The position numbers and the translations under genes were made by a program. Below are positions 1 to 64,000 of a stretch of DNA of 64,000 nucleotides, piece by piece (position 1 is the first letter of the stretch; every line of letters begins with the position of its first letter). The stretch comes from Pyrinomonas methylaliphatogenes (GTDB lineage: Bacteria; Acidobacteriota; Blastocatellia; Pyrinomonadales; Pyrinomonadaceae), in assembly GCF_000820845.2 (NCBI RefSeq), contig NZ_CBXV010000002.1, positions 124,001 through 188,000 on the forward strand. Direction: 5' to 3'. A model generated the notes under the pieces. It made no database searches. It worked only from the letters and a program-made list of their open reading frames with translations, and had not been told where the DNA came from.

Positions 1-521
1 TCGCGATGGTGGCGCAACGTAATCCGCTCTACAGCGCCATCGCCCTGATCGGCGTCTTTCTCGGCATGGCTGGAATCTACGTGACGCTGGCCGCGCCGTT
101 CATCGCGGCGATTCAGGTGATCGTCTATGCGGGCGCGATCATGGTGCTCGTCGTCTTCGTCATCATGCTTCTGAACGTCGAAGAGGAGGTGCGCCGCCCG
201 ATCCGCTTGCGCTATTTGATCCCGCTCGGCGTCTTTCTCGCCGCGCTGCTCTTTGCCGAAACGGCCTTCATCATTTACTTCATCGAAACTTCGGCATACA
301 ACCCGCCGCCAGCGACGCAGTCAAACGTCGGGCTGACGGCTTCGGTCGGCACGGGGCTTTTCACGAAATACCTTTTGCCGTTCGAGATCACGTCGCTTTT
401 GATCCTGATGGCGATCGTCGGCGCCATCACTTTGGCGCGGCGCGTCCCCGCGCTCGAAGTGGGCGGCAGGAGGATGCAAGCGGCGACAACTGAAAGCGAA
501 AAGCCGAGCGCCGCCGATTAA
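1..521 (+). CDS. nuoJ: NADH-quinone oxidoreductase subunit J (5' truncated by window)
   Basis: Membrane subunit of respiratory complex I, which couples NADH oxidation to quinone reduction and proton translocation. The frame is open to the left edge, and the usual first helix of NuoJ is missing, so the true start lies upstream; the ATG at 6 is internal. Visible are hydrophobic helices and the conserved NuoJ core around VIVYAGAIMVLVVFVIMLL, which includes the pi-bulge helix of TM3. A soluble tail of about 25 residues follows the last helix. The next genes are nuoK, L, M and N in the standard order, so the rest of the operon should lie to the left of the window. Confidence 0.95.
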   Translation, partial: AMVAQRNPLYSAIALIGVFLGMAGIYVTLAAPFIAAIQVIVYAGAIMVLVVFVIMLLNVEEEVRRPIRLRYLIPLGVFLAALLFAETAFIIYFIETSAYNPPPATQSNVGLTASVGTGLFTKYLLPFEITSLLILMAIVGAITLARRVPALEVGGRRMQAATTESEKPSAAD

Positions 522-605
522 CGCTCTTACGGCTCGGGACCTTTGTCCCAGCAAACGGAGAGGAGATCGAATCGGTCCACCTCGCGTTCGAGAGGTATTG
601 AAAAG

Positions 606-908
606 ATGGTTCCGCTATCCTGGTATCTGGCTCTTTCCGCCGTGCTCTTTACCATCGGCGCGGCGGGCGTCATCATCAAGCGCAATGCGATCGCGATGTT
701 CATGTGCATCGAACTGATGCTCAACGCGACCAACATCACGTTCGTCGCCTTTTCGAGCTTCTTTCGCGACGTGACGGGCCAGCTCTTCGTCTTCATCGTG
801 ATGACGGTCGCAGCGGCGGAAGCGGCGGTGGGACTCGGCATCATCATCGCCATCTTCCGCAATCGCCTGTCGCTCGATGTCGACGATGCGAGCGTGCTCA
901 AATATTGA
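606..908 (+). CDS. nuoK: NADH-quinone oxidoreductase subunit K
   Basis: Small MrpC-like membrane subunit of complex I, 100 residues, the usual family length. Three hydrophobic helices are visible. The two key acidic residues of the proton path are present at Glu36 and Glu72, the same numbering as in E. coli. The ATG at 606 is chosen because it gives the family length and has an AGAGG at 591-595; an open frame extends upstream to 543 but adds a charged, non-homologous segment. It sits 84 bp after nuoJ and 118 bp before nuoL. Confidence 0.95.
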
Positions 909-1026
909 TTCAAAGTTCTCGACGGCTTTCGAGTCGCTTTCGCTACATCTACGGCGCGCGCCGTTCGCCATGACGTTTAAGCTGGGCTGAACGCTGCGCC
1001 GCAGTTCGAACCTTCTGGATGCTGCC

Positions 1027-3246
<2,220 letters not shown>

Positions 3247-3251
3247 ACCGA

Positions 3252-3299
3252 GAGCAGGCATGCTCTTCGGCTGTTAGCCGAACTTCGTAAAAAGCGAAG
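3252..3299 (+). other. Triple hairpin between nuoL and nuoM
   Basis: Three consecutive inverted repeats fill the first half of the 98-bp gap: GAGCA/TGCTC (3252-3265), TTCGGCT/AGCCGAA with a 3-nt loop (3266-3282) and CTTCG/CGAAG (3283-3299). The first two abut directly. There is no T-run after them, so a classical terminator is unlikely; an mRNA processing or stability element that sets NuoL versus NuoM levels is a plausible reading. Confidence 0.5.
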
Positions 3300-3344
3300 C
3301 TTTCAACTGCAGCGAATTCCAAGGACGCTCAAGGTTGATCGAAG

Positions 3345-4922
3345 ATGCTTCAACAGAATCTGATCTCCGTTCTGATCCTTCTGCCGTTCATCGGCGCGCT
3401 GGCCACGGCCGCGCACGGTTTTGCGCCGTACAGAAAGCCGACGCACTACCGTTGGATCGCGCTCGGTTTCTCGCTGGCCACCTTTGCGCTTTCGCTCTTT
3501 CTCATTCGCGGCGGCGAGCCGAGCGTGTTGAGCGGCTTCTTCTTTGAGGAGAACCGCGCGTGGATCGAATCGATCAGCGCGCGCTACCACGTCGGCGTCG
3601 ATGGGATCAGCCTGTGGCTGGTGATCCTGACGACGCTTCTCGTGCCGATCTCGGTCCTCGCCAGTTGGAACATCGAGAAGCGCCCGCTCGCCTTCTTCAT
3701 GTTCATGCTGCTCCTTGAAAGCGCGATGATCGGCGTCTTCGTCTCGCTCGATCTGCTCGTCTTCTATCTCTTCTTCGAAGCGTCGCTCGTGCCGATGTTC
3801 TTCCTGATCGGCGTGTGGGGAAGCGGCGAGCGAAGGATCTACGCGGCGATCAAGTTCTTTCTCTACACGGCGGTTGGGAGCCTCTTGATGCTCGTCGGCA
3901 TCATCGCGCTCTACTACTTCTTCGGGACGTTCGACTACCCATCGATCCTCGATGCGATGCGGGCCGGGACCGTGACGCTTTCGGCGCGGGCTGAATTCTG
4001 GCTCTTCCTCGCCTTCGCGCTGGCGTTCGCCATCAAAGTCCCAGTCTTCCCGTTGCACACGTGGTTGCCGGACGCGCACACGGAAGCGCCGACCGCTGGG
4101 TCGGTGATTCTGGCCGGCATCCTGTTGAAGATGGGAACCTACGGGCTGCTCCGCTACAATCTGACCCTCTTCCCCGATGCGGCGCGTGAGTTTGCGCCGA
4201 TGATGGTGACGCTCGCCGTCATCGGCATCATCTACGGCGCGCTCGTCGCGATGGTCCAGCCCGATGTGAAGCGACTCGTCGCCTATTCATCCGTCAGCCA
4301 CATGGGCTTCGTCATCCTCGGGCTGTTCTCGTTCACCGAGCAAGGCATGCAAGGCGCGCTCTATCAAATGCTCAATCACGGCGTTTCGACCGGCGCGCTC
4401 TTCTTGATCGTCGGCATGATCTACGAACGACGACACACGCGCCTGATCGCGGAGTTCGGCGGGCTGGCCCACCCGATGCCGTGGTTTTCGACCTTTTTCG
4501 TCATCGCCTCGCTCTCTTCGATCGGGCTTCCGGCGTTGAACGGCTTCGTCGGCGAATTCCTCGTGCTGCTCGGCACGTGGCTGTCGGATTCGATCCGCCA
4601 TCCTTGGATCGCGACGATGCTGGCGGCGACGGGCGTCATCTTCGCCGCCGTCTATCTGCTCTGGATGCTGCAGCGCGTCGTCTTCGGTCCCGTGACCAAC
4701 GAAGAGAACGCGCATCTACAAGACTTGAATGGACGCGAAAAGGGGCTGCTCGTGCCGCTTCTTGCGCTCATGCTCATCATGGGCGTCTATCCGAAATTCT
4801 TCTTGAGCAGGTCGCGCGATAGCGTGCTCGAAGTGCGCGAGCGGGTCATGACGGCGACCGGCGGTGGGTCGCTGGCTGCCAGTCCGACACAAGGAGGCGA
4901 CCGGAGCGAGATGGTCCGCTGA
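3345..4922 (+). CDS. nuoM: NADH-quinone oxidoreductase subunit M
   Basis: Antiporter-like proton-pumping subunit of complex I, 525 residues, typical length. Conserved channel residues are Glu145 in YLFFEASLVPMFFLIGVWG and Lys231 in AFAIKVPVFPLHTWLPDAH. At least a dozen hydrophobic helices follow each other through the protein. The last 25 residues are polar and not conserved. It lies 98 bp after nuoL behind a set of hairpins and is followed at 38 bp by a thioredoxin-like gene rather than directly by nuoN. Confidence 0.97.
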   Translation: MLQQNLISVLILLPFIGALATAAHGFAPYRKPTHYRWIALGFSLATFALSLFLIRGGEPSVLSGFFFEENRAWIESISARYHVGVDGISLWLVILTTLLVPISVLASWNIEKRPLAFFMFMLLLESAMIGVFVSLDLLVFYLFFEASLVPMFFLIGVWGSGERRIYAAIKFFLYTAVGSLLMLVGIIALYYFFGTFDYPSILDAMRAGTVTLSARAEFWLFLAFALAFAIKVPVFPLHTWLPDAHTEAPTAGSVILAGILLKMGTYGLLRYNLTLFPDAAREFAPMMVTLAVIGIIYGALVAMVQPDVKRLVAYSSVSHMGFVILGLFSFTEQGMQGALYQMLNHGVSTGALFLIVGMIYERRHTRLIAEFGGLAHPMPWFSTFFVIASLSSIGLPALNGFVGEFLVLLGTWLSDSIRHPWIATMLAATGVIFAAVYLLWMLQRVVFGPVTNEENAHLQDLNGREKGLLVPLLALMLIMGVYPKFFLSRSRDSVLEVRERVMTATGGGSLAASPTQGGDRSEMVR

Positions 4923-4960
4923 TCGTTAAGAAGAGCGGCTGAAGGGTAAAAGGTTTGATT

Positions 4961-5557
4961 ATGAGCGGAACCCGAAGATCGAACGGCGCCCTGTTCAGCC
5001 AAGAACGGATGAACCGCGCGCGAAGATGCGCGACGTTCTCGGCGCGCATCTTCGTCGCGGCTTTCGTCTTGACGTTTGCGCAGATCGCTCTCGCTGGAAG
5101 CGACGACGCGGCGCTGGATTTTAGACTTCGCGGCATAGACGGTAAAACATACGACGCGGCGAAGTTGCGCGGCAAGATCGTTCTCATCTCCTTTGGCGCG
5201 ACGTGGTGCGCGCCGTGCATCGCCGAACTCGAGGCGCTCGAAGATCTGAAGCGCGAGTATGCTGGCGAGCCCGTCGAGTTTCTTTGGGTGAGCATCGAGA
5301 CGGAAGAGGAACGATCCGATTGGACGTTGCGGAGCTTTGCGCGCGACAATCGTTTGACCATTCCGGTCCTGCGCGATCCGAAGCGCGCCGTTTACAGCCG
5401 CTTCTCGGCGCGCACGCGCATGCCGCTCGTCGTCTTTCTCGACCGCGAGGGCAAAGTAGCGGGCAAACCGCACGTCGGCATGACGACGCCCGAAGCTTAC
5501 AAAGAGATCATTCGACGCCGGTTGAATGAACTGCTGAATGAGGATATAAAGCCATGA
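4961..5557 (+). CDS. TlpA/ResA-like exported thioredoxin-fold protein
   Basis: Predicted extracytoplasmic thiol-disulfide oxidoreductase. Counting from the ATG at 4961 (198 residues), a basic n-region and hydrophobic core end near residue 45 with a signal-peptidase-like ALA|GS site. The redox motif WCAPC follows, with Cys83 and Cys86, and a cis-Pro loop RMPLVV occurs in the second half. A shorter start at 5009 would give a cleaner signal peptide. Members of this family reduce cytochrome c apoproteins or other exported disulfides. It sits inside the nuo operon between nuoM and nuoN, which is not the usual arrangement. Its stop codon overlaps the ATG of a tiny ORF. Confidence 0.85.
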   Translation: MSGTRRSNGALFSQERMNRARRCATFSARIFVAAFVLTFAQIALAGSDDAALDFRLRGIDGKTYDAAKLRGKIVLISFGATWCAPCIAELEALEDLKREYAGEPVEFLWVSIETEEERSDWTLRSFARDNRLTIPVLRDPKRAVYSRFSARTRMPLVVFLDREGKVAGKPHVGMTTPEAYKEIIRRRLNELLNEDIKP

Positions 5558-5712
5558 GAGCGCATACGGTCTACTTACCCATCGCTCTCTTGTTGGGACT
5601 ACAAGAAAGTTCAAGGCGGTGTCAACTATTGTGCGGCACATCCCGCTCTTGCTGTGACTACAGGGAAGTTCCAGAGGACCTGAAAAACGCTCGGCGAGGG
5701 CAGAAAGCCTGA
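5554..5712 (+). CDS. Possible 52-residue Cys-rich peptide, ATGA-coupled
   Basis: A short open frame begins at an ATG whose last two bases are the first two of the preceding gene's TGA stop, the classic ATGA coupling. It encodes 52 residues: a hydrophobic stretch near residues 6-16, then five cysteines (23, 27, 33, 34 among them as C..C..CC) and a basic tail. The middle of the frame is made of two imperfect copies of a 30-bp direct repeat (5587 and 5646), which argues that it may be degenerate DNA rather than a selected gene. It ends 21 bp before nuoN. No family is recognised. Confidence 0.3.
   Translation: MRAHTVYLPIALLLGLQESSRRCQLLCGTSRSCCDYREVPEDLKNARRGQKA
5587..5677. repeat. Degenerate direct repeat pair, period 59 bp
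   Basis: Two similar segments start with CTCTTG at 5587 and 5646. Each runs for about 30 bp and shares the cores GACTACA and AAGTTC, with a few substitutions. They are separated by about 28 bp of unrelated sequence. It belongs to the group of locus-specific repeat pairs described under the findings, although its period (59) is shorter than the 66 bp seen at most of the others. Confidence 0.55.
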
Positions 5713-5733
5713 AAGAAGCGAACAGCGACAGCC

Positions 5734-7308
5734 ATGAACATCTACTTCGGATTACAGACCGCGACGCAGCAATTTGCCGATGTCAACCTATGGCTTCTCA
5801 TGCCGGAGTTGATCGTGGCCAGTGCGGGCGTGCTCGTCATGCTCGTCGATGCTTTCACCAAACGGCTCGATCAACGCTGGCTTACGGGCGGCATTTCGCT
5901 CATCGGACTGGTCGCCGCCGCCGTCTCGTGCGTGTGGCTGTGGACCAGTTGGACGGGGCCGACTGAAGCCTTCTTCGGCATGATCGTGCTCGACCGGTTG
6001 CGTCTTTCCTTCACGCTCGTCTTTCTGGTCGTCTCAGCTTTGAGCGTGCTCCTGTCGATGATCTGGGTCGAGTGGGAGCGCTTGCCGGCGGGCGAATTTC
6101 ACGCGCTCCTTCTCTTCGCGACCGCTGGCATGATGCTGATGGCTTCGGGCGGCGATCTGGTGATGATCTTCCTCGGGCTGGAGCTGCTCTCCATCTCGAC
6201 CTACGTCATGGCTGGCTTTCGTCGCACCGACGTGCGCTCGAACGAAGCTTCGATGAAGTATTTCATCCTCGGCTCGTTCTCGTCGGCCTTTCTCCTTTAC
6301 GGCACAGCGCTCGTCTATGGCGCGACGGCGATGGCCAACGGCACGCCGGGCACGACCAACATTCGCGAGATAGCGCAAAGGCTCGATACGGCGCTCTATC
6401 CGCCGCTCCTTTTTGCCGGCGCGGCGATGCTCCTGATCGGCTTTGGTTTCAAGGTCGCCACCGCGCCGTTTCACGTCTGGACGCCTGATGTGTACGAAGG
6501 CGCGCCGACTCCAGTGACGGCCTTCATGGCGGCTGGACCGAAAGCTGCCGGTTTCGCTTCGTTCATGCGCGTCTTCCTGTTCGGTTTTCCCTTCGTCGTC
6601 GCCGCTGGCACGGCGCAACGCCTCCATTCGGCCTGGATCGCGGTGCTGGTCGTTTTGGCCGTCATCACGATGACGGTTGGGAACACGGCAGCCATCCTGC
6701 AATCCAACGTCAAGCGGATGCTCGCCTACTCATCGATCGCGCACGCGGGCTACGTGCTCGTCGGGTTGGTGGCGGCGGGCGCAGCATCGGATCTCGGGCA
6801 ACGCAACGAAGCCATCGCGGCTGTGGTCTTCTATCTGCTCGTCTATTCGATCATGACGCTCGGCGCGTTTGCCGTGGTGACCATCTTGGCCCGTAGCGGC
6901 GACCGACGTACCGAGATCGAAGATTATAACGGCATCGGATTCGATTCGCCGTGGCTCGCCTTCGCCTTCTCCGTTTCGCTCCTCAGCCTGCTGGGCGTGC
7001 CGCTGACGGCGGGCTTCATGGGCAAGGTGATGGTCTTCAGCGCGGCGCTCGATCAGGGCTACGTCGGGCTGGTCGTCGTCGCCGTGCTCAACACGGTGGT
7101 TTCGGCCTACTATTACTTGCGGCTGATCGTCGTCATGTTCTTCCGCGAGCGGAGCGGGGCGTGGAACGCGCCGCTCGTTCCGGCAAGCATGGCCATCGCG
7201 CTCGCCTTGACGGTGGTCGGCATCTTCTATCTGGGCATCTTCCCCGGGCGCGTCATCGAAGTTTTTCAAGCATCGCCTTCGGTCATCAGCCGATTGCTCG
7301 GCACGTGA
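5734..7308 (+). CDS. nuoN: NADH-quinone oxidoreductase subunit N
   Basis: Third antiporter-like subunit of complex I, 524 residues, somewhat longer than E. coli NuoN. The conserved lysine-containing segment GFKVATAPFHVWTPDVYEGAP is split over the middle helices, followed by the discontinuous helix region NVKRMLAYSSIAHAGY. Hydrophobic helices continue to the C-terminus. It closes the nuo operon; the next gene starts 20 bp downstream on the same strand, so co-transcription with the two following genes is possible. Confidence 0.97.
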   Translation: MNIYFGLQTATQQFADVNLWLLMPELIVASAGVLVMLVDAFTKRLDQRWLTGGISLIGLVAAAVSCVWLWTSWTGPTEAFFGMIVLDRLRLSFTLVFLVVSALSVLLSMIWVEWERLPAGEFHALLLFATAGMMLMASGGDLVMIFLGLELLSISTYVMAGFRRTDVRSNEASMKYFILGSFSSAFLLYGTALVYGATAMANGTPGTTNIREIAQRLDTALYPPLLFAGAAMLLIGFGFKVATAPFHVWTPDVYEGAPTPVTAFMAAGPKAAGFASFMRVFLFGFPFVVAAGTAQRLHSAWIAVLVVLAVITMTVGNTAAILQSNVKRMLAYSSIAHAGYVLVGLVAAGAASDLGQRNEAIAAVVFYLLVYSIMTLGAFAVVTILARSGDRRTEIEDYNGIGFDSPWLAFAFSVSLLSLLGVPLTAGFMGKVMVFSAALDQGYVGLVVVAVLNTVVSAYYYLRLIVVMFFRERSGAWNAPLVPASMAIALALTVVGIFYLGIFPGRVIEVFQASPSVISRLLGT

Positions 7309-7328
7309 AGGACTGAGCGCAACGAGCG

Positions 7329-7859
7329 ATGGGGATGGAAACGCGCGCGCGCACCTCGCAGAAACAGCGTGCGGCGTCGGTGGAAGCGACGGTGGCCGAG
7401 ATCAAAGACTCTTTGGGCGAAATGTGGCCGCCGCGCATCTACCGTGAGCGCGTCCGCGCTGAGCGCACGCGCGCCTACTCTCTTCCCGCCACCTCGCGCA
7501 ACGCGCGCATTGAGATCCAACACACGTTGCTCGGCATTGAACTCAAGGTGGGCCGCCGTCGCCTGCTCTGTCCCGATCTGGCGACGGCTCGATATCTAGC
7601 GACCTTCGCGCGGCTGGGTTGCAAATCGGTCGCCGTCCCGTATGATATCACGCGGATCTCGCGTCTTGCCGACGATCTGGAGTCCGCCTTCTATCGCATG
7701 ATGCTTCTGGCGGAACATGCGTCCGAAGGGCGCGGGAAAGGTTTTCATCGGCGGGTGCGCGCGCGCCTTCTGCATGATGCGCGCCGCGAGATAGAAGAGA
7801 TCGGGCCCGGACCAGCGATCCCGCAGTTCAACCAGAACACGCGCCAACGACGCGCGTAA
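7329..7859 (+). CDS. Hypothetical protein, 176 aa
   Basis: I do not recognise this protein. It is highly charged and basic, with no membrane segment and no signal peptide. A possible fold runs from residue 55 to 130 (SRNARIEIQHTLLGIELKV, then RLLCPDLATARYLATFARLG), which looks like a strand-rich segment followed by helices; the C-terminus is Arg-rich. Codon use resembles the neighbours. It starts 20 bp after nuoN and ends 8 bp before an amidotransferase gene, so the two probably form a unit. The paired arrangement with the amidotransferase is the only functional hint. Confidence 0.7.
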   Translation: MGMETRARTSQKQRAASVEATVAEIKDSLGEMWPPRIYRERVRAERTRAYSLPATSRNARIEIQHTLLGIELKVGRRRLLCPDLATARYLATFARLGCKSVAVPYDITRISRLADDLESAFYRMMLLAEHASEGRGKGFHRRVRARLLHDARREIEEIGPGPAIPQFNQNTRQRRA

Positions 7860-7867
7860 ACAGGCAA

Positions 7868-8797
7868 ATGGGACAGGATCGAAAAGAGGTCATCGCGTCG
7901 GCAGAACCGCTCCCCTTCCCGTACAACCAACGGACCTTCTGCCGCTACGAGCCGATCGAAAAGCGCATCGAAGCCGCGCGCGTGCTCGTCGTAGATAACC
8001 TGCTGCGCGAAGAGGGCGATGTTTCGGAACTGGCGCGCGCCGAATGGGGACCAAAACTGCGCGCGCACCTTCAACGCGAACGCGAGATCGCCGCGCTCGC
8101 CATCGAAAATATCCTAAACAACGTCGAGCGGCTCGTGCGCCGGCCCGAGACGAAGGTCGCGCATCTATCGGAGCTCATCGAAGCGGCGGAAGCTTTCCGG
8201 CCCGAGGCGATCGTCCTGAGCGGCACGCTCAGCGATTTTGACTACTACAACCCGCAGCTTCTCGCGCGTTTTAGAGACTTCATTCGCGCGACCAGAATCG
8301 CCGTGCTCGGCATCTGCGGTGGTCATCAGTTGATCGGCTGGAGCTTCGGCGCGCGCGTCGTCACATTGGATAACCGCGAACCTCATGAGCGGCGCGTCAA
8401 TCGTCCTTACGAGTATCAGTACAGATTCGTGCGCATCACGGATCCGACCGATCCCATCTTCGCCGGCATACATGACCGCGCGTCAGGCATTTGGCAAGAT
8501 TACACGCTCGAAGCGCGCATCCTGCGCGTCTGGCAGAATCACGGGCTGCAACTTGACCGCGTGCCCGAAGGCTTCAAGCTGCTTGCGACTTCATACCTCT
8601 GCCGCAATCAGATGATGGTGCGTCGCGAAGCGGGCCAGTTGATCTACGCCGTGCAATTCCATCTCGAAAAATCTTTCGAGGACTGGCGCAAGAATCCGAC
8701 TCGCTGGGAGCACCCGAACGAATCGCGCGATGGGCGCATCATCTTCGAGAATTTCTTGCGCGAGGCGCTCAAACACGCCGCCAATCAATCCACTTGA
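7868..8797 (+). CDS. Class I glutamine amidotransferase-like protein
   Basis: A 309-residue protein with a C-terminal class I (triad) glutamine amidotransferase domain. The nucleophile elbow is GICGGHQL with Cys150; the His and Glu of the triad are His265 and Glu267 in AVQFHLEKS. An oxyanion-side motif LSGTLSD is at 118-123. The N-terminal 90 residues are not part of the standard domain. Such stand-alone domains hydrolyse glutamine for a partner synthetase or act as gamma-glutamyl hydrolases; the partner is not evident here. It follows the unknown 176-aa gene at 8 bp. Confidence 0.8.
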   Translation: MGQDRKEVIASAEPLPFPYNQRTFCRYEPIEKRIEAARVLVVDNLLREEGDVSELARAEWGPKLRAHLQREREIAALAIENILNNVERLVRRPETKVAHLSELIEAAEAFRPEAIVLSGTLSDFDYYNPQLLARFRDFIRATRIAVLGICGGHQLIGWSFGARVVTLDNREPHERRVNRPYEYQYRFVRITDPTDPIFAGIHDRASGIWQDYTLEARILRVWQNHGLQLDRVPEGFKLLATSYLCRNQMMVRREAGQLIYAVQFHLEKSFEDWRKNPTRWEHPNESRDGRIIFENFLREALKHAANQST

Positions 8798-8881
8798 ACG
8801 CCAAAGCTTTTAACGAGCGCGTGTGGCCGCGCTTGAATCCGACAACGCCCGAGCGCGCTAGTCTTCCGCTAACAAACGCGC

Positions 8882-8905
8882 TATGCTTTTAGCGTTCGAA
8901 GCATA
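8882..8905 (+). other. Hairpin upstream of aminopeptidase gene
   Basis: TATGCTT at 8882-8888 and AAGCATA at 8899-8905 form a perfect 7-bp inverted repeat with a 10-nt loop, 40 bp before the ATG at 8945. It may be an operator or the end of the upstream transcript; there is no T-run. Confidence 0.3.
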
Positions 8906-8944
8906 CTGCCATCTCAAGATTAGAGATCTCGGAGAACATCATCC

Positions 8945-10855
8945 ATGAGACGTTTTCTGTGGCTACGCCTCGTTCTCGCTCTCATCCTAACCGTTCCGCT
9001 CAATTCGACGCTGATTCTGCATGGCGCGCGACTGCGCGATGATACTTCGATCATCCGTCAAGCGCCGCCCGCGCCTGTCATCGAAGACGAGGCGCGCCGC
9101 GCCGAACTCGCGCGAAGACGCGCGCGCGTCGCGGAGAAGATCGGACCGCGCGCTGTCCTCGTGCTGTTCGGAGCCGAACCGCGCGTCTATTCGAACGATG
9201 TCGATTACGAATACAGGCAAGAGAACAATCTGTTCTACCTGACGAATTTGAATCAGCAAGGCATCAAGTTGGTTCTGATGCCCGGCAATTCACAGCTCCC
9301 AGAGATACTCTTCTTGCCGCGTCGCGATCCGCGCCTCGAAACGTGGACCGGGCGCATGTACAGCCCAGAAGATGCACAACGCATCTCCGGCATCGGTGAG
9401 ATCTGGGATGCGCGTGAATTCGAACCCTTCATGCGCGCTCTGCGATTGCGCCAACCTTACCGCCCCAAAGATGACGGGATCCTGCTGAGCCGCGCCTTCC
9501 ATGCGAACGCGACCGATGGTCAGAGTCGAAAAGCCTCGTCGGCGGATGGGCGCCCCTCGTTCGCGTCCAACGTTTCGATAAACCTGTCGAACGCCAGCTT
9601 GACCGGTTACGACACGCTCTTCGCTGCTGCGCGAGACAATGAGGCGGCCATCTATCTGCTGCTCCCGCCGGACCGCGAAGTGCGCGACGGAAGCGAAAGT
9701 CGCGAATTCCGTCAAGAACAGCGCTTCGCGGCACAGTGGGCGCAAGGGGCTAACGGCTATGCCATCCGCAGCGCATGGCCGATCTTCGCGGAAATGCGCA
9801 TGGTGAAATCGCCAATCGAATTGCAACTTCTACAACACGCGATCGACATCACGACCGAAGCCTTGGAACGCGCGATGGCGCTCGCCGCAAGCGCGAAATG
9901 GGAGTATGAGCTGAAAGCCGAAGTCGAGTACATCTTTCGCCGACGAAATGCCTTCTGGGGATACCCGTCGATCGTCGGCTGCGGACCGAACGCGACGACG
10001 CTCCACTATGAAGATGCACAAGGCCCGATTCGCGCGGGCGATCTTCTGTTGATGGATGTCGGCGCAGAATATGGCCACTACTCAGCAGATATCACCCGCA
10101 CCTTTCCGGTAAGCGGCAAGTTCAGCCAAGAGCAAGCCGATATCTACAACATCGTCTTCGAAGCGCAAGAAGCGGCGATGCGCGCCGTGCGCCCAGGGGC
10201 GACGCTGACTGAAGTCCACAACGCCGCGCTCGCGAAGATCAAAGACGGCCTCTTCCGTTTAGGCTTGATAACGGACAAGGATTCGGATCAGTATAGAATC
10301 TGGTTCATGCATGGCACGTCACACATGATCGGTCTTAACGTGCACGATCTGAGTCAGCCGGGAGCGAAGCTCGCGCCCGGGATGGTCTTCACAGTCGAAC
10401 CCGGCATATATGTGCGCGAAGATGCGCTCGACAATCTGCCGAACACCCCGGAATATCAGAGATTCAAGCAGGCCATCCGTCAAGCTTTCGAGAAGTATCG
10501 CGGGATCGGCGTGCGCATCGAAGACGATGTGCTCGTTACCGAAAATGGGTTCAAAAACCTCTCCGCCGCTGTGCCGCGCTCCATCCCTGAAATAGAAGCC
10601 TTCATCGCGCGCGCACGCGCCAAAATGGGCCGCGAAGCTCCCGAGGCAATAAGCGCCAGCGTCAAACGCGCGACAGCAGGCTCTTCCGGCGCGCTTGCCT
10701 CAGTCGCCCCACAGATGGCCTCGACCGTTAAAGATCCAGCCGAACGCTTGGGCGAACGCGCTTCCTTTCCGTTGAGTTTCCGAGAGCGAACCACGCGCGT
10801 ATCAGGTCGGAGCTCGCTCGGGCCACTGAATCGCGCGCGACACGCGAATTCCTAA
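8945..10855 (+). CDS. Exported Xaa-Pro aminopeptidase (M24B)
   Basis: A metallopeptidase that removes N-terminal residues preceding proline. Residues 1-30 form a signal peptide or anchor (MRRFLWLRLVLALILTVPL). An AMP_N-type domain follows (about 48-270), with a polar insertion near 186-212. The pita-bread catalytic domain runs from about 290 to 545, with the dinuclear metal ligands Asp371, Asp382, His460, Glu485 and Glu526 all present. The last 80 residues are low-complexity and unlike the family, so the natural domain ends near 555. Length 636 is well above the 440 of PepP. Its nearest neighbours are unrelated, so it is probably its own transcription unit or heads the fmdB-ykgJ group. Confidence 0.92.
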   Translation: MRRFLWLRLVLALILTVPLNSTLILHGARLRDDTSIIRQAPPAPVIEDEARRAELARRRARVAEKIGPRAVLVLFGAEPRVYSNDVDYEYRQENNLFYLTNLNQQGIKLVLMPGNSQLPEILFLPRRDPRLETWTGRMYSPEDAQRISGIGEIWDAREFEPFMRALRLRQPYRPKDDGILLSRAFHANATDGQSRKASSADGRPSFASNVSINLSNASLTGYDTLFAAARDNEAAIYLLLPPDREVRDGSESREFRQEQRFAAQWAQGANGYAIRSAWPIFAEMRMVKSPIELQLLQHAIDITTEALERAMALAASAKWEYELKAEVEYIFRRRNAFWGYPSIVGCGPNATTLHYEDAQGPIRAGDLLLMDVGAEYGHYSADITRTFPVSGKFSQEQADIYNIVFEAQEAAMRAVRPGATLTEVHNAALAKIKDGLFRLGLITDKDSDQYRIWFMHGTSHMIGLNVHDLSQPGAKLAPGMVFTVEPGIYVREDALDNLPNTPEYQRFKQAIRQAFEKYRGIGVRIEDDVLVTENGFKNLSAAVPRSIPEIEAFIARARAKMGREAPEAISASVKRATAGSSGALASVAPQMASTVKDPAERLGERASFPLSFRERTTRVSGRSSLGPLNRARHANS

Positions 10856-10877
10856 TCGAGGAGGAGTGATCAAAGCG

Positions 10878-11108
10878 ATGCCGATCTTTGAGTATGTTTG
10901 CCAGCAGTGCGGACATCGTTTCGAGAAGATCATGATGGCGAAGGCGAACGTCGAATGTCCGAATTGTCGAAGCGAGAGATTGGAGAAACAGCTTTCGACC
11001 TTCGCCGTCGCTTCCCGAACGACCGACTCTTTTAAGGATGAACTACCCGCAGGGCCATGCACTACGTGCGGCGATCCGCGCGGCCCTGGAGCATGCGCGC
11101 TCGATTGA
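10878..11108 (+). CDS. FmdB-family zinc ribbon protein
   Basis: Small FmdB/CxxC regulatory-type protein, 76 residues from the ATG at 10878, which has a strong GAGGAGTG ribosome site at 10861-10868. The zinc ribbon is made of CQQCGHRFE and CPNCRSERL. A second pair of cysteines (CTTC and a final Cys) lies in the tail. The family is widespread but its precise role is uncertain. It ends 4 bp before the next start codon, so it is translationally linked to the YkgJ-like gene. Confidence 0.85.
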   Translation: MPIFEYVCQQCGHRFEKIMMAKANVECPNCRSERLEKQLSTFAVASRTTDSFKDELPAGPCTTCGDPRGPGACALD

Positions 11109-11112
11109 TGCC

Positions 11113-11658
11113 ATGCGCCGCACACAATCAACACCTCATGATCGAGAAGGCGCCTTGCATGCGCTCGCCGAATTACACGAACGGGTCGCGCGCGCCGCGA
11201 GGCGCCTTGCGCGAAAGCATGAATTGCGATGCGCGCGCGGATGTCACGCTTGCTGCATCGACGGTTTGACCGTGTTCGAAATAGAAGCCGAACTCATACG
11301 CCGCCATCACAGGGATCTTTTGGAGCAAGGCGAGCCCCATCCGGTCGGCGCCTGCGCTTTCCTCGCCGAGGACGGCTCATGTCGTATCTATGAGCATCGC
11401 CCGTATGTCTGCCGCACACAGGGACTGCCGCTCCGCTGGCTCGAAGAGCTAGAAGATGGTGAACTGGTCGAGCTGCGCGATATCTGCCCGCTCAACGATC
11501 GAGGCCAACCGCTCGAAGGATTGCCCGCCGGGGATTGTTGGACGATCGGACCAGTCGAAGGGAAACTCGCAAAGTTACAGCTCATCTTCGGCCAAGGTAA
11601 GATGAACAGGGTCGCTCTTCGCGAACTCTTCGCGAGAAAAGGGAAGGCCGCGACTTAA
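11113..11658 (+). CDS. YkgJ-family cysteine cluster protein
   Basis: Zinc/iron-chelating cluster family protein (YkgJ, UPF0153). From the ATG at 11113 it has 181 residues. The N-terminal cluster is Cys40, Cys44, Cys47 and Cys48 (RCARGCHACCIDG), and the second is in GACAFLAEDGSCRIYEHRPYVCR. These residues are the hallmark of the family. The function is unknown in detail. An earlier in-frame start (11038) would overlap fmdB by 71 bp and is less likely. It is co-directional with fmdB and the small gene at 11677. Confidence 0.85.
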   Translation: MRRTQSTPHDREGALHALAELHERVARAARRLARKHELRCARGCHACCIDGLTVFEIEAELIRRHHRDLLEQGEPHPVGACAFLAEDGSCRIYEHRPYVCRTQGLPLRWLEELEDGELVELRDICPLNDRGQPLEGLPAGDCWTIGPVEGKLAKLQLIFGQGKMNRVALRELFARKGKAAT

Positions 11659-11676
11659 TCGTGGAGGAGATCGAAG

Positions 11677-11889
11677 ATGCAGTGGGTTCCTGTGGCAAGC
11701 AAGGAGGGCAGCGCTTACGTCGATCTCGACAAAGTCGTCAAAGTGCTGTTCGAAACCGAAGGCGGCGCGCTGCGCGCGCATCTTTTCGTCGCCGCGGGTG
11801 ACACAGAGTTGGTCCTGGCGGGCGTCGTCGTCGATCCCGATATCACTTCAGCCCTCTATCGCATCATCCAAGATCAGTCATTCTCATAA
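11677..11889 (+). CDS. Small hypothetical protein, 70 aa
   Basis: A 70-residue protein with a strong GGAGGAGA ribosome site ending 8 bp before its ATG. It looks like a compact alpha/beta fold: beta-strands around SAYVDLDKVVKVLF and ALRAHLFVAA, then a short C-terminal helix. No signal or membrane segment. The family is not recognised. It starts 18 bp after the YkgJ-like gene and probably shares its transcript. Confidence 0.65.
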   Translation: MQWVPVASKEGSAYVDLDKVVKVLFETEGGALRAHLFVAAGDTELVLAGVVVDPDITSALYRIIQDQSFS

Positions 11890-12032
11890 ACACCAGCCGG
11901 ATCTCCGCTGGCGACGCTGACCGAGCCTTCCGATGATCCGCCGTATCACGACGCGAGCGCGTAGAGCGCTGCGCGCGATCGAATCGCCGACCCGCGAGCG
12001 ATTTTCCCAACGCGACGGTCGAAGCGCGCGAA

Positions 12033-12767
12033 TCATCCGCCCGTCGATCTGATCTCCCTTTCAATGCGCTCCACACGATTGGTCGGGCTCGGATGATCGG
12101 AGAAGAAACCGCCGCCGCCACGCATGCGCCTCATAAAACTCGCCAAGCCATAAGGATTATAGCCAGCACGGCGCATCAACTGGACCGCTCCCACATCGGC
12201 CTGCGTTTCGGCTTCGCGGCTATAGCGCAAAAATAGCGAATTGAGCCCGAAACCGATGCCGAGGCGGGCGAGATTCGCGCCTAAGCCGCCGCCCAATTGG
12301 CCGCTGAGGACCTCCAGCGGCATCTGCGCGATCAAAGCCTTTGAGGCTTGATTCGTCCCATGTCGCAACGTCACATGCGTGATCTCATGCGCGAGCACTC
12401 CAGCAAGCTCATCATCGTTGCGCACGGCCCGTAACATCCCGCTCGTCACATAGACGTAACCGCCGGGAAGCGCGAAAGCGTTCACATCCGAACGATCTAT
12501 GACGCGAAAACGCCATGGCAAGCCCGGCATCGATGATCGAGCGGCGAGACGTTTGCCGATGCGAGTCACGCGCGGATCGTCGTAGGTGTGATACTGTCGC
12601 TCGACCTGCGCCGCCGAACGCCGCCCGATCTCCACGTCATCGCGAATGGAGAAGAGATTGAATCCCGGCCTCAATCGCGTCTGCGCCCAACCATCCGGCG
12701 TGGAAGCGACAAGGCCAAGCGTCAAAACGATGGCTATGAACCGATAGCTTTTTACGCCTCTCTTCAT
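12033..12767 (-). CDS. Exported M48-family zinc metalloprotease
   Basis: BepA/YggG-like peptidase of family M48, 244 residues. An N-terminal signal peptide ends near residue 29 (TPDGWAQ). The zinc site is HEITH at 127-131 with the third ligand in REAETQAD (Glu187, 191 Asp). The family degrades or quality-controls misfolded envelope proteins. Unlike BepA it has no TPR tail and ends soon after the catalytic domain. The gene is read toward ykgJ, convergent with the small gene at 11677, and its upstream region is a 415-bp gap with a repeat pair. Confidence 0.88.
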   Translation of the reverse strand: MKRGVKSYRFIAIVLTLGLVASTPDGWAQTRLRPGFNLFSIRDDVEIGRRSAAQVERQYHTYDDPRVTRIGKRLAARSSMPGLPWRFRVIDRSDVNAFALPGGYVYVTSGMLRAVRNDDELAGVLAHEITHVTLRHGTNQASKALIAQMPLEVLSGQLGGGLGANLARLGIGFGLNSLFLRYSREAETQADVGAVQLMRRAGYNPYGLASFMRRMRGGGGFFSDHPSPTNRVERIEREIRSTGG

Positions 12768-13182
12768 CGCTCTTCCCTCCTCATGACCCTCTTCGATCGA
12801 GAGGAAAGTCCCGTGCCAAACGTTTCGACGGAAGCTGAGCTAGAAGATCTTCATCGAAAAACAATCTTATCCCAATCTTTTCCCGCTCACATGGTGGATC
12901 GGCGAGGCCAAGTCCGCCGACCGAACCGCCGCTCGATATACGAAAAGATCAGGCTGAGTGTCGGAAAATGTGTCTCGACGGGCATTCTGTTGTCGTAGCG
13001 CGGGAGGGCCCACGCTGGAAGCGGTGAAGGCTCGACGGGCATTCTATTGTCGTGGCGAAGGTAGGCTTCGAGCCGAACTTGATCCCGGCGGTTTCTCCGG
13101 CCAAACCGAGTCTCGCCATGCTCCCCGTTACCCGACCTTTCCCCGGATAAGATCACCGAATCGGGCGCAAGTGGGTTTCAAT
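12768..13182. other. 415-bp gap with hairpin and repeat pair
   Basis: No convincing gene is seen. The gap contains a small hairpin (CCTCT/AGAGG, 12788-12804) just upstream of the M48 gene and the direct repeat pair at 12974. Open frames in it are short, lack a ribosome site and simply read through the repeats. The M48 promoter should lie in the left part, but no clear -35/-10 pair was found. Confidence 0.5.
12974..13057. repeat. Direct repeat pair, 27 bp, period 57 bp
   Basis: Copy 1 at 12974-13000 and copy 2 at 13031-13057 agree at 25 of 27 positions; the first 15 bases (CTCGACGGGCATTCT) are identical. A 30-bp unrelated spacer separates them. The pair lies in the middle of a gene-free gap. 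Confidence 0.8.
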
Positions 13183-14574
13183 TCAGCTTCGCTGGCGGGA
13201 CGAGATCAAAGAGACGACGATCAACGCGATGACCGAAAGCGCGATCGCCGGTATCACCGGATCTACGCCGGTCATCGCCCCGAACCCGCCGAACTCCCAG
13301 ACGAGCGTGACGACGACGCCCGTGATGATCGAAGTCACCGCGCCGACGGCCGTCGCGCGCGGCCAGATGAAAGCGGCGACGAGCGAAGGCGTCACGCCCG
13401 TGCCGTAAATCGTATAGGCGCGCAAAGCGACTTCGAGGAACTTCTCCGAATAAGTGGAGATGACGTAGGCGATCACTCCCAAAACGATGACGGTCGCGCG
13501 CAACAACCAGACCAAACTCCTCTCGCTGGCCTGTGGGTTGATGAAGCGCTGGTAGACATCGCGCACCAGCGCCGTCGCCGGCACTAACAGATAAGAGATC
13601 GCCGTTGACATGATGATCGCCATGATCGTCGTCATGACCACCGCGCCGAGCCAGACGGGCAGATGATCGCGCGCGACATAAGCGATGACGCGCCCCGGCT
13701 GGACCAGCTTCCCATCTTGCCACTCGAGCGCCGAGGCGACCCATGCCGTTAAGATTATCATCCATTCCATGTAAGCGACGCCGAGAAGCAGCCACAACGT
13801 CGCCGCGCGCGCTTTCCCTTCCGTCTGCGCCGAGAAGAAACGCTGATACATATTCGCATCGCCGAGCACCAACAAACCGGGCGGCAAGATATAACCGATG
13901 GCTTGCACCCAGCCGATCGGTCCAAAGGGTTTCAGGTGATCGGCGGGCAAACGGGTCGCGATGCCTTCGTACCCGCCGGCGGTGAACCAAAGATACGGGA
14001 GCGTAATGAGGATGCCGATGATCATCGTGATCCCCATCGCCACATCCGTATACGCGACCGAGAACATTCCAGCGAGCGCCGTGTAGATGATGATGAACGC
14101 GGTGACGATGATGACGGCGAGATGAAAGTCTAAGGTCGGCATCGTCAAATTGATGACGGCGGCGGCGGCACGGTATTGATAAGAGACGATCGTCACCGCC
14201 GTCATCACGAGCGTGATGACGCCGAGGAGCCGGGCCCATTTGTTATAACGCCTCTCGAGGATGTCCTGCACGGTGATCGCCTCGAAACGGCGCGCGCGGG
14301 CAGCCAAGAAGGAGAGCGCGGCGATGCCGGCGAGCGCGCCGAGCGGCAAGATCCAAGCCGCGATGCCGACTTCGTAGACTTTGCCGGCATTGCCGAAGAT
14401 CGACCCTGTGCCGATCCATGTCGCAAGCATCGTCCCGAAAAGGACGAAGGTGCCAAGCTGACGCCCGGCGACCGAGAAATCCTCCTGTCGTTCAACGCCG
14501 CGACTGCGAATCGCGCCGATGCCGACAAGGAAGATCAGATACGCAACGATGGTCCAGAAATAGATCGTCATCAT
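13183..14574 (-). CDS. Sodium:solute symporter family protein
   Basis: Secondary transporter of the SSS/SSF family, 463 residues with about 13 hydrophobic helices. Typical features are the GSIFGNAGKVYEVGIAAW region in helix 2, the helix 3 segment ITVQDILERRYNKWARLLGV, and an extended C-terminal set of helices. SSS members carry sugars, amino acids, carboxylates or vitamins with Na+; the substrate cannot be told from the sequence. It lies 36 bp downstream of the S9 peptidase gene on the same strand, so it may import peptidase products (for example proline or peptides), which is inference. Confidence 0.88.
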   Translation of the reverse strand: MMTIYFWTIVAYLIFLVGIGAIRSRGVERQEDFSVAGRQLGTFVLFGTMLATWIGTGSIFGNAGKVYEVGIAAWILPLGALAGIAALSFLAARARRFEAITVQDILERRYNKWARLLGVITLVMTAVTIVSYQYRAAAAVINLTMPTLDFHLAVIIVTAFIIIYTALAGMFSVAYTDVAMGITMIIGILITLPYLWFTAGGYEGIATRLPADHLKPFGPIGWVQAIGYILPPGLLVLGDANMYQRFFSAQTEGKARAATLWLLLGVAYMEWMIILTAWVASALEWQDGKLVQPGRVIAYVARDHLPVWLGAVVMTTIMAIIMSTAISYLLVPATALVRDVYQRFINPQASERSLVWLLRATVIVLGVIAYVISTYSEKFLEVALRAYTIYGTGVTPSLVAAFIWPRATAVGAVTSIITGVVVTLVWEFGGFGAMTGVDPVIPAIALSVIALIVVSLISSRQRS

Positions 14575-14610
14575 TCATCGTCCTAATGATTGGGGTTGAC
14601 GAACTCGCGC

Positions 14611-16809
14611 TCACAAGTTGTTGAGGATGAAATCGGTCATCATCTGGCGCAAGTGCTTGACCAGAAGCGGATCGCTGACGCCATGGCGCGACTTCGGGTA
14701 AAGCATCAGTTGAAACTGCTTGCCCGCCTTCTGCAGCTCGTAGATGAGCTGGATGCTGTTCTGTAGATGAACGTTATCATCGATCGTCCCGTGGATCAGG
14801 AGGAGTTTGCCGTGAAGATTCGAAGCCGCGCGTATGACTGAGCTACGCCGATAACCTTCAGGATTATTCTGCGGCAAGCGCATGTAGCGTTCCGTGTAAA
14901 TCGAGTCATAGAGGTGCCAGTCGGTCACGGGCGCGCCAGCGATCCCGAGGCGGAAGCTCTGGCTATGCGTCAAGGCGTAACTCGTCATATAGCCGCCGAA
15001 GCTCCATCCCCACAGACCGATGCGCGAAGCGTCGACATAAGGCAAGCTGCGCAGGTATGCGATGCCGTCCTCCAGATCGCGCAATTCCAGCTCCCCGAAA
15101 TTGCCATACGCCGCCCACGCCGATTGCGCCCCTTTGCCGCTCGCCGTGCGATTGTCGCAGATCCAGATGATGTAACCGCGCTGGGCCAACATCTGATGCC
15201 ACATATAGGTCGGTCCGCCCCAAGCGTTCCGGACGGAAGGAGCGTGCGGACCGGAGTAGGTGTAACTCATCACCGGATACTTCTTGGTGGGGTCGAAATC
15301 GGGCGGTTTGATCATCATCGCTTCCATGATGAAGCCGTCGCGCGCCTTGACCTGCAAGAATTCGGGCGTACCCAATTTGAACTGGCGAAGCGCTTCGACG
15401 CGGTTCTCGTCTATGACGCGCACCAATCGCCCTTCCGCATCGAACAGGCGAACCTGCGGCGGAGTTCTGACATCGCTCCAATAATCTATGAAGCGCGTGA
15501 ACTGCGGATTGAAAGAGGCGCGATGCGTGCCCTCTATTTGCGTCAAGCGCGTCAATTGACTGCCGTCGAGCTTGATCCGATAAACATGTTCCGCGATGGG
15601 ACTATGTTCGGTCGCGCTGAAATAGATCCAACCGTTCGTTTCATCGACGCCGTAAAGATCGCGAACCTCCCATTCGCCATTCGTCACCTGGCGGATCAAC
15701 TTCCCATCGGGCGCGTAGTGATAAAGGTGCATCCAACCGTTTCGCTCGCTGCGCCACAGAAAAGAGCCGTCGCGCAACCAGTGTGGGTTGTCCACCGCTT
15801 CGACCCACGCGCGCGTGGTCTCGCGAAACAGGGTCGTCACACGCCCCGTCTCCACATCAGCCGCGTTCAGATCGAGAAAGGTCTGTTCGCGATTCTGCGC
15901 CTGAAAGACGACGCGCTTCGCGTCCGGAGTCCACGCCACGCGCGAGATCAGCAGATCGGTCGGCACATAAGCCTCTAGATCGACCCAGCGCGTCGGACCG
16001 CCGACGATGCTCACGATCCCGAGTCTCACGAGCGGATTCGGATCACCGGCGAGCGGATAGTGCGTCTGCTCCAGCTCTTGAAGCCGAGGGACGTGATCGA
16101 CGACCGCGAAACGATGGACGCTCTTTTCGTTCAATTGCAGATAGGCGATGCGCTTCGAATCCGGGCTCCACCAATAGCCGCGCGTGTTGCCGCGACCGTA
16201 AAGCTCTTCCTCATAGACCCAATCGAGCCGCCCGTTCAACAGCTCATCGCTGCCATCGCTGGTCAACGCGCGTTCCCGCCCCGTAGCTAAATCGATGACG
16301 TAGAGGTTCCCGGCGCGCACGAACGCGATCGATCGCCCGTCGGGACTGAACGTCGCATCGGTCTCTTCTTCGGGCGTGGAAGTCAACCGAACGACCCGAT
16401 CGCTCCCGAGTTCATAGTAGAAGAGGTCGTTGGCATGGTTGAGCAAGACGGCTGTTCGCGCCGGATTGAAGTTATAAGAGGCTTGATTCGACAGACGGCG
16501 CGCATCCTCTTCGCTGAATCCGGGAAGACGGCGCAACGCCGCTTCCATCCTCGCGCTGTCGAAGAACGGCACAGCCGCGCCTGTCGTCGCCTCGACTTTC
16601 ATCAATTGCGTGCGGCCATCGGAAGTCTTGCTTTGCAGATAGTGCTCGCCGTCGCTCAACCACATCAGATTGAGCGGCGGCGAACCGTTGAAATTTATGC
16701 GCTTGACCGGATCGTAGATGTCATCTAGCGTCAAAAGCCTCTCCTGAGCCGCACCGACTCCGCTCAGGATGAAGAGGAGAATGAAGGGAAGAGTCACGCG
16801 CTTGTTCAT
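14611..16809 (-). CDS. Exported S9 (dipeptidyl-peptidase IV-like) peptidase
   Basis: Serine peptidase of family S9, 732 residues from the ATG at 16809, which is preceded by GGAGGG. This start gives a good signal peptide ending at GAAQ; a longer frame to 16908 adds a non-signal extension. An N-terminal beta-propeller (about 40-470) contains DPP-IV-like segments such as YEEELYGRGNTRGYWWSPD. The C-terminal alpha/beta hydrolase holds the nucleophile elbow GWSFGGYMTS, the Asp in TIDDNVH and the His in SRHGVSD. It likely removes N-terminal dipeptides (X-Pro) outside the cytoplasm. The symporter gene follows in the same direction. Confidence 0.93.
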   Translation of the reverse strand: MNKRVTLPFILLFILSGVGAAQERLLTLDDIYDPVKRINFNGSPPLNLMWLSDGEHYLQSKTSDGRTQLMKVEATTGAAVPFFDSARMEAALRRLPGFSEEDARRLSNQASYNFNPARTAVLLNHANDLFYYELGSDRVVRLTSTPEEETDATFSPDGRSIAFVRAGNLYVIDLATGRERALTSDGSDELLNGRLDWVYEEELYGRGNTRGYWWSPDSKRIAYLQLNEKSVHRFAVVDHVPRLQELEQTHYPLAGDPNPLVRLGIVSIVGGPTRWVDLEAYVPTDLLISRVAWTPDAKRVVFQAQNREQTFLDLNAADVETGRVTTLFRETTRAWVEAVDNPHWLRDGSFLWRSERNGWMHLYHYAPDGKLIRQVTNGEWEVRDLYGVDETNGWIYFSATEHSPIAEHVYRIKLDGSQLTRLTQIEGTHRASFNPQFTRFIDYWSDVRTPPQVRLFDAEGRLVRVIDENRVEALRQFKLGTPEFLQVKARDGFIMEAMMIKPPDFDPTKKYPVMSYTYSGPHAPSVRNAWGGPTYMWHQMLAQRGYIIWICDNRTASGKGAQSAWAAYGNFGELELRDLEDGIAYLRSLPYVDASRIGLWGWSFGGYMTSYALTHSQSFRLGIAGAPVTDWHLYDSIYTERYMRLPQNNPEGYRRSSVIRAASNLHGKLLLIHGTIDDNVHLQNSIQLIYELQKAGKQFQLMLYPKSRHGVSDPLLVKHLRQMMTDFILNNL

Positions 16810-16946
16810 CAATCGCCCTCCATCTGTGATCGAAGAGCCCAGTTTCGCACACGGCGCCCAGACATGGATGCTCAAATGGACCAGCGGTCGCAAAACGACG
16901 CTGCCCACGTCCGAAAGCGCTTATGCGCCCTCAAACGTCGCCGAAG

Positions 16947-17873
16947 TCACTTGTGCGCAGCCGGACCCAAGTTTGGCCCAGCCGCTCGCATGCGCAGCCG
17001 GTACACGCTGGTCCGCGCCGTGATGTAAAGCGTTCGACGATCCGCATCTCCCCAAGCCAAGTTGGCCGGGACCTCGGGTGTCTCGATGATGCCAAGCTTT
17101 CGGCCATCCGGCGCGAAGATCCAGACGCCATGTGACCCAGTGCAATAGATGTTGCCTCGTTCATCGACCTTCATCCCATCGGGCACGCCGGCCTCTCCGC
17201 TCCCTTCGAGCGTCGCAAAGACGCGCTTGTTAGCAATGGACCCATCCGGAAGCACGTCGAAAACGCTGATGGTGCCTTCCGCCGAGTCGGAGACATACAA
17301 CCTCCGCTCATCGGGCGAGAACGCGATGCCGTTCGGTCGTTTGAAGCTTCGATCGAGTAGACTCAATTCGCCGCGCGGCGTCAACCGATAGACGCCGTAA
17401 AAGCCCAATTCCTCTTGCTCTTTACTGATGCCATAGGGAGGGTCTGTGAAGTAGATGCTGCCATCGGAGCGGATCGCCAGATCGTTCGGACTATTGAGGC
17501 GCTTCCCCTGATAGCGCGCGGCAAGCGTGACGATGGAACCATCGCGCTCGGTGCGCGACACTCGCCTGTCGTGCTCGCACGTGACGAGTCGGCCCTGCAG
17601 ATCGAAGAGGTTGCCGTTGGCGTGCCCCGAAGGACGCCGAAAGACTTCGGTCCGCCCGGTACGCGGATCCCACTTGTAGATGGTATCGGCGGGGATATCG
17701 CTGAAGATCAGGAAACCGCGAGGATGCCACGCGGGGCCCTCGGTGAACTTGAAACAGCAAGCGACCTTTTCGAGTTTCCCACCAGCCGCGATGATCTCAT
17801 GCAGTCCGTCTTGAGCCGAAGCCGACAACCCAAAGATCGCGCACAAGGCGAAGAGGAAACCGTACCGACGCAT
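16947..17873 (-). CDS. Exported SMP-30/gluconolactonase-like protein
   Basis: Six-bladed beta-propeller of the SMP-30/gluconolaconase/LRE family, 308 residues. A signal peptide ends near residue 20 (SASAQDG). Typical motifs are EGPAWHPRG at the first blade, RLNSPNDLAIRSDGSIYFTD with the metal-binding Asn-Asp, and VPDGMKVDERGNIYCTG, where DGM is the conserved metal-site motif. The family hydrolyses sugar lactones with a divalent metal. Its position next to the S9 peptidase start on the same strand (137 bp) gives no clear functional link. Confidence 0.88.
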   Translation of the reverse strand: MRRYGFLFALCAIFGLSASAQDGLHEIIAAGGKLEKVACCFKFTEGPAWHPRGFLIFSDIPADTIYKWDPRTGRTEVFRRPSGHANGNLFDLQGRLVTCEHDRRVSRTERDGSIVTLAARYQGKRLNSPNDLAIRSDGSIYFTDPPYGISKEQEELGFYGVYRLTPRGELSLLDRSFKRPNGIAFSPDERRLYVSDSAEGTISVFDVLPDGSIANKRVFATLEGSGEAGVPDGMKVDERGNIYCTGSHGVWIFAPDGRKLGIIETPEVPANLAWGDADRRTLYITARTSVYRLRMRAAGPNLGPAAHK

Positions 17874-17990
17874 CCGTTAATGGCTCTCCCTCAACGCGAT
17901 ATCGGTCCAGCGAAGATCACGCAGCGATCATCTGGCGAATCGATCGCTACGCGGCGGCAGCCCCGTCGCGAAGCTCGCCTCGACCGGGCC

Positions 17991-19070
17991 TCAACCGGCG
18001 ATAGCCGCCTCCGCTTTCAACTTCTCGGTTTGGTAATGAGTGATGAGCGCTTGAATCAATTCATCCAACTCGCCATCCATTACGAGGTCGAGTTGATGAA
18101 GCGTCAGACCGATGCGATGATCGGTCACGCGATTCTCTTTAAAATTGTAAGTGCGAATCTTCTCCGAACGATCGCCGCTCCCGACCATCGAACGGCGTTC
18201 GCTGGCTAGCTCTTCATGCCGCTTGCGCTCTTCCATCTCCTGCAGACGCGCGCGCAGAATGCGCAGCGCTTTTTCGCGGTTCTTGATCTGAGATTTCTCG
18301 TCTTGGATCGAGACGACGATCCCCGTCGGCAGATGCGTGATGCGCACTGCCGAGTAAGTCGTGTTGACCGACTGCCCTCCCGGACCCGATGAGCAGAAGG
18401 TGTCGATGCGTATATCTTTCGGATCGATCTTGACTTCGACCTCTTCCGCTTCGGGCAGAACGGCGACCGTCACGGCGGAAGTGTGTATCCGCCCGGCGCT
18501 TTCGGTCTGCGGCACGCGCTGGACCCGATGGACCCCTGATTCATGTTTGAGCCGGGAGTAGACGCCTTCGCCCTCGATCACGGCGATCGCCTCTTTTATC
18601 CCGCCGATATCCGATTCCGAGACATCGAGCAACTCGAATCGCCATCCCTGTCGTTCCGCATAACGTTGGTACATGCGCAAGATCTCCGCGGCGAAGAGCG
18701 TCGCTTCATCGCCGCCCGTTCCGGCACGCACTTCGAGGATGACGTTCTTCTCATCATTCGGATCGCGCGGCAACAGGAGCACACGCAATTCGTTTTCGCA
18801 AGAACGGATGCGCTCCTCCAGGGAATGGATCTCGCTGCGCGCCAATTCGCGCAACTCATCGTCGTCGCCTTCCGCCAGCATCTCGCGCGCACCTTCGAGC
18901 TCACGCTTGAGGCTCTTCCACGTGCGATACTTCTCGACTATCTCGCCCAACTGACGATGCTGTTTGACGAGCTTCCCATAGCTCACCGGGTCAGAGAGCG
19001 CTTCGGGAGAAGAGAGCTGTTCGGTGAGCTCTTCGTAACGCGCCTCGATCTGATCCAGTTTCTCTAACAT
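17991..19070 (-). CDS. prfA: Peptide chain release factor 1
   Basis: Class I release factor that ends translation at UAA and UAG, 359 residues. The universal GGQ motif is at 231-233 ([12 protein letters not shown]). The tripeptide stop-codon determinant is P-Q-T at 187-189 in RVPQTES, the P-x-T form of RF1 rather than the SPF of RF2. The N-terminal helical domain 1 and the codon-recognition domain are complete. It follows rpmE on the same strand at 161 bp, a common bacterial pairing. No prmC is seen downstream. Confidence 0.97.
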
Positions 19071-19117
19071 CTATCGCTCCCTTTCGAGATCGGCACAGAA
19101 TAGACTAACGCCGACGC

Positions 19118-19139
19118 TGGCGGCCCCATAGAACCGCCA
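19118..19139 (-). other. Hairpin between rpmE and prfA
   Basis: TGGCGG at 19118-19123 and CCGCCA at 19134-19139 form a 6-bp stem with a 10-nt loop, midway between rpmE and prfA. Without a T-run it is more likely an RNA-stability or processing element than a terminator. Confidence 0.3.
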
Positions 19140-19231
19140 ATCGCGCCGGCGCTCCCAATCGAGAGGCTAGTATGACGGGATCGATCTTCTCATCAAAAGA
19201 CTCATCGCGCGCACTCGATCGACCAATCGCC

Positions 19232-19459
19232 CTATTGCGCGACTTCGGCGGCTTGCCCTTTGCGCGTGTAGCGTTTATTGAAGCGATCGACGCGCCCCGC
19301 AGTATCGACCAGTTTCTGTTTGCCCGTAAAGAACGGATGACAGTTCGAGCAGATTTCGACATGAAGATCGCCTTTGCGCGTCGACCGCGTCTTAAAACTG
19401 ACGCCACATGCGCAAGTGACCGTTATCTCATGATAATCAGGATGAATGCCCTTCTTCAT
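19232..19459 (-). CDS. rpmE: 50S ribosomal protein L31 (zinc type)
   Basis: Ribosomal protein L31 of the large subunit, about 75 residues from the ATG at 19459 ([12 protein letters not shown]). It is the zinc-binding C+ form, with TCACG and [12 protein letters not shown] holding the four ligands. The RVDRFNKRY signature closes the core, and a short extra C-terminal tail follows. A longer reading from 19489 adds ten residues that the family does not have. It precedes prfA on the same strand. Confidence 0.96.
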
Positions 19460-19614
19460 TATTTCCTCGCTTTTCGAAAATTTGCCCATTAATCGAAGCT
19501 AGAATGATACTTTCAGGCGAAGCTCCGGGTCAAGCTAGGCGCTTCCTTTGAGCTGCCGCCAGCGATCGCCAAACCATCGCGGATCATCGCTACGGACGAG
19601 GCCGCGACAGAAAG

Positions 19615-19712
19615 CGCCTTCAAGGGCGAAGATGAACGATCCAAACTGAAGTGCGCCGACTGGGCGCGCACGCAAGGGATCGCCTTCAAGGGCGAAGATG
19701 GACGATCCAAAC
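19615..19712. repeat. Direct repeat pair, 32 bp, period exactly 66 bp
   Basis: Copy 1 at 19615-19646 and copy 2 at 19681-19712 differ at one base. Similarity stops sharply on both sides. The spacer 19647-19680 (34 bp) is unrelated to either flank. Copy 2 covers the stop codon and last seven or eight codons of the glycoside hydrolase gene, so copy 2 is likely the original and copy 1 the duplicate. Confidence 0.92.
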
Positions 19713-21959
19713 CTCTTTGGGCGCCAACCCCTTTGTCAATCCAACCGCGCCTTCCCCTTCGCGCAATTCCAAATCCTTCCCGGTCGTCAACTCGATCGCC
19801 CGCTGGAAGCTCCCTTTGACGCTAACGGTCGCTTCAACCGGAGCCTCTCCATGATTGAAAACGAACAATATCTTCTGGTCGGCGTCAACCGACATCAGCT
19901 TGATCTCGACCGAAGAGGCCCCGTTCGCACTGACAACTTCCGCTTCGCGCGCGATCCCGGCCCAGTCGAGCAGCCCGAGGAAGAATCTCGCGAGATTCGG
20001 ATCCCGCTCCGCTTCATAAGCCGCGCCCAGAAAAGTTCCGATGGCGATCATCTTGCCGCGACCGAAAGTTGAAGCGACGATGGCCGGAGAACCGTCGCTG
20101 AAACGCGCAACGACGCGCGCGTTCGGCGAGATCGGCGTCAGCGTCTCCTCGTAGCCGAGCCCGCGCAAACGATCGCCTGGTTTTAGCAATGGCAAGCTCG
20201 CACCAGCCGCAGCGACTTCGATCTCTGTCTTTCCGCTCGCCGTCTGTTGCACAGCAGTTTCGCGACATCCGCAGACTTCATGCAAGCCGAAACCGGGGAT
20301 GATCTCTTTGGCGCGCCCCCGTTCGTCGTTCCACGCAAGACGCGCTTCCGCGACGAGCGCGCCGCCTTGTTTTACATACTCGATCAACGCGCGCGACGCC
20401 GCTTCGGAGAGCATCAAGGGATAGGGCAAGAAGATGAGCTTGTAGCGCCGCGCTTCGCCGCGCGCGATCCGGTCAACGTGCAAGAAATCGACGGGCACGT
20501 TGGCGGGAAAGAGCGCGCGGTAGATGCCGAGCATCGAGTTGCGCTCGATGTTGACGAATTCGCCCTGCGGACCAGCCGCTTGTAAAGGGCGGCGACCGCC
20601 GACCATGTAGGAGAGCGGATTATAAACGATGGCGATCTCCGCACGCGCCGGATGCGCCCGAAGGAAGAGGGCGCGGTGGCGATCGATCGTTTGCGCTATC
20701 CGCCCCGCTTCGCGCGCCCTCTCGGTGACGGTGCCATCCAGGTTGATGAGACCGAAGCCGCCAGATTCATAGCCCGAACTCATCGGATACCAAGCGTAGA
20801 AGTTTATGGCTTTCGCGCCGCGCGCAACCGCGCTCCACGTCCAGATGCGTATATCTTCGGGCGTCACGGTCGAACTGATGCGCAGCGCGACCGTTCCGAA
20901 TCCGCCCTGCAACTCCCCGACCCAGAAGCCGCGCTCGCCGCTCGCCGAACGAGCGAAATCGAGCAACGCGCCGCGCCACGCGACATCGCGCCCGACCGGG
21001 AAAGAGTGTTTCGGATAGAAGGACGTGCCCCAGAAATCCACCTGCTCGGCCATCAGCCAATCATCCGGACTGCCGTCTCCGCTCAAAGGGCTGGTGAAGA
21101 GCGATGGAGCCGCCGCATGACTCGTCGCCACGCGATCGGGGAGGATGCGTTTGACCGCTTCGCGACGCGCGCGCAAATCTTCGGCGAGCTTATCGATGAT
21201 GAAGAAGCGCCAATCGATGTAGTCGGTGTATGAAAGGATCGTGCTCAAACGGTTCGGCTCGACTTCGCTCCAGTCGGCAAAGCGCCGATACCAAGCGTGA
21301 TTCAGCGCATCGAGCGAGCCATATTTTTTCTTCAACCACTCGCGATAGCGCGCGACCGAGTAGGGGCAGAAGCAGAATTCCGGGCCGACGAGATAAGTCG
21401 CCTGTGCCCAGTTGATGACGTGCGGTTCGCTCCACAAGTCCCAGCCGTAGAAGGCGCGCTTGCCTTTCAGGTGCGTAGCGAGCGCAGCGTAAAAGTCGAG
21501 CACAGCGCGGCGCACGCCCGGATGATCGAAACAGTAACCGGGCGCCGACTCCGACCGGATGCGGTCGCCGCTGATCGAGACGAACTCCGCCTCGCGATAT
21601 TTTTTGCCAACCCAATCCGGAGCCGAATCGACGTAGACCTGAACGATCACCTTGAGGTCCAGTTCCTCTGCCAGATCGAGCAACGCATCGAGCGCCGCGA
21701 AATCGTACTTACCTTCCACGGGCTCCGCGGTGGCCCAATCGACCCAACAGCGGATCGCGTTAAACCCGAGGCTTTTTATCTGCTTGAGGTCTTGACGCCA
21801 ACGGTCACGATCCACGCGCGCCTCGAGCATGGGGGCGCGCGCTCGCCCACCGCCGTACCACACGGCGACGGGGAAGAAGCTCTCTTCTTGCGCTGAAACG
21901 GTCAAAAGGAGGAGACGCGCGATGAGAAGCGAGAGGGCAGTTCTTCGCCAAAGCCGCAT
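19686..21959 (-). CDS. Exported glycoside hydrolase, GH42/GH5-clan type
   Basis: Secreted beta-glycosidase, 757 residues from the ATG at 21959. The signal peptide ends near VSAQEE. A (beta/alpha)8 catalytic domain occupies about 35-420: LGFNAIRCWVDWATAEPVEG resembles the first strands of GH42 beta-galactosidases, WSEPHVINW in the middle supplies the likely acid/base Glu, and GFWVGELQGG near 355 the likely nucleophile Glu. A GATase-like trimerisation domain (about 440-650) follows, as in GH42. Family assignment within the clan is uncertain, and substrate cannot be read. Its 3' end is overlapped by a repeat copy. Confidence 0.82.
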   Translation of the reverse strand: MRLWRRTALSLLIARLLLLTVSAQEESFFPVAVWYGGGRARAPMLEARVDRDRWRQDLKQIKSLGFNAIRCWVDWATAEPVEGKYDFAALDALLDLAEELDLKVIVQVYVDSAPDWVGKKYREAEFVSISGDRIRSESAPGYCFDHPGVRRAVLDFYAALATHLKGKRAFYGWDLWSEPHVINWAQATYLVGPEFCFCPYSVARYREWLKKKYGSLDALNHAWYRRFADWSEVEPNRLSTILSYTDYIDWRFFIIDKLAEDLRARREAVKRILPDRVATSHAAAPSLFTSPLSGDGSPDDWLMAEQVDFWGTSFYPKHSFPVGRDVAWRGALLDFARSASGERGFWVGELQGGFGTVALRISSTVTPEDIRIWTWSAVARGAKAINFYAWYPMSSGYESGGFGLINLDGTVTERAREAGRIAQTIDRHRALFLRAHPARAEIAIVYNPLSYMVGGRRPLQAAGPQGEFVNIERNSMLGIYRALFPANVPVDFLHVDRIARGEARRYKLIFLPYPLMLSEAASRALIEYVKQGGALVAEARLAWNDERGRAKEIIPGFGLHEVCGCRETAVQQTASGKTEIEVAAAGASLPLLKPGDRLRGLGYEETLTPISPNARVVARFSDGSPAIVASTFGRGKMIAIGTFLGAAYEAERDPNLARFFLGLLDWAGIAREAEVVSANGASSVEIKLMSVDADQKILFVFNHGEAPVEATVSVKGSFQRAIELTTGKDLELREGEGAVGLTKGLAPKEVWIVHLRP

Positions 21960-22053
21960 ATTCGTCGCTCTACGGTCGAAAGCTTGCAATTCGCCCGATC
22001 GAGGTCCGCGAAAAACGGTCCATTAAGACAGCGAGGTCGAGCTCCGCCAAGAA

Positions 22054-22575
22054 CTAGCGTTCGCTTTCCGCGATGCGCACAGCCGGATTGGCGCGATCGT
22101 GCGGAAGACCGGCGATCAGAGCGAGCGCATGAGGAAGCAGAGGCTTGATGACAGCGAAACATTCGCGCACACCTTTGGGCGAGCCGGGCAGATTGACGAT
22201 GAGCGTGCCGGAACGTATGCCGCACACCCCGCGCGAAAGCGCCGCCGTCGGCGTCTGCTTCAACGTCTCCATGCGCATCGCTTCGGCGAGTCCGGGCACT
22301 TCACGTTCGATGACAGCGCGCGTCGCTTCCGGCGTGTTGTCGCGCGGAGCGACACCCGTTCCGCCCGTGGTCACAATGAGGTTGATATCCGGGCGATCGG
22401 CAAGTTCGCGCAGCCGTTCCCGCAATGGATCAAGGTCATCTGAAAGAATCTCGCGAACGACGATCTCGGCCCCCAGTTCGCTGAGCGACTGGACCAGCGC
22501 TTCGCCCGACTCATCAACGCGCTCTCCGCGTGAACAGGCATCGCTGACCGTGATCACCGCAGCACGTATCTCCAT
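22054..22575 (-). CDS. mog: Molybdopterin adenylyltransferase, MogA/MoaB type
   Basis: Molybdenum-cofactor biosynthesis enzyme of the MogA/MoaB family, 173 residues, which adenylates molybdopterin before Mo insertion. The MPT-binding motif TTGGTGVAPRDNTPEAT and the downstream LPGSPKGVREC are both present. The protein starts directly with strand MEIRAAVITVSD. No other moa or moe genes are in the window, so the pathway is completed elsewhere. A Uma2 gene ends 4 bp upstream on the same strand. Confidence 0.93.
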   Translation of the reverse strand: MEIRAAVITVSDACSRGERVDESGEALVQSLSELGAEIVVREILSDDLDPLRERLRELADRPDINLIVTTGGTGVAPRDNTPEATRAVIEREVPGLAEAMRMETLKQTPTAALSRGVCGIRSGTLIVNLPGSPKGVRECFAVIKPLLPHALALIAGLPHDRANPAVRIAESER

Positions 22576-22579
22576 CGAC

Positions 22580-23215
22580 TCAAACTCCTTTTCGTGTACG
22601 CGCCCACTCGCGTAGCTTCCTCAACCAATCGAGCCGGCCCAACCGTTCGCTCTCGGCGAGAAATCGCGTGATATCTGCTGAAGTCGCGCCAGGCAGCGCC
22701 CGGCTCTCCGGCTGCTCTCGGTACTCGCCTGTTCGCAGCCCGAAGATCGTCAGACGCTCGCCATCGTAGCGCCAGACCTCGGGGACTTCCAACGCCGCAA
22801 ACGTCGCCATCTTGTCGACGGATGAGCGCGTGATGTCGATCTCGATCACCAGATCGGGCGGCGGATCTATCGCCAGATCGATCTCTTTTTTACCTTTCAC
22901 CTTCGATAAGTTCGCGATGTAGAAGCACGAATCGGGCTCGAAACCGCGCGCTAAATCCGCTCGCTTGAAGGTCGTCGAACCAAGATTTCTCACCTCTATG
23001 CCGAACTCTTCGGCGATCACTTCGACCAACAGGGAAAGCGTTCGATTCGCCTCTTCGTGCTCTGCCGATGGACTCATGATCTCCAATGTTCCGCGATCAT
23101 AAAAGAAACGAGGGCCGCTCGCCTCCGCATGATCGGCCATCAGACGTTCGTATGCTTCCCAGCTAACGCCATGAAGAACAACGCGCTGTTCGGCCGAAGT
23201 TATTACCGATTTCAT
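22580..23215 (-). CDS. Uma2 family (DUF820) putative restriction-type nuclease, copy A
   Basis: A 211-residue Uma2 protein with a PD-(D/E)XK nuclease fold. Diagnostic elements are YERLMADHAEASGPRFFYDRG near the start, RGFEPDSCFYIAN, and PPPDLVIEIDITRSSVDK, where the Asp/Glu of the active site lie, then EVWRYDGERLTIF. Uma2 genes are multi-copy in cyanobacteria, Acidobacteria and related bacteria; their biological role is unresolved. It is clearly paralogous with the next gene and ends 4 bp from mog. Confidence 0.88.
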   Translation of the reverse strand: MKSVITSAEQRVVLHGVSWEAYERLMADHAEASGPRFFYDRGTLEIMSPSAEHEEANRTLSLLVEVIAEEFGIEVRNLGSTTFKRADLARGFEPDSCFYIANLSKVKGKKEIDLAIDPPPDLVIEIDITRSSVDKMATFAALEVPEVWRYDGERLTIFGLRTGEYREQPESRALPGATSADITRFLAESERLGRLDWLRKLREWARTRKGV

Positions 23216-23284
23216 CTTGGCCTCCGCTTTTGCGGGCGTTTCCTCGTTGCGTGATCAAAGCCGATTCGCCGACCGGATGCGTTC

Positions 23285-23917
23285 TCATGGTCTGCGAGAA
23301 CGCGCCCACTCACGCAGCATCCGTAACCAAACGAGCCGTTCCATCCTCTCGCTTTCGGCCAGAAAACCTTCGACTGCTTTGGACGTCAATCCGGACAACG
23401 TCGCGCTCTCGGCGATCTCCACATATTCTCGCCCGTGAAGCGAGAAGAACTGCGCGCGCTCGCCATCGTAGCGCCAGACCTCGGGGACTTCCAACACGGC
23501 GAACGTCGCCATCTTGTCGATGGATGAGCGCGTGATGTCGATCTCGATCACCAGATCGGGCGGCGGATCTATCGCTAGATCGATCTCTTCTTTGCCGCGC
23601 ACGCGCGGCTCGTTGGCGAAGTAGAAGCAGGCATCCGGCTCGAAACCGCGCGCTAGATCTTCGCGGCGGAAGGTCGTCGAGCCGAAACTGCGGTGGTTCA
23701 ACCCGAACTCTTCCGCGACCACAGCGACCAACATGGTGACGGCATCTTTCAACTGCTCGTGCTTGGCCGATGGACTCATGATCTCCAACGTTCCGCGGTC
23801 ATAGAAGAGACGAGGACTGCTCGCTTCGGCATGATCGCGCAGCAACCTCTCATACGCCTCCCAACTGACGTTGCGCAAAACCACGCGCTGTTCGGCTGGC
23901 GTCGTTGCCACAGTCAT
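23285..23917 (-). CDS. Uma2 family (DUF820) protein, copy B
   Basis: Second Uma2 protein, 210 residues from the ATG at 23917, the same length and domain order as copy A 70 bp downstream. The block from the start to WRYDGER is largely shared (YDRGTLEIMSPSA, PPDLVIEIDITRSSIDK). The last 40 residues diverge. A frame extending to 24049 lacks homology and overlaps the CoA-binding gene, so the shorter start is used. The pair arose by tandem duplication. Confidence 0.88.
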   Translation of the reverse strand: MTVATTPAEQRVVLRNVSWEAYERLLRDHAEASSPRLFYDRGTLEIMSPSAKHEQLKDAVTMLVAVVAEEFGLNHRSFGSTTFRREDLARGFEPDACFYFANEPRVRGKEEIDLAIDPPPDLVIEIDITRSSIDKMATFAVLEVPEVWRYDGERAQFFSLHGREYVEIAESATLSGLTSKAVEGFLAESERMERLVWLRMLREWARSRRP

Positions 23918-23957
23918 ACTCGCGAGACCTCTTCCTCGTTCGAGCGTGCCGTTGAAT

Positions 23958-24377
23958 TCATCTTCCTTTCCATTTTGCGTGCTCCTTGAGCCAACAACGA
24001 TCCATGACGACGAGCAATCCGGCGGCACGAGCGCGCTCCGCCGCCGCATAGTCGATCACGCCCTCCTGCAACCAGACGGCCTTGGCGCCGATCCTGATCG
24101 CCTCGTCGACCGCTTTCCCGGCCTCTTCCGATCGACGAAACACATCGACGAGATCGACCGCTTCGGGAACATCGAGCAATGATGGATAGGCGCGTTCGCC
24201 TAAAACCTCGCGTTCGTTCGGATTGACCGGGATGACGCGATAGCCTTGACGCCGCATGTAATTGGCGACGCCGTGCGATGGGCGCCAAGGGTTCGATGAT
24301 AAGCCGACGACCGCTATCGTCCGACATTCCATGAGAATCCGTTCGATCGCTTCGGGGCTGTTGATCTCAAGACTCAT
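23958..24377 (-). CDS. CoA-binding domain protein (YccU-like)
   Basis: Single Rossmann-fold CoA_binding domain, 139 residues. The nucleotide-binding loop is AVVGLSSNPWRPSHGVANYM, followed by the typical GYRVIPVNPNEREVLGERAY. The end of the domain, AVWLQEGVID, is the conserved hinge of the family (YccU, acetyl-CoA synthetase alpha-like). It binds CoA in the relatives studied, but no reaction is known. It lies between a Uma2 gene (40 bp) and carB (49 bp) on the same strand. Confidence 0.9.
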   Translation of the reverse strand: MSLEINSPEAIERILMECRTIAVVGLSSNPWRPSHGVANYMRRQGYRVIPVNPNEREVLGERAYPSLLDVPEAVDLVDVFRRSEEAGKAVDEAIRIGAKAVWLQEGVIDYAAAERARAAGLLVVMDRCWLKEHAKWKGR

Positions 24378-24426
24378 CTTCTTTGCGGTTCAGATCAAGC
24401 AAAGCTCTTCAAGATCCGCCAACCGC

Positions 24427-27654
<3,228 letters not shown>

Positions 27655-27708
27655 GGCGAAATGTCAACCGAATGATTGAATTGAAGCGCGACAAACAGAA
27701 TTCAAGGC

Positions 27709-27714
27709 ATTATA
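27709..27714 (-). promoter_or_regulatory. Possible carB -10 box
   Basis: Minus-strand TATAAT at 27714-27709, about 50 nt before the carB ATG. The -35 region is poor, and the TG before it lacks the spacer base of an extended -10. Confidence 0.35.
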
Positions 27715-27935
27715 CATGCTGCTGCGGGCGATTGTGTAGTGTTCCGCGAGCGACTGATTCGAAATGGCTGAATTTAAAGTACGAGCGAAGCGCAAAATGC
27801 TAAAGCAAACGATGGGGCGCGACAAGAAGGCTTGAGTACGAAACCCTCACATCCGAATGAAACTCTGAAGCGGCAAGCATGAGCCTTACAGAAAGAGGCT
27901 TTCTCAAGCCGCCAACAGCTTAAGATATTGGGTGC

Positions 27936-28709
27936 TTACTGCACTTCGAAGCGGCGGCGGTAATCCTCGCCTTCGATCACCACCGCCTTGCACATCTCGT
28001 ACAGGCGCGAGCGCAGGCGAACGCCGATGCGATCTTCAAGCGTCTCTTCAACCGGGTTGCGCCGCGCGTCCATGTAGTTCGTCGTGATGATGGTCAACTT
28101 TCGTTCGTTGTAGCGCGTGCCGATCACCTGCATCATCGTGTCGCGCACCCAATCGGTCGGTTTCGATGCGCCGAGTTCATCGAGCACCAACACCTCAGCT
28201 TGGTAGACGGGCGCAAGAATGCGCAATTCAGATGTCTGCGAGATCGGATTGTAAGAATCCTGTATCTCTTTGAGCAGCGTGCCGAAATCGTAGAACAGGC
28301 ACGGCACGCCCTTCTCGATCAATCCGCGGATGATCGCCACAGCCAGATGGGTTTTGCCAACCCCGACAGGACCGATGAAAAGAAGTCCGCGATCCACCGC
28401 CGGATAATCGCGAACCAAATTGACCGCGAATTGAAAGGCGCGGAATTGCGAGGGATTGCTCGGGTAGTAGTTCTGCAGCGAACAGTTGGCGAAGCGGCGC
28501 GGGATTCGCGCCGCTTCGAATAACCTCTTCTGCTGATCCTCCGTCCGACAACGACAACGTCGTGCCCCTTTCCCCGGCACCACTTCCATCCCCGTGCCAA
28601 AGCAGTGCGGACAGACGTTCCCGCCGGAAGGGGCTTTTACCTCCGCACTCCGCTCCTCCGATTCAGGGATGGAGAATAAAGGATGGATCTTGGCGTTATC
28701 CGACGACAT
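27936..28709 (-). CDS. DnaC/IstB-like AAA+ ATPase with N-terminal zinc-ribbon-like cysteines
   Basis: A 257-residue AAA+ protein of the DnaC/DnaI/IstB group. Cys33, Cys36, Cys52 and Cys54 (CPHC...CRC) look like a small metal site before the ATPase. Walker A is GPVGVGKT (113-120), and Walker [10 protein letters not shown] follows; TTNYMD is the sensor I. No transposase lies next to it, so a helicase-loader (DnaC/DnaI) role is more likely than IstB of IS21, though either is possible. The start at 28709 fits a promoter with an extended -10 box 86 nt upstream; a longer reading from 29117 is an antisense shadow of the next gene. Confidence 0.85.
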
Positions 28710-28794
28710 AGCCCGTTTCAATTTGCGCCGTGCGAGAGAAGCGCGCGATGCTGTGTTCGATTTTGACTCAGCAGATCGGAATCGGTAGCGCGGC

Positions 28795-28803
28795 GGATTA
28801 TAG
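28795..28803 (-). promoter_or_regulatory. Extended -10 promoter (TGCTATAAT) of dnaC-like gene
   Basis: On the minus strand the nonamer TGCTATAAT matches the extended -10 consensus TGnTATAAT exactly. A TTGCAT with 16 bp spacing is a weak -35. Start of transcription would be near 28788, giving a leader of about 79 nt. The same nonamer recurs upstream of tsaE (62369-62361). Confidence 0.65.
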
Positions 28804-28890
28804 CACTCGCTCCGTGGAATGCAAGAGTTGATCTGCGCGCTTCCATTTTTCCGCTTCGAATCGGAGGCGTGCCAGTCACACGCGAATCGA

Positions 28891-31041
28891 TCAGAGCTCG
28901 ATGGGGCGGCGCAAGCGTAACGAATCGCGGATGCGAAACGTCGCGCGCGTCGTCGCCTCCAATTCCGCGAGCGGAATGGGCGGCGGCGCTCCTTCCGCCA
29001 CCATCGCATAGAGCGCCTTGGCCTCTTCGAACTGTCCTTTATCCTGATTGCGCAGTCTGATCTTCCGCTCCCGTCCACGATGATAAGCGCTCGCCGCGCG
29101 GAAATCATCGAGCACAAAGGCGCGCCCCTCGCCGAAGATCTCGAGGCGTTCCTTGGGAAGCGCGCGATCGCCTTCAGCTAGATATGCGATGCAACCGTTC
29201 GACCCATCAGCGAAACGAACGGTGACGAAGATCGAATCCTCACAGACGATCTCGTGATTGCGCGATTCGATCTCTTCGGCATAGACGCGCACAGGGCGCG
29301 CTCCGGTCAGGAATTGCATCAAGTCGATGAAATGGCACACCTCGCCGATGATGCGCCCGCCGCCTTCGCGCGCGTCTTGCGTCCAGTGCTCGCGCGGGAT
29401 ACGTCCGGCATTGACGCGATAAAGAATCGAAAGCGGCTCGCGTCTAGCTTTGAAGAACTCCTTAGCCTCGCGGGCCAGCGGCGAGAAGCGCCGGTTGAAT
29501 CCGACCGCAAGGTTTCCCGCGCTGCGCATCGCAGTCGCGAGAAGCTGGTCCAGTTCCTCATCGCTGAGCGCCAGAGGCTTTTCGACGAACACGTGTCGCC
29601 CGCGTTCCAAAGCTCGCTTCGCCAGTTCGGCATGAAGATCGTGGCGCGTCGCGATGACGATCAGATCGACATCATCGTCATCCAAGATCTCATCCGCACC
29701 TGCGACGCAATAGCGAAAACCATATTTTTCGGCGACATCGCGCGCCGAAATGCCCGACGCCGTCGCCACCGCTTGAAATTCCACGCCAGCCGCCTTCAAT
29801 GCGGGAAGGAGCAACGAACGGGCGTAATTGCCAGCGCCGATCAATCCGACGCGCACGCGACCTGTTCCGGTCGTGACCTTTCGCTTCGCGATTTCGATGC
29901 GCGTCTCGACCGGGCGCGTTTCATCGTAAAGGAGCACAACGCCGAGATACGGTTCGCCTCGTTCGCCCGTAATCAGACGGTAAGCCTCTTCGGCCTCTTC
30001 GATCTTGAATCGATGCGTGATCAACGGATCGAGTTTGACGCGCCCTTCGGCGGCGAGGTCGAGAAAGGCTTCGAGATTGCGCCCCTCAGTCCAACGGACG
30101 TAAGCGAAAGGATAGTCGTGACCGCGTTCTTCGTACTCCGGATCGTATCGTCCCGGCCCATAGGAACGCGAGACGATGAGCGATAGCTCCTTCTCGTAAT
30201 AGACCTTGCGCGGCACGTTCATGCCGACAAGCCCGACGGCGATGATGCGCCCGCGAAGGCGCGCAATTTCGCCGGCAAATTCAATGGGCTCGTTCGATGA
30301 GGTCGCTGCTGTGACCAAAACGGCATCGGCGCCGCGCCCGCGCGACCAGTCCATCACGGCGCGCCGCGTTTCGGCGTTCATCACCGCCGCCTCGTCCGCT
30401 CCCAACGAACGCGCTAGTTCGACCTTTCTTTCGTCGAGATCGATGCCGAAGACGCGACATCCATTCGCTTTGAGAAGTTGCACGGTCAACTGGCCCAGCA
30501 GTCCAAGCCCGATGACGACCACAGCCTCTCCCAAAGTCGGTTCGGCCAACCGCACGCCCTGCAAAGCAATGGCCCCGAGCGTGCCGAAGGCCGCATGTTC
30601 CATCGAAACGCCCGATGGAACACGCGCGCACAAGTTTTTCGGCACCGAAATTATCTCGGCGTGCGACGCGAATCCAGCGCCGGCACAGGCGACGCGGTCG
30701 CCGACGCTGATTCCGGCGACCTCCTCGCCGACGGCGATGACCGTCCCAGCGGCGCTGTAGCCGAGCGCCGTCGAAGAGCTGAGCCGCGCCCGCACGACGC
30801 GAAGCGTGTTCAGCAGACCCTCGTTCTTCGCCCTCTGGATCACTTGCCGGACCAGATCGGGACGCTCGCGCGCTTTGCCGAGCAGCCCCTTCTGGCCCAT
30901 CTCGACCGTCATGCGCTCGGTTCCGGCGCTGATCAGCGAAGCGGCGGTGCGGACCAACACACGCCCTCTTTGCGCCACCGGCGGCGGCACATCGACGACG
31001 CGCACCCGCTTCTCCTTCGGATCCTGTAAGACCTGTTTCAT
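28891..31041 (-). CDS. Bi-domain oxidoreductase (ADH-like + Gfo/Idh/MocA)
   Basis: A 716-residue fusion. The first half (about 1-350) is a zinc-type alcohol dehydrogenase-like module with the NAD(P) loop [19 protein letters not shown] and the SAGTERM segment near the start. The second half (about 375-690) is a Gfo/Idh/MocA oxidoreductase with [18 protein letters not shown] and the EKPLAL motif. Such bi-domain proteins occur in polysaccharide or heparin/sugar-acid gene clusters, but the rest of such a cluster is not here. The start at 31041 ([15 protein letters not shown]) is chosen because an upstream frame to 31092 is non-homologous. A zinc-ribbon peptide gene ends 19 bp upstream on the same strand. 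Confidence 0.93.
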
Positions 31042-31060
31042 CCGACTCTCCGCAACCAGG

Positions 31061-31216
31061 TCATCGCGCGATGAAGATCTCCCACAGCGCAAACAGGCCG
31101 ATGACCAACAGCACAGCGAACAGCAAAAGATGCGGCCAACGCCAAACGTTGCGCCGACAAGCTCGACAGTAGGTCCCCCATCGGTGCAGAGGCCTCTCGC
31201 AGTAAGGACACCGCAT
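31061..31216 (-). CDS. Small zinc-ribbon membrane peptide, 51 aa
   Basis: A 51-residue protein from the ATG at 31216. Two CxxC pairs (CPYCERPLHRWGTYCRAC) form a minimal zinc ribbon; a single hydrophobic helix (LLLFAVLLVIGLFALWEIF) ends the protein. It would sit in the inner membrane with the ribbon on the cytoplasmic side, by the positive-inside rule. A longer reading from 31285 lacks conserved sequence. It is 19 bp from the bi-domain oxidoreductase, so it may be co-transcribed with it. Function unknown. Confidence 0.6.
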   Translation of the reverse strand: MRCPYCERPLHRWGTYCRACRRNVWRWPHLLLFAVLLVIGLFALWEIFIAR

Positions 31217-31356
31217 AAACGACTCCCGAAGCAACCTGTGAGGCTCTCGCCGAGTCGAAGTGGAGTTCAAACCCGCGCGGAGCAACGCAGAAGTTTGAAA
31301 GCTTCATGCGCACAAGTCAAATCCGCAAGGAGGATCGGCGCATGGGGCGGGATCGC

Positions 31357-31453
31357 CGTTCCGCATGATATATTGTTCGCTTAGCTTTCGGGCGGCGGAA
31401 CGACTCCGCCCAGCGCCGCCAGCGTTCCGCATGATATATTGTTCGCTCAGCTT
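31357..31453. repeat. Direct repeat pair, 31 bp, period exactly 66 bp
   Basis: Copies at 31357-31387 and 31423-31453 differ at one base; each contains the AT-rich core ATGATATATTGTTCGC. The spacer is 31388-31422 (35 bp). The pair lies in the divergent gap between the zinc-ribbon gene and the receiver-like gene; copy 2 ends 36 bp before that gene's ATG, so it may include its promoter or operator. Confidence 0.92.
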
Positions 31454-31489
31454 CTCCCCCGAATCCTCGTCTCGGAGAGGGCTTTTAGG

Positions 31490-31963
31490 ATGAAGAGATT
31501 GATCAAAGGGCTACTCGGTAGATTCGGCATCATAGATGGGAGCGCGTCTCGGAGGAGACTCCGCATCCTGCTGCTCGACGACGACGCGCAGCGACATCGG
31601 TGGTTCAGAGGACGATTCAACGCCGATACGCTCGACATCGCCAGCGATGTCGCCGCCGCCAAAGACTTGCTCAGCAGCAACGCTTACGATCTGATCTTCC
31701 TCGATCACGATCTTCTCCCCGAACATTACGAGTGCGACGCGCCGGATGACGAGCGCACAGGATATGCCGTCGCGGCATGGCTCGCCGAACACCCTCATCT
31801 ACAACCGTCCGCCAAGATCATGGTCCACACGCGGAACGCCGATGGAGCGATGCGGATGGTCGAAGTGCTGCGGCGCGCGGGGCGGCGCGCCGAATACGTC
31901 CCCTTTCCCGTGCTCGCCTCGCGTATCAAGCGCGGTTGGATATGGAAAGAAGCGCGCGCGTGA
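31490..31963 (+). CDS. Receiver-like domain protein (cyclic-phosphate processing REC family)
   Basis: A 157-residue protein with a receiver-like fold. Counted from the ATG at 31490: Asp30-Asp31-Asp32 after strand 1 (RILLLDDD) and Asp72-His73-Asp74 after strand 3 (LIFLDHDLL) match the acidic pocket of REC domains, and KIMVHTRNADGAMRM supplies the Thr-like position. The LDHDL and HTxNxxG pattern fits the cREC group predicted to act on cyclic nucleotide phosphates rather than as a two-component receiver. No histidine kinase is near. The start has a GGAGAGG 10-16 bp upstream. Confidence 0.7.
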   Translation: MKRLIKGLLGRFGIIDGSASRRRLRILLLDDDAQRHRWFRGRFNADTLDIASDVAAAKDLLSSNAYDLIFLDHDLLPEHYECDAPDDERTGYAVAAWLAEHPHLQPSAKIMVHTRNADGAMRMVEVLRRAGRRAEYVPFPVLASRIKRGWIWKEARA

Positions 31964-31986
31964 AGGCACGGCGCATAGCCCCCAGC

Positions 31987-32799
31987 TCAGCCGTTCGATG
32001 ACGCGCTGGCGACTTCGCAGAGCAGTTGGATCAACTCTTCGCGCGTGAGGCTGATCTTGCCGTCCGGCGGGCGCGGCTCGCTCGTCACGGGGCAAGCGAT
32101 CTGTAGATCGTGCAGATAACCGCACGCCTGACAACGCGCCCTTTCGTCCAAGTACCCCGCCGCTTCGCGTATGTTGATCAACTTCTCGATGGCGCGGGGC
32201 GGCAATTGCTGCGGACGGCCCAAAAGACGCGCCAAGATGGCGATGCGCGCCGTGTGCTCGAGCGTCTCCATGCGATCGAACGCTTGCCAGAGATCGCCAC
32301 CGTAAGCCACAGCGCCGTGATTGGCCATCAGGAGCGCGTTGTGATGCTTGACCAATGGGCGCATCGCTTCAGTCAGCTCTTCGGTCGAAGGCGTGCCGTA
32401 TGGCGCGAGCGGAACGCAGCCGAGGGCGAGGATCACTTCGGAGAGTATCGGCTGATCGATCGGCAGACCGGCGACCGCAAAAGCCGTCCCATGAGGCGGA
32501 TGAGCGTGACAGACGGCGCGCACATCTTCGCGCTCACGATAGATGAGCAGGTGCATCTTCAATTCGCTCGACGGACGCCGACCATTGAGCGAACGCCCTT
32601 CTAGGTCGGTGATGGCGAGCGCCTCCTCAGTCATTCTCCCTTTGCACACTTGGGTCGGCGTCGCCACAATGCGCCCATCGTCGAGCCTTACGCTCAAGTT
32701 GCCATCGGACGAGACGACATAACCGCGCTCGTAGAGCAAGCGTCCGATCTCGACTATTTCACGCCGCGCCGTCCGTTCATCCATCCGAAGAACGCTCAA
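31987..32799 (-). CDS. Class II aldolase/adducin family protein
   Basis: Zinc-dependent class II aldolase-like protein, 270 residues. Likely metal ligands are His98 and His100 in CHAHPPHG, with His161 in MANHGAV; Glu79 in SSELKMH is the probable catalytic acid. L-fuculose-phosphate aldolase and related enzymes (for example ribulose-phosphate epimerase or methylthioribulose-phosphate dehydratase) share this pattern, so the substrate is open. The C-terminal part adds three cysteines (223, 226, 236) not typical of the core, perhaps a structural metal site. Its start overlaps the TonB-domain gene by 4 bp (ATGA). Confidence 0.88.
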   Translation of the reverse strand: MSVLRMDERTARREIVEIGRLLYERGYVVSSDGNLSVRLDDGRIVATPTQVCKGRMTEEALAITDLEGRSLNGRRPSSELKMHLLIYREREDVRAVCHAHPPHGTAFAVAGLPIDQPILSEVILALGCVPLAPYGTPSTEELTEAMRPLVKHHNALLMANHGAVAYGGDLWQAFDRMETLEHTARIAILARLLGRPQQLPPRAIEKLINIREAAGYLDERARCQACGYLHDLQIACPVTSEPRPPDGKISLTREELIQLLCEVASASSNG

Positions 32800-33239
32800 T
32801 AAAGATCGAACTTGTACTCGATGAGCTTAGTGACCGAAACGGGTCGCCCGTTTTCGGTCGCAGGCAGGAATTTGATCTGTCGTGCGGCGCGAATCGCCTC
32901 TTCGGTCAAGCCATCAGGCAGAGTCGCCAACGGCTCGATATCCGAGATCGTCCCATCGGCGTTGAACTGCGCGCGCAGTCGCACAACGCCCGTCGTCCCA
33001 TTGGCGATCGCTCTTGATGTGTAGCGCGGTTCGGGTTTGAATAGGATCCTGACGGGCATCGTCCCATCGAACCTCGAGGCGTTTGGGCATGAAAGCCCGC
33101 TGAGGGTTCCGCTCGGTAGCGGCGCGACCTTGCGCTTGGCACACGGCGCGAAGCGCAGGAGATCGAACGCGCCGGCAAGCAACAGGCCGAGCAATAACGT
33201 CACGATGAAGGGAAAGATCCTTTTCGCTATCGGCATCAT
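32796..33239 (-). CDS. TonB C-terminal domain protein
   Basis: A 147-residue protein with an N-terminal membrane anchor (about 7-30) and a TonB-like C-terminal domain (about 60-147): SRAIANGTTGVVRLRAQFNA and EAIRAARQIKFLPATENGRPV are the two best-conserved segments. It is short compared with a full TonB and has no Pro-rich spacer, so it may be a TonB paralog or an envelope energy-transfer adaptor. No ExbB/ExbD genes are in the window. The stop overlaps the aldolase start; Rex is 5 bp upstream, so rex, this gene and the aldolase gene form one operon. Confidence 0.8.
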   Translation of the reverse strand: MMPIAKRIFPFIVTLLLGLLLAGAFDLLRFAPCAKRKVAPLPSGTLSGLSCPNASRFDGTMPVRILFKPEPRYTSRAIANGTTGVVRLRAQFNADGTISDIEPLATLPDGLTEEAIRAARQIKFLPATENGRPVSVTKLIEYKFDLY

Positions 33240-33243
33240 GGCT

Positions 33244-33960
33244 TCACTCCTTCGCTAGCTCACGTTCTTCGCGTTGCGCGATCTCTTCGTATGGAAGAAT
33301 GCTCCGCGGATTGGTAATGCATGTCACCTGCGGTCGGGCCAAAAAATAGGAGAGGCTTTCGAGCGAGATCGTCAAATCGACCGTCTTGACCTTGACGCCG
33401 AGACGCGCATGAAGACGGACCGGGGCGAAGTTCAAGACGGCTTTGATCCCTGCGGCCATCACCTGATTCAACACGCGTTGGGCGACGCGCGCCGGCACGG
33501 CGATCACCGCCACATCGATCCCCTTCTCGCGCACGACCTTCGCCAAATCGCGCACATCGTACACCGGGATCTGATTCTGACCGATACGCTGTCCGATCTT
33601 CTGCGGATCGTTATCGAATAGCGCGACGACCGTGAAATTCGAGGCGGCAAACCCCGTGTAGTTGGCAAGCGCCGTCCCCAAATTGCCCGCGCCGATGATC
33701 CCGACGCGATGCGGCCTATCCAGACCGAGGATCTTCGTCAGATGACGGCGCAACTCATCGACGTCGTAACCGACGCCGCGCACCCCGAACTCGCCGAAAT
33801 AGGCGAGATCCTTACGAATCTGGGCCGAGTTCAAGTTGAATTGATCGGCCAACGCTTGCGACGAAATGGTCTTGACGCCCGCTTCGGCCAGCAGATTGAG
33901 GCACCGAAGGTAGACGCTCAACCGATTCGTCGTCAGCTCAGAGACTTTCTCCGCTTTCAT
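33244..33960 (-). CDS. rex: Redox-sensing transcriptional repressor Rex
   Basis: NADH-sensing repressor, 238 residues from the ATG at 33960. The N-terminal winged helix contains LADQFNLNSAQIRKDLAYFGEFG, with the conserved R-K-D-L signature. The Rossmann loop is GIIGAGNLGTALANY, and the C-terminus has the domain-swap helix. It senses the NADH/NAD+ ratio and controls fermentative and respiratory genes. It heads a three-gene operon with the TonB-domain and aldolase genes. A frame from 33987 adds only nine unrelated residues. No Rex operator consensus (TTGTGA-N6-TCACAA) was found near it by eye. Confidence 0.95.
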   Translation of the reverse strand: MKAEKVSELTTNRLSVYLRCLNLLAEAGVKTISSQALADQFNLNSAQIRKDLAYFGEFGVRGVGYDVDELRRHLTKILGLDRPHRVGIIGAGNLGTALANYTGFAASNFTVVALFDNDPQKIGQRIGQNQIPVYDVRDLAKVVREKGIDVAVIAVPARVAQRVLNQVMAAGIKAVLNFAPVRLHARLGVKVKTVDLTISLESLSYFLARPQVTCITNPRSILPYEEIAQREERELAKE

Positions 33961-33974
33961 CGTTCCCCGCCAAG

Positions 33975-33980
33975 AGTATA
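33975..33980 (-). promoter_or_regulatory. Possible rex -10 box
   Basis: Minus-strand TATACT at 33980-33975, 5 of 6 matches to TATAAT, 15 nt upstream of the rex ATG. A TTTCAA 17 bp before it is a weak -35. Transcription would start only a few bases before the ATG. Confidence 0.35.
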
Positions 33981-34041
33981 ACGCCAAGCCGAGTTTGTTG
34001 AAAGAGCGTGCGCTCTATGGATGAGGCCTTCAAGCGGCGCG

Positions 34042-34070
34042 TTGCCGAAGCGGCGAGAATAAACTACAAT
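34042..34070 (+). promoter_or_regulatory. Promoter of ruvAB
   Basis: TTGCCG at 34042-34047 and TACAAT at 34065-34070, separated by exactly 17 bp, form a sigma70-type promoter about 95 bp before ruvA. It is divergent from the rex promoter region. Confidence 0.6.
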
Positions 34071-34163
34071 GCGGTTTCGCTCCCGAAGACCTAATGATCC
34101 CTGAAGCGGCTCCCAATTGGCGAACGATGCTCCTAATAACCATGCCGAAGAGCCATTGACGAG

Positions 34164-34769
34164 ATGATAGCGCATCTGTCCGGCACTTTGCTGGCCAAAC
34201 AAGCGACGAGCGTGATCCTCGACGTCGGCGGAGTCGGCTACGAGGTGATCATCCCGCTTTCGACCTTCTACGAGATGGAGGAACCCGGCGCGCGCGTCTC
34301 TTTACGCATCTACACCTACGTGCGCGAAGATACGCTGCAGCTTTACGGTTTCAAAACGGCGCGCGAACGCGAACTCTTCCTTCGTCTGATCTCCGTCAAC
34401 GGGGTCGGTCCGAAACTGGCCATCGCGATGCTCTCGAGCTTGACAGCGGATGAGATCATCATGGCGATCCGTACCAACAACCTCGCGCGCTTGACATCCG
34501 TCCCCGGCGTCGGACGCAAAACGGCTGAACGCTTGATCATCGAGCTGCGCGACAAGGTCGCAACGCTCGCCGAAACGGTAGCCGAAGCGCCCGTCGCAGG
34601 GTCGCCGTCGGAAGATTCGTTGCGCGAAGACACGCTCTCGGCGCTTTTGAACTTGGGCTATCCCAAAGCGGCGGCAGAGAAGGCCATCGCTCAAGCGCTG
34701 CGCGATGGCGGCGAGTTGACCGTCCAAGAGATCCTGCGCCGAAGCCTGCGCTTGCTCGCCAAAGCTTAA
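34164..34769 (+). CDS. ruvA: Holliday junction DNA helicase subunit RuvA
   Basis: Junction-binding subunit of the RuvABC resolvasome, 201 residues. Domain I starts with [20 protein letters not shown]; helix-hairpin-helix motifs are [18 protein letters not shown] and [20 protein letters not shown] flexible linker of about 25 residues leads to domain III, which binds RuvB. Start and length match the family. It is 22 bp upstream of ruvB, with a good promoter 95 bp before the ATG. No ruvC is adjacent. Confidence 0.97.
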
Positions 34770-34791
34770 GGATAACAGCGACATAGTTACT

Positions 34792-35850
34792 ATGAACGAG
34801 CTAGAGGGAAGGGCGAAGATGACGGAAGAGATAAAGATGCGGCACGCACAGGCCGACGATGATGAGCGCGAGTTCGAGAAATCGCTTCGCCCGACGCGCC
34901 TCTCCGAGTACATCGGCCAGGAGCGCGTCACCCGCAACCTCGCCGTCTTCATCCGTGCGGCGCGCGCGCGGCGCGAAGCGCTCGATCATGTCCTCCTCAC
35001 TGGACCACCAGGGCTCGGCAAGACGACGCTCTCGCTCATCATCGCCAACGAGATGGGCGCCCCCGTGCGTTCGACTTCCGGTCCAGCGATCGAACGCCCC
35101 GGCGATCTCGCGGCCATTTTGACCAACTTGCAGGATGGCGAGATCCTCTTCATCGATGAGATACATCGCCTGAATCCAGCCATCGAAGAAGTGCTCTACC
35201 CGGCGATGGAGGATTATCAACTCGATATCGTCATCGGGCAAGGCACAGCCGCCCGCACCATTAAACTGGATCTACCGAAGTTCACCCTCGTCGGCGCGAC
35301 GACGCGCGCCGGCTTGATCACCGCGCCGCTTCGCGGACGCTTCGGCATCGCCTTCCACTTAGAGTTCTACAACCACGATGAACTCGAGTTGATCGTGCGC
35401 CGCTCGGCGGAGATCCTGCGCGTCGAGATCGATCGCGAAGGGGCGCGCGAGATCGCCCGCCGCGCGCGCGGCACGCCGCGCATCGCCAACCGCTTGTTGC
35501 GGCGCGTGCGCGATTACGCCGAGGTCGAATATGACGGGCGTATCACAGGCGACGTCGCCCGCGACGCGCTCAATCGCATGGAGGTCGATACCTTCGGCCT
35601 CGACGAAATGGATCGGAAGCTGCTTTTGACGATCATCGAGAAGTTCGGCGGCGGGCCAGTCGGACTCGGCACGCTCTCGGCCTCGATCCACGAAGAGAAA
35701 GACTCCATCGAAGAGATCATCGAACCATACTTGATCCAGATCGGCTTCCTTAACCGCACGCCGCGCGGACGCATGGCGACGCCGCTCGCTTACAAGCATT
35801 TCGGCATCGCCCCACCGCAGCAAAGACCGAGCCTCTTCGATACGGAATAA
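34792..35850 (+). CDS. ruvB: Holliday junction DNA helicase subunit RuvB
   Basis: Hexameric AAA+ motor driving branch migration, 352 residues. Walker A is [11 protein letters not shown], Walker [10 protein letters not shown], sensor region LVGATTRAG. The C-terminal winged-helix DNA-binding domain ends with a normal tail (RPSLFDTE). The first nine residues before the second Met (34819) are optional. The last codons and the stop lie inside the first copy of a degenerate repeat pair (35839). Confidence 0.97.
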
Positions 35851-35931
35851 GGATCGCACCGCAGTCTGTTTGACGAAGCGCACGGCGCGCAGTTCGCCGC
35901 CTTTGATACAGAATCAAGGATCGCGCCGCAG
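35839..35931. repeat. Degenerate direct repeat pair, 26-27 bp, period 66 bp
   Basis: Copy 1 at 35839-35864 contains the ruvB stop; copy 2 is at 35905-35931 and has one inserted base plus two substitutions (GATACxGAAT...AAGGATCGCxCCGCAG). The spacer is about 40 bp. The first base offset is exactly 66. Confidence 0.75.
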
Positions 35932-35951
35932 ATCCTTGCCGCCCGAGCGTC

Positions 35952-36023
35952 TTGATGATGAAGACCGATGCGGCATCGCCAGACGCGTTGATGATGAAGA
36001 CCGATGCGGCATCGCCAGACGCG
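35952..36023. repeat. Perfect 36-bp tandem repeat, two copies
   Basis: Two head-to-tail copies, 35952-35987 and 35988-36023, are identical. Each begins TTGATGATGAAGACCGATGC and contains a small hairpin CGATG-CGG-CATCG. They lie in the ruvB-queA gap (together with the pair at 35839 this explains most of the 325-bp gap before queA). The unit could be read in frame as 12 residues, but no gene is supported. Confidence 0.9.
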
Positions 36024-36175
36024 CACGCAAAGGATGATCCGCGCAATCCGCCTTCCGTGACGGTTCGGGCGAAAGTGGCGGATGTTCAAGATCTTGTAGT
36101 AAGATTGCCCTAGCCTGAGGAAAGGATCGCAGATTGAGGCGCTTGGGGTCGAGATTCCAAACGTCATTTTCCGCC

Positions 36176-37216
36176 GTGCTCATCTCGGACTTCGATTACG
36201 ATCTTCCCGAAGAACTGATCGCGCAACAACCGGCTGAGCCGCGCGACGCTTCGCGCATGCTCGTCGTCGATCGCCATCGCGCCTGCTGGCAAGACTGCGC
36301 CTTCCGCGACCTTCCAGAGCTGGTCCATCCCGGCGATGTTCTGGTCATCAACAATACGCGCGTCTTCCCAGCGCGCCTCATTGGGCGGCGCGAGCCTTCG
36401 GGCGGGAAGATCGAACTGCTGCTCCTAACCGAACGGGGCGCGCTCGAATGGGAGGCCCTCGCCCGACCGGCGAGGAGGCTGCCTGTCGGCGCGCGCGTCT
36501 CGTTTGGCGAAGGGCGCTTGCGCGGCGAGATCCGCGAAGAGATCGAGGGCGGTCTTCGCCTCGTGCGATTCGAATGCGAGGAGAATTTCGATCAGTTGCT
36601 CGATGAGATCGGGCGCACGCCCCTTCCGCCCTACATCAAACGCGATCCATTCAAAGCGGACGCGCCCGATCGCGAACGCTACCAAACGATCTTCGCGCGC
36701 GAGCGCGGCGCAGTCGCCGCGCCAACCGCTGGCTTGCACTTTACGCCGCGCATCATCGCGGAACTGCGCGAACGCGGCGCGCAGATCGCGGAGATCACGC
36801 TCCACGTCGGATATGGGACGTTCGAACCGGTGCGCGTCAAAGACGTCCAACAACACAGAGTGGCCGCCGAACGCTTCGTGATCGGACAGGAAGCCGCAGA
36901 GAAGATCGCGCAGGCGCGTAGGAGCGGCGGACGCATCATCGCCGTCGGGACGACGAGCGTCCGCGCGCTTGAAAGCGCCGCGGACGAACGCGGTATCGTC
37001 AAACCAACAGCCGGCTCGACGCAGTTGACGATCGTCCCCGGATACCGCTTCCGCGCCGTCGACGCGCTGTTGACCAACTTCCACCTGCCGCGCTCCTCGC
37101 TGCTCCTTTTGGTCTCCGCCTTCGCCGGGCGCGAACTGATCCTTGCCGCCTACCGCCACGCCGTCAAAGAGCGTTATCGGTTCTACAGTTACGGCGATTG
37201 CATGCTTATAATCTAA
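36176..37216 (+). CDS. queA: S-adenosylmethionine:tRNA ribosyltransferase-isomerase
   Basis: Enzyme that transfers ribose from SAM to preQ1 in tRNA to make epoxyqueuosine, 346 residues from GTG 36176. The canonical family start is SDFDYDLPEELIAQQP, so the GTG is preferred. However, a TTG at 36134 has a far better ribosome site (AGGAAAGG ending near 36126) and would add 14 residues. Conserved segments are LVINNTRVFPARL, PTAGLHFTP and FHLPRSSLLLLVSAFAG. It is preceded by the repeat-rich gap and followed by a GNAT gene at 30 bp. Confidence 0.94.
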   Translation: MLISDFDYDLPEELIAQQPAEPRDASRMLVVDRHRACWQDCAFRDLPELVHPGDVLVINNTRVFPARLIGRREPSGGKIELLLLTERGALEWEALARPARRLPVGARVSFGEGRLRGEIREEIEGGLRLVRFECEENFDQLLDEIGRTPLPPYIKRDPFKADAPDRERYQTIFARERGAVAAPTAGLHFTPRIIAELRERGAQIAEITLHVGYGTFEPVRVKDVQQHRVAAERFVIGQEAAEKIAQARRSGGRIIAVGTTSVRALESAADERGIVKPTAGSTQLTIVPGYRFRAVDALLTNFHLPRSSLLLLVSAFAGRELILAAYRHAVKERYRFYSYGDCMLII

Positions 37217-37246
37217 AGGCGCGGAATGGGACGAGAGGGGAAGAGG

Positions 37247-37783
37247 ATGGGAGTTTTGAGGAAGATACGCTCACGCTGGCGGCAGATGAATGAGGCACAG
37301 GAGCCGCCTGCTCCGCCCCTCGATCCAGAATGGCCCTACGTCATCCGCCCTTTGACCGTCACCCAACTCGAAGAGTGTTGGCGACTCGACCAACGCTGCT
37401 TCGCCGACGGCGAAGCTTATAGCCGCGAGACCTTCCACTACTTGCTGACCGCGCCCGAAGCCCTCTGCTATCAGGCCAACGCCGCCGATGGGACGATGGT
37501 CGGTTTCATCATCGGATTGATCGAACCGGATTTTACTGGGCATATTACGACGGTCGGCGTCGCGCCCGAACATCGCCGACGCGGCATCGCCCTCCGCCTG
37601 ATGCGAAAGATCGAAGAGGCCTTCCGCCGACGCGGCGTGCGCACCGTCCGCCTAGAAGTCCGGGCCGTCAATACCGGGGCGCAAAAGCTCTATCGCAACC
37701 TCGGTTATGTCGTCACTCAGAGACTGCCGCAATACTATTCCAACGGGGGAGACGGCCTACTGATGATCAAATCGCTCGATTGA
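37247..37783 (+). CDS. GNAT-family N-acetyltransferase (RimI-like)
   Basis: An acetyl-CoA-dependent acyltransferase of 178 residues. The first 35 residues are a polar extension; the GNAT core starts at PYVIRPLTVTQLEECW, with the acetyl-CoA loop VGVAPEHRRRGIALRLMRK and the AxxLYRNLGY motif. RimI acetylates ribosomal S18; related enzymes act on other protein N-termini. The start at 37247 has a GAGGGGAAGAGG immediately upstream; the ATG at 37226 is an alternative. The final codons and stop are inside the first copy of a three-part repeat. Confidence 0.85.
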   Translation: MGVLRKIRSRWRQMNEAQEPPAPPLDPEWPYVIRPLTVTQLEECWRLDQRCFADGEAYSRETFHYLLTAPEALCYQANAADGTMVGFIIGLIEPDFTGHITTVGVAPEHRRRGIALRLMRKIEEAFRRRGVRTVRLEVRAVNTGAQKLYRNLGYVVTQRLPQYYSNGGDGLLMIKSLD

Positions 37784-37916
37784 CGCTCGATGCCTTCACG
37801 TTCGAACACCGGCAGCTCGCCCTACAAGATCAAATCGCCCGATCGATGCGTTGATGTAAGAATCTTTCGCGCGCCTGTTGTCTCAGTTCTACAGAATCCA
37901 ATCGCCCGATCGATGC
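37765..37916. repeat. Three-copy direct repeat, about 22 bp, period 63-67 bp
   Basis: Copies at 37765-37783 (ends at the GNAT stop), 37828-37849 and 37894-37916 share AATCGCyCGATyGA. Copies 2 and 3 are nearly identical (17 identical bases AATCGCCCGATCGATGC), while copy 1 has two differences. CTAC lies 6-8 bp before each. The unit distance is 65 and 67 bp when measured from this CTAC. The array fills the GNAT-mglA gap. Confidence 0.8.
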
Positions 37917-37929
37917 CTATCCCTGAAGT

Positions 37930-38520
37930 TCAAGTCCCGCCCTTGCGTAGCTCGGTCAGAACCTGCTTAGCAACCGCTTTGAGCGTGTCGTAGACGCCAA
38001 TCCCCTTGGAAGCGATAGCCTCAATGACCGGTTCACCTTTGCGCTGTAGCTCAGCGACCAGATCTTCGACCGGCAAGATGTTCGGCAGATCGCGCTTGTT
38101 CAACTGAAGGACATAGGGGATCTTCATCAGATCGTAACCGTGCGAGCGCAAGTTCTCTTCCAAGTTGTAAAGCGATTCGATATTGGCATCCATGCGCTCT
38201 TCCTGACTGTCGGCGACGAAGACCACTCCATCGACGCCCTTCAGGATCAGCCGCCGCGATGCATCGTAAAAGACTTGCCCCGGGACCGTGTAAAGATGAA
38301 AGCGCGTGCGAAATCCACGCACCGTCCCCAAATCGAGCGGCAGAAAATCGAAGAAGAGCGTCCGATCGGTCTCGGTCGCCAAACTGATCATCTTGCCTTT
38401 GGCCTCCGGCGCCGTCGAATCGTAAATGTATTGCAAGTTGGTCGTTTTGCCGCACAGACCGGGACCGTAGTAAACGATTTTGCAATTGATCTCACGTGCT
38501 GCGTAGTTAATGAAGGTCAT
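37930..38520 (-). CDS. mglA: MglA-like small Ras-family GTPase
   Basis: Bacterial Ras-like GTPase that sets cell polarity in myxobacteria and recruits motility or polarity machinery, 196 residues. The P-loop is GPGLCGKT (19-26), Thr54 is in TETDRT, the switch II motif is TVPGQ (78-82; the bacterial MglA form instead of DTAGQ), and the guanine-specificity motif is NKRD (141-144). It is encoded directly downstream of its mglB-type partner on the same strand. It likely acts at a pole of the cell. Confidence 0.95.
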
Positions 38521-38555
38521 GGTCGAAGAACGATTCTCTATCCTGGCGTCGTTTG

Positions 38556-39038
38556 CTATCTGAAGAGGCTGTCGATGTCCTCGTCCGTAATCTCAGCAAA
38601 AGCCGAGAGATCTTCGGCACGCCGTTCACCAGAGGTGCGCGCGATCTCATCGAAGATCACCGCCAGTTCCTGCGACGCTTGCCGCACGCGCAGCTTGACG
38701 AGCCCTAAGCTCGATCGCTCGTCGAAGACGACGACGAGCAGCGTGCGCCCAAGAACGGAGATGTAGATGCTCTCGCGCTCGCCTTCATGCGAAAGGGTCG
38801 GAAACTCCTTTTCGCCGATCAAACGCGCCATGCCGCCGGTCGCCGCGACATTACCAGCCGCGAGACTGGCGAGCCCCGTCGTGTCGAGCCCACCGATCTC
38901 GCCTTGAATGGCGATCGGCTGACCGTTCTTATCCACAAGGAAGACGACGCGAGCCTGAGAATCCGCACGCAGCTTCTGAAGCACCGCGTTGATCTGCTCG
39001 TACTGCTGCTCACGCATTATGATTGGAGTGTCCGTCAT
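38556..39038 (-). CDS. mglB: MglB-like Roadblock/LC7 domain protein
   Basis: Roadblock/LC7 protein, 160 residues, the GAP or partner of MglA. The domain (about 10-115) has the standard [18 protein letters not shown] opening followed by a hydrophobic [12 protein letters not shown] helix. A C-terminal tail with DEDIDSLFR follows, as in MglB. It is 35 bp upstream of mglA on the same strand, the canonical order mglBA. No obvious ribosome site precedes the ATG at 39038. A terminator-like hairpin is in its leader. Confidence 0.93.
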
Positions 39039-39145
39039 CAGAGAACCAGCCGCTCTTACAAGGTTTTAGAGAAAAATCCACAAGACAAGGGCGGGGGCAT
39101 GAGAGCCAAGGTCGTCCGCTATCGTGCGAAAACCTCACCCTCGCG

Positions 39146-39166
39146 AAAAAGGGCGAAGCACCGCCC
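39146..39166 (-). terminator. Terminator-like hairpin in mglBA leader
   Basis: Minus-strand stem GGGCG/CGCCC (39166-39162 and 39155-39151) with a 6-nt loop is followed immediately by TTTTT (39150-39146). It lies 108 bp before mglB with no minus-strand gene upstream, so it is either an attenuator of mglBA or ends an antisense transcript. Confidence 0.45.
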
Positions 39167-39233
39167 CTCCTTTTAACACAATAAAATAATCTTTGCAACT
39201 GTTTTCCTTCGTTATGCAACTAGCGTTCCGGTA

Positions 39234-39262
39234 TTGATCGGCGCCTTGAACCTGTGTTAACA
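39234..39262 (+). promoter_or_regulatory. Promoter of histone-like TPR gene
   Basis: TTGATC at 39234-39239 and TTAACA at 39257-39262 are separated by 17 bp. Transcription would begin near 39270, 44 nt before the ATG at 39314. The same TTAACAT -10 appears upstream of sufR. Confidence 0.5.
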
Positions 39263-39313
39263 TGCATCGGCTTGAAGCGTAGACCTTTATCTGGCCGCTT
39301 CTTTGAGACGATA

Positions 39314-40081
39314 ATGAGCGACACCGTCACTAAGGGCACCAAACGATCCTCCCCCCGTCCCGCTTCTGCCAAGGCCGCGGCGAGAGAGCGAAAGGTGGCC
39401 AATCGACGCTCGCAGAGCCCAACCTCGAAGGGACGAGCGAACAAGGCTAACAAGAAGGCGACTTCCACAGCGCGGAAAGGGGCGAAAGCGGCCAAGACCG
39501 CAAAGCCCAAGATGAAGCACGCCGGGAAGAGGACTCAAGCTGTCCGCGCCAAGAAGCCGACGCTCGTTCAAACGACCAAAACCCGCTCCGCGTTGAGCGC
39601 CGAGGCGGCAGCTCTCCGGGCTTTTGAGCGGGCGCACCGGGAATTCGCTCGCGGGCGGTTTGCCGAAGCGCGCGATCTCTTCCGCGCGCTGATCGAACGA
39701 CATGCGAGCGTGCCTGAGGTGACAGCGCGTGCGCGCACCTACCTAGCCATTGCCGAGGCGCGGCTGCATAAGGACAACAATCTGCCGCGCGATCCGGATG
39801 CGCTTTATGATCGCGGCGTCATCGAGCTGAATCGCGGGCGCTATTCAGTCGCCCAAGAGATGTTCGAACGCGCTTTGAAGCGCCAGCCCGAAGCTGCGCA
39901 CATCCATTACGGGCTTGCGGCGACGCGGGCCCGTCTCGGTTCGATCAGCTCTGCGCTCGAGGCGCTTGAGCGCGCGCTCAATCTGCAACCGAGCCTGCGC
40001 GTGCGCGCCCAGCAAGATCAGGACCTAGCCCCGTTACGGAACGAGCCCGATTTCGAGCGTCTGGTCTTTGCCTCGCGTTGA
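39314..40081 (+). CDS. Histone H1-like N-terminus fused to TPR domain
   Basis: A 255-residue protein with two unlike parts. Residues 1-95 are Lys/Ala/Arg-rich and low-complexity, with repeated KA, AK and TK doublets (for example KATSTARKGAKAAK), much like bacterial histone H1-like or AlgP/Hc1 tails that bind DNA. Residues 100-250 form tetratricopeptide repeats (ALRAFERAHREFARGRFAEA; RGVIELNRGRYSVAQEMFERALK). The ATG at 39314 is used because the GTG 39254 extension overlaps the promoter. The fusion suggests a DNA- or RNA-associated scaffold; this is inference. Confidence 0.82.
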   Translation: MSDTVTKGTKRSSPRPASAKAAARERKVANRRSQSPTSKGRANKANKKATSTARKGAKAAKTAKPKMKHAGKRTQAVRAKKPTLVQTTKTRSALSAEAAALRAFERAHREFARGRFAEARDLFRALIERHASVPEVTARARTYLAIAEARLHKDNNLPRDPDALYDRGVIELNRGRYSVAQEMFERALKRQPEAAHIHYGLAATRARLGSISSALEALERALNLQPSLRVRAQQDQDLAPLRNEPDFERLVFASR

Positions 40082-40109
40082 AACCCGAGCTTCATAGGGG
40101 CCCTCCCGA

Positions 40110-40138
40110 TTGAAAGCCCATCACTTTGCCAGTATGAT
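40110..40138 (+). promoter_or_regulatory. Promoter of yvcK-glmU-glmS
   Basis: TTGAAA at 40110-40115 and TATGAT at 40133-40138 have an exact 17-bp spacer. It lies 72 bp before yvcK and is the best-fitting promoter upstream of the amino-sugar genes. Confidence 0.65.
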
Positions 40139-40209
40139 TGCGGCGTCGATCTGAGAGCGGTTTGACCGGAAATCGTTCTGCCTGAGGCGATGACTGAAAG
40201 CGAGTCAAG

Positions 40210-41235
40210 GTGTCTATGAGGACGGATCGCGGTTTGAAGCTGGTCGCCATCGGTGGCGGCACAGGGCTTTCGACGCTCCTTTCCGGCCTCAAGCGGTTTG
40301 TCGGCAAGCCGTCTGAGGAGGGCGGTCCGTGGTTAGAGAGTTTGGCGGCGATCGTCACCGTATCGGATGATGGTGGGAGTTCTGGGCGATTGCGCGATGA
40401 GTTACAGATCTTGCCTCCGGGCGACATACGCAACTGCATGGTCGCGCTATCGGAAGATTCGACGCTCCTTTCGCGGCTCTTCCGTTACCGTTTTCCGGGC
40501 GATGGCGAATTAGGCGGCCACAGCTTCGGCAACCTCTTCCTCGCCGCATTGACGGCGGTCACCGGCGATTTCGTCGAAGCGGTCCGCCTCTCATCCGAGG
40601 TTTTAGCCATCAAGGGGCGCATCTATCCGGCGACCTTGAGCGATGTGCGTCTGGTGGCCGAACTTGAGGATGGGACGATCGTGCGCGGGGAGACGAACAT
40701 CACCGCCTCGCGCAAACCGATAAGAAGGTTGCGCTTGGAACCTGAGAAATGTCTTCCTCTGCCGGAGGCCCTAGCCGCCATTCGCGCCGCAGACATCATC
40801 ACGATCGGTCCGGGCTCGCTCTACACGAGCATTCTCCCCAACCTGCTGGTTGCGCGCGTGCCCGAAGCGATCGCCGAATCGCACGCGATAAAGATCTTCG
40901 TCTGCAACCTGATGACTCAACCCGGGGAGACCGATGGCTACACGGCGCGACAACATCTGGAGAAGGTGAACGAGTACGCGCCAGCCATCAAGTTCGATTA
41001 CGTCATCGTCAATAATCGTCCCATCAGCGAGGAACAAGCGGCGCGCTATGCGGCCGAGGGAGCGCATCAAATCGGATTGGATGAGGAGGAATGGAGGCCG
41101 GCGCTCGATAACGCGGCGGAGATCGTCCGTGCCGATCTACTGGATGAAGGCGAAAAGGTGCGCCACAGTCCGGAGAAGCTAGCTCGCGTCATCATCGCCT
41201 GCTATGAACGAGCGAACGCGCCCCAATCGGTTTGA
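40210..41235 (+). CDS. yvcK: YvcK/CofD-like gluconeogenesis factor
   Basis: UDP-sugar binding protein of the YvcK (GlmR) family, 341 residues from GTG 40210 or 339 from ATG 40216. The nucleotide-sugar loop is [15 protein letters not shown], then [16 protein letters not shown] and LFRYRF. In Bacillus, YvcK binds UDP-GlcNAc and stimulates GlmS, and here it sits directly upstream of glmU and glmS, which fits that role. It starts 72 bp after a good promoter, and its stop is 6 bp before the glmU ATG. Confidence 0.94.
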
Positions 41236-41240
41236 AGGTT

Positions 41241-42758
41241 ATGGAGAACGAGGGATCGAAGGTGATGGCAAACGAAACGCACGCTCCGCTCGATGTTCTG
41301 ATCCTGGCGGCAGGACTCGGAACGCGCATGCGTTCGCGTACCGCTAAAGTTCTGCATAAGCTCGGCGGACTTCCGCTCATCGCCCATGTCTGTCGCACCG
41401 CGGCGGCCCTCAGTCCGCGCCACATCTACGTCGTCGTCGGTCATCAAGCCGAAGAGGTAGAGGCGGCGGTGCGCCAAGAGCTGGATGGTGATGTCCGTTT
41501 CATCTTCCAAGCCGAGCAGCGCGGCACCGGCGATGCCGTGATGGCGGCGCGCGCCGAGCTGGAGGGGGCCGACTCGACTCTGCTGGTGCTATCGGGCGAT
41601 GTTCCGCTGGTGCGCCCCGAGACGCTCGGCGCGCTCATCCACCAGCATCGCACGCATCGCGGCCACGGAGCGACATGCACTTTGTTGGCCGTTCGGCTCG
41701 AGGATCCGACCGGCTACGGTCGCATCGTGCGCGACGCGGATGGGCGTTTCGAGCGCATCGTCGAGCAGAAGGATGCCTCGCCCGAAGAGCGCCAGATCAA
41801 AGAGGTCAACGCCGGCATCTACTGCTTCGAGACGCGCGCCCTCTTCCGGGCATTGGAGAAAGTACGACCGACCAACGCGCAAGGCGAGTATTATCTGACC
41901 GACGTTCCGGGCATACTGCGCGCCGAAGGCGAGGATGTCAGCATTTACGTTCACACCGACGCGCGCGAAGTCGCCGGCATCAACACGCGCGCCGAACTCG
42001 CTGAGTTCGAGCGTATTCTTCGTATGCGCACCTTGCGTCGCCTGATGCTCGATGGCGTCACGATCATCGATCCGATGAACACCTATATCGGGCCGGACGT
42101 GCGCATCGAGCGCGACACGGTGATCTACCCGAACGTGCACATCGAGGGGCGCACGATGATCGGCGAAGAGTGCACGATCTATCCGGGGGCGCGCATTGTT
42201 GATTCGCGGCTCGGCAATCGTGTGACGGTGAAAGATCACTCGATCATCGTCGCATCGGAGATCGAAGACGACTGCTCCGTCGGTCCATTCGCGCATCTGC
42301 GCATGAACGCGCATTTAGGCGAAGGCGCCGCCATCGGCAATTTCGTCGAGGTGAAGAAGTCGCGCGTGGGGCGCAAATCGAAGGCCATGCATCTCGCCTA
42401 CTTGGGCGACGCGACCATCGGCGAGCGAACCAACATCGGCGCGGGGACGATCACTTGTAACTACGATGGCGTGCGCAAACACGAGACCATCATCGAAGAT
42501 GATGTGAAGATCGGCTCCGACACGATGCTCGTCGCTCCGGTGCGCGTCGGCGCCCGTTCGGTGACGGGCGCCGGATCGGTCGTCATCAGGGACGTTCCGC
42601 CCGATACGCTCGTGGCCGGCGTACCCGCAGTGGTCAAGAAGCATCTTTATGCGACGAGCGAATCGAAAGATGTCCGCTCAGCGGCTCCGGCGCCGGACGA
42701 TCAAAACGCGGCAGGGGATGAGGCGCCGCAGATGAACCCGGTCAGCAGCGATGTCTAG
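41241..42758 (+). CDS. glmU: Bifunctional UDP-GlcNAc pyrophosphorylase / GlcN-1-P acetyltransferase
   Basis: Makes UDP-N-acetylglucosamine for peptidoglycan and lipid A, 505 residues from ATG 41241. The N-terminal Rossmann part starts with [20 protein letters not shown], and the left-handed beta-helix acetyltransferase part follows from about 255 with the hexad pattern (for example [24 protein letters not shown]). A C-terminal tail of about 45 residues is extra. ATG 41265 is an alternative start with its own GAAGG. It is followed by two hairpins and glmS. Confidence 0.96.
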
Positions 42759-42780
42759 CGCGCCTCACCCGATCGTCTCC

Positions 42781-42817
42781 GCGGAAAGTGGCCGCTTTTC
42801 ACGGTTTATTTACCGTG
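42781..42817 (+). terminator. Two small hairpins after glmU
   Basis: GCGG/CCGC (42781-42795) followed by TTTT forms a small terminator-like structure; CACGGT/ACCGTG (42800-42817) forms a second perfect 6-bp hairpin. They may weaken or end transcription before glmS or protect RNA ends. They do not fit the glmS ribozyme. Confidence 0.4.
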
Positions 42818-42873
42818 GAGGCTGAGGGCGCGATCAGCAGAATCTTAGCAATCGCGAGGTGCAACTGAAGATC

Positions 42874-44733
42874 ATGTGTGGAATCGTTGGATATGTTGGC
42901 AACAAGCAGGTGGTGCCGGTCCTCCTTGACGGTCTACGCAAGCTCGAGTATCGCGGTTATGACTCGGCTGGCATCGCCGTTGTGGATGAACACCACAATC
43001 TGAAGATACGGCGCGCCGAAGGTAAGCTTCGCAATCTGGAAGAGGCGATTCGCCTGCAACCGATCGATGGCACCTATGGCATCGGGCACACGCGCTGGGC
43101 CACGCATGGGCGCCCGACGGAAGAGAACGCGCATCCGCATCGCGATTGCACGGGGCGCGTCGTCGTCGTCCATAACGGCATCATCGAGAACTATCTCCAG
43201 CTCAAAGAGCAATTGCGGCGGAGCGATCACCGCTTCGTCACTGAAACCGATACCGAGGTGATCGCGCATCTCATCGAGGAGAAGCTGCGGCGCACCGATA
43301 GCCTCGAAAAGGCCGTGCGCGAGAGCGTCAAAGAGCTGCGCGGCATCTTCGCCCTTTCGATCATCTCATCGGACGAACCCGATACGATCATCGCCGTCCG
43401 ACAGGGGCCGCCGGTCGTCATCGGCCTCGGCGACGGCGAGCATTTCGTCGCCAGCGATATCCCGCCCATCTTGCAGCACACGCGCGACGTCTTCTTCCTC
43501 GGCGATGGCGAGATCGCCGTGCTGACGCGCGATGCCGTGCGCGTTACGGACTTCGACGGCAATCCCGTCCGACCCGTCCATCAGCGGATCACATGGGATC
43601 CGATCATGGCCGAGAAGGGCGGATTCAAGCATTTCATGCTCAAAGAGATCTATGAGCAGCCGCGCGCCGTGCGCGATACCGTGCAGGGGCGCATCTCGCT
43701 CGACACTGGGCGGGTCTATCTCGACCCGATGAACATTACGGAAGGGGAGTTCCGTCGCTTCGATCGCGTGATGATCGCCGCCTGCGGCACGAGCTGGCAC
43801 GCAGGATTAGCTGGCAAGTACATGATCGAGCAATTGGCGCGCGTCCCCGTCGAGGTCGATTATTCGTCAGAGTTTCGCTACCGCAATCCCGTGCTCGATG
43901 AGCGGACGCTGCTCATCGTCATCTCGCAATCGGGCGAGACGGCGGACACGATCGCCGCGCTGCGCGAGGCAAAGGAACGCGACGCGCGCGTGCTCGCCAT
44001 CTGTAACGTCCAAGGCTCGATGATCACGCGCGAAGCCGATGGCACGATCCTGACGCATGCTGGGCCAGAGATCGGCGTCGCGTCGACCAAAGCTTTTACC
44101 GCGCAGATGGTCGCGCTCTACCTGTTCGCGCTCTACTTGGGTCAACTGCGCGGCATCATCAGCAGCGACGAAGCGCGCCGCCATGCGCAACAGCTCGCCG
44201 AACTGCCTGTGAAGATCGAGCATCTTCTAAGCGACACCGATCGAGTCGAGGAGCTGGCTAAAGAGTTCTTCCGCGCGACCGATTTCCTCTACTTGGGACG
44301 CGGCATCAACTTCCCCATTGCGCTCGAGGGCGCGCTCAAACTCAAAGAGATCTCCTACATTCACGCCGAAGGCTATCCGGCGGGCGAGATGAAGCACGGC
44401 CCCAATGCGCTGATCGATGAACGGCTCCCCGTCGTCGTCATCAACACGCGCGAGCAGGGCAATCGCGCATCGGAGCTACGCTATGAGAAGACTCACTCGA
44501 ACATCGTCGAAGTCAAAGCGCGTGAAGGGATAGTCATCTCAGTCTTGACCGAGGGCGACGAGATGTCATCGAAGGTCTCCGATCATGTGATCGAGATCCC
44601 GGCGGCGAGCGATCTGCTTTCGCCGATCTTAGCGATCATTCCGCTGCAACTTCTCGCCTATCACATCGCCGTGCGTCGCGGCTGCGACGTGGACCAGCCG
44701 CGCAATCTGGCGAAATCGGTCACCGTCGAATGA
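42874..44733 (+). CDS. glmS: Glutamine-fructose-6-phosphate aminotransferase
   Basis: Glucosamine-6-phosphate synthase, 619 residues from the ATG at 42874. The start is fixed by the obligatory N-terminal nucleophile: the protein must begin Met-Cys-Gly-Ile-Val. A GTG at 42859 is therefore wrong. The Ntn glutaminase domain contains [18 protein letters not shown] and HNGIIENY; two SIS domains bind fructose-6-phosphate. The C-terminus ends in the conserved [13 protein letters not shown]. It finishes the yvcK-glmU-glmS set for amino-sugar synthesis. Confidence 0.97.
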
Positions 44734-44763
44734 GCGAAGCGGGATGGCGGCGGACCCGCTCGC
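44734..44763 (+). terminator. Hairpin after glmS
   Basis: GCGAAGCGGG at 44734-44743 pairs with CCCGCTCGC at 44755-44763, with one bulged base, immediately after the glmS stop. It is GC-rich but lacks a T-run, so termination is possible but not certain. Confidence 0.4.
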
Positions 44764-44838
44764 TTCATCTCTCGCGCGACCTCGTAGTAAGATCCCCGCC
44801 CAAGTCTCGACAGATCGCCTTTAGGAGGAAGCTGCCAC

Positions 44839-45618
44839 ATGACTTGGGTGACTGATCCGCAGGCGTGGATCGGCCTGCTGACGCTCACGACGCTCGAAGT
44901 CGTCCTCGGCATCGACAACGTCATCTTCATCTCGATACTCGTCGGCAAGTTGCCCGCTGCGCAACAGGCGCGCGCGCGCACGATCGGCTTGGCGCTCGCC
45001 ATGCTGACGCGCATCGCGCTGCTCTTTTTCCTCGCTCAGATCGCGCGCCTCACGAATCCGCTCTTCGAACTGCTGGGCCAAGAGTTCTCGGGGCGCGATC
45101 TGATCCTTCTCGCGGGCGGGCTATTTCTGATCGGCAAAAGCACTTACGAAATCCACGACAAACTGGAAGGCGGCGATGAGCTACGGGCGCAGCGCGCCGC
45201 TTCGACCTTCGCGAGCATCATCATCCAGATCTTGCTGCTCGACATCGTCTTCTCGCTCGATTCGGTGATCACCGCCGTCGGCATGGTCAATCAGATCGGC
45301 ATCATGATCGCCGCGATCATCATCGCCGTCATCATCATGATCATCTTCTCCGGACCGGTCAGCGATTTCGTCCATCGCCATCCGACCATCAAGATGCTCG
45401 CGCTGAGCTTCCTGCTCCTGATCGGTTTCGCGCTGGTCGCCGAGGGTTTCGCGCTTCACATCCCGAAAGGCTACATCTACTTCGCCATGGGATTCTCCGT
45501 CTTCGTCGAGATGCTCAACCTCAAACTGCGGAAGAGGGCGGCGCAACCCGTCGAACTGCGTGCTCGCTACGCGCGCCCCCTCGAGCAAGACGGGCAGAGG
45601 ATTGGAGCGGAAAGTTGA
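44839..45618 (+). CDS. TerC family integral membrane protein
   Basis: Membrane protein of the TerC/Alx family, 259 residues, seven or more helices. The two conserved metal-site segments are LTLTTLEVVLGIDNVIFISI and DIVFSLDSVITAVGM, both with the acidic residues of the family. Members export Mn2+ or help metalate exported proteins in recent studies of Alx and TerC. TAGGAGGA lies 10-16 bp before the ATG. It has no obvious partner; two superoxide dismutase genes 9 kb away make a Mn-related role attractive but unproved. Confidence 0.9.
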   Translation: MTWVTDPQAWIGLLTLTTLEVVLGIDNVIFISILVGKLPAAQQARARTIGLALAMLTRIALLFFLAQIARLTNPLFELLGQEFSGRDLILLAGGLFLIGKSTYEIHDKLEGGDELRAQRAASTFASIIIQILLLDIVFSLDSVITAVGMVNQIGIMIAAIIIAVIIMIIFSGPVSDFVHRHPTIKMLALSFLLLIGFALVAEGFALHIPKGYIYFAMGFSVFVEMLNLKLRKRAAQPVELRARYARPLEQDGQRIGAES

Positions 45619-45709
45619 CTACGCGCGGCGGAGGGCATATGCTCGCTTCGAGACAGGCGCGAGCGCAAACGAACTTTCGCCCCGTGCCGAAAATCGAAAG
45701 GAGCAACCC

Positions 45710-46894
45710 ATGTCCAGCCAATCCCTCGCCCGCTATCTGATCGCCATTGCGCTTTGCGCCGTTTTGCTTGAGACGACCAGCGCGCAAGAGAGAGCGTCGC
45801 AGCCTCCGACCGCACAGAGTCAAAGCGCTGGCGTGTATGAGACGGAACGCCGCCGCGCGCTCGAGCTTCTGCAAAACAATCGCATCCCCGAAGCCCTGCA
45901 GGTCTTAGAGAAACTCGCGCTGGCCCAGCCGTCTGACGGCGAGGTCCAGTTCTATCTCGGTTTCGCCAGACTGGCCAACGCGCGGACGCTGCCCGATCAA
46001 GAGGCGCGACGGCAAGCCCGCCTCCAAGCTCGCGCGGCGCTTCTGCGAGCGAAACAGTTGGGCGTCAAAAACGATCTGCTCGAACAGTTGATCGAGATCA
46101 TCCCGCCTGATGGAAGCGAACCGGTCACCAAATTCTCCGAGAACAAGGAGGCCGACGCGGCCATGCACGAAGGCGAGGACGCCTTCGTCAAAGGCGACCT
46201 AGATGGCGCGCTGGCAGCTTATGAGCGAGCCTTCAAACTCGATCCGAAACTTTACGAAGCGGCCCTCTTCGCTGGCGACATGCACTATCGCAAGAAGACC
46301 TGGGACAAGGCCGCCGAATGGTTCGGGCGCGCCATCGCGATCGATCCCGACCGCGAAACGGCCTATCGCTACTGGGGCGATGCGCTCATGGCGCAAGGCA
46401 AACTCGATGAAGCTCGCGACAAATTCATCGAAGCGATCGTCGCCGAGCCGTACAATCGCGCGACGTGGGGCGCGTTGATTCAATGGGCCGAAGAAGCGCA
46501 GGCGCAACTGGGCCACCCGCGCGTCGAGCCGGCAAACGAATCGGTCAAATATTGGAAGGCTTACAAGGATACGCGCGCGGCGTGGGCGAAGAGCGAATTC
46601 GCCAAAGAGTTCCCCAACGAGAAAGCCTATCGCCACAGCCTGCGCGAAGAAGCGGCGGCGCTTCGCGCGGCTGCCGAGGTCGCCATCCGAGATCCCGAAC
46701 TCGGGAAGAGCGCCGCTGCTGATCCAACGCTCGCCAACCTCCTCAATCTTTACAAGGCCAACTTGATAGAAGCATACGTGCTCTTAGCGCGCGCCGATGA
46801 AGGCATCGCCAGAGACTATGCCGGCTATCGTCAGACGAACCGCGACAAGCTTCGCCAATACATCCGCGAACAGGTGATCAGAACGAAGCGCTGA
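45710..46894 (+). CDS. Exported tetratricopeptide repeat protein
   Basis: A 394-residue secreted or periplasmic TPR protein from the ATG at 45710, with AAAGGAG upstream. The signal peptide ends at TSAQERA. TPR units are spread over about residues 35-270 (for example ALELLQNNRIPEALQVLEKL; GEDAFVKGDLDGALAAYERA; WFGRAIAIDPDRETAYRYWG). The C-terminal 120 residues are helical and not assigned. It probably scaffolds envelope proteins. It is convergent with the M28 peptidase gene; a strong hairpin spans the stop codon. Confidence 0.82.
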   Translation: MSSQSLARYLIAIALCAVLLETTSAQERASQPPTAQSQSAGVYETERRRALELLQNNRIPEALQVLEKLALAQPSDGEVQFYLGFARLANARTLPDQEARRQARLQARAALLRAKQLGVKNDLLEQLIEIIPPDGSEPVTKFSENKEADAAMHEGEDAFVKGDLDGALAAYERAFKLDPKLYEAALFAGDMHYRKKTWDKAAEWFGRAIAIDPDRETAYRYWGDALMAQGKLDEARDKFIEAIVAEPYNRATWGALIQWAEEAQAQLGHPRVEPANESVKYWKAYKDTRAAWAKSEFAKEFPNEKAYRHSLREEAAALRAAAEVAIRDPELGKSAAADPTLANLLNLYKANLIEAYVLLARADEGIARDYAGYRQTNRDKLRQYIREQVIRTKR

Positions 46895-46918
46895 GGAGCG
46901 ATTCTACTCAGCGCTTCG
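46884..46918. terminator. Perfect 12-bp inverted repeat between convergent genes
   Basis: CGAAGCGCTGAG (46884-46895) and CTCAGCGCTTCG (46907-46918) are perfect complements with an 11-nt loop. The stem contains the TPR gene's stop codon. It lies between convergent genes, so a bidirectional terminator is the natural reading, although no T-run is present on either strand. Confidence 0.6.
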
Positions 46919-46974
46919 CCCTCGGCCCACCCGATCGCCGACGTCATCTCCTTTCGGCGCCCTGGCGCGCGGCC

Positions 46975-48672
46975 CTATTGCCGCATCGCCTTGCGCGGGA
47001 AGCGCTCGTTCATCATCGCGGCGTTATAGACGAAGGCCGCCATGATCGTCGCCGCCTGCTTCATGTCATCGGCTTGAATGCGATCGTACACGTCCATGTT
47101 CGAATGGTGCGTGCGCGTCTCGTATTCGATCTCGTCCTGAATGAACTGAAATCCCGGAAGCCCGATGGCATCGAACGACAAGTGATCGGTCCCGCCCGTA
47201 TTGGCCAGCGTCAAAGTCGCAGCCCCCATCTCGCGAAACGGCATCAGCCATTCGCGGAAGATCGAGCGGGCCGCCTCATTGCCTTGCAAATAGACGCCGC
47301 GGATCCTGCCGGTCCCGTTGTCGAGATTGAAATAGACCGAAAGCTTGTCGTACTCAGGCCCTGGGATGATCTTCGGCGGCGCGCCGCTTCCACCGGAGAC
47401 CATCCGCATGAAGCTGCTATCTTCCGACTCCTCGAGCTTGCCGAAGTGCTGCGCGACGTAGGCGCGCGATCCTAACAGCCCCTGCTCTTCACCGCTCCAC
47501 AGCGCGATGCGGATCGTCCGCCGCGGTTGTAATCCCAACGCTTTTAAGATGCGCACCGCTTCCATGCAAACGGCGACGCCAGCGGCGTTGTCGGTCGCGC
47601 CCGTCCCGGCATGCCAAGAATCCATGTGCGCGCCGAGCATGACGATCTCATCCTTCTTGTCCGTGCCCGGTATCTCTGCGATCGTGTTATAAGCCATCAA
47701 ATCCTGATCGTAAAATTGCACGTCCATCTTCACCTTCATCCGCACCCTCTCGCCAGCTTTGATCATGCGGGCCAGACGGTTGTAATGCTCGATGGCCATA
47801 ACCATCTGAGGGATGATCGGCGGCGCGTTTTTGTCATATGGACGGATGCGCCCCATGAAAAGACTACGCATGGTGGCGGCGGGCGATGAGGTATCGAGCG
47901 GCTGTGGGACGCTGGCGGCGCCGACAAAGAGGGTCCCGCCATCGCCGTTCGCGCTCGGATCGATCAACAACGCGGCCCCTTCATCCGTGAAGAATTGGAG
48001 CTTCTTTGCCGCGAAGATTGAATTCTGAATGCGCTCACGTGTGCGCGGATCGTTCAGATCGAAGCGCCGCGATGGCTGTCGTCCGGGCATCGGCGCGTTG
48101 GCCAATTCGAGCAAATCCTTCTCGGTCATACGCGCGCCGAGCGGCTCGAAATGAGCCTTGACCTCGCGCATGGGCGCAGTCAAAACGATCTTGCCCTTTA
48201 AAGTCCCCTTGAACTTTTGTAGTTCGTTCTCATCCCTCGCATCGACATAGACGACATCCGCGGTGATATCGATTCCGGGCGACCACGCCTTGGGATAGGC
48301 GATGATCGGGATGGTCTGTGGCGCGATGACCTCAACCGAGAAATCCTTCAACTCCCAACCGCGCCCGAACGGTCCCCATGGCTCAAGATGCGCATTCTGC
48401 AGCCCCCATTCGGCGAGCTTATCGCGCGTCCATTCGTTGGCCCGTTTCATCTGCGGCGACCCAGTCAGCCGCGGACCGATCACGTCGGTCAAATAGCTCA
48501 GGATCTGCATGACCTGCGAACGATTGAGCCCTTCATCTTTGATCCTCTCGATCGGATCGTTTGGATCTTTCGGCGTCGCCCCAGACGAAGGCGAATTCTG
48601 TCGCCCAAACGCGAGATTCGAAACGAGCAAGACCCAAAGCAATACGATGGCGGTAAAGCGTTTGCTTCGCAT
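46975..48672 (-). CDS. Exported M28-family metallopeptidase
   Basis: Aminopeptidase-like zinc peptidase with 565 residues from the ATG at 48672, beginning with a signal peptide (MRSKRFTAIVLLWVLLVSNLAFG). A PA-domain-like segment occupies about 130-230. The M28 site is HMDSWHAGTGATDNAAGV, the catalytic Glu follows in WSGEEQGLLGS, and the last ligands are in GTDHLSFDAIGLPGF. It likely removes N-terminal residues from peptides outside the cytoplasm. It is the third secreted peptidase in the window, with S9 and M24. Confidence 0.92.
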   Translation of the reverse strand: MRSKRFTAIVLLWVLLVSNLAFGRQNSPSSGATPKDPNDPIERIKDEGLNRSQVMQILSYLTDVIGPRLTGSPQMKRANEWTRDKLAEWGLQNAHLEPWGPFGRGWELKDFSVEVIAPQTIPIIAYPKAWSPGIDITADVVYVDARDENELQKFKGTLKGKIVLTAPMREVKAHFEPLGARMTEKDLLELANAPMPGRQPSRRFDLNDPRTRERIQNSIFAAKKLQFFTDEGAALLIDPSANGDGGTLFVGAASVPQPLDTSSPAATMRSLFMGRIRPYDKNAPPIIPQMVMAIEHYNRLARMIKAGERVRMKVKMDVQFYDQDLMAYNTIAEIPGTDKKDEIVMLGAHMDSWHAGTGATDNAAGVAVCMEAVRILKALGLQPRRTIRIALWSGEEQGLLGSRAYVAQHFGKLEESEDSSFMRMVSGGSGAPPKIIPGPEYDKLSVYFNLDNGTGRIRGVYLQGNEAARSIFREWLMPFREMGAATLTLANTGGTDHLSFDAIGLPGFQFIQDEIEYETRTHHSNMDVYDRIQADDMKQAATIMAAFVYNAAMMNERFPRKAMRQ

Positions 48673-48837
48673 CGGCAGATTCTCCTTCAACGAAAAAGGA
48701 TGGAAAATTCTAGGAGCTGTTTGTGTTTATACTGCAAAAAGGCGCTGAAAGTTTCAATCGCGCGTCTGGCGAAGGCATCGAGAGAGCTTTCGCCATATCG
48801 CGCCCTACGCCACATTTCGAGTAAAATCACCCGAAGC

Positions 48838-49902
48838 ATGAAGACGATCTTCGTCACCGGGTTCCCCGGCTTCATCGCCGGGCGCTTAATTGAACTTCTG
48901 GCGCAAGACGATAACGCGCGCTTCCTGCTGCTCGTCGAACCGCGCTTCGGCGCGCGCGCGCGCGCCGAGATCGCCCGCCTCGCTCAAAAGACCGCAGGCG
49001 ACCGAGATAGATTCCATCTTCTCGAAGGCGATATCACGCAGCCCCAATTGGGCCTTTCGACGATGGAGTTCGAACGCGCCCGCGAGGAGACGACGGCGCT
49101 CTTTCATCTCGCAGCGATATACGATCTGGCGGTCGCGCGCGACGTGGCCATGCGCGTCAACGTCGAAGGCACGCGCAACGTCAACCGTTTCGCCCTCAAG
49201 CTCCCCAGACTCGAACGCTACCACTACGTCTCGACATGTTACGTTGCCGGAAAACGGACCGGACTGATCCGCGAGACCGAACTCGAACATTCGGCGGGCT
49301 TCCGTAACTTCTACGAGGAATCGAAATATCTAGCGGAGCTTGAAGTCGACCGCCTCAAAGACTGTTTGCCGATCACGATCTACCGTCCGGCGGTCGTCTG
49401 CGGCGATTCCAAGACGGGCGAAACGACGAAGTACGATGGTATCTACTACCTCATCAACTACATCCTGATGCAACCCGACCTCCTGTCGCTGGTCAACATC
49501 GGGAATAAGCGCGTGCGATTGAACGTCGTGCCCGTCGATTTCGTGGTCCGCGCGATGGCGACGCTGGCGCGAGATGAACGGGCCATCGGCGCAACGGTTC
49601 ATCTGGCCGATCCCGAGCCGCTCACAACCTATGATCTCTTTGAAACCATCGCCGAAGCGGCAGCGGGCCATGGCTCGCGCCTTCACGTCCCACCGACGCT
49701 CGTCCGCTCGACCTTGCAACTTCCCTTCTCCGAAACGATCACGGGACTGCCGCGCGTCGGCGTTCCATACTTCTTCATCGAACAGATCTATGATACGACG
49801 CGCGCGCGCGAACTGCTCGAACCGCACGGCGTGGTGTGCCCCTCTTTCCCTTCTTACGTGCATGCGCTCATCGCTTACGTGCGCGCGCACCCACAACCTT
49901 GA
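48838..49902 (+). CDS. NAD(P)-dependent SDR / thioester reductase-like protein
   Basis: A 354-residue extended short-chain dehydrogenase. The glycine-rich loop is TGFPGFIAG near the start; the catalytic Tyr/Lys pair is in NFYEESKYLAELEV, preceded by the STCYVAG strand. The domain order resembles the NAD-binding-4 (thioester reductase/fatty acyl-CoA reductase-like) family. Substrate is unknown. The ATG at 48838 is chosen because an in-frame extension toward 48388 reads antisense through the M28 gene. It is divergent from M28. Confidence 0.85.
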   Translation: MKTIFVTGFPGFIAGRLIELLAQDDNARFLLLVEPRFGARARAEIARLAQKTAGDRDRFHLLEGDITQPQLGLSTMEFERAREETTALFHLAAIYDLAVARDVAMRVNVEGTRNVNRFALKLPRLERYHYVSTCYVAGKRTGLIRETELEHSAGFRNFYEESKYLAELEVDRLKDCLPITIYRPAVVCGDSKTGETTKYDGIYYLINYILMQPDLLSLVNIGNKRVRLNVVPVDFVVRAMATLARDERAIGATVHLADPEPLTTYDLFETIAEAAAGHGSRLHVPPTLVRSTLQLPFSETITGLPRVGVPYFFIEQIYDTTRARELLEPHGVVCPSFPSYVHALIAYVRAHPQP

Positions 49903-49935
49903 TCCTTTTGCGCCTCCATAGTACCGAGACCCTCG

Positions 49936-50463
49936 TCAAACCAAACGATGGACCACATGGTCGAACAGATAGATGGCGACAAATAGCGAGCCGAACGCCA
50001 GCAAAGCGAGCGCCAACGCGATCGAGATGACGAAGAGCCAATCGCTCAAACGCGCGCGTTGGCGGGTCGAAGCGCCCAGGTGGCGCTCTAGCAACCTGAG
50101 GTTACGCCGGTTCGATTTCCACGCCGCGTCGAACAGGTCGCCGACAAGCGGCAACGACCCGAGCGCGTAATCGATCCCGATGTTGATCCCCATCCGCGCC
50201 AAAGCGATCTTCGGCAGACCGTAACGTACCGCAGAGAAAAGGATGTAGAGCGAAACGAGCGTCGTCGCCACATCGCCGATCCAAGGTATCAAGCCCAAAA
50301 TGGCATCGAGCCCTATGCGCCACCCGACCACAGGAAGGCGGATCAGATCATCGAGCACCCAGCTTAATCGCCGCAGATGAGGCTCGATCTCGACAGAAGA
50401 AGAGCCCCTTTCATCTCGGGAGAGTAGAGTGGTTTCTTTCATCGTTTTGACCTCACAATCCAT
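49936..50463 (-). CDS. DUF4112 domain membrane protein
   Basis: A 175-residue protein with the DUF4112 pattern: LDDLIRLPVVGWRIGLDAILGLIPWIGDVAT and a second GIDYALGSLPLVGDLFDAAW repeat, then a C-terminal hydrophobic helix (about 142-170). It probably lies in the inner membrane. Function unknown. It is convergent with the SDR. The ATG at 50442 is an alternative start with a more usual N-terminus. Confidence 0.85.
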   Translation of the reverse strand: MDCEVKTMKETTLLSRDERGSSSVEIEPHLRRLSWVLDDLIRLPVVGWRIGLDAILGLIPWIGDVATTLVSLYILFSAVRYGLPKIALARMGINIGIDYALGSLPLVGDLFDAAWKSNRRNLRLLERHLGASTRQRARLSDWLFVISIALALALLAFGSLFVAIYLFDHVVHRLV

Positions 50464-50668
50464 CCGCTTAAACCAAGCCTCAATCGAAATCCGAGCGCAA
50501 CCAATCGGTCCGCCGCCTCGAGCAAGCCGCCAAGCATCTCACCGATGACGTTCAACCCCTGTGATTCGATGATGCGAAGAACTGTTAAGTTGCGATGCGC
50601 CCGTTTCGCATTCGCCCGCCATCGGCTCTCAGACACCGATTCCAACCTTCGCCGCCGCAAGAATAAAA

Positions 50669-50682
50669 CAACCTTTCGGTTG
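50669..50682. promoter_or_regulatory. SufR-type operator CAAC-N6-GTTG
   Basis: The perfect palindrome CAACCTTTCGGTTG at 50669-50682 fits the CAAC-N6-GTTG pattern described for SufR in cyanobacteria. It overlaps the first three bases of the -35 box by its last three bases, so a bound repressor would block RNA polymerase. It lies 35 bp before the GTG of the regulator-like gene. Confidence 0.75.
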
Positions 50683-50708
50683 ACAAAACCTTTTCGGCGA
50701 TCTTAACA
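50680..50708 (+). promoter_or_regulatory. Promoter of sufR-like operon (leaderless)
   Basis: Consensus -35 TTGACA at 50680-50685 is followed after 17 bp by TTAACA (50703-50708), or TAACAT after 18. The start of transcription would be near 50715-50717, so the GTG at 50717 lies at or next to the 5' end of the RNA: a leaderless or nearly leaderless message. Confidence 0.6.
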
Positions 50709-50716
50709 TTGAGCCG

Positions 50717-51406
50717 GTGTTCTCCGTTCCGACGAACAATCCGCTCGGGCGATCGCGCGGCGAAATCGTGCGGCTACTGCGCAAACGAGAGTCAGCGCGA
50801 GCCGACGAACTGGCGCGCGCGCTCGGTCTGTCGAAGCAGTGCGTGCGCAAACATCTCGACGCGCTCGAACGCGACGGTTACGTGTGTCACGCGATCGAGC
50901 GCAATGGGCGCGGGCGACCGGTCCATCGCTATCGCTTGACGACGCAGGCGAACGAATTATTCCCGAAGCGCTACGAACTACTCTCTCAGGCTCTGCTCGA
51001 GCAAGTCGAAGCTTTATGGGGGACGGATGGGCTGAACGCGGTCTTTTGCCGCTGTGCCGAGGAGGTCATCCGCCGTTTGCGTCCGCAGCTCGAGGGCTTA
51101 GGCTTCGACGCGCGAGTGAGGAAGCTCGCCCAGTTGCTTGACGGCCTTGGATACGAAGCTCGCGCCGAAAAGCAACCCGACGGCTCTTACGTTTTGACTG
51201 AGTGGAACTGCCCAGTGACGGAGGTTGCGCGCGAGTACCGCCAGCTTTGCGACCGAGAATTGATCGTGTATCGCGAGCTCCTCGGGGCCGAGGTTTTTCG
51301 CGAAACTCGCATCGTTGCGGGAGGGGCGAGTTGTCTGTACCGCGTCCTTCGTCCTCGAACGGAGAAGAGGCGGGCGAAGCGCAAACGCGCGCACACCACA
51401 ATCTAG
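50717..51406 (+). CDS. sufR: SufR-like Fe-S responsive transcriptional regulator
   Basis: A 229-residue regulator with an N-terminal winged helix-turn-helix (about 10-75, ELARALGLSKQCVRKHLDALE) and a C-terminal domain with three cysteines at 165, 178 and 206 (C-X12-C-X27-C). This matches the SufR family, which binds a 4Fe-4S cluster and represses suf-type genes when the cluster is present. The last 20 residues are very basic. The GTG start leaves 12 residues before the HTH. The neighbours (mrp, A-type carrier, ferredoxin) are Fe-S related. Confidence 0.85.
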   Translation: MFSVPTNNPLGRSRGEIVRLLRKRESARADELARALGLSKQCVRKHLDALERDGYVCHAIERNGRGRPVHRYRLTTQANELFPKRYELLSQALLEQVEALWGTDGLNAVFCRCAEEVIRRLRPQLEGLGFDARVRKLAQLLDGLGYEARAEKQPDGSYVLTEWNCPVTEVAREYRQLCDRELIVYRELLGAEVFRETRIVAGGASCLYRVLRPRTEKRRAKRKRAHTTI

Positions 51407-51423
51407 TTTAGGCGAAGGGAGAT

Positions 51424-52506
51424 ATGAATCTACTTTCTGAAGAGAGCGTGCTGAACGCGCTGCGGCAAATCAAGGATCCCGATCTACACAAGGACATCGT
51501 CACGCTCGGTTTCATCCGCGATCTGCGCATCGAAGGAGGCGAGGTCTCGTTTCGGATCGTGCTGACGACGCCAGCGTGTCCCGTCAAAGAGCAGATGCGC
51601 GAAGCGGCGATCGAAGCGGTAAGTAAGCTTCCCGGCGTTGAGCGCGTCAACGTGACGATGGACGCCGAGGTGCCGCGCGGGCGCGGGATCGGCAATCGCG
51701 CGACCCTGCCCGGCGTGCGCAACATCATCGCCGTGTCATCCGGTAAAGGCGGGGTCGGCAAATCGACCGTCGCCGTCAACCTGGCGGTCGCGCTCGCGCT
51801 TCGTCAGGCGCGCGTCGGGTTGCTGGATGCGGACATTTACGGGCCCAACGTCCCGCTCATGCTCGGGGCCGTCCAAGCCCGTCCGATCATCGATCGCAAC
51901 AAGCTACTGCCCATCGAAGCTTACGGCGTGCGCATGATCTCCATGGCGCTGATCAAGCCCGGCGATGAGCCGATGATCGTGCGCGGTCCGATCTTGCACG
52001 GTCTTGTGCGGCAGTTCCTGCAAGATGTCGCTTGGGGAGAGTTGGACTATTTGATCGTGGACATGCCGCCCGGAACGGGCGACGTGCAACTCAGCTTAGC
52101 GCAACTCGTCCCCGTGCAAGGGGCCGTGCTCGTGACGACGCCACAAGAGGTCTCGCTCGCTGACGTCAGTCGCGCGCTGCGCATGTTCGAGACGGTAGCC
52201 GTCCCGATCCTCGGCATCGTCGAGAACATGAGCTATTTTATCGCGCCCGACACGGGCGCGCGCTATCAGATATTCGGCGAAGGCGGAGGGCGGCGATTGG
52301 CCGAGCGCTACGGCGTGCCTTTTCTCGGCGAGATCCCTCTCGGGATCGAAGTGCGCGAGAGCGGCGATCGAGGCGTTCCCGTCGTCATAGCGCACCCTAA
52401 TTCGCCACAAGCGCAGGCCTTCAAGCGGGTCGCTGAAGAGGTCGCTCGGCAAGTTTCGATCGAGGCGATGAAGCCGGAGCTGACGATCCTGAAGACGAAC
52501 GCTTGA
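51424..52506 (+). CDS. mrp: Mrp/NBP35-type Fe-S carrier ATPase
   Basis: Fe-S cluster carrier (ApbC/Mrp), 360 residues. An N-terminal MIP18/DUF59 domain (1-85, with Cys52 in TPACPVKEQM) is followed by the ParA-like ATPase, with the deviant Walker A GKGGVGKS at 107-114. In the region where most Mrp proteins have CxxC, this one reads NMSYFIAPDTGAR (269-280) with no cysteine. Such CxxC-less variants occur in some phyla. It follows sufR at 17 bp, in one operon. Confidence 0.93.
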   Translation: MNLLSEESVLNALRQIKDPDLHKDIVTLGFIRDLRIEGGEVSFRIVLTTPACPVKEQMREAAIEAVSKLPGVERVNVTMDAEVPRGRGIGNRATLPGVRNIIAVSSGKGGVGKSTVAVNLAVALALRQARVGLLDADIYGPNVPLMLGAVQARPIIDRNKLLPIEAYGVRMISMALIKPGDEPMIVRGPILHGLVRQFLQDVAWGELDYLIVDMPPGTGDVQLSLAQLVPVQGAVLVTTPQEVSLADVSRALRMFETVAVPILGIVENMSYFIAPDTGARYQIFGEGGGRRLAERYGVPFLGEIPLGIEVRESGDRGVPVVIAHPNSPQAQAFKRVAEEVARQVSIEAMKPELTILKTNA

Positions 52507-52507
52507 G

Positions 52508-52538
52508 GTGGCGCCCTCATCCTTGGGATTTGCGCCAC
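52508..52538 (+). other. 7-bp inverted repeat after mrp
   Basis: GTGGCGC (52508-52514) and GCGCCAC (52532-52538) form a perfect 7-bp stem with a 17-nt loop in the mrp-carrier gap. It may be a stem for RNA stability; a TTGGGA...TACAAA promoter-like pair overlaps it. Confidence 0.4.
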
Positions 52539-52614
52539 AAGTGTGGTACAAAAGTTCTGCCATCATCGATCCGATGAGCGACGACGAAGTCATACTTTAA
52601 GGAGAAGGTTAGAG

Positions 52615-52971
52615 ATGTCTGTGACAACGGCTCCGACTTTGACGATCAACATCACCGACAAGGCGGCTGAAGAGATCAAGAAGTTCATGGCTGGCGAAGA
52701 GGATCTGCCCGAGACCGCAGGTCTTCGCGTGCGCGTCGTGCCGGGCGGTTGCTCCGGTTTCCAGTACAGCCTGAACATCGAAGAGGATTCGCGCCAAGGC
52801 GATTACGTGCTCGACTCGAACGGCGTGCGCCTCTTCGTCGACATGTTCAGCGCGCAGTACTTGAACGGCGTCGAGATCGACTACGTCTCGACGGTGATGG
52901 GTTCCGGTTTCACCTTCAGGAATCCGAACGCGACGGGCACCTGCGGTTGCGGCTCATCCTTTACCGTCTAA
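52615..52971 (+). CDS. A-type Fe-S cluster carrier (IscA/ErpA/SufA family)
   Basis: HesB/IscA-family carrier, 118 residues from the ATG at 52615, with AAGGAGAAGG upstream. The three cluster cysteines are Cys46 in PGGCSGFQY and Cys110 and Cys112 in TCGCGSSF. The family accepts clusters from the scaffold and delivers them to targets. ErpA, IscA and SufA cannot be told apart by sequence alone. It is co-directional with sufR and mrp, 109 bp from mrp. Confidence 0.94.
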   Translation: MSVTTAPTLTINITDKAAEEIKKFMAGEEDLPETAGLRVRVVPGGCSGFQYSLNIEEDSRQGDYVLDSNGVRLFVDMFSAQYLNGVEIDYVSTVMGSGFTFRNPNATGTCGCGSSFTV

Positions 52972-53090
52972 CTGCCATCGCAGGACGATTGGCTGTCAGC
53001 GTAGCGCGTCGGTTCGGCGTGCTACGCTGATCGTATGTCAAGCCTTAAGTTCTTCACCTTACGCGAAGACAAGAAGAGAGGATTTTGGCG

Positions 53091-53423
53091 ATGCCGATCA
53101 TTCAGGCGGAGACGGCGACGGGGATTAAAACGTTCGAAGCCGAAACCGGACGCAAGCTCGTGCTCGCGCTCGAAGATAACGGGATAGACATCCTTCATCG
53201 TTGCGGAGGGAACGCTCGTTGTACGACCTGCCGCGTCGAAATTCTGGGAGGCGAGGCGGGCGAAATGGGCGAAGCCGAGCGCAATCGCCTCGCGCGAGAG
53301 CAGGAACTCGCGCCCAATATACGCCTATCCTGTCAGATCCGCATCCAAGGCGATCTGAGGTTGCGCGTCATCAATCAAGCGAGCGTGCGCAATCTCGATC
53401 CCGGACCGCGCCCTGCCGATTGA
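53091..53423 (+). CDS. 2Fe-2S ferredoxin, adrenodoxin-like
   Basis: A 110-residue 2Fe-2S ferredoxin from the ATG at 53091, which has AGAGAGGA 8-15 bp upstream. The cluster ligands are Cys38, Cys44, Cys47 and Cys81 (C-X5-C-X2-C...C), the adrenodoxin/Isc-type spacing. The C-terminal tail has additional basic residues. Such ferredoxins reduce Fe-S assembly or cytochrome P450-like partners. It closes the Fe-S block with sufR, mrp and the A-type carrier. Confidence 0.92.
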   Translation: MPIIQAETATGIKTFEAETGRKLVLALEDNGIDILHRCGGNARCTTCRVEILGGEAGEMGEAERNRLAREQELAPNIRLSCQIRIQGDLRLRVINQASVRNLDPGPRPAD

Positions 53424-53610
53424 ACCGGAGCGATCTCACCGCGGCTCTCTTTGCACCTCCCCGGAGATTGGTGTTAAGCTTTGGTCAGCGATAACATGTT
53501 CGAGTTCGCGGATCGAGCGCTGGTTTCGATCATCTTAAGATGCGCTATTTTGCGAGCCGTTCGAAACCGGCCTCTCGATGTTTTTTCGCTCCGGGGAGCG
53601 CGAGGCGACC

Positions 53611-53934
53611 ATGAACACAGCTATAGCCATTCTCGTTTACGGCATTTTGGTCGCGGTGGGCGGCATCTACGGTTACATTAAAGCGCAGAGCATGCCGTCG
53701 CTCATCGCCGGATTAGGCGCAGGCATCTTGCTTATCGGGTCAGCCGCGGCGATGATGCGCGGCGCGTATCTTCTAGGCTGGTGGATCGCGCTCATCATCG
53801 CCGCGCTCTTATTGGCGCGATTCGCCTTCGCTTCGCTCAAAGGGTTCAAGATGATGCCCGGCGGACTGATGATCATTCTCAGCCTCGCAGCCATCATCAT
53901 CTTGCTCATCGGTCGCCAAGCTTCGCAACCATGA
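53611..53934 (+). CDS. TMEM14 family small membrane protein
   Basis: A 107-residue integral membrane protein from the ATG at 53611, with three or four helices. The family signature is GGIYGYIKAQSMPSLIAG, followed by hydrophobic, Gly-rich helices. In eukaryotes TMEM14C helps porphyrin transport; bacterial members have no established role. An earlier start (53578) would add 11 residues. It lies 62 bp before the first sod gene. Confidence 0.85.
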   Translation: MNTAIAILVYGILVAVGGIYGYIKAQSMPSLIAGLGAGILLIGSAAAMMRGAYLLGWWIALIIAALLLARFAFASLKGFKMMPGGLMIILSLAAIIILLIGRQASQP

Positions 53935-53942
53935 ACTCGCGG

Positions 53943-53974
53943 TTGACCGGTAAGCTTTCGATTGTATTCACAAT
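53943..53974 (+). promoter_or_regulatory. Promoter of the first sod gene
   Basis: TTGACC at 53943-53948 and TATTCA at 53965-53970 with a 16-bp spacer. The -10 overlaps a perfect palindrome ATTGT-ATTC-ACAAT (53961-53974), so it may be an operator. The SD is a run of GGAGAGAGGAGG. Confidence 0.5.
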
Positions 53975-53996
53975 CAGGAGAGAGGAGGAATAGAAA

Positions 53997-54608
53997 ATGG
54001 CGCACGAACTACCGCCCTTGCCATATCCTTATGACGCACTCGAACCTTACATCGACGCACAAACGATGCAGCTTCATCACGACAAACATCACGCCGCTTA
54101 CGTCAATAACCTGAACGCCGCTTTGGAGAAATACCCTGAACTTCAAAACAAGAGCGCCGAAGATTTGATCAAGGATCTGAACAGCGTGCCTGAGGAGATC
54201 CGAACTGCGGTGCGCAACAACGGCGGCGGTCATGTCAACCACACGATGTTTTGGCAGATCATGAAGCCGAACGGCGGCGGCGAGCCGACCGGTCCGATCG
54301 CCGAAGCGATCAAGCGGACGTTCGGCAGCTTCGCTGAGTTCAAGAAGCAGTTCAACGATGCTGGGATGAAACGCTTCGGCTCAGGTTGGGTCTGGCTCAT
54401 CAGATCGAAGGATGGTCAACTGCAAATCACCTCGACGCCGAACCAAGACAATCCGCTCATGGAAGGGCATTACCCGATCATGGGCAACGACGTATGGGAG
54501 CACGCTTACTACTTGAAGTATCGCAACCGTCGCAACGAGTATTTGGAGGCGTGGTGGAACGTCGTCAACTGGGATGAGATCAATCGCCGTTTCGAACAAG
54601 CACGTTGA
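53997..54608 (+). CDS. Superoxide dismutase (Fe/Mn), cytoplasmic
   Basis: Fe/Mn superoxide dismutase, 203 residues, no signal peptide. The metal ligands are His27, His82, Asp165 and His169 in [17 protein letters not shown] and [16 protein letters not shown] and [11 protein letters not shown] look like the Fe/Mn cambialistic group; the metal cannot be told with confidence. It has a promoter and a strong SD. A second copy with a signal sequence follows 225 bp downstream, with a 190-bp identical block. Confidence 0.95.
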
Positions 54609-54633
54609 AGCTCTCAGTCTTTTCAGCGCGATG

Positions 54634-54667
54634 ATTCGGCGGATCGCGTCTCGGCCCTCCGCCGAAT
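54634..54667 (+). other. 10-bp inverted repeat after sod 1
   Basis: ATTCGGCGGA (54634-54643) and TCCGCCGAAT (54658-54667) are perfect complements with a 14-nt loop. It precedes the terminator at 54684. Confidence 0.45.
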
Positions 54668-54683
54668 GGATGGCTCCTAGACG

Positions 54684-54720
54684 AAGGCGCATGGAAGCGG
54701 CGCAGCTTGCATGCGCCTTT
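54684..54720 (+). terminator. Terminator after sod 1
   Basis: AAGGCGCATG (54684-54693) and CATGCGCCTT (54710-54719) are perfect complements with a 16-nt loop; the sequence continues TTTCGCTTTCTC. This is a rho-independent-like terminator 75 bp after the first sod stop. Confidence 0.55.
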
Positions 54721-54833
54721 CGCTTTCTCGCAGAAGTTCCGGCGATCTGGCGAGGTCTTGAGAGTCGACTTAATGCGACGACCATCCAAGATGCTCGCTC
54801 ATAAGATCGGCCTTTGCAGAAAGGAGGTGGAAG

Positions 54834-55589
54834 ATGAACAAGCGCGAGTTCTTGCGTTACGCCCTGTATGCTCCGGCAGCGGTCGCACTCTGGACCAGAA
54901 CGAGCTATAGTTCGCCTGCAGCGGTTATAAGCGTCTCCCAACAAACGGCCTCCGGGCCGCACAAACTTCCGCCACTGCCCTACGAATACAACGCGCTCGA
55001 ACCCTACATCGACACCGAAACGATGCAGCTTCATCACGACAAACATCACGCCGCTTACGTCAATAACCTGAACGCGGCGATCGCGAAACATCCTGAGCTA
55101 AGCAATCGTTCAGCGGAAGACTTGATCCGCAATCTTCAAAGCGTCCCCGCCGACATCAGAGAGCAGGTGCGCAACAACGGCGGCGGTCATGTCAACCACA
55201 CGATGTTTTGGCAGATCATGAAGCCGAACGGCGGCGGCGAGCCGACCGGTCCGATCGCCGAAGCGATCAAGCGGACGTTCGGCAGCTTCGCTGAGTTCAA
55301 GAAGCAGTTCAACGATGCTGGGATGAAACGCTTCGGCTCAGGTTGGGTCTGGCTCGTGCGCGATCGCGCCGGGCGCCTACAGATCATTTCGACGCCCAAT
55401 CAGGATAGCCCCTTGACCCAAGGACTCTATCCGATCATGGGCAACGACGTATGGGAGCACGCTTACTACCTCAAGTACCAGAATCGTCGCAACGAGTATT
55501 TGGAGGCGTGGTGGAACGTCGTCAACTGGGATGAGATCAATCGCCGCTTCGAAACGGCGACTTCTCAACGAACCACGCGCCGAACCTGA
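54834..55589 (+). CDS. Superoxide dismutase (Fe/Mn), exported copy
   Basis: A 251-residue Fe/Mn superoxide dismutase with an extra N-terminal 40 residues. The start is [20 protein letters not shown]; the KRxFL pattern resembles a Tat signal with a K-R in place of the twin arginine, so export by Tat is possible. A strong AAAGGAGGTG precedes the ATG. The ligands shift by 40: His67, His122, Asp205, His209. A 190-bp block (55166-55355) is identical to the first copy. Confidence 0.93.
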
Positions 55590-55624
55590 TGATTTTTCGA
55601 AGAGGAGGTGACCGTAACGATCAG

Positions 55625-55753
55625 ATGAGGAAGATCGCTCTGCTCATGCTATTGACTGCGCTCCTTTCCGGCTGCGCATCTTACGTTGATAACTACAATC
55701 ACTCGATCGCCAAAGAGAAGCGAGAGAAGCGTCAAAGCGCGTCACAGCACTGA
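55625..55753 (+). CDS. Small lipoprotein, 42 aa
   Basis: A 42-residue ORF with a typical lipoprotein signal: a basic start (MRKIALL), a hydrophobic core, and the lipobox LLSGC with Cys17. The mature part of 25 residues is polar and charged (AKEKREKRQS). GAGGAGGT at 55603-55610 is 14 bp upstream. It starts 35 bp after the second sod. No known family; it is an easily missed gene because of its size. Confidence 0.65.
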   Translation: MRKIALLMLLTALLSGCASYVDNYNHSIAKEKREKRQSASQH

Positions 55754-55846
55754 AGGCGGTCTCTTTCGAACGAAGCGCGCCAACCTTCTTCGGCGTCGTT
55801 TCGGTCGCGAAGCTAAGATAAGGCCGCAGGAAGCGCTTATGGGGCG

Positions 55847-56458
55847 ATGTCTGGCGCACGAGCTCAATGGTTTGCGCAACTAGTCCATCAGGTCGCCGCA
55901 TGTCGGCGGTGCCCCGCGATGTGCGATCGTCGTCCGGTTCTCGGCCCAAGTAACGGCGATCTGCGGGCGCGCGTCTTATTCATCGGCGAAGCGCCGGGCC
56001 GGCGAGGCGCCGATCGCACGCGCATCCCTTTCAGCGGCGATCAATCGGGGCGTAATTTCGCACGCTTTCTCGCTTCGATCGGATTAACGCGCGAACGGGT
56101 TTTCGTCACCAATGCCGTCCTCTGTAATCCACACAAGCCATCCGGCGCCAATCGCCGCCCGAGCGCGCAGGAGATCGCCAACTGCGCCGTTTTCCTTCGT
56201 CAGCAGATCGAGATCGTCGATCCAGCGGTCGTCGCCACGCTCGGGCAAGTCGCGCTTGCTGCGCTTCGCACCATCGAGTATCATGAATTTTCGCTTCGCA
56301 CTCATGCCGGGCGGATTTGCCATTGGAATGGACGGCTGCTCGTGCCGCTTTATCATCCGAGCCCGCAAGTTCTTATCTCGCACCGTACAGAACGAGAGCA
56401 ACGGCGAGATTACAAAGCTATCAAGCGCGCCTTACGCCTTGCGAATGAAACCGACTAG
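55847..56458 (+). CDS. Uracil-DNA glycosylase superfamily protein (family 4/5-type)
   Basis: DNA repair glycosylase with a 4Fe-4S cluster, 203 residues. Cluster cysteines are likely Cys19, Cys22, Cys93 and Cys113 (CRRC, LCNP, NCAVF). The motif A is GEAPG (47-51), as in family 4, while GADRTRIPFSGDQSGR resembles family 5 enzymes. The C-terminal motif is LYHPSPQ. Whether it acts on uracil only or on other bases is uncertain. It follows the small lipoprotein gene with a 93-bp gap. Confidence 0.88.
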   Translation: MSGARAQWFAQLVHQVAACRRCPAMCDRRPVLGPSNGDLRARVLFIGEAPGRRGADRTRIPFSGDQSGRNFARFLASIGLTRERVFVTNAVLCNPHKPSGANRRPSAQEIANCAVFLRQQIEIVDPAVVATLGQVALAALRTIEYHEFSLRTHAGRICHWNGRLLVPLYHPSPQVLISHRTEREQRRDYKAIKRALRLANETD

Positions 56459-56472
56459 GAGGTGAAGTTCAA

Positions 56473-57108
56473 ATGGCACGCACGTTAAAACCGTTTCGCC
56501 TCGCATCCTTGCTCCTGCTTTTCGCCAGCGTTTTGGGCCTGAGCGCGCAACAGAGGCGCCCGGAGATGACGATCGCCGCCAGAGCGAGCGCAACGGTTCT
56601 CCCATCTGCGCCTAAAGTCGGCGATCTAGCGCCCGATTTTCGACTCCCCTACGCCACACAAGAGAAGATCTTCATCCGCCCGGAAGAGCATCTCGCGCTG
56701 TCGAGCCTGCGCGGCAAGAACGTGATCCTCGCTTTCTACCCGGCTGACTGGTCCGGCGGATGCACCAAAGAGGTCTGCACGCTGCGCGACACTTTCGCCG
56801 AGTTAGCGAAATTGGACGCCATGGTGCTCGGGATCAGCGGCGATTACGTCTTCTCCCATCATGAGTGGGCGAAGTATCATAAACTGCAGTTCCCGCTCCT
56901 TTCCGATCACGATCACAAGGTCGCGCGCATTTACGGCAGCTATGACGAAGCGAGCGGCTTCAACAAACGCACCGTCTTCCTGATCGACAAACAAGGCCGC
57001 ATTCGCTACGTCAATCTGGCGTTTCGCGCCGGCAACAAAGAGGACTACGATCGGCTGCGCGCCGAACTCGAAAAGCTCAAGAGCGAAGAGGCGGCGCAGA
57101 ACAGGTGA
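56473..57108 (+). CDS. Exported peroxiredoxin (BCP/AhpC-TSA type)
   Basis: A 211-residue thiol peroxidase with a signal peptide (MARTLKPFRLASLLLLFASV to SAQQ). The active segment is FYPADWSGGCTKEVCTLRD: peroxidatic Cys97 with Cys102 as the likely resolving cysteine, as in BCP-type 2-Cys enzymes; the usual Thr before Cys is replaced by Gly-Gly. It would protect the envelope from peroxides alongside the exported SOD. It starts 14 bp after the UDG stop. Confidence 0.9.
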   Translation: MARTLKPFRLASLLLLFASVLGLSAQQRRPEMTIAARASATVLPSAPKVGDLAPDFRLPYATQEKIFIRPEEHLALSSLRGKNVILAFYPADWSGGCTKEVCTLRDTFAELAKLDAMVLGISGDYVFSHHEWAKYHKLQFPLLSDHDHKVARIYGSYDEASGFNKRTVFLIDKQGRIRYVNLAFRAGNKEDYDRLRAELEKLKSEEAAQNR

Positions 57109-57139
57109 TCGTTTGAGAATGCGCCTTCTGTGACTTGAA

Positions 57140-57499
57140 ATGGGTGAGCGAATCGAATTCTATTGGCTGCCGCACTGCACGACGTGTCAGAAGGCCGCCC
57201 TGTTTCTGGAAGAACGCGGCATCGCGCTCGAGCAGCGCCGCGATTTGAAGATGGAGCCGCTCACGCGCGCCGAGGTTGAACGGCTCGCGCGACTCGTCGG
57301 CGGGGCGCGCGAGCTATTCTCAAAGCGCGCGCGCAAATATCGCGCGTTGGGACTCGACAAACGTGAGCTATCCGATGATGAGATGCTCCGTTTGATGGCG
57401 GAAGAGTACACCTTCATCAAACGCCCCGTGCTCATCATCGGGGAGCGCGCCATCGCCGGCTTTACGCCGAAGGCTTACGAACGTTTCCTGCAAAGATGA
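57140..57499 (+). CDS. ArsC/Spx-family thioredoxin-fold protein
   Basis: A 119-residue protein of the ArsC/Spx/YffB family. The N-terminal CxxC is Cys13-Thr-Thr-Cys16 (LPHCTTCQKA); the C-terminal half has KRPVLIIGERAIAGF, as in arsenate reductases. It could be an arsenate reductase-like enzyme or a Spx-like regulator; no ars genes are present. Its stop overlaps the start of the ygfZ-like gene (ATGA). Confidence 0.85.
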   Translation: MGERIEFYWLPHCTTCQKAALFLEERGIALEQRRDLKMEPLTRAEVERLARLVGGARELFSKRARKYRALGLDKRELSDDEMLRLMAEEYTFIKRPVLIIGERAIAGFTPKAYERFLQR

Positions 57500-58635
57500 G
57501 CGAGAAAGCTTCGCCAAGCATGGTTCAACGTAGCCCGCTCGATGAAGCGCATCGCGTTGAAGGCGCCGCCATGCGAACAGGCGATGGTTGGCTTATCCCG
57601 GCGCGTTATGTCGATCCGCTGGACGAGTATCGCATCGTCCGCGATGGCGGATGCGGCTTGATCGATCTGTGCGCCGGCGGGCGGATCGAAGTGGCCGGTT
57701 CAGAAGCAGAGTCTTTTCTCAACGGGCTCGTCACCAATGACGTGAAAGCTCTGCCCAAAGGCGCTTGGATGCTCGCCGCTTTCCCCAACGTGCAAGGAAG
57801 GCTCGTCGCCTTGGTCCGCATCCTGCGCCTCGATCAGACGCTCTTTCTGCTCGACACGGAAGCGGCGACGCGCGATCGCGTGCGACAAATGCTTGAACGC
57901 TACACGTTGGCTGGGGATTTTCGCGTGCGCGACGCGACTGAAGAGATGGCGCGGCTCTCGCTTCAAGGGGCCAAAGCGCGGGAGACGATCGCCAAAGTCT
58001 TCGGCGAAGAAGCGGCGCGCCTCGAAAGGAACAGGATCGCATCTTTGGATCGCAACGGTCCGCTCCTGATCCGCGCCTCGCATACTGGAGAGGACGGGTT
58101 TGACATCTTCATCGAAGCGCGTCGCGCGCCGGAGATTTGGCGCGCGGCGAAAGCTGCGGGAGCGCGCCCCATCGGCTTCGACGCCCTTGAGACGTTGCGC
58201 ATCGAAGCCGGCATCCCGCGCTACGGCATCGACATGGATGAGACGACGGTCGTCCTCGAAACAGGTCTGGATGAAGCCGTCAGTTTCACGAAAGGATGCT
58301 ACCTCGGGCAAGAGATCATCGCGCGCATACGCTGGCGAGGCCATGTAGCCAAGAAACTCATGGGGCTCGTCTTCGATGAGCGCAACGAGCCGAGCGAAGA
58401 GGAGCGAGAGGCGCTGCCGAAAGCCAAAATCATTGCGCCCGACGGTAAAGAGATGGGGCGCATCACCTCGAGCGCGCGCTCGCCACGCCTCGAACGCACG
58501 ATCGCGCTCGCTTATATCCGCTACGCTTATCTCGAACCCGGGACCGAAGCGCACATCGCATTGAACGAGCGCCAGTTCAAAGCGCGCGTCGCCGCGTTGC
58601 CGATGGTCCGCGGCAGTTGGGATGGAGCGACATGA
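57496..58635 (+). CDS. YgfZ/GcvT-family folate-binding protein
   Basis: Tetrahydrofolate-dependent protein for Fe-S enzyme maturation (YgfZ/CAF17-like), 379 residues. The signature KGCYLGQEIIARIRWRGH is at 266-283, with the conserved Cys268. The two GcvT-like domains are complete. In E. coli YgfZ supports Fe-S enzymes such as MiaB. Its position between the oxidative-stress genes and tRNA-related genes supports that reading. Overlapping starts (ATGA) suggest translational coupling with both neighbours. Confidence 0.92.
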   Translation: MSEKASPSMVQRSPLDEAHRVEGAAMRTGDGWLIPARYVDPLDEYRIVRDGGCGLIDLCAGGRIEVAGSEAESFLNGLVTNDVKALPKGAWMLAAFPNVQGRLVALVRILRLDQTLFLLDTEAATRDRVRQMLERYTLAGDFRVRDATEEMARLSLQGAKARETIAKVFGEEAARLERNRIASLDRNGPLLIRASHTGEDGFDIFIEARRAPEIWRAAKAAGARPIGFDALETLRIEAGIPRYGIDMDETTVVLETGLDEAVSFTKGCYLGQEIIARIRWRGHVAKKLMGLVFDERNEPSEEEREALPKAKIIAPDGKEMGRITSSARSPRLERTIALAYIRYAYLEPGTEAHIALNERQFKARVAALPMVRGSWDGAT

Positions 58636-58925
58636 GCGACAAACTTCCAAGCCACAAAGATCGCGCGGCGCGCGATCTCAACCGAACGCAAGCGCAGCTC
58701 GCCTATTCGATCATCGAAACGCTGCTCGAACATGCGCGCGCAGCCAACGACATGATCGCGTTGATGGCTCAAGCCTTCGATCAGGACGCCCTTTCCGCGC
58801 TCACCACCACGCCCCATTGGGCGGCCTACCTAGAGAGCAAACGGGCGATGGAACGAGCGCGCCAAGAACTCGAACAGTTCACCGAAATCATGATGCGGCT
58901 CTCTGAAGAGGAAGAGAACGGTTGA
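58632..58925 (+). CDS. Hypothetical small helical protein, 97 aa
   Basis: A 97-residue protein whose ATG overlaps the YgfZ-like stop by 4 bp. It looks entirely helical and acidic toward the end (LSEEEENG). No domain is recognised. It may be a partner of the YgfZ-like protein, by position only. It is convergent with the DUF72 gene. Confidence 0.6.
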   Translation: MSDKLPSHKDRAARDLNRTQAQLAYSIIETLLEHARAANDMIALMAQAFDQDALSALTTTPHWAAYLESKRAMERARQELEQFTEIMMRLSEEEENG

Positions 58926-59025
58926 GCGCCTTGCGCAGGATCTTCGCCCGAAACGCTCGGATCATCCTCGGTCTGTGCGATGCCCAAGCCGGTCAGCACC
59001 GCGTGCTCTTCGCGCGACGATGGCT

Positions 59026-59877
59026 TCAACCGAAGAGCGCGCGCTGATCGTCCAACTCCTCAGGCTCGACCGTTTGCTGTCCAAGCAACTTCTTCATTTT
59101 ACTCGCGCTGGCCGGCGCGTGCCCTTCATAGAAGTTGCTGAAGTAAGCGAAGACGCGCACGCCACGGGCAGCGAGTCGTTTGAGCTCTTCGCTCCATGCC
59201 CTTAAATTCTCATCTTGCGGGCGCTGAACGCGATCGAAACGCGTGAGGTCGCGTCTTCCCATCCAACGCACGTAGGCGAAATCGGTCCGTTGCGCTTCGC
59301 CCACACGCCACATCGTTTCGCGCGGGATCCACGGACCTTCGACGAGCGCGCAGGCGATCCCATTCTCATTCAACATGTCGAGGACGTGCGCCGTCAGCCA
59401 ATCCGGATGACGGAACTCTACGCTGAAGCGCATATCGCGCGGCAAGATTTGAAGGAAGTTTCTTAACGCTTGCGCGCGCGAAGGAGAAGGATCGAAAGAA
59501 GGCGGAAGCTGGATGAGCACGACGGCCAATTTGCTCCCCAACCGGCGCGCGCGCGCGCAGAACTCTTCGAGCAGCTCGCGACTATCCGCAAGCTCGCGCT
59601 CATGTGTGATCTGTTGCGGCAGCTTCAAAGCGAAGCTGAAATCCTCCGGCGTTCGCTCGCGCCAGCTTTCGACCGTGGCGATAGAGGGGATAGAGTAAAA
59701 GGTCGAATCGACTTCGACGGTTTGAAACGCGCGCGCGTAGATCGAGAGCATCTCCGCCGCGCGCGTATTCTGCGGATAGAAGATGCGTTCCCCCGGACGA
59801 CTGGTCCAGTCATCATAGTTCCAACCTTGACATCCGATCTCCACTTGGGCCCCCGGAAATTTCATTCCGCCTCTCAC
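59026..59877 (-). CDS. DUF72 domain protein
   Basis: A TIM-barrel-like protein of 283 residues with the DUF72 pattern: VEIGCQGWNYDDWTSRPGE at the start, FQTVEVDSTFYSIP, and PEDFSFALKLPQQITHER. The barrel continues through VEFRHPDWL near 155. Function unknown; homologs are widespread. The reading starts at 59877 (59865 is an alternative). It follows the methyltransferase gene on the same strand at 7 bp, so an operon is likely. Confidence 0.9.
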   Translation of the reverse strand: MRGGMKFPGAQVEIGCQGWNYDDWTSRPGERIFYPQNTRAAEMLSIYARAFQTVEVDSTFYSIPSIATVESWRERTPEDFSFALKLPQQITHERELADSRELLEEFCARARRLGSKLAVVLIQLPPSFDPSPSRAQALRNFLQILPRDMRFSVEFRHPDWLTAHVLDMLNENGIACALVEGPWIPRETMWRVGEAQRTDFAYVRWMGRRDLTRFDRVQRPQDENLRAWSEELKRLAARGVRVFAYFSNFYEGHAPASASKMKKLLGQQTVEPEELDDQRALFG

Positions 59878-59884
59878 GTCGCCC

Positions 59885-60502
59885 TCAAGCGCGGCAGACG
59901 ATCAATTGAAAGATGCCGCGCGCATAGGGTTCGATCCGCTCGATGTGCAATCCGACCTTTTCCGCCTCGCGCGCCGTGCGACGATTGAAGTGATCGTCGA
60001 AAAGCAACACCGTCGCCAAACTGATGAGATCGAAGAGCGGTCCGAGCCACCCTGCGGGCCGCACATGTTCGATCAACACGATCGGCCCGCCGCTTTTAGT
60101 GACCCGCTTCAACTCGGCGAACGCGCGCCTCGGCGAACGCACCGAACAGAAGACCAAAGTCGCCAGCGCGGCGTCGAAAGCTCCGTTAGAGAAGGGTAGA
60201 TCCTCGGCGACGCTGCGCACGAGTTGAATGTTCTTCGGCCCTCTCTTCTCCTGGGCCAGCCTGATCATCTCCGCATTCGGCTCGCTGGCGATGACCGAAG
60301 CGCTCATGGGATAGAGGTTGAAGTTCACGCCGGTGCCAGCGCCGATCTCGATCACGCGCCCGTTCGATGGCAACATGGCGATGGCACGCGCGCGGAGGCG
60401 CGCGAGCAATCGCTCTTCGAGCGGCCGCATGAAACGATCGAAGCGCGGCGCGAAACGATCATAGATCGCCCGCTGTTTCGAAGAGTTGTAGGAACACGTC
60501 AT
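59885..60502 (-). CDS. Class I SAM-dependent methyltransferase
   Basis: A 205-residue methyltransferase. The SAM loop is VIEIGAGTGVNF, with the acidic end of strand 2 at ASEPNAEM and AEDLPFSNGAFDAALATLV. It resembles UbiE/PhcF-type enzymes that act on quinones or small molecules; the substrate is not clear. It ends 7 bp before DUF72 and starts 7 bp after the P1 peptidase stop on the same strand. Confidence 0.88.
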   Translation of the reverse strand: MTCSYNSSKQRAIYDRFAPRFDRFMRPLEERLLARLRARAIAMLPSNGRVIEIGAGTGVNFNLYPMSASVIASEPNAEMIRLAQEKRGPKNIQLVRSVAEDLPFSNGAFDAALATLVFCSVRSPRRAFAELKRVTKSGGPIVLIEHVRPAGWLGPLFDLISLATVLLFDDHFNRRTAREAEKVGLHIERIEPYARGIFQLIVCRA

Positions 60503-60509
60503 GCTCGAA

Positions 60510-61769
60510 TCACCTCGCGTCTCTCTTCCCGAGCGCGTCGTGGCGGCGCAGAATTTCGAGCGTGCGCTCGATCGGCAAAGCCTCGACCGTCCGCCCGCGC
60601 CCCGTCATCGTCGTCGCACGAAAGAGCGAGTTGTAGATCGCCTCTTCCGTCGCTTCGATGACGGCCAAGAAGAGCGGCGACATCGCTTCGTTCGACAGCA
60701 ACTTTGTCGGCAACGGCGCGTAGCGCGCCGCGCGCGCTCGATCCATGTTGATGCGCACTTCGGGCGCGGTCGAGAAAGCGATGGCGTAATCGCCGCTCCC
60801 GTTGGTTCCAGCGGCTCCCGTGCGCGCCAATCCCATCATCGCGCGCGCCGCCAGCCGACGCAGATTACGTGCATCGACAGGGGCATCCGTGGCGATGACG
60901 ATGATCACAGACCCATCTGCCGGATCATCGGCCATCGCCGCGCTCGCGCTTGAATCAGTTCTTCGCGCAGCGCCTTTTCTCAGCTCATCGCGCAAATAAT
61001 GCTGTCCGAGTTCCAATCCGACTGGCGCGCCGTTGATCGTCAACACGCCGCCGAAATTCGTTTGCACGAGCACGCCGACGGTGTAACCGCCTAAGTTCGG
61101 CGGCAACCGACGCGACGCCGTGCCGATCCCGCCCTTGAAGCCGAAGGCGACCGTACCTGTGCCAGCTCCGACGGCCCCCTCTTCGACTGGGCCACCGCGC
61201 GCATTGCGGATGGCCGTCAGGACGTCTTCGCGCGCGATATACCGCCCGCGTATATCGTTCAAAAGGCCATCATTGGTCTCCGCGACGAGCGGGTTGACCG
61301 ATTGCACATCCTCATTCCCCGGCAAAGAGAGCACATAATCGAGCACGGCATCAGCGGCGCGCGGCACGCTCAGGGTCGAGGTCAAAATGATGGGCGTTTC
61401 GATCTCGCCGAGTTCGGCGACCTGCGTCGAGCCGGTGAGCTTTCCGAAACCGTTGCCGACGAAGACGGCGCCGGGCACTTTCTCGCGAAAGATGTTGCCC
61501 GTGTGAGGCAAGATCGCCGTCACCCCCGTGCGCACATCATCACCGCGGATGATCGTCACGTGGCCGACGGCGACGCCGGCGACGTCCGTGATGGCGTTGA
61601 GCGGTCCAGTCGGCAAGATGCCGACGATGACGCCTGCCTCGCGCGCACGCGGTCTAGCGTTTTGCCCGCAGACCCCCACGAAGAAGAGCGCGCCTCCTAA
61701 TGGAAGACTCAGCGCAGCCAGGAAGATCCTTCTCCTCGCTTCGACGGGGAGCTTCAATCCGCGCATCAT
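60510..61769 (-). CDS. P1 (DmpA/S58)-family aminopeptidase, exported
   Basis: An Ntn-fold peptidase of the DmpA/BapA family, 419 residues from the ATG at 61769. A signal peptide follows (RRRIFLAALSLPLGGALFFVG). Conserved segments are NAITDVAGVAVGHVTI and GFKGGIGTASR; the Gly-Ser in ADGSVIIVIATDAPV is the likely autocleavage site and nucleophile Ser. It cleaves beta-alanyl or D/L-amino peptides in studied relatives. Start codon and tsaE stop overlap by 4 bp. It is the first gene of a unit with the methyltransferase and DUF72. Confidence 0.9.
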   Translation of the reverse strand: MMRGLKLPVEARRRIFLAALSLPLGGALFFVGVCGQNARPRAREAGVIVGILPTGPLNAITDVAGVAVGHVTIIRGDDVRTGVTAILPHTGNIFREKVPGAVFVGNGFGKLTGSTQVAELGEIETPIILTSTLSVPRAADAVLDYVLSLPGNEDVQSVNPLVAETNDGLLNDIRGRYIAREDVLTAIRNARGGPVEEGAVGAGTGTVAFGFKGGIGTASRRLPPNLGGYTVGVLVQTNFGGVLTINGAPVGLELGQHYLRDELRKGAARRTDSSASAAMADDPADGSVIIVIATDAPVDARNLRRLAARAMMGLARTGAAGTNGSGDYAIAFSTAPEVRINMDRARAARYAPLPTKLLSNEAMSPLFLAVIEATEEAIYNSLFRATTMTGRGRTVEALPIERTLEILRRHDALGKRDAR

Positions 61770-62239
61770 CCTTTCGCTTGATCGGATCCGAGCTTTTCGA
61801 TCGTGATTCGACGCGGCGCTTCCCCGTCGCCCTCGATCCTCACATGCCAAGTGGTCTCCGGCAGCGGGAATCGACCGATCCGCTCGGCCCACTCGATGGC
61901 GATCACGGCTTGTGCGTCGCTCAACAACTCTTCGAGATCGACGGCGAAAGTGGCCACCGAGCCTTCAGGCATGCGGTAAAGGTCCAGGTGATAGAACGTC
62001 AAGCGGCCCGTGTAACGATTGACGAGCGTGAATGACGGACTGCTCACATCATCCTCCTCGATACCGAGCGCGCTGGTGAGCCCTTTGATGAAGATCGTTT
62101 TGCCGGCTCCCAACGGGCCATCGAGAAGGAAGACCTCGCCGCCTCGAACGGCGCGCCCAACCTGTTCGCCCAGCGCGCGCGTCTCCGCTGGCTCGCGCGT
62201 GATCCAAACGCCCGTCGGTATGTCTGCGCCATCCTTCAT
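61766..62239 (-). CDS. tsaE: tRNA t6A biosynthesis ATPase TsaE
   Basis: ATPase that supports threonylcarbamoylation of tRNA A37 with TsaB and TsaD, 157 residues from the ATG at 62239. The P-loop is GPLGAGKTIFIKGL, and the Walker B-like part is FYHLDLYRM. The start is uncertain: a 66-bp repeat puts a second in-frame copy of the sequence around this ATG upstream (ATG at 62305), and ATG 62293 is also in frame; only starts downstream of about 62354 can be used if the extended -10 promoter is correct. TsaB and TsaD are elsewhere. Confidence 0.9.
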   Translation of the reverse strand: MKDGADIPTGVWITREPAETRALGEQVGRAVRGGEVFLLDGPLGAGKTIFIKGLTSALGIEEDDVSSPSFTLVNRYTGRLTFYHLDLYRMPEGSVATFAVDLEELLSDAQAVIAIEWAERIGRFPLPETTWHVRIEGDGEAPRRITIEKLGSDQAKG

Positions 62240-62323
62240 CGCAAGTTCGGTCTGCTCGCTCTCTCCCAACGGTCGCGGGAAATCCGCTGCCATGCCATCC
62301 TTCATCGCAAGTTCGATCTGCTC
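62228..62323. repeat. Direct repeat pair, 30 bp, period exactly 66 bp
   Basis: Copy 1 at 62228-62257 contains the tsaE ATG (62239); copy 2 at 62294-62323 is 29 of 30 identical and contains an in-frame ATG (62305). The spacer 62258-62293 is 36 bp. Copy 2 is upstream in tsaE's direction, so it duplicates the gene start. Similarity ends abruptly on both sides. Confidence 0.92.
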
Positions 62324-62360
62324 CCCACAGACTGGACGATCATCTTTTCGAGCGCAGGCG

Positions 62361-62369
62361 ATTATAGCA
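62361..62369 (-). promoter_or_regulatory. Extended -10 promoter (TGCTATAAT) of tsaE
   Basis: Minus-strand TGCTATAAT at 62369-62361 is identical to the box upstream of the dnaC-like gene. The -35 region is weak. Transcription would start near 62354, upstream of both repeat copies. Confidence 0.6.
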
Positions 62370-62458
62370 TGAGCGCGCTGGCGATAACGCTCATCCGATC
62401 TCCGAGCGACGCGGTTTTCCAAGCCACCACGTTCGTGAGGCCTTGCGTTGCCTAACAC

Positions 62459-64000
62459 TCAACCCGTGATCAACACAGCGCGCTCGCACCCTCGCACCGA
62501 ATTGATCCGGTAAAGCTCCGTACAACGCTCTAGCTCATCGCGCATGATGATACGCTCGCGCACGCGCCCTTTGGCTAAAAGCTCTGCCCGCATCGTCCCC
62601 GGCAGCAGTCCGCACTCGACGGGCGGCGTCACCAATTCATCATTCAATCGTAAGACCACATTCCCGATGGTTGTCTCGGTTAGTTCGCCGCGTTCGTTCC
62701 ATAGCAACACATCGTCCGCCCGCCGACACAACGCGCGCGCTGCGGCGTATACAGAGCGATGAGTCGTTTTGTGGAAGAGGAAGCGATCGCAAGAGTTGAC
62801 CGGCGTCGGCGCAAGTTGCAAGCGCAGCGGCTGTCGATCGTTAAACGATAGAGGCGCGCTCTCCAACTTCACTTCGCCTGTACGGGCGAGCGACAAACGG
62901 ATACGCTGCGGTGCCACAAAAGATCGTGCCAGATCACACAGCTTTCTTCGCACGCGCTCTTCGTCGAAGGCGAAGTCGAAATAGTCAGCCGAGTCGCGCA
63001 GTCGCGCAAGATGGCGTTCGAGCAAGAAATAGCCTTCACGCCTCGTCCAGCGCATCGTTTCGAACAGTTCGAATTCCGGGTCAGGTTGCAGCAGGGCGCG
63101 CGCTTTATTGAAACATTCCGCATATTCGTCAGCGACCTCGGAATCCCAAGTGATCCCGCCGCCGACGCCATATTCGGCCTCGCCCGATTTTCGATCGACT
63201 AACACGGTACGAATCGCAACGTTGAACTGCGCGCGCCTTTGCGGTGCGAGGAAACCGATGCCGCCCGTGTACACGCGCCGCGGTTCCGTCTCGAGTTCAG
63301 AGAGAAGGCGCATCGTGCTCACCTTCGGCGCGCCCGTAATCGAGGCACAGGGGAAGAGCGCGGCGATGAGGTCCGAAGTGGCGACGTTCGTCTCAGCAAC
63401 GACGGTAGAAGTCATCTGCCAAATGGTCGCGTATCGCTCCGTCTCCCATAAACGATCGACGCGCACGCTTCCCAATTTGGCGACGCGACCGAGGTCGTTG
63501 CGCACCATATCGACGATCATCACGTTTTCAGCCCGGTTCTTGGCCGAGCGTCGAAGCTGCGCAGCATACGCGCGATCTTCCGCGTTGAACCGCCCGCGCG
63601 GCGCGGTCCCTTTCATCGGTTTGGCGACGACCATCGCCCCATCGCGCGAGAAGAAAAGCTCCGGCGAGACCGAGCAGAGCGCGTACCGACCGGTATCGAG
63701 GTACGCCGCGTAGGCGACCGGCTGCGCTTCGACGAGCGCGACGAATAAGGCTTTCGGATCGGCTCGAAAGAGCGCGCGCAAACGCCAGGTGTAGTTCGCC
63801 TGATAGGTGTTGCCTCGCGCGATCTCATCTTTGATACGCGCGATGGCCTGCGCATATTCGCTTTCGCTGACAGATGGCTTCCACTCACACGCTGAGATCT
63901 CTAACTGTCGCGAACGCGAGGCTCTCAGCGCCGAATCCACGGCAGGCTCGCGATAGAGCCCGAACCAAAGCAACGGGAAATCGCTCGTCCGCCGAACGCG
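62459..64000 (-). CDS. pabB: Aminodeoxychorismate synthase I / lyase fusion (5' truncated by window)
   Basis: Folate-pathway fusion that makes 4-amino-4-deoxychorismate and then p-aminobenzoate. The N-terminal part is PabB: DMVRNDLGRVAKLG, FPCASITGAPK and GGGITWDSEVADEY are typical chorismate-binding segments. From about residue 305 of the visible part it is a PLP-dependent lyase (PabC): FETMRW, then NERGELTETTIGN and LLPGTMRAELL. The reading frame continues off the right edge (the TTG at 63973 is internal), so the N-terminus is missing. Its stop is 219 bp from the tsaE start. Confidence 0.93.
   Translation of the reverse strand, partial: RVRRTSDFPLLWFGLYREPAVDSALRASRSRQLEISACEWKPSVSESEYAQAIARIKDEIARGNTYQANYTWRLRALFRADPKALFVALVEAQPVAYAAYLDTGRYALCSVSPELFFSRDGAMVVAKPMKGTAPRGRFNAEDRAYAAQLRRSAKNRAENVMIVDMVRNDLGRVAKLGSVRVDRLWETERYATIWQMTSTVVAETNVATSDLIAALFPCASITGAPKVSTMRLLSELETEPRRVYTGGIGFLAPQRRAQFNVAIRTVLVDRKSGEAEYGVGGGITWDSEVADEYAECFNKARALLQPDPEFELFETMRWTRREGYFLLERHLARLRDSADYFDFAFDEERVRRKLCDLARSFVAPQRIRLSLARTGEVKLESAPLSFNDRQPLRLQLAPTPVNSCDRFLFHKTTHRSVYAAARALCRRADDVLLWNERGELTETTIGNVVLRLNDELVTPPVECGLLPGTMRAELLAKGRVRERIIMRDELERCTELYRINSVRGCERAVLITG

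Follow-up and report, generated by a model that had tools for sequence, protein, structure and literature searches.

The closest described counterparts of the promoter analysed here belong to SufR, a regulator of Fe-S cluster genes. Cyanobacterial SufR (sll0088 type) is a winged-helix protein with C-terminal cysteines that controls sufBCDS. Its operator, which also occurs at its own promoter, is CAAC-N6-GTTG, and a review gives its cysteine pattern as C-X12-C-X13-C-X14-C (PMC8593673). In cyanobacterial work, the holo form represses and the apo form does not (PMC13421787). The SufR of Streptomyces avermitilis binds CAAC-N6-GTTG at a site that is reported in a later paper to overlap the -10 box and the transcription start (PMC11995493), and Corynebacterium glutamicum has a near copy of the motif (PMC11995493). 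Mycobacterium tuberculosis has a SufR repressor, Rv1460, in which C203, C216, and C244 are all needed for function (PMC6034842). In these actinobacteria, sufR is the first gene of the operon that it controls (sufRBDCSU). Regulators of the Rrf2/IscR type also act at Fe-S operons but form an unrelated protein family. Judging by titles and abstracts, we found no paper describing SufR in Acidobacteria.

We consider it probable (about 0.78) that positions 50669-50717 of the window (the whole 64,000-nucleotide stretch that was analysed, from the soil bacterium Pyrinomonas methylaliphatogenes) are a promoter that is autoregulated, gives a leaderless mRNA, and serves the gene of a SufR-family repressor at the head of an Fe-S carrier operon, sufR-mrp-iscA/erpA-fdx. 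The observations behind this reading concern the site, its promoter geometry and conservation, synteny, the conserved cysteines, and a single clade of regulators. The features are as follows.

50669-50682, no strand assigned: inverted repeat CAACCTTTCGGTTG (CAACC-TTTC-GGTTG; arms CAACC and GGTTG, 4-nt loop), the proposed SufR-type operator
50680-50685, plus strand: -35 box TTGACA, 6/6 (sequence and promoter scan)
50704-50709, plus strand: -10 box TAACAT, 4/6, after an 18-nt spacer (promoter scan and comparison of orthologues)
50716-50717, plus strand: transcription start predicted from spacing, at the GTG or one base before it (leaderless mRNA)
50717-51406, plus strand: sufR-like gene, 229 aa, with an N-terminal winged helix and a C-terminal Cys domain (TIGR02702, Pfam HTH, alignment; structure model with pLDDT 80)
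51209-51334, plus strand: codons of the invariant C165 (51209-51211), C178 (51248-51250), and C206 (51332-51334)
51424-52506, plus strand: mrp/apbC, Fe-S carrier P-loop NTPase (PF10609, PF01883)
52543-52971, plus strand: A-type carrier of the iscA/erpA type, with ATG 52615 as the likelier start (TIGR00049, ErpA model)
53085-53423, plus strand: 2Fe-2S ferredoxin, fdx (PF00111)

The -35 box and the right arm of the palindrome have a TTG in common (50680-50682, the last bases of the repeat), confirming the overlap between CAAC-N6-GTTG and TTGACA described in the initial annotation. The GTG at 50717-50719 lies 7 nt past the -10 box and is the first start codon in its frame, which has an upstream TGA stop at 50681; no Shine-Dalgarno sequence precedes it. 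A promoter scan over 1.1 kb returned one site against 0.2 expected. When all 5081 start-codon trinucleotides of the window were screened for a -35 box matching in at least five of six positions, a TANNNT -10 box, and a start codon at leaderless spacing, GTG 50717 was the only one to have all three.

The bare motif CAAC-N6-GTTG is by itself uninformative. It occurs twice in the 64-kb window (0.37 expected), and the 3.79-Mb genome (3,788,560 bp in 16 contigs) has 50 sites where the reversed control gives 59, so we rejected it as a genome-wide regulon marker. The motif joined to the -35 box, CAACC-N4-GGTTGACA, is present as a single copy in the genome, exactly at the 50669 site. Six other sites of the form CAACC-N4-GGTTG were detected, five within open reading frames and one (C4:536239) under no ORF.

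By far the best NCBIfam match of the sufR-like product is TIGR02702 (SufR_cyano, E=6e-27), at 94.6 bits where the curated cut-off is 178.8. This cut-off seems to be tuned to cyanobacteria, as the model name suggests, because only one of 14 control genomes exceeded it, though both C. glutamicum, with its experimentally studied SufR, and a cyanobacterium were among those matching the model. An N-terminal winged helix-turn-helix was identified with Pfam (HTH_5, HTH_11, and HTH_24) and in the predicted structure, with residues 40-52 as the recognition helix, and the product has no Rrf2 match. A fold search with the model returned generic winged-helix matches and weak ones to TRAPP Bet3-like proteins, AxCesD, and H-NOX. 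Our scan of named genomes for SufR relatives returned Acidobacteriota only, and cyanobacterial and actinobacterial SufR proteins were compared through their published patterns. The initial annotation was right in calling the gene SufR-like but had given it the cyanobacterial cysteine spacing. C165, C178, and C206, which are invariant across the 23 aligned orthologues, are instead arranged as C-X12-C-X27-C, the spacing of C203/C216/C244 in M. tuberculosis Rv1460; there is no extra cysteine, and the residue 14 positions after C178, where the third cysteine of the cyanobacterial pattern would be expected from spacing, is Glu192.

The Fe-S block that this gene was said to head is also real, although it consists of carrier genes (mrp, iscA/erpA, and fdx) and not of suf genes. 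mrp begins 17 nt after sufR and is preceded by a Shine-Dalgarno-like AAGGGAG. The gaps after mrp and after iscA are each about 110 nt and may leave room for internal promoters; the extent of the operon past mrp is a prediction, in which the ferredoxin gene is likely included. Beyond fdx come the gene of a Tmem14 protein and a pair of neighbouring genes for similar Fe/Mn superoxide dismutases (53997-54608 and 54834-55589), the second of which encodes an N-terminal extension resembling a signal peptide. A different contig carries the suf operon (rrf2-sufB-sufC-sufD-sufS-sufU), which is headed by an Rrf2-type gene; none of the CAAC-N6-GTTG sites listed for the genome is near it.

We searched the proteins of 162 genomes from the class, in which relatives are mostly metagenome-assembled, for orthologues. 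Of those obtained, 31 (window included), from five families, have mrp adjacent downstream and co-directional; further on, iscA is conserved in most families and fdx in the family of Pyrinomonas itself. In the tree, a branch with support 92/89 sets the 31 mrp-linked regulators apart from the rest. The -35 box is TTGACA in 30 of them and TTGACC in the remaining one, and most carry TATCAT, TAGCAT, or a similar sequence at the -10 position. The distance from the -35 box to the start codon (GTG or ATG, with one TTG) is 35-40 nt in all 31; for L038, the GTG at 36, which aligns with relatives, was counted as the likely start and not the CTG at 30. No Shine-Dalgarno-like sequence was found ahead of sufR in any of the 31. 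This constant spacing backs the earlier proposal that transcription starts at the GTG and that the mRNA is leaderless.

The palindrome has a narrower distribution than the promoter. Among the nine members of the Pyrinomonas family (window included), CAAC-N6-GTTG at the sufR promoter is perfect in eight and has one mismatch in the ninth. The arms hardly vary in this family: mean pairwise identity is 96% for the left arm, 47% for the loop, and 31% for the upstream DNA. Most half-sites in family f7 read [ACT]AAC and GTTG, and the left outer base is usually not C. In the Chloracidobacterium-like sister family (f2), the -35 box and the spacing are retained and an AT-rich sequence replaces the palindrome; its variable, low-complexity inverted repeats do not amount to a defined operator that we would claim. 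In f2, f8, and f9, where CAAC-N6-GTTG is lost or degenerate, the regulator, the promoter, and mrp are still present. Conservation in relatives, the check proposed at the outset, thus holds for the Pyrinomonas family and largely for f7 but is not universal. Ten class members have mrp without an upstream sufR, and at mrp in these the palindrome is absent, except for one chance-like 7/8 match 274 nt upstream. In two loci without sufR (L163 and L166), mrp seems to follow directly on promoter-like sequence and is possibly leaderless. Conservation within the family, absence where sufR is absent, and uniqueness in the genome are comparative evidence for the suggestion in the initial annotation of a SufR-type operator with autoregulation. 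Within the recognition helix, Cys42 (codon 50840-50842) is kept in the families with AACC/GGTT-type sites, whereas f2 has Ser or Gly at this position; this change tracks the f2 site difference in a single lineage and is possibly a coincidence.

Other SufR-like genes were detected in the genome and in the phylum. The same genome encodes a second, very divergent SufR-like paralogue (L086, 1672-2328; G000:C2:40.2-40.8 kb), which is divergently oriented from a gene that by eye looks like ribA (GTP cyclohydrolase II); upstream of it is a perfect AAGTCAA-N8-TTGACTT repeat containing a -35-like TTGAC. Three paralogues within the Pyrinomonas family (L056, L057, and L059) have a TTGACTTTGTMAAG-like palindromic sequence just upstream, over TTGAC, which reads CTTGACTTTGTCAAG in L057. 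In two loci of family f4 (L112 and L113), sufR and iscA-mrp are divergently oriented, and between them lies AGGCAA-N4-TTGCCT, a different half-site. Elsewhere in the phylum, SufR-like proteins are encoded divergently from sufB or from iscA-mrp, and the family therefore appears to serve both branches.

By analogy with characterised SufR proteins, which provide our model for the cluster, DNA binding, direction of regulation, and signal, a dimer of the SufR-like protein would bind both half-sites of 50669-50682. The overlap of operator and -35 box suggests repression by steric exclusion: with the right half-site over the -35 box, the bound repressor would keep sigma-70 RNA polymerase away. Since the regulator is the first gene of the operon, its repression would be negative autoregulation. 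When clusters are plentiful, one would be held by C165, C178, and C206 and repression would follow; under oxidative stress or iron shortage, the cluster would be lost, the regulator would leave the DNA, and both carriers and regulator would be made. The spacing further predicts an mRNA whose 5' end is at or next to the GTG, in which case sufR would be translated without a Shine-Dalgarno sequence because the message begins there, and mrp would use its own.

Other readings were weighed as well. The palindrome might be the operator of another regulator, such as the Rrf2-type protein heading suf, with the SufR-like protein not its ligand; that Rrf2-type gene and the divergent paralogue supply candidates within the genome. 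We find this improbable, as the site lies directly at sufR in 9/9 family members, matches the known SufR consensus (PMC8593673, PMC11995493), and is missing from the ten mrp-bearing relatives without sufR. It is more improbable still that the repeat lies beside a strong, conserved promoter by chance, with selection acting on the -35 box, the -10 box, and the start alone. The bare motif is indeed not enriched genome-wide and f2 retains the promoter without the palindrome, but the left arm, which belongs to none of the promoter elements, is nevertheless conserved far above the loop and the upstream DNA.

We rejected a role as an intrinsic terminator on the minus strand (CAACCGAAAGGTTG then TTTTATTCTT), to which we assign almost no weight: the repeat was listed by the terminator scan, but its stem has just five pairs, no minus-strand gene ends there, and relatives vary the loop and break the T-run while keeping the arms. 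A last alternative keeps operator and repressor as proposed and differs in the mRNA, which would have a short leader or another start. The -10 box, matching at only four positions, would allow this; the constant 35-40 nt between -35 box and start codon and the lack of Shine-Dalgarno-like sequences in the 31 genes, together with the prediction of leaderless genes for Acidobacteria among other phyla (PMC3160421), make it an unlikely variant.

Taking the autoregulated, leaderless sufR promoter as the preferred reading, the locus shares with cyanobacterial SufR the winged helix, the C-terminal cysteines, CAAC-N6-GTTG at its own promoter, and the linkage to Fe-S genes. It differs in scoring below the TIGR02702 cut-off, in its cysteine pattern, and in heading a same-strand mrp-iscA-fdx series where the cyanobacterial protein controls sufBCDS. 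With actinobacterial SufR it has in common the first position in the operon, the cysteine spacing of Rv1460, and an operator identical to that reported for S. avermitilis, where the site covers the -10 box and the transcription start and not, as in Pyrinomonas, the -35 box; the actinobacterial operon is a suf operon. Like Rrf2/IscR-type proteins, one of which is encoded at the suf operon of this genome, it is an Fe-S regulator at an Fe-S operon. The pairing of SufR with CAAC-N6-GTTG outside cyanobacteria is not new, being known from S. avermitilis and as a near match from Corynebacterium (PMC11995493). What differs here is the phylum, the placement over the -35 box, and a target of Fe-S carriers instead of suf.

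We tentatively raise the possibility that this class of Acidobacteriota has split its Fe-S control, with SUF synthesis behind an Rrf2-type regulator and delivery by Mrp, A-type carrier, and ferredoxin under a SufR-family sensor, and that the operator has been rewired between families (AACC/GGTT in f1 and f7, AT-rich in f2, AGGCAA-N4-TTGCCT in f4 with its divergently oriented sufR and iscA-mrp), alongside the replacement of Cys42 by Ser or Gly in f2. On the preferred reading of the promoter itself, the SufR autoregulatory circuit extends from cyanobacteria and actinobacteria to the Acidobacteriota, with a shared operator, the actinobacterial cysteine spacing, and carrier genes in place of SUF. 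Such a circuit makes it testable whether cells sense the demand for cluster delivery apart from cluster synthesis, and the related promoters would provide a clean series for operator evolution.
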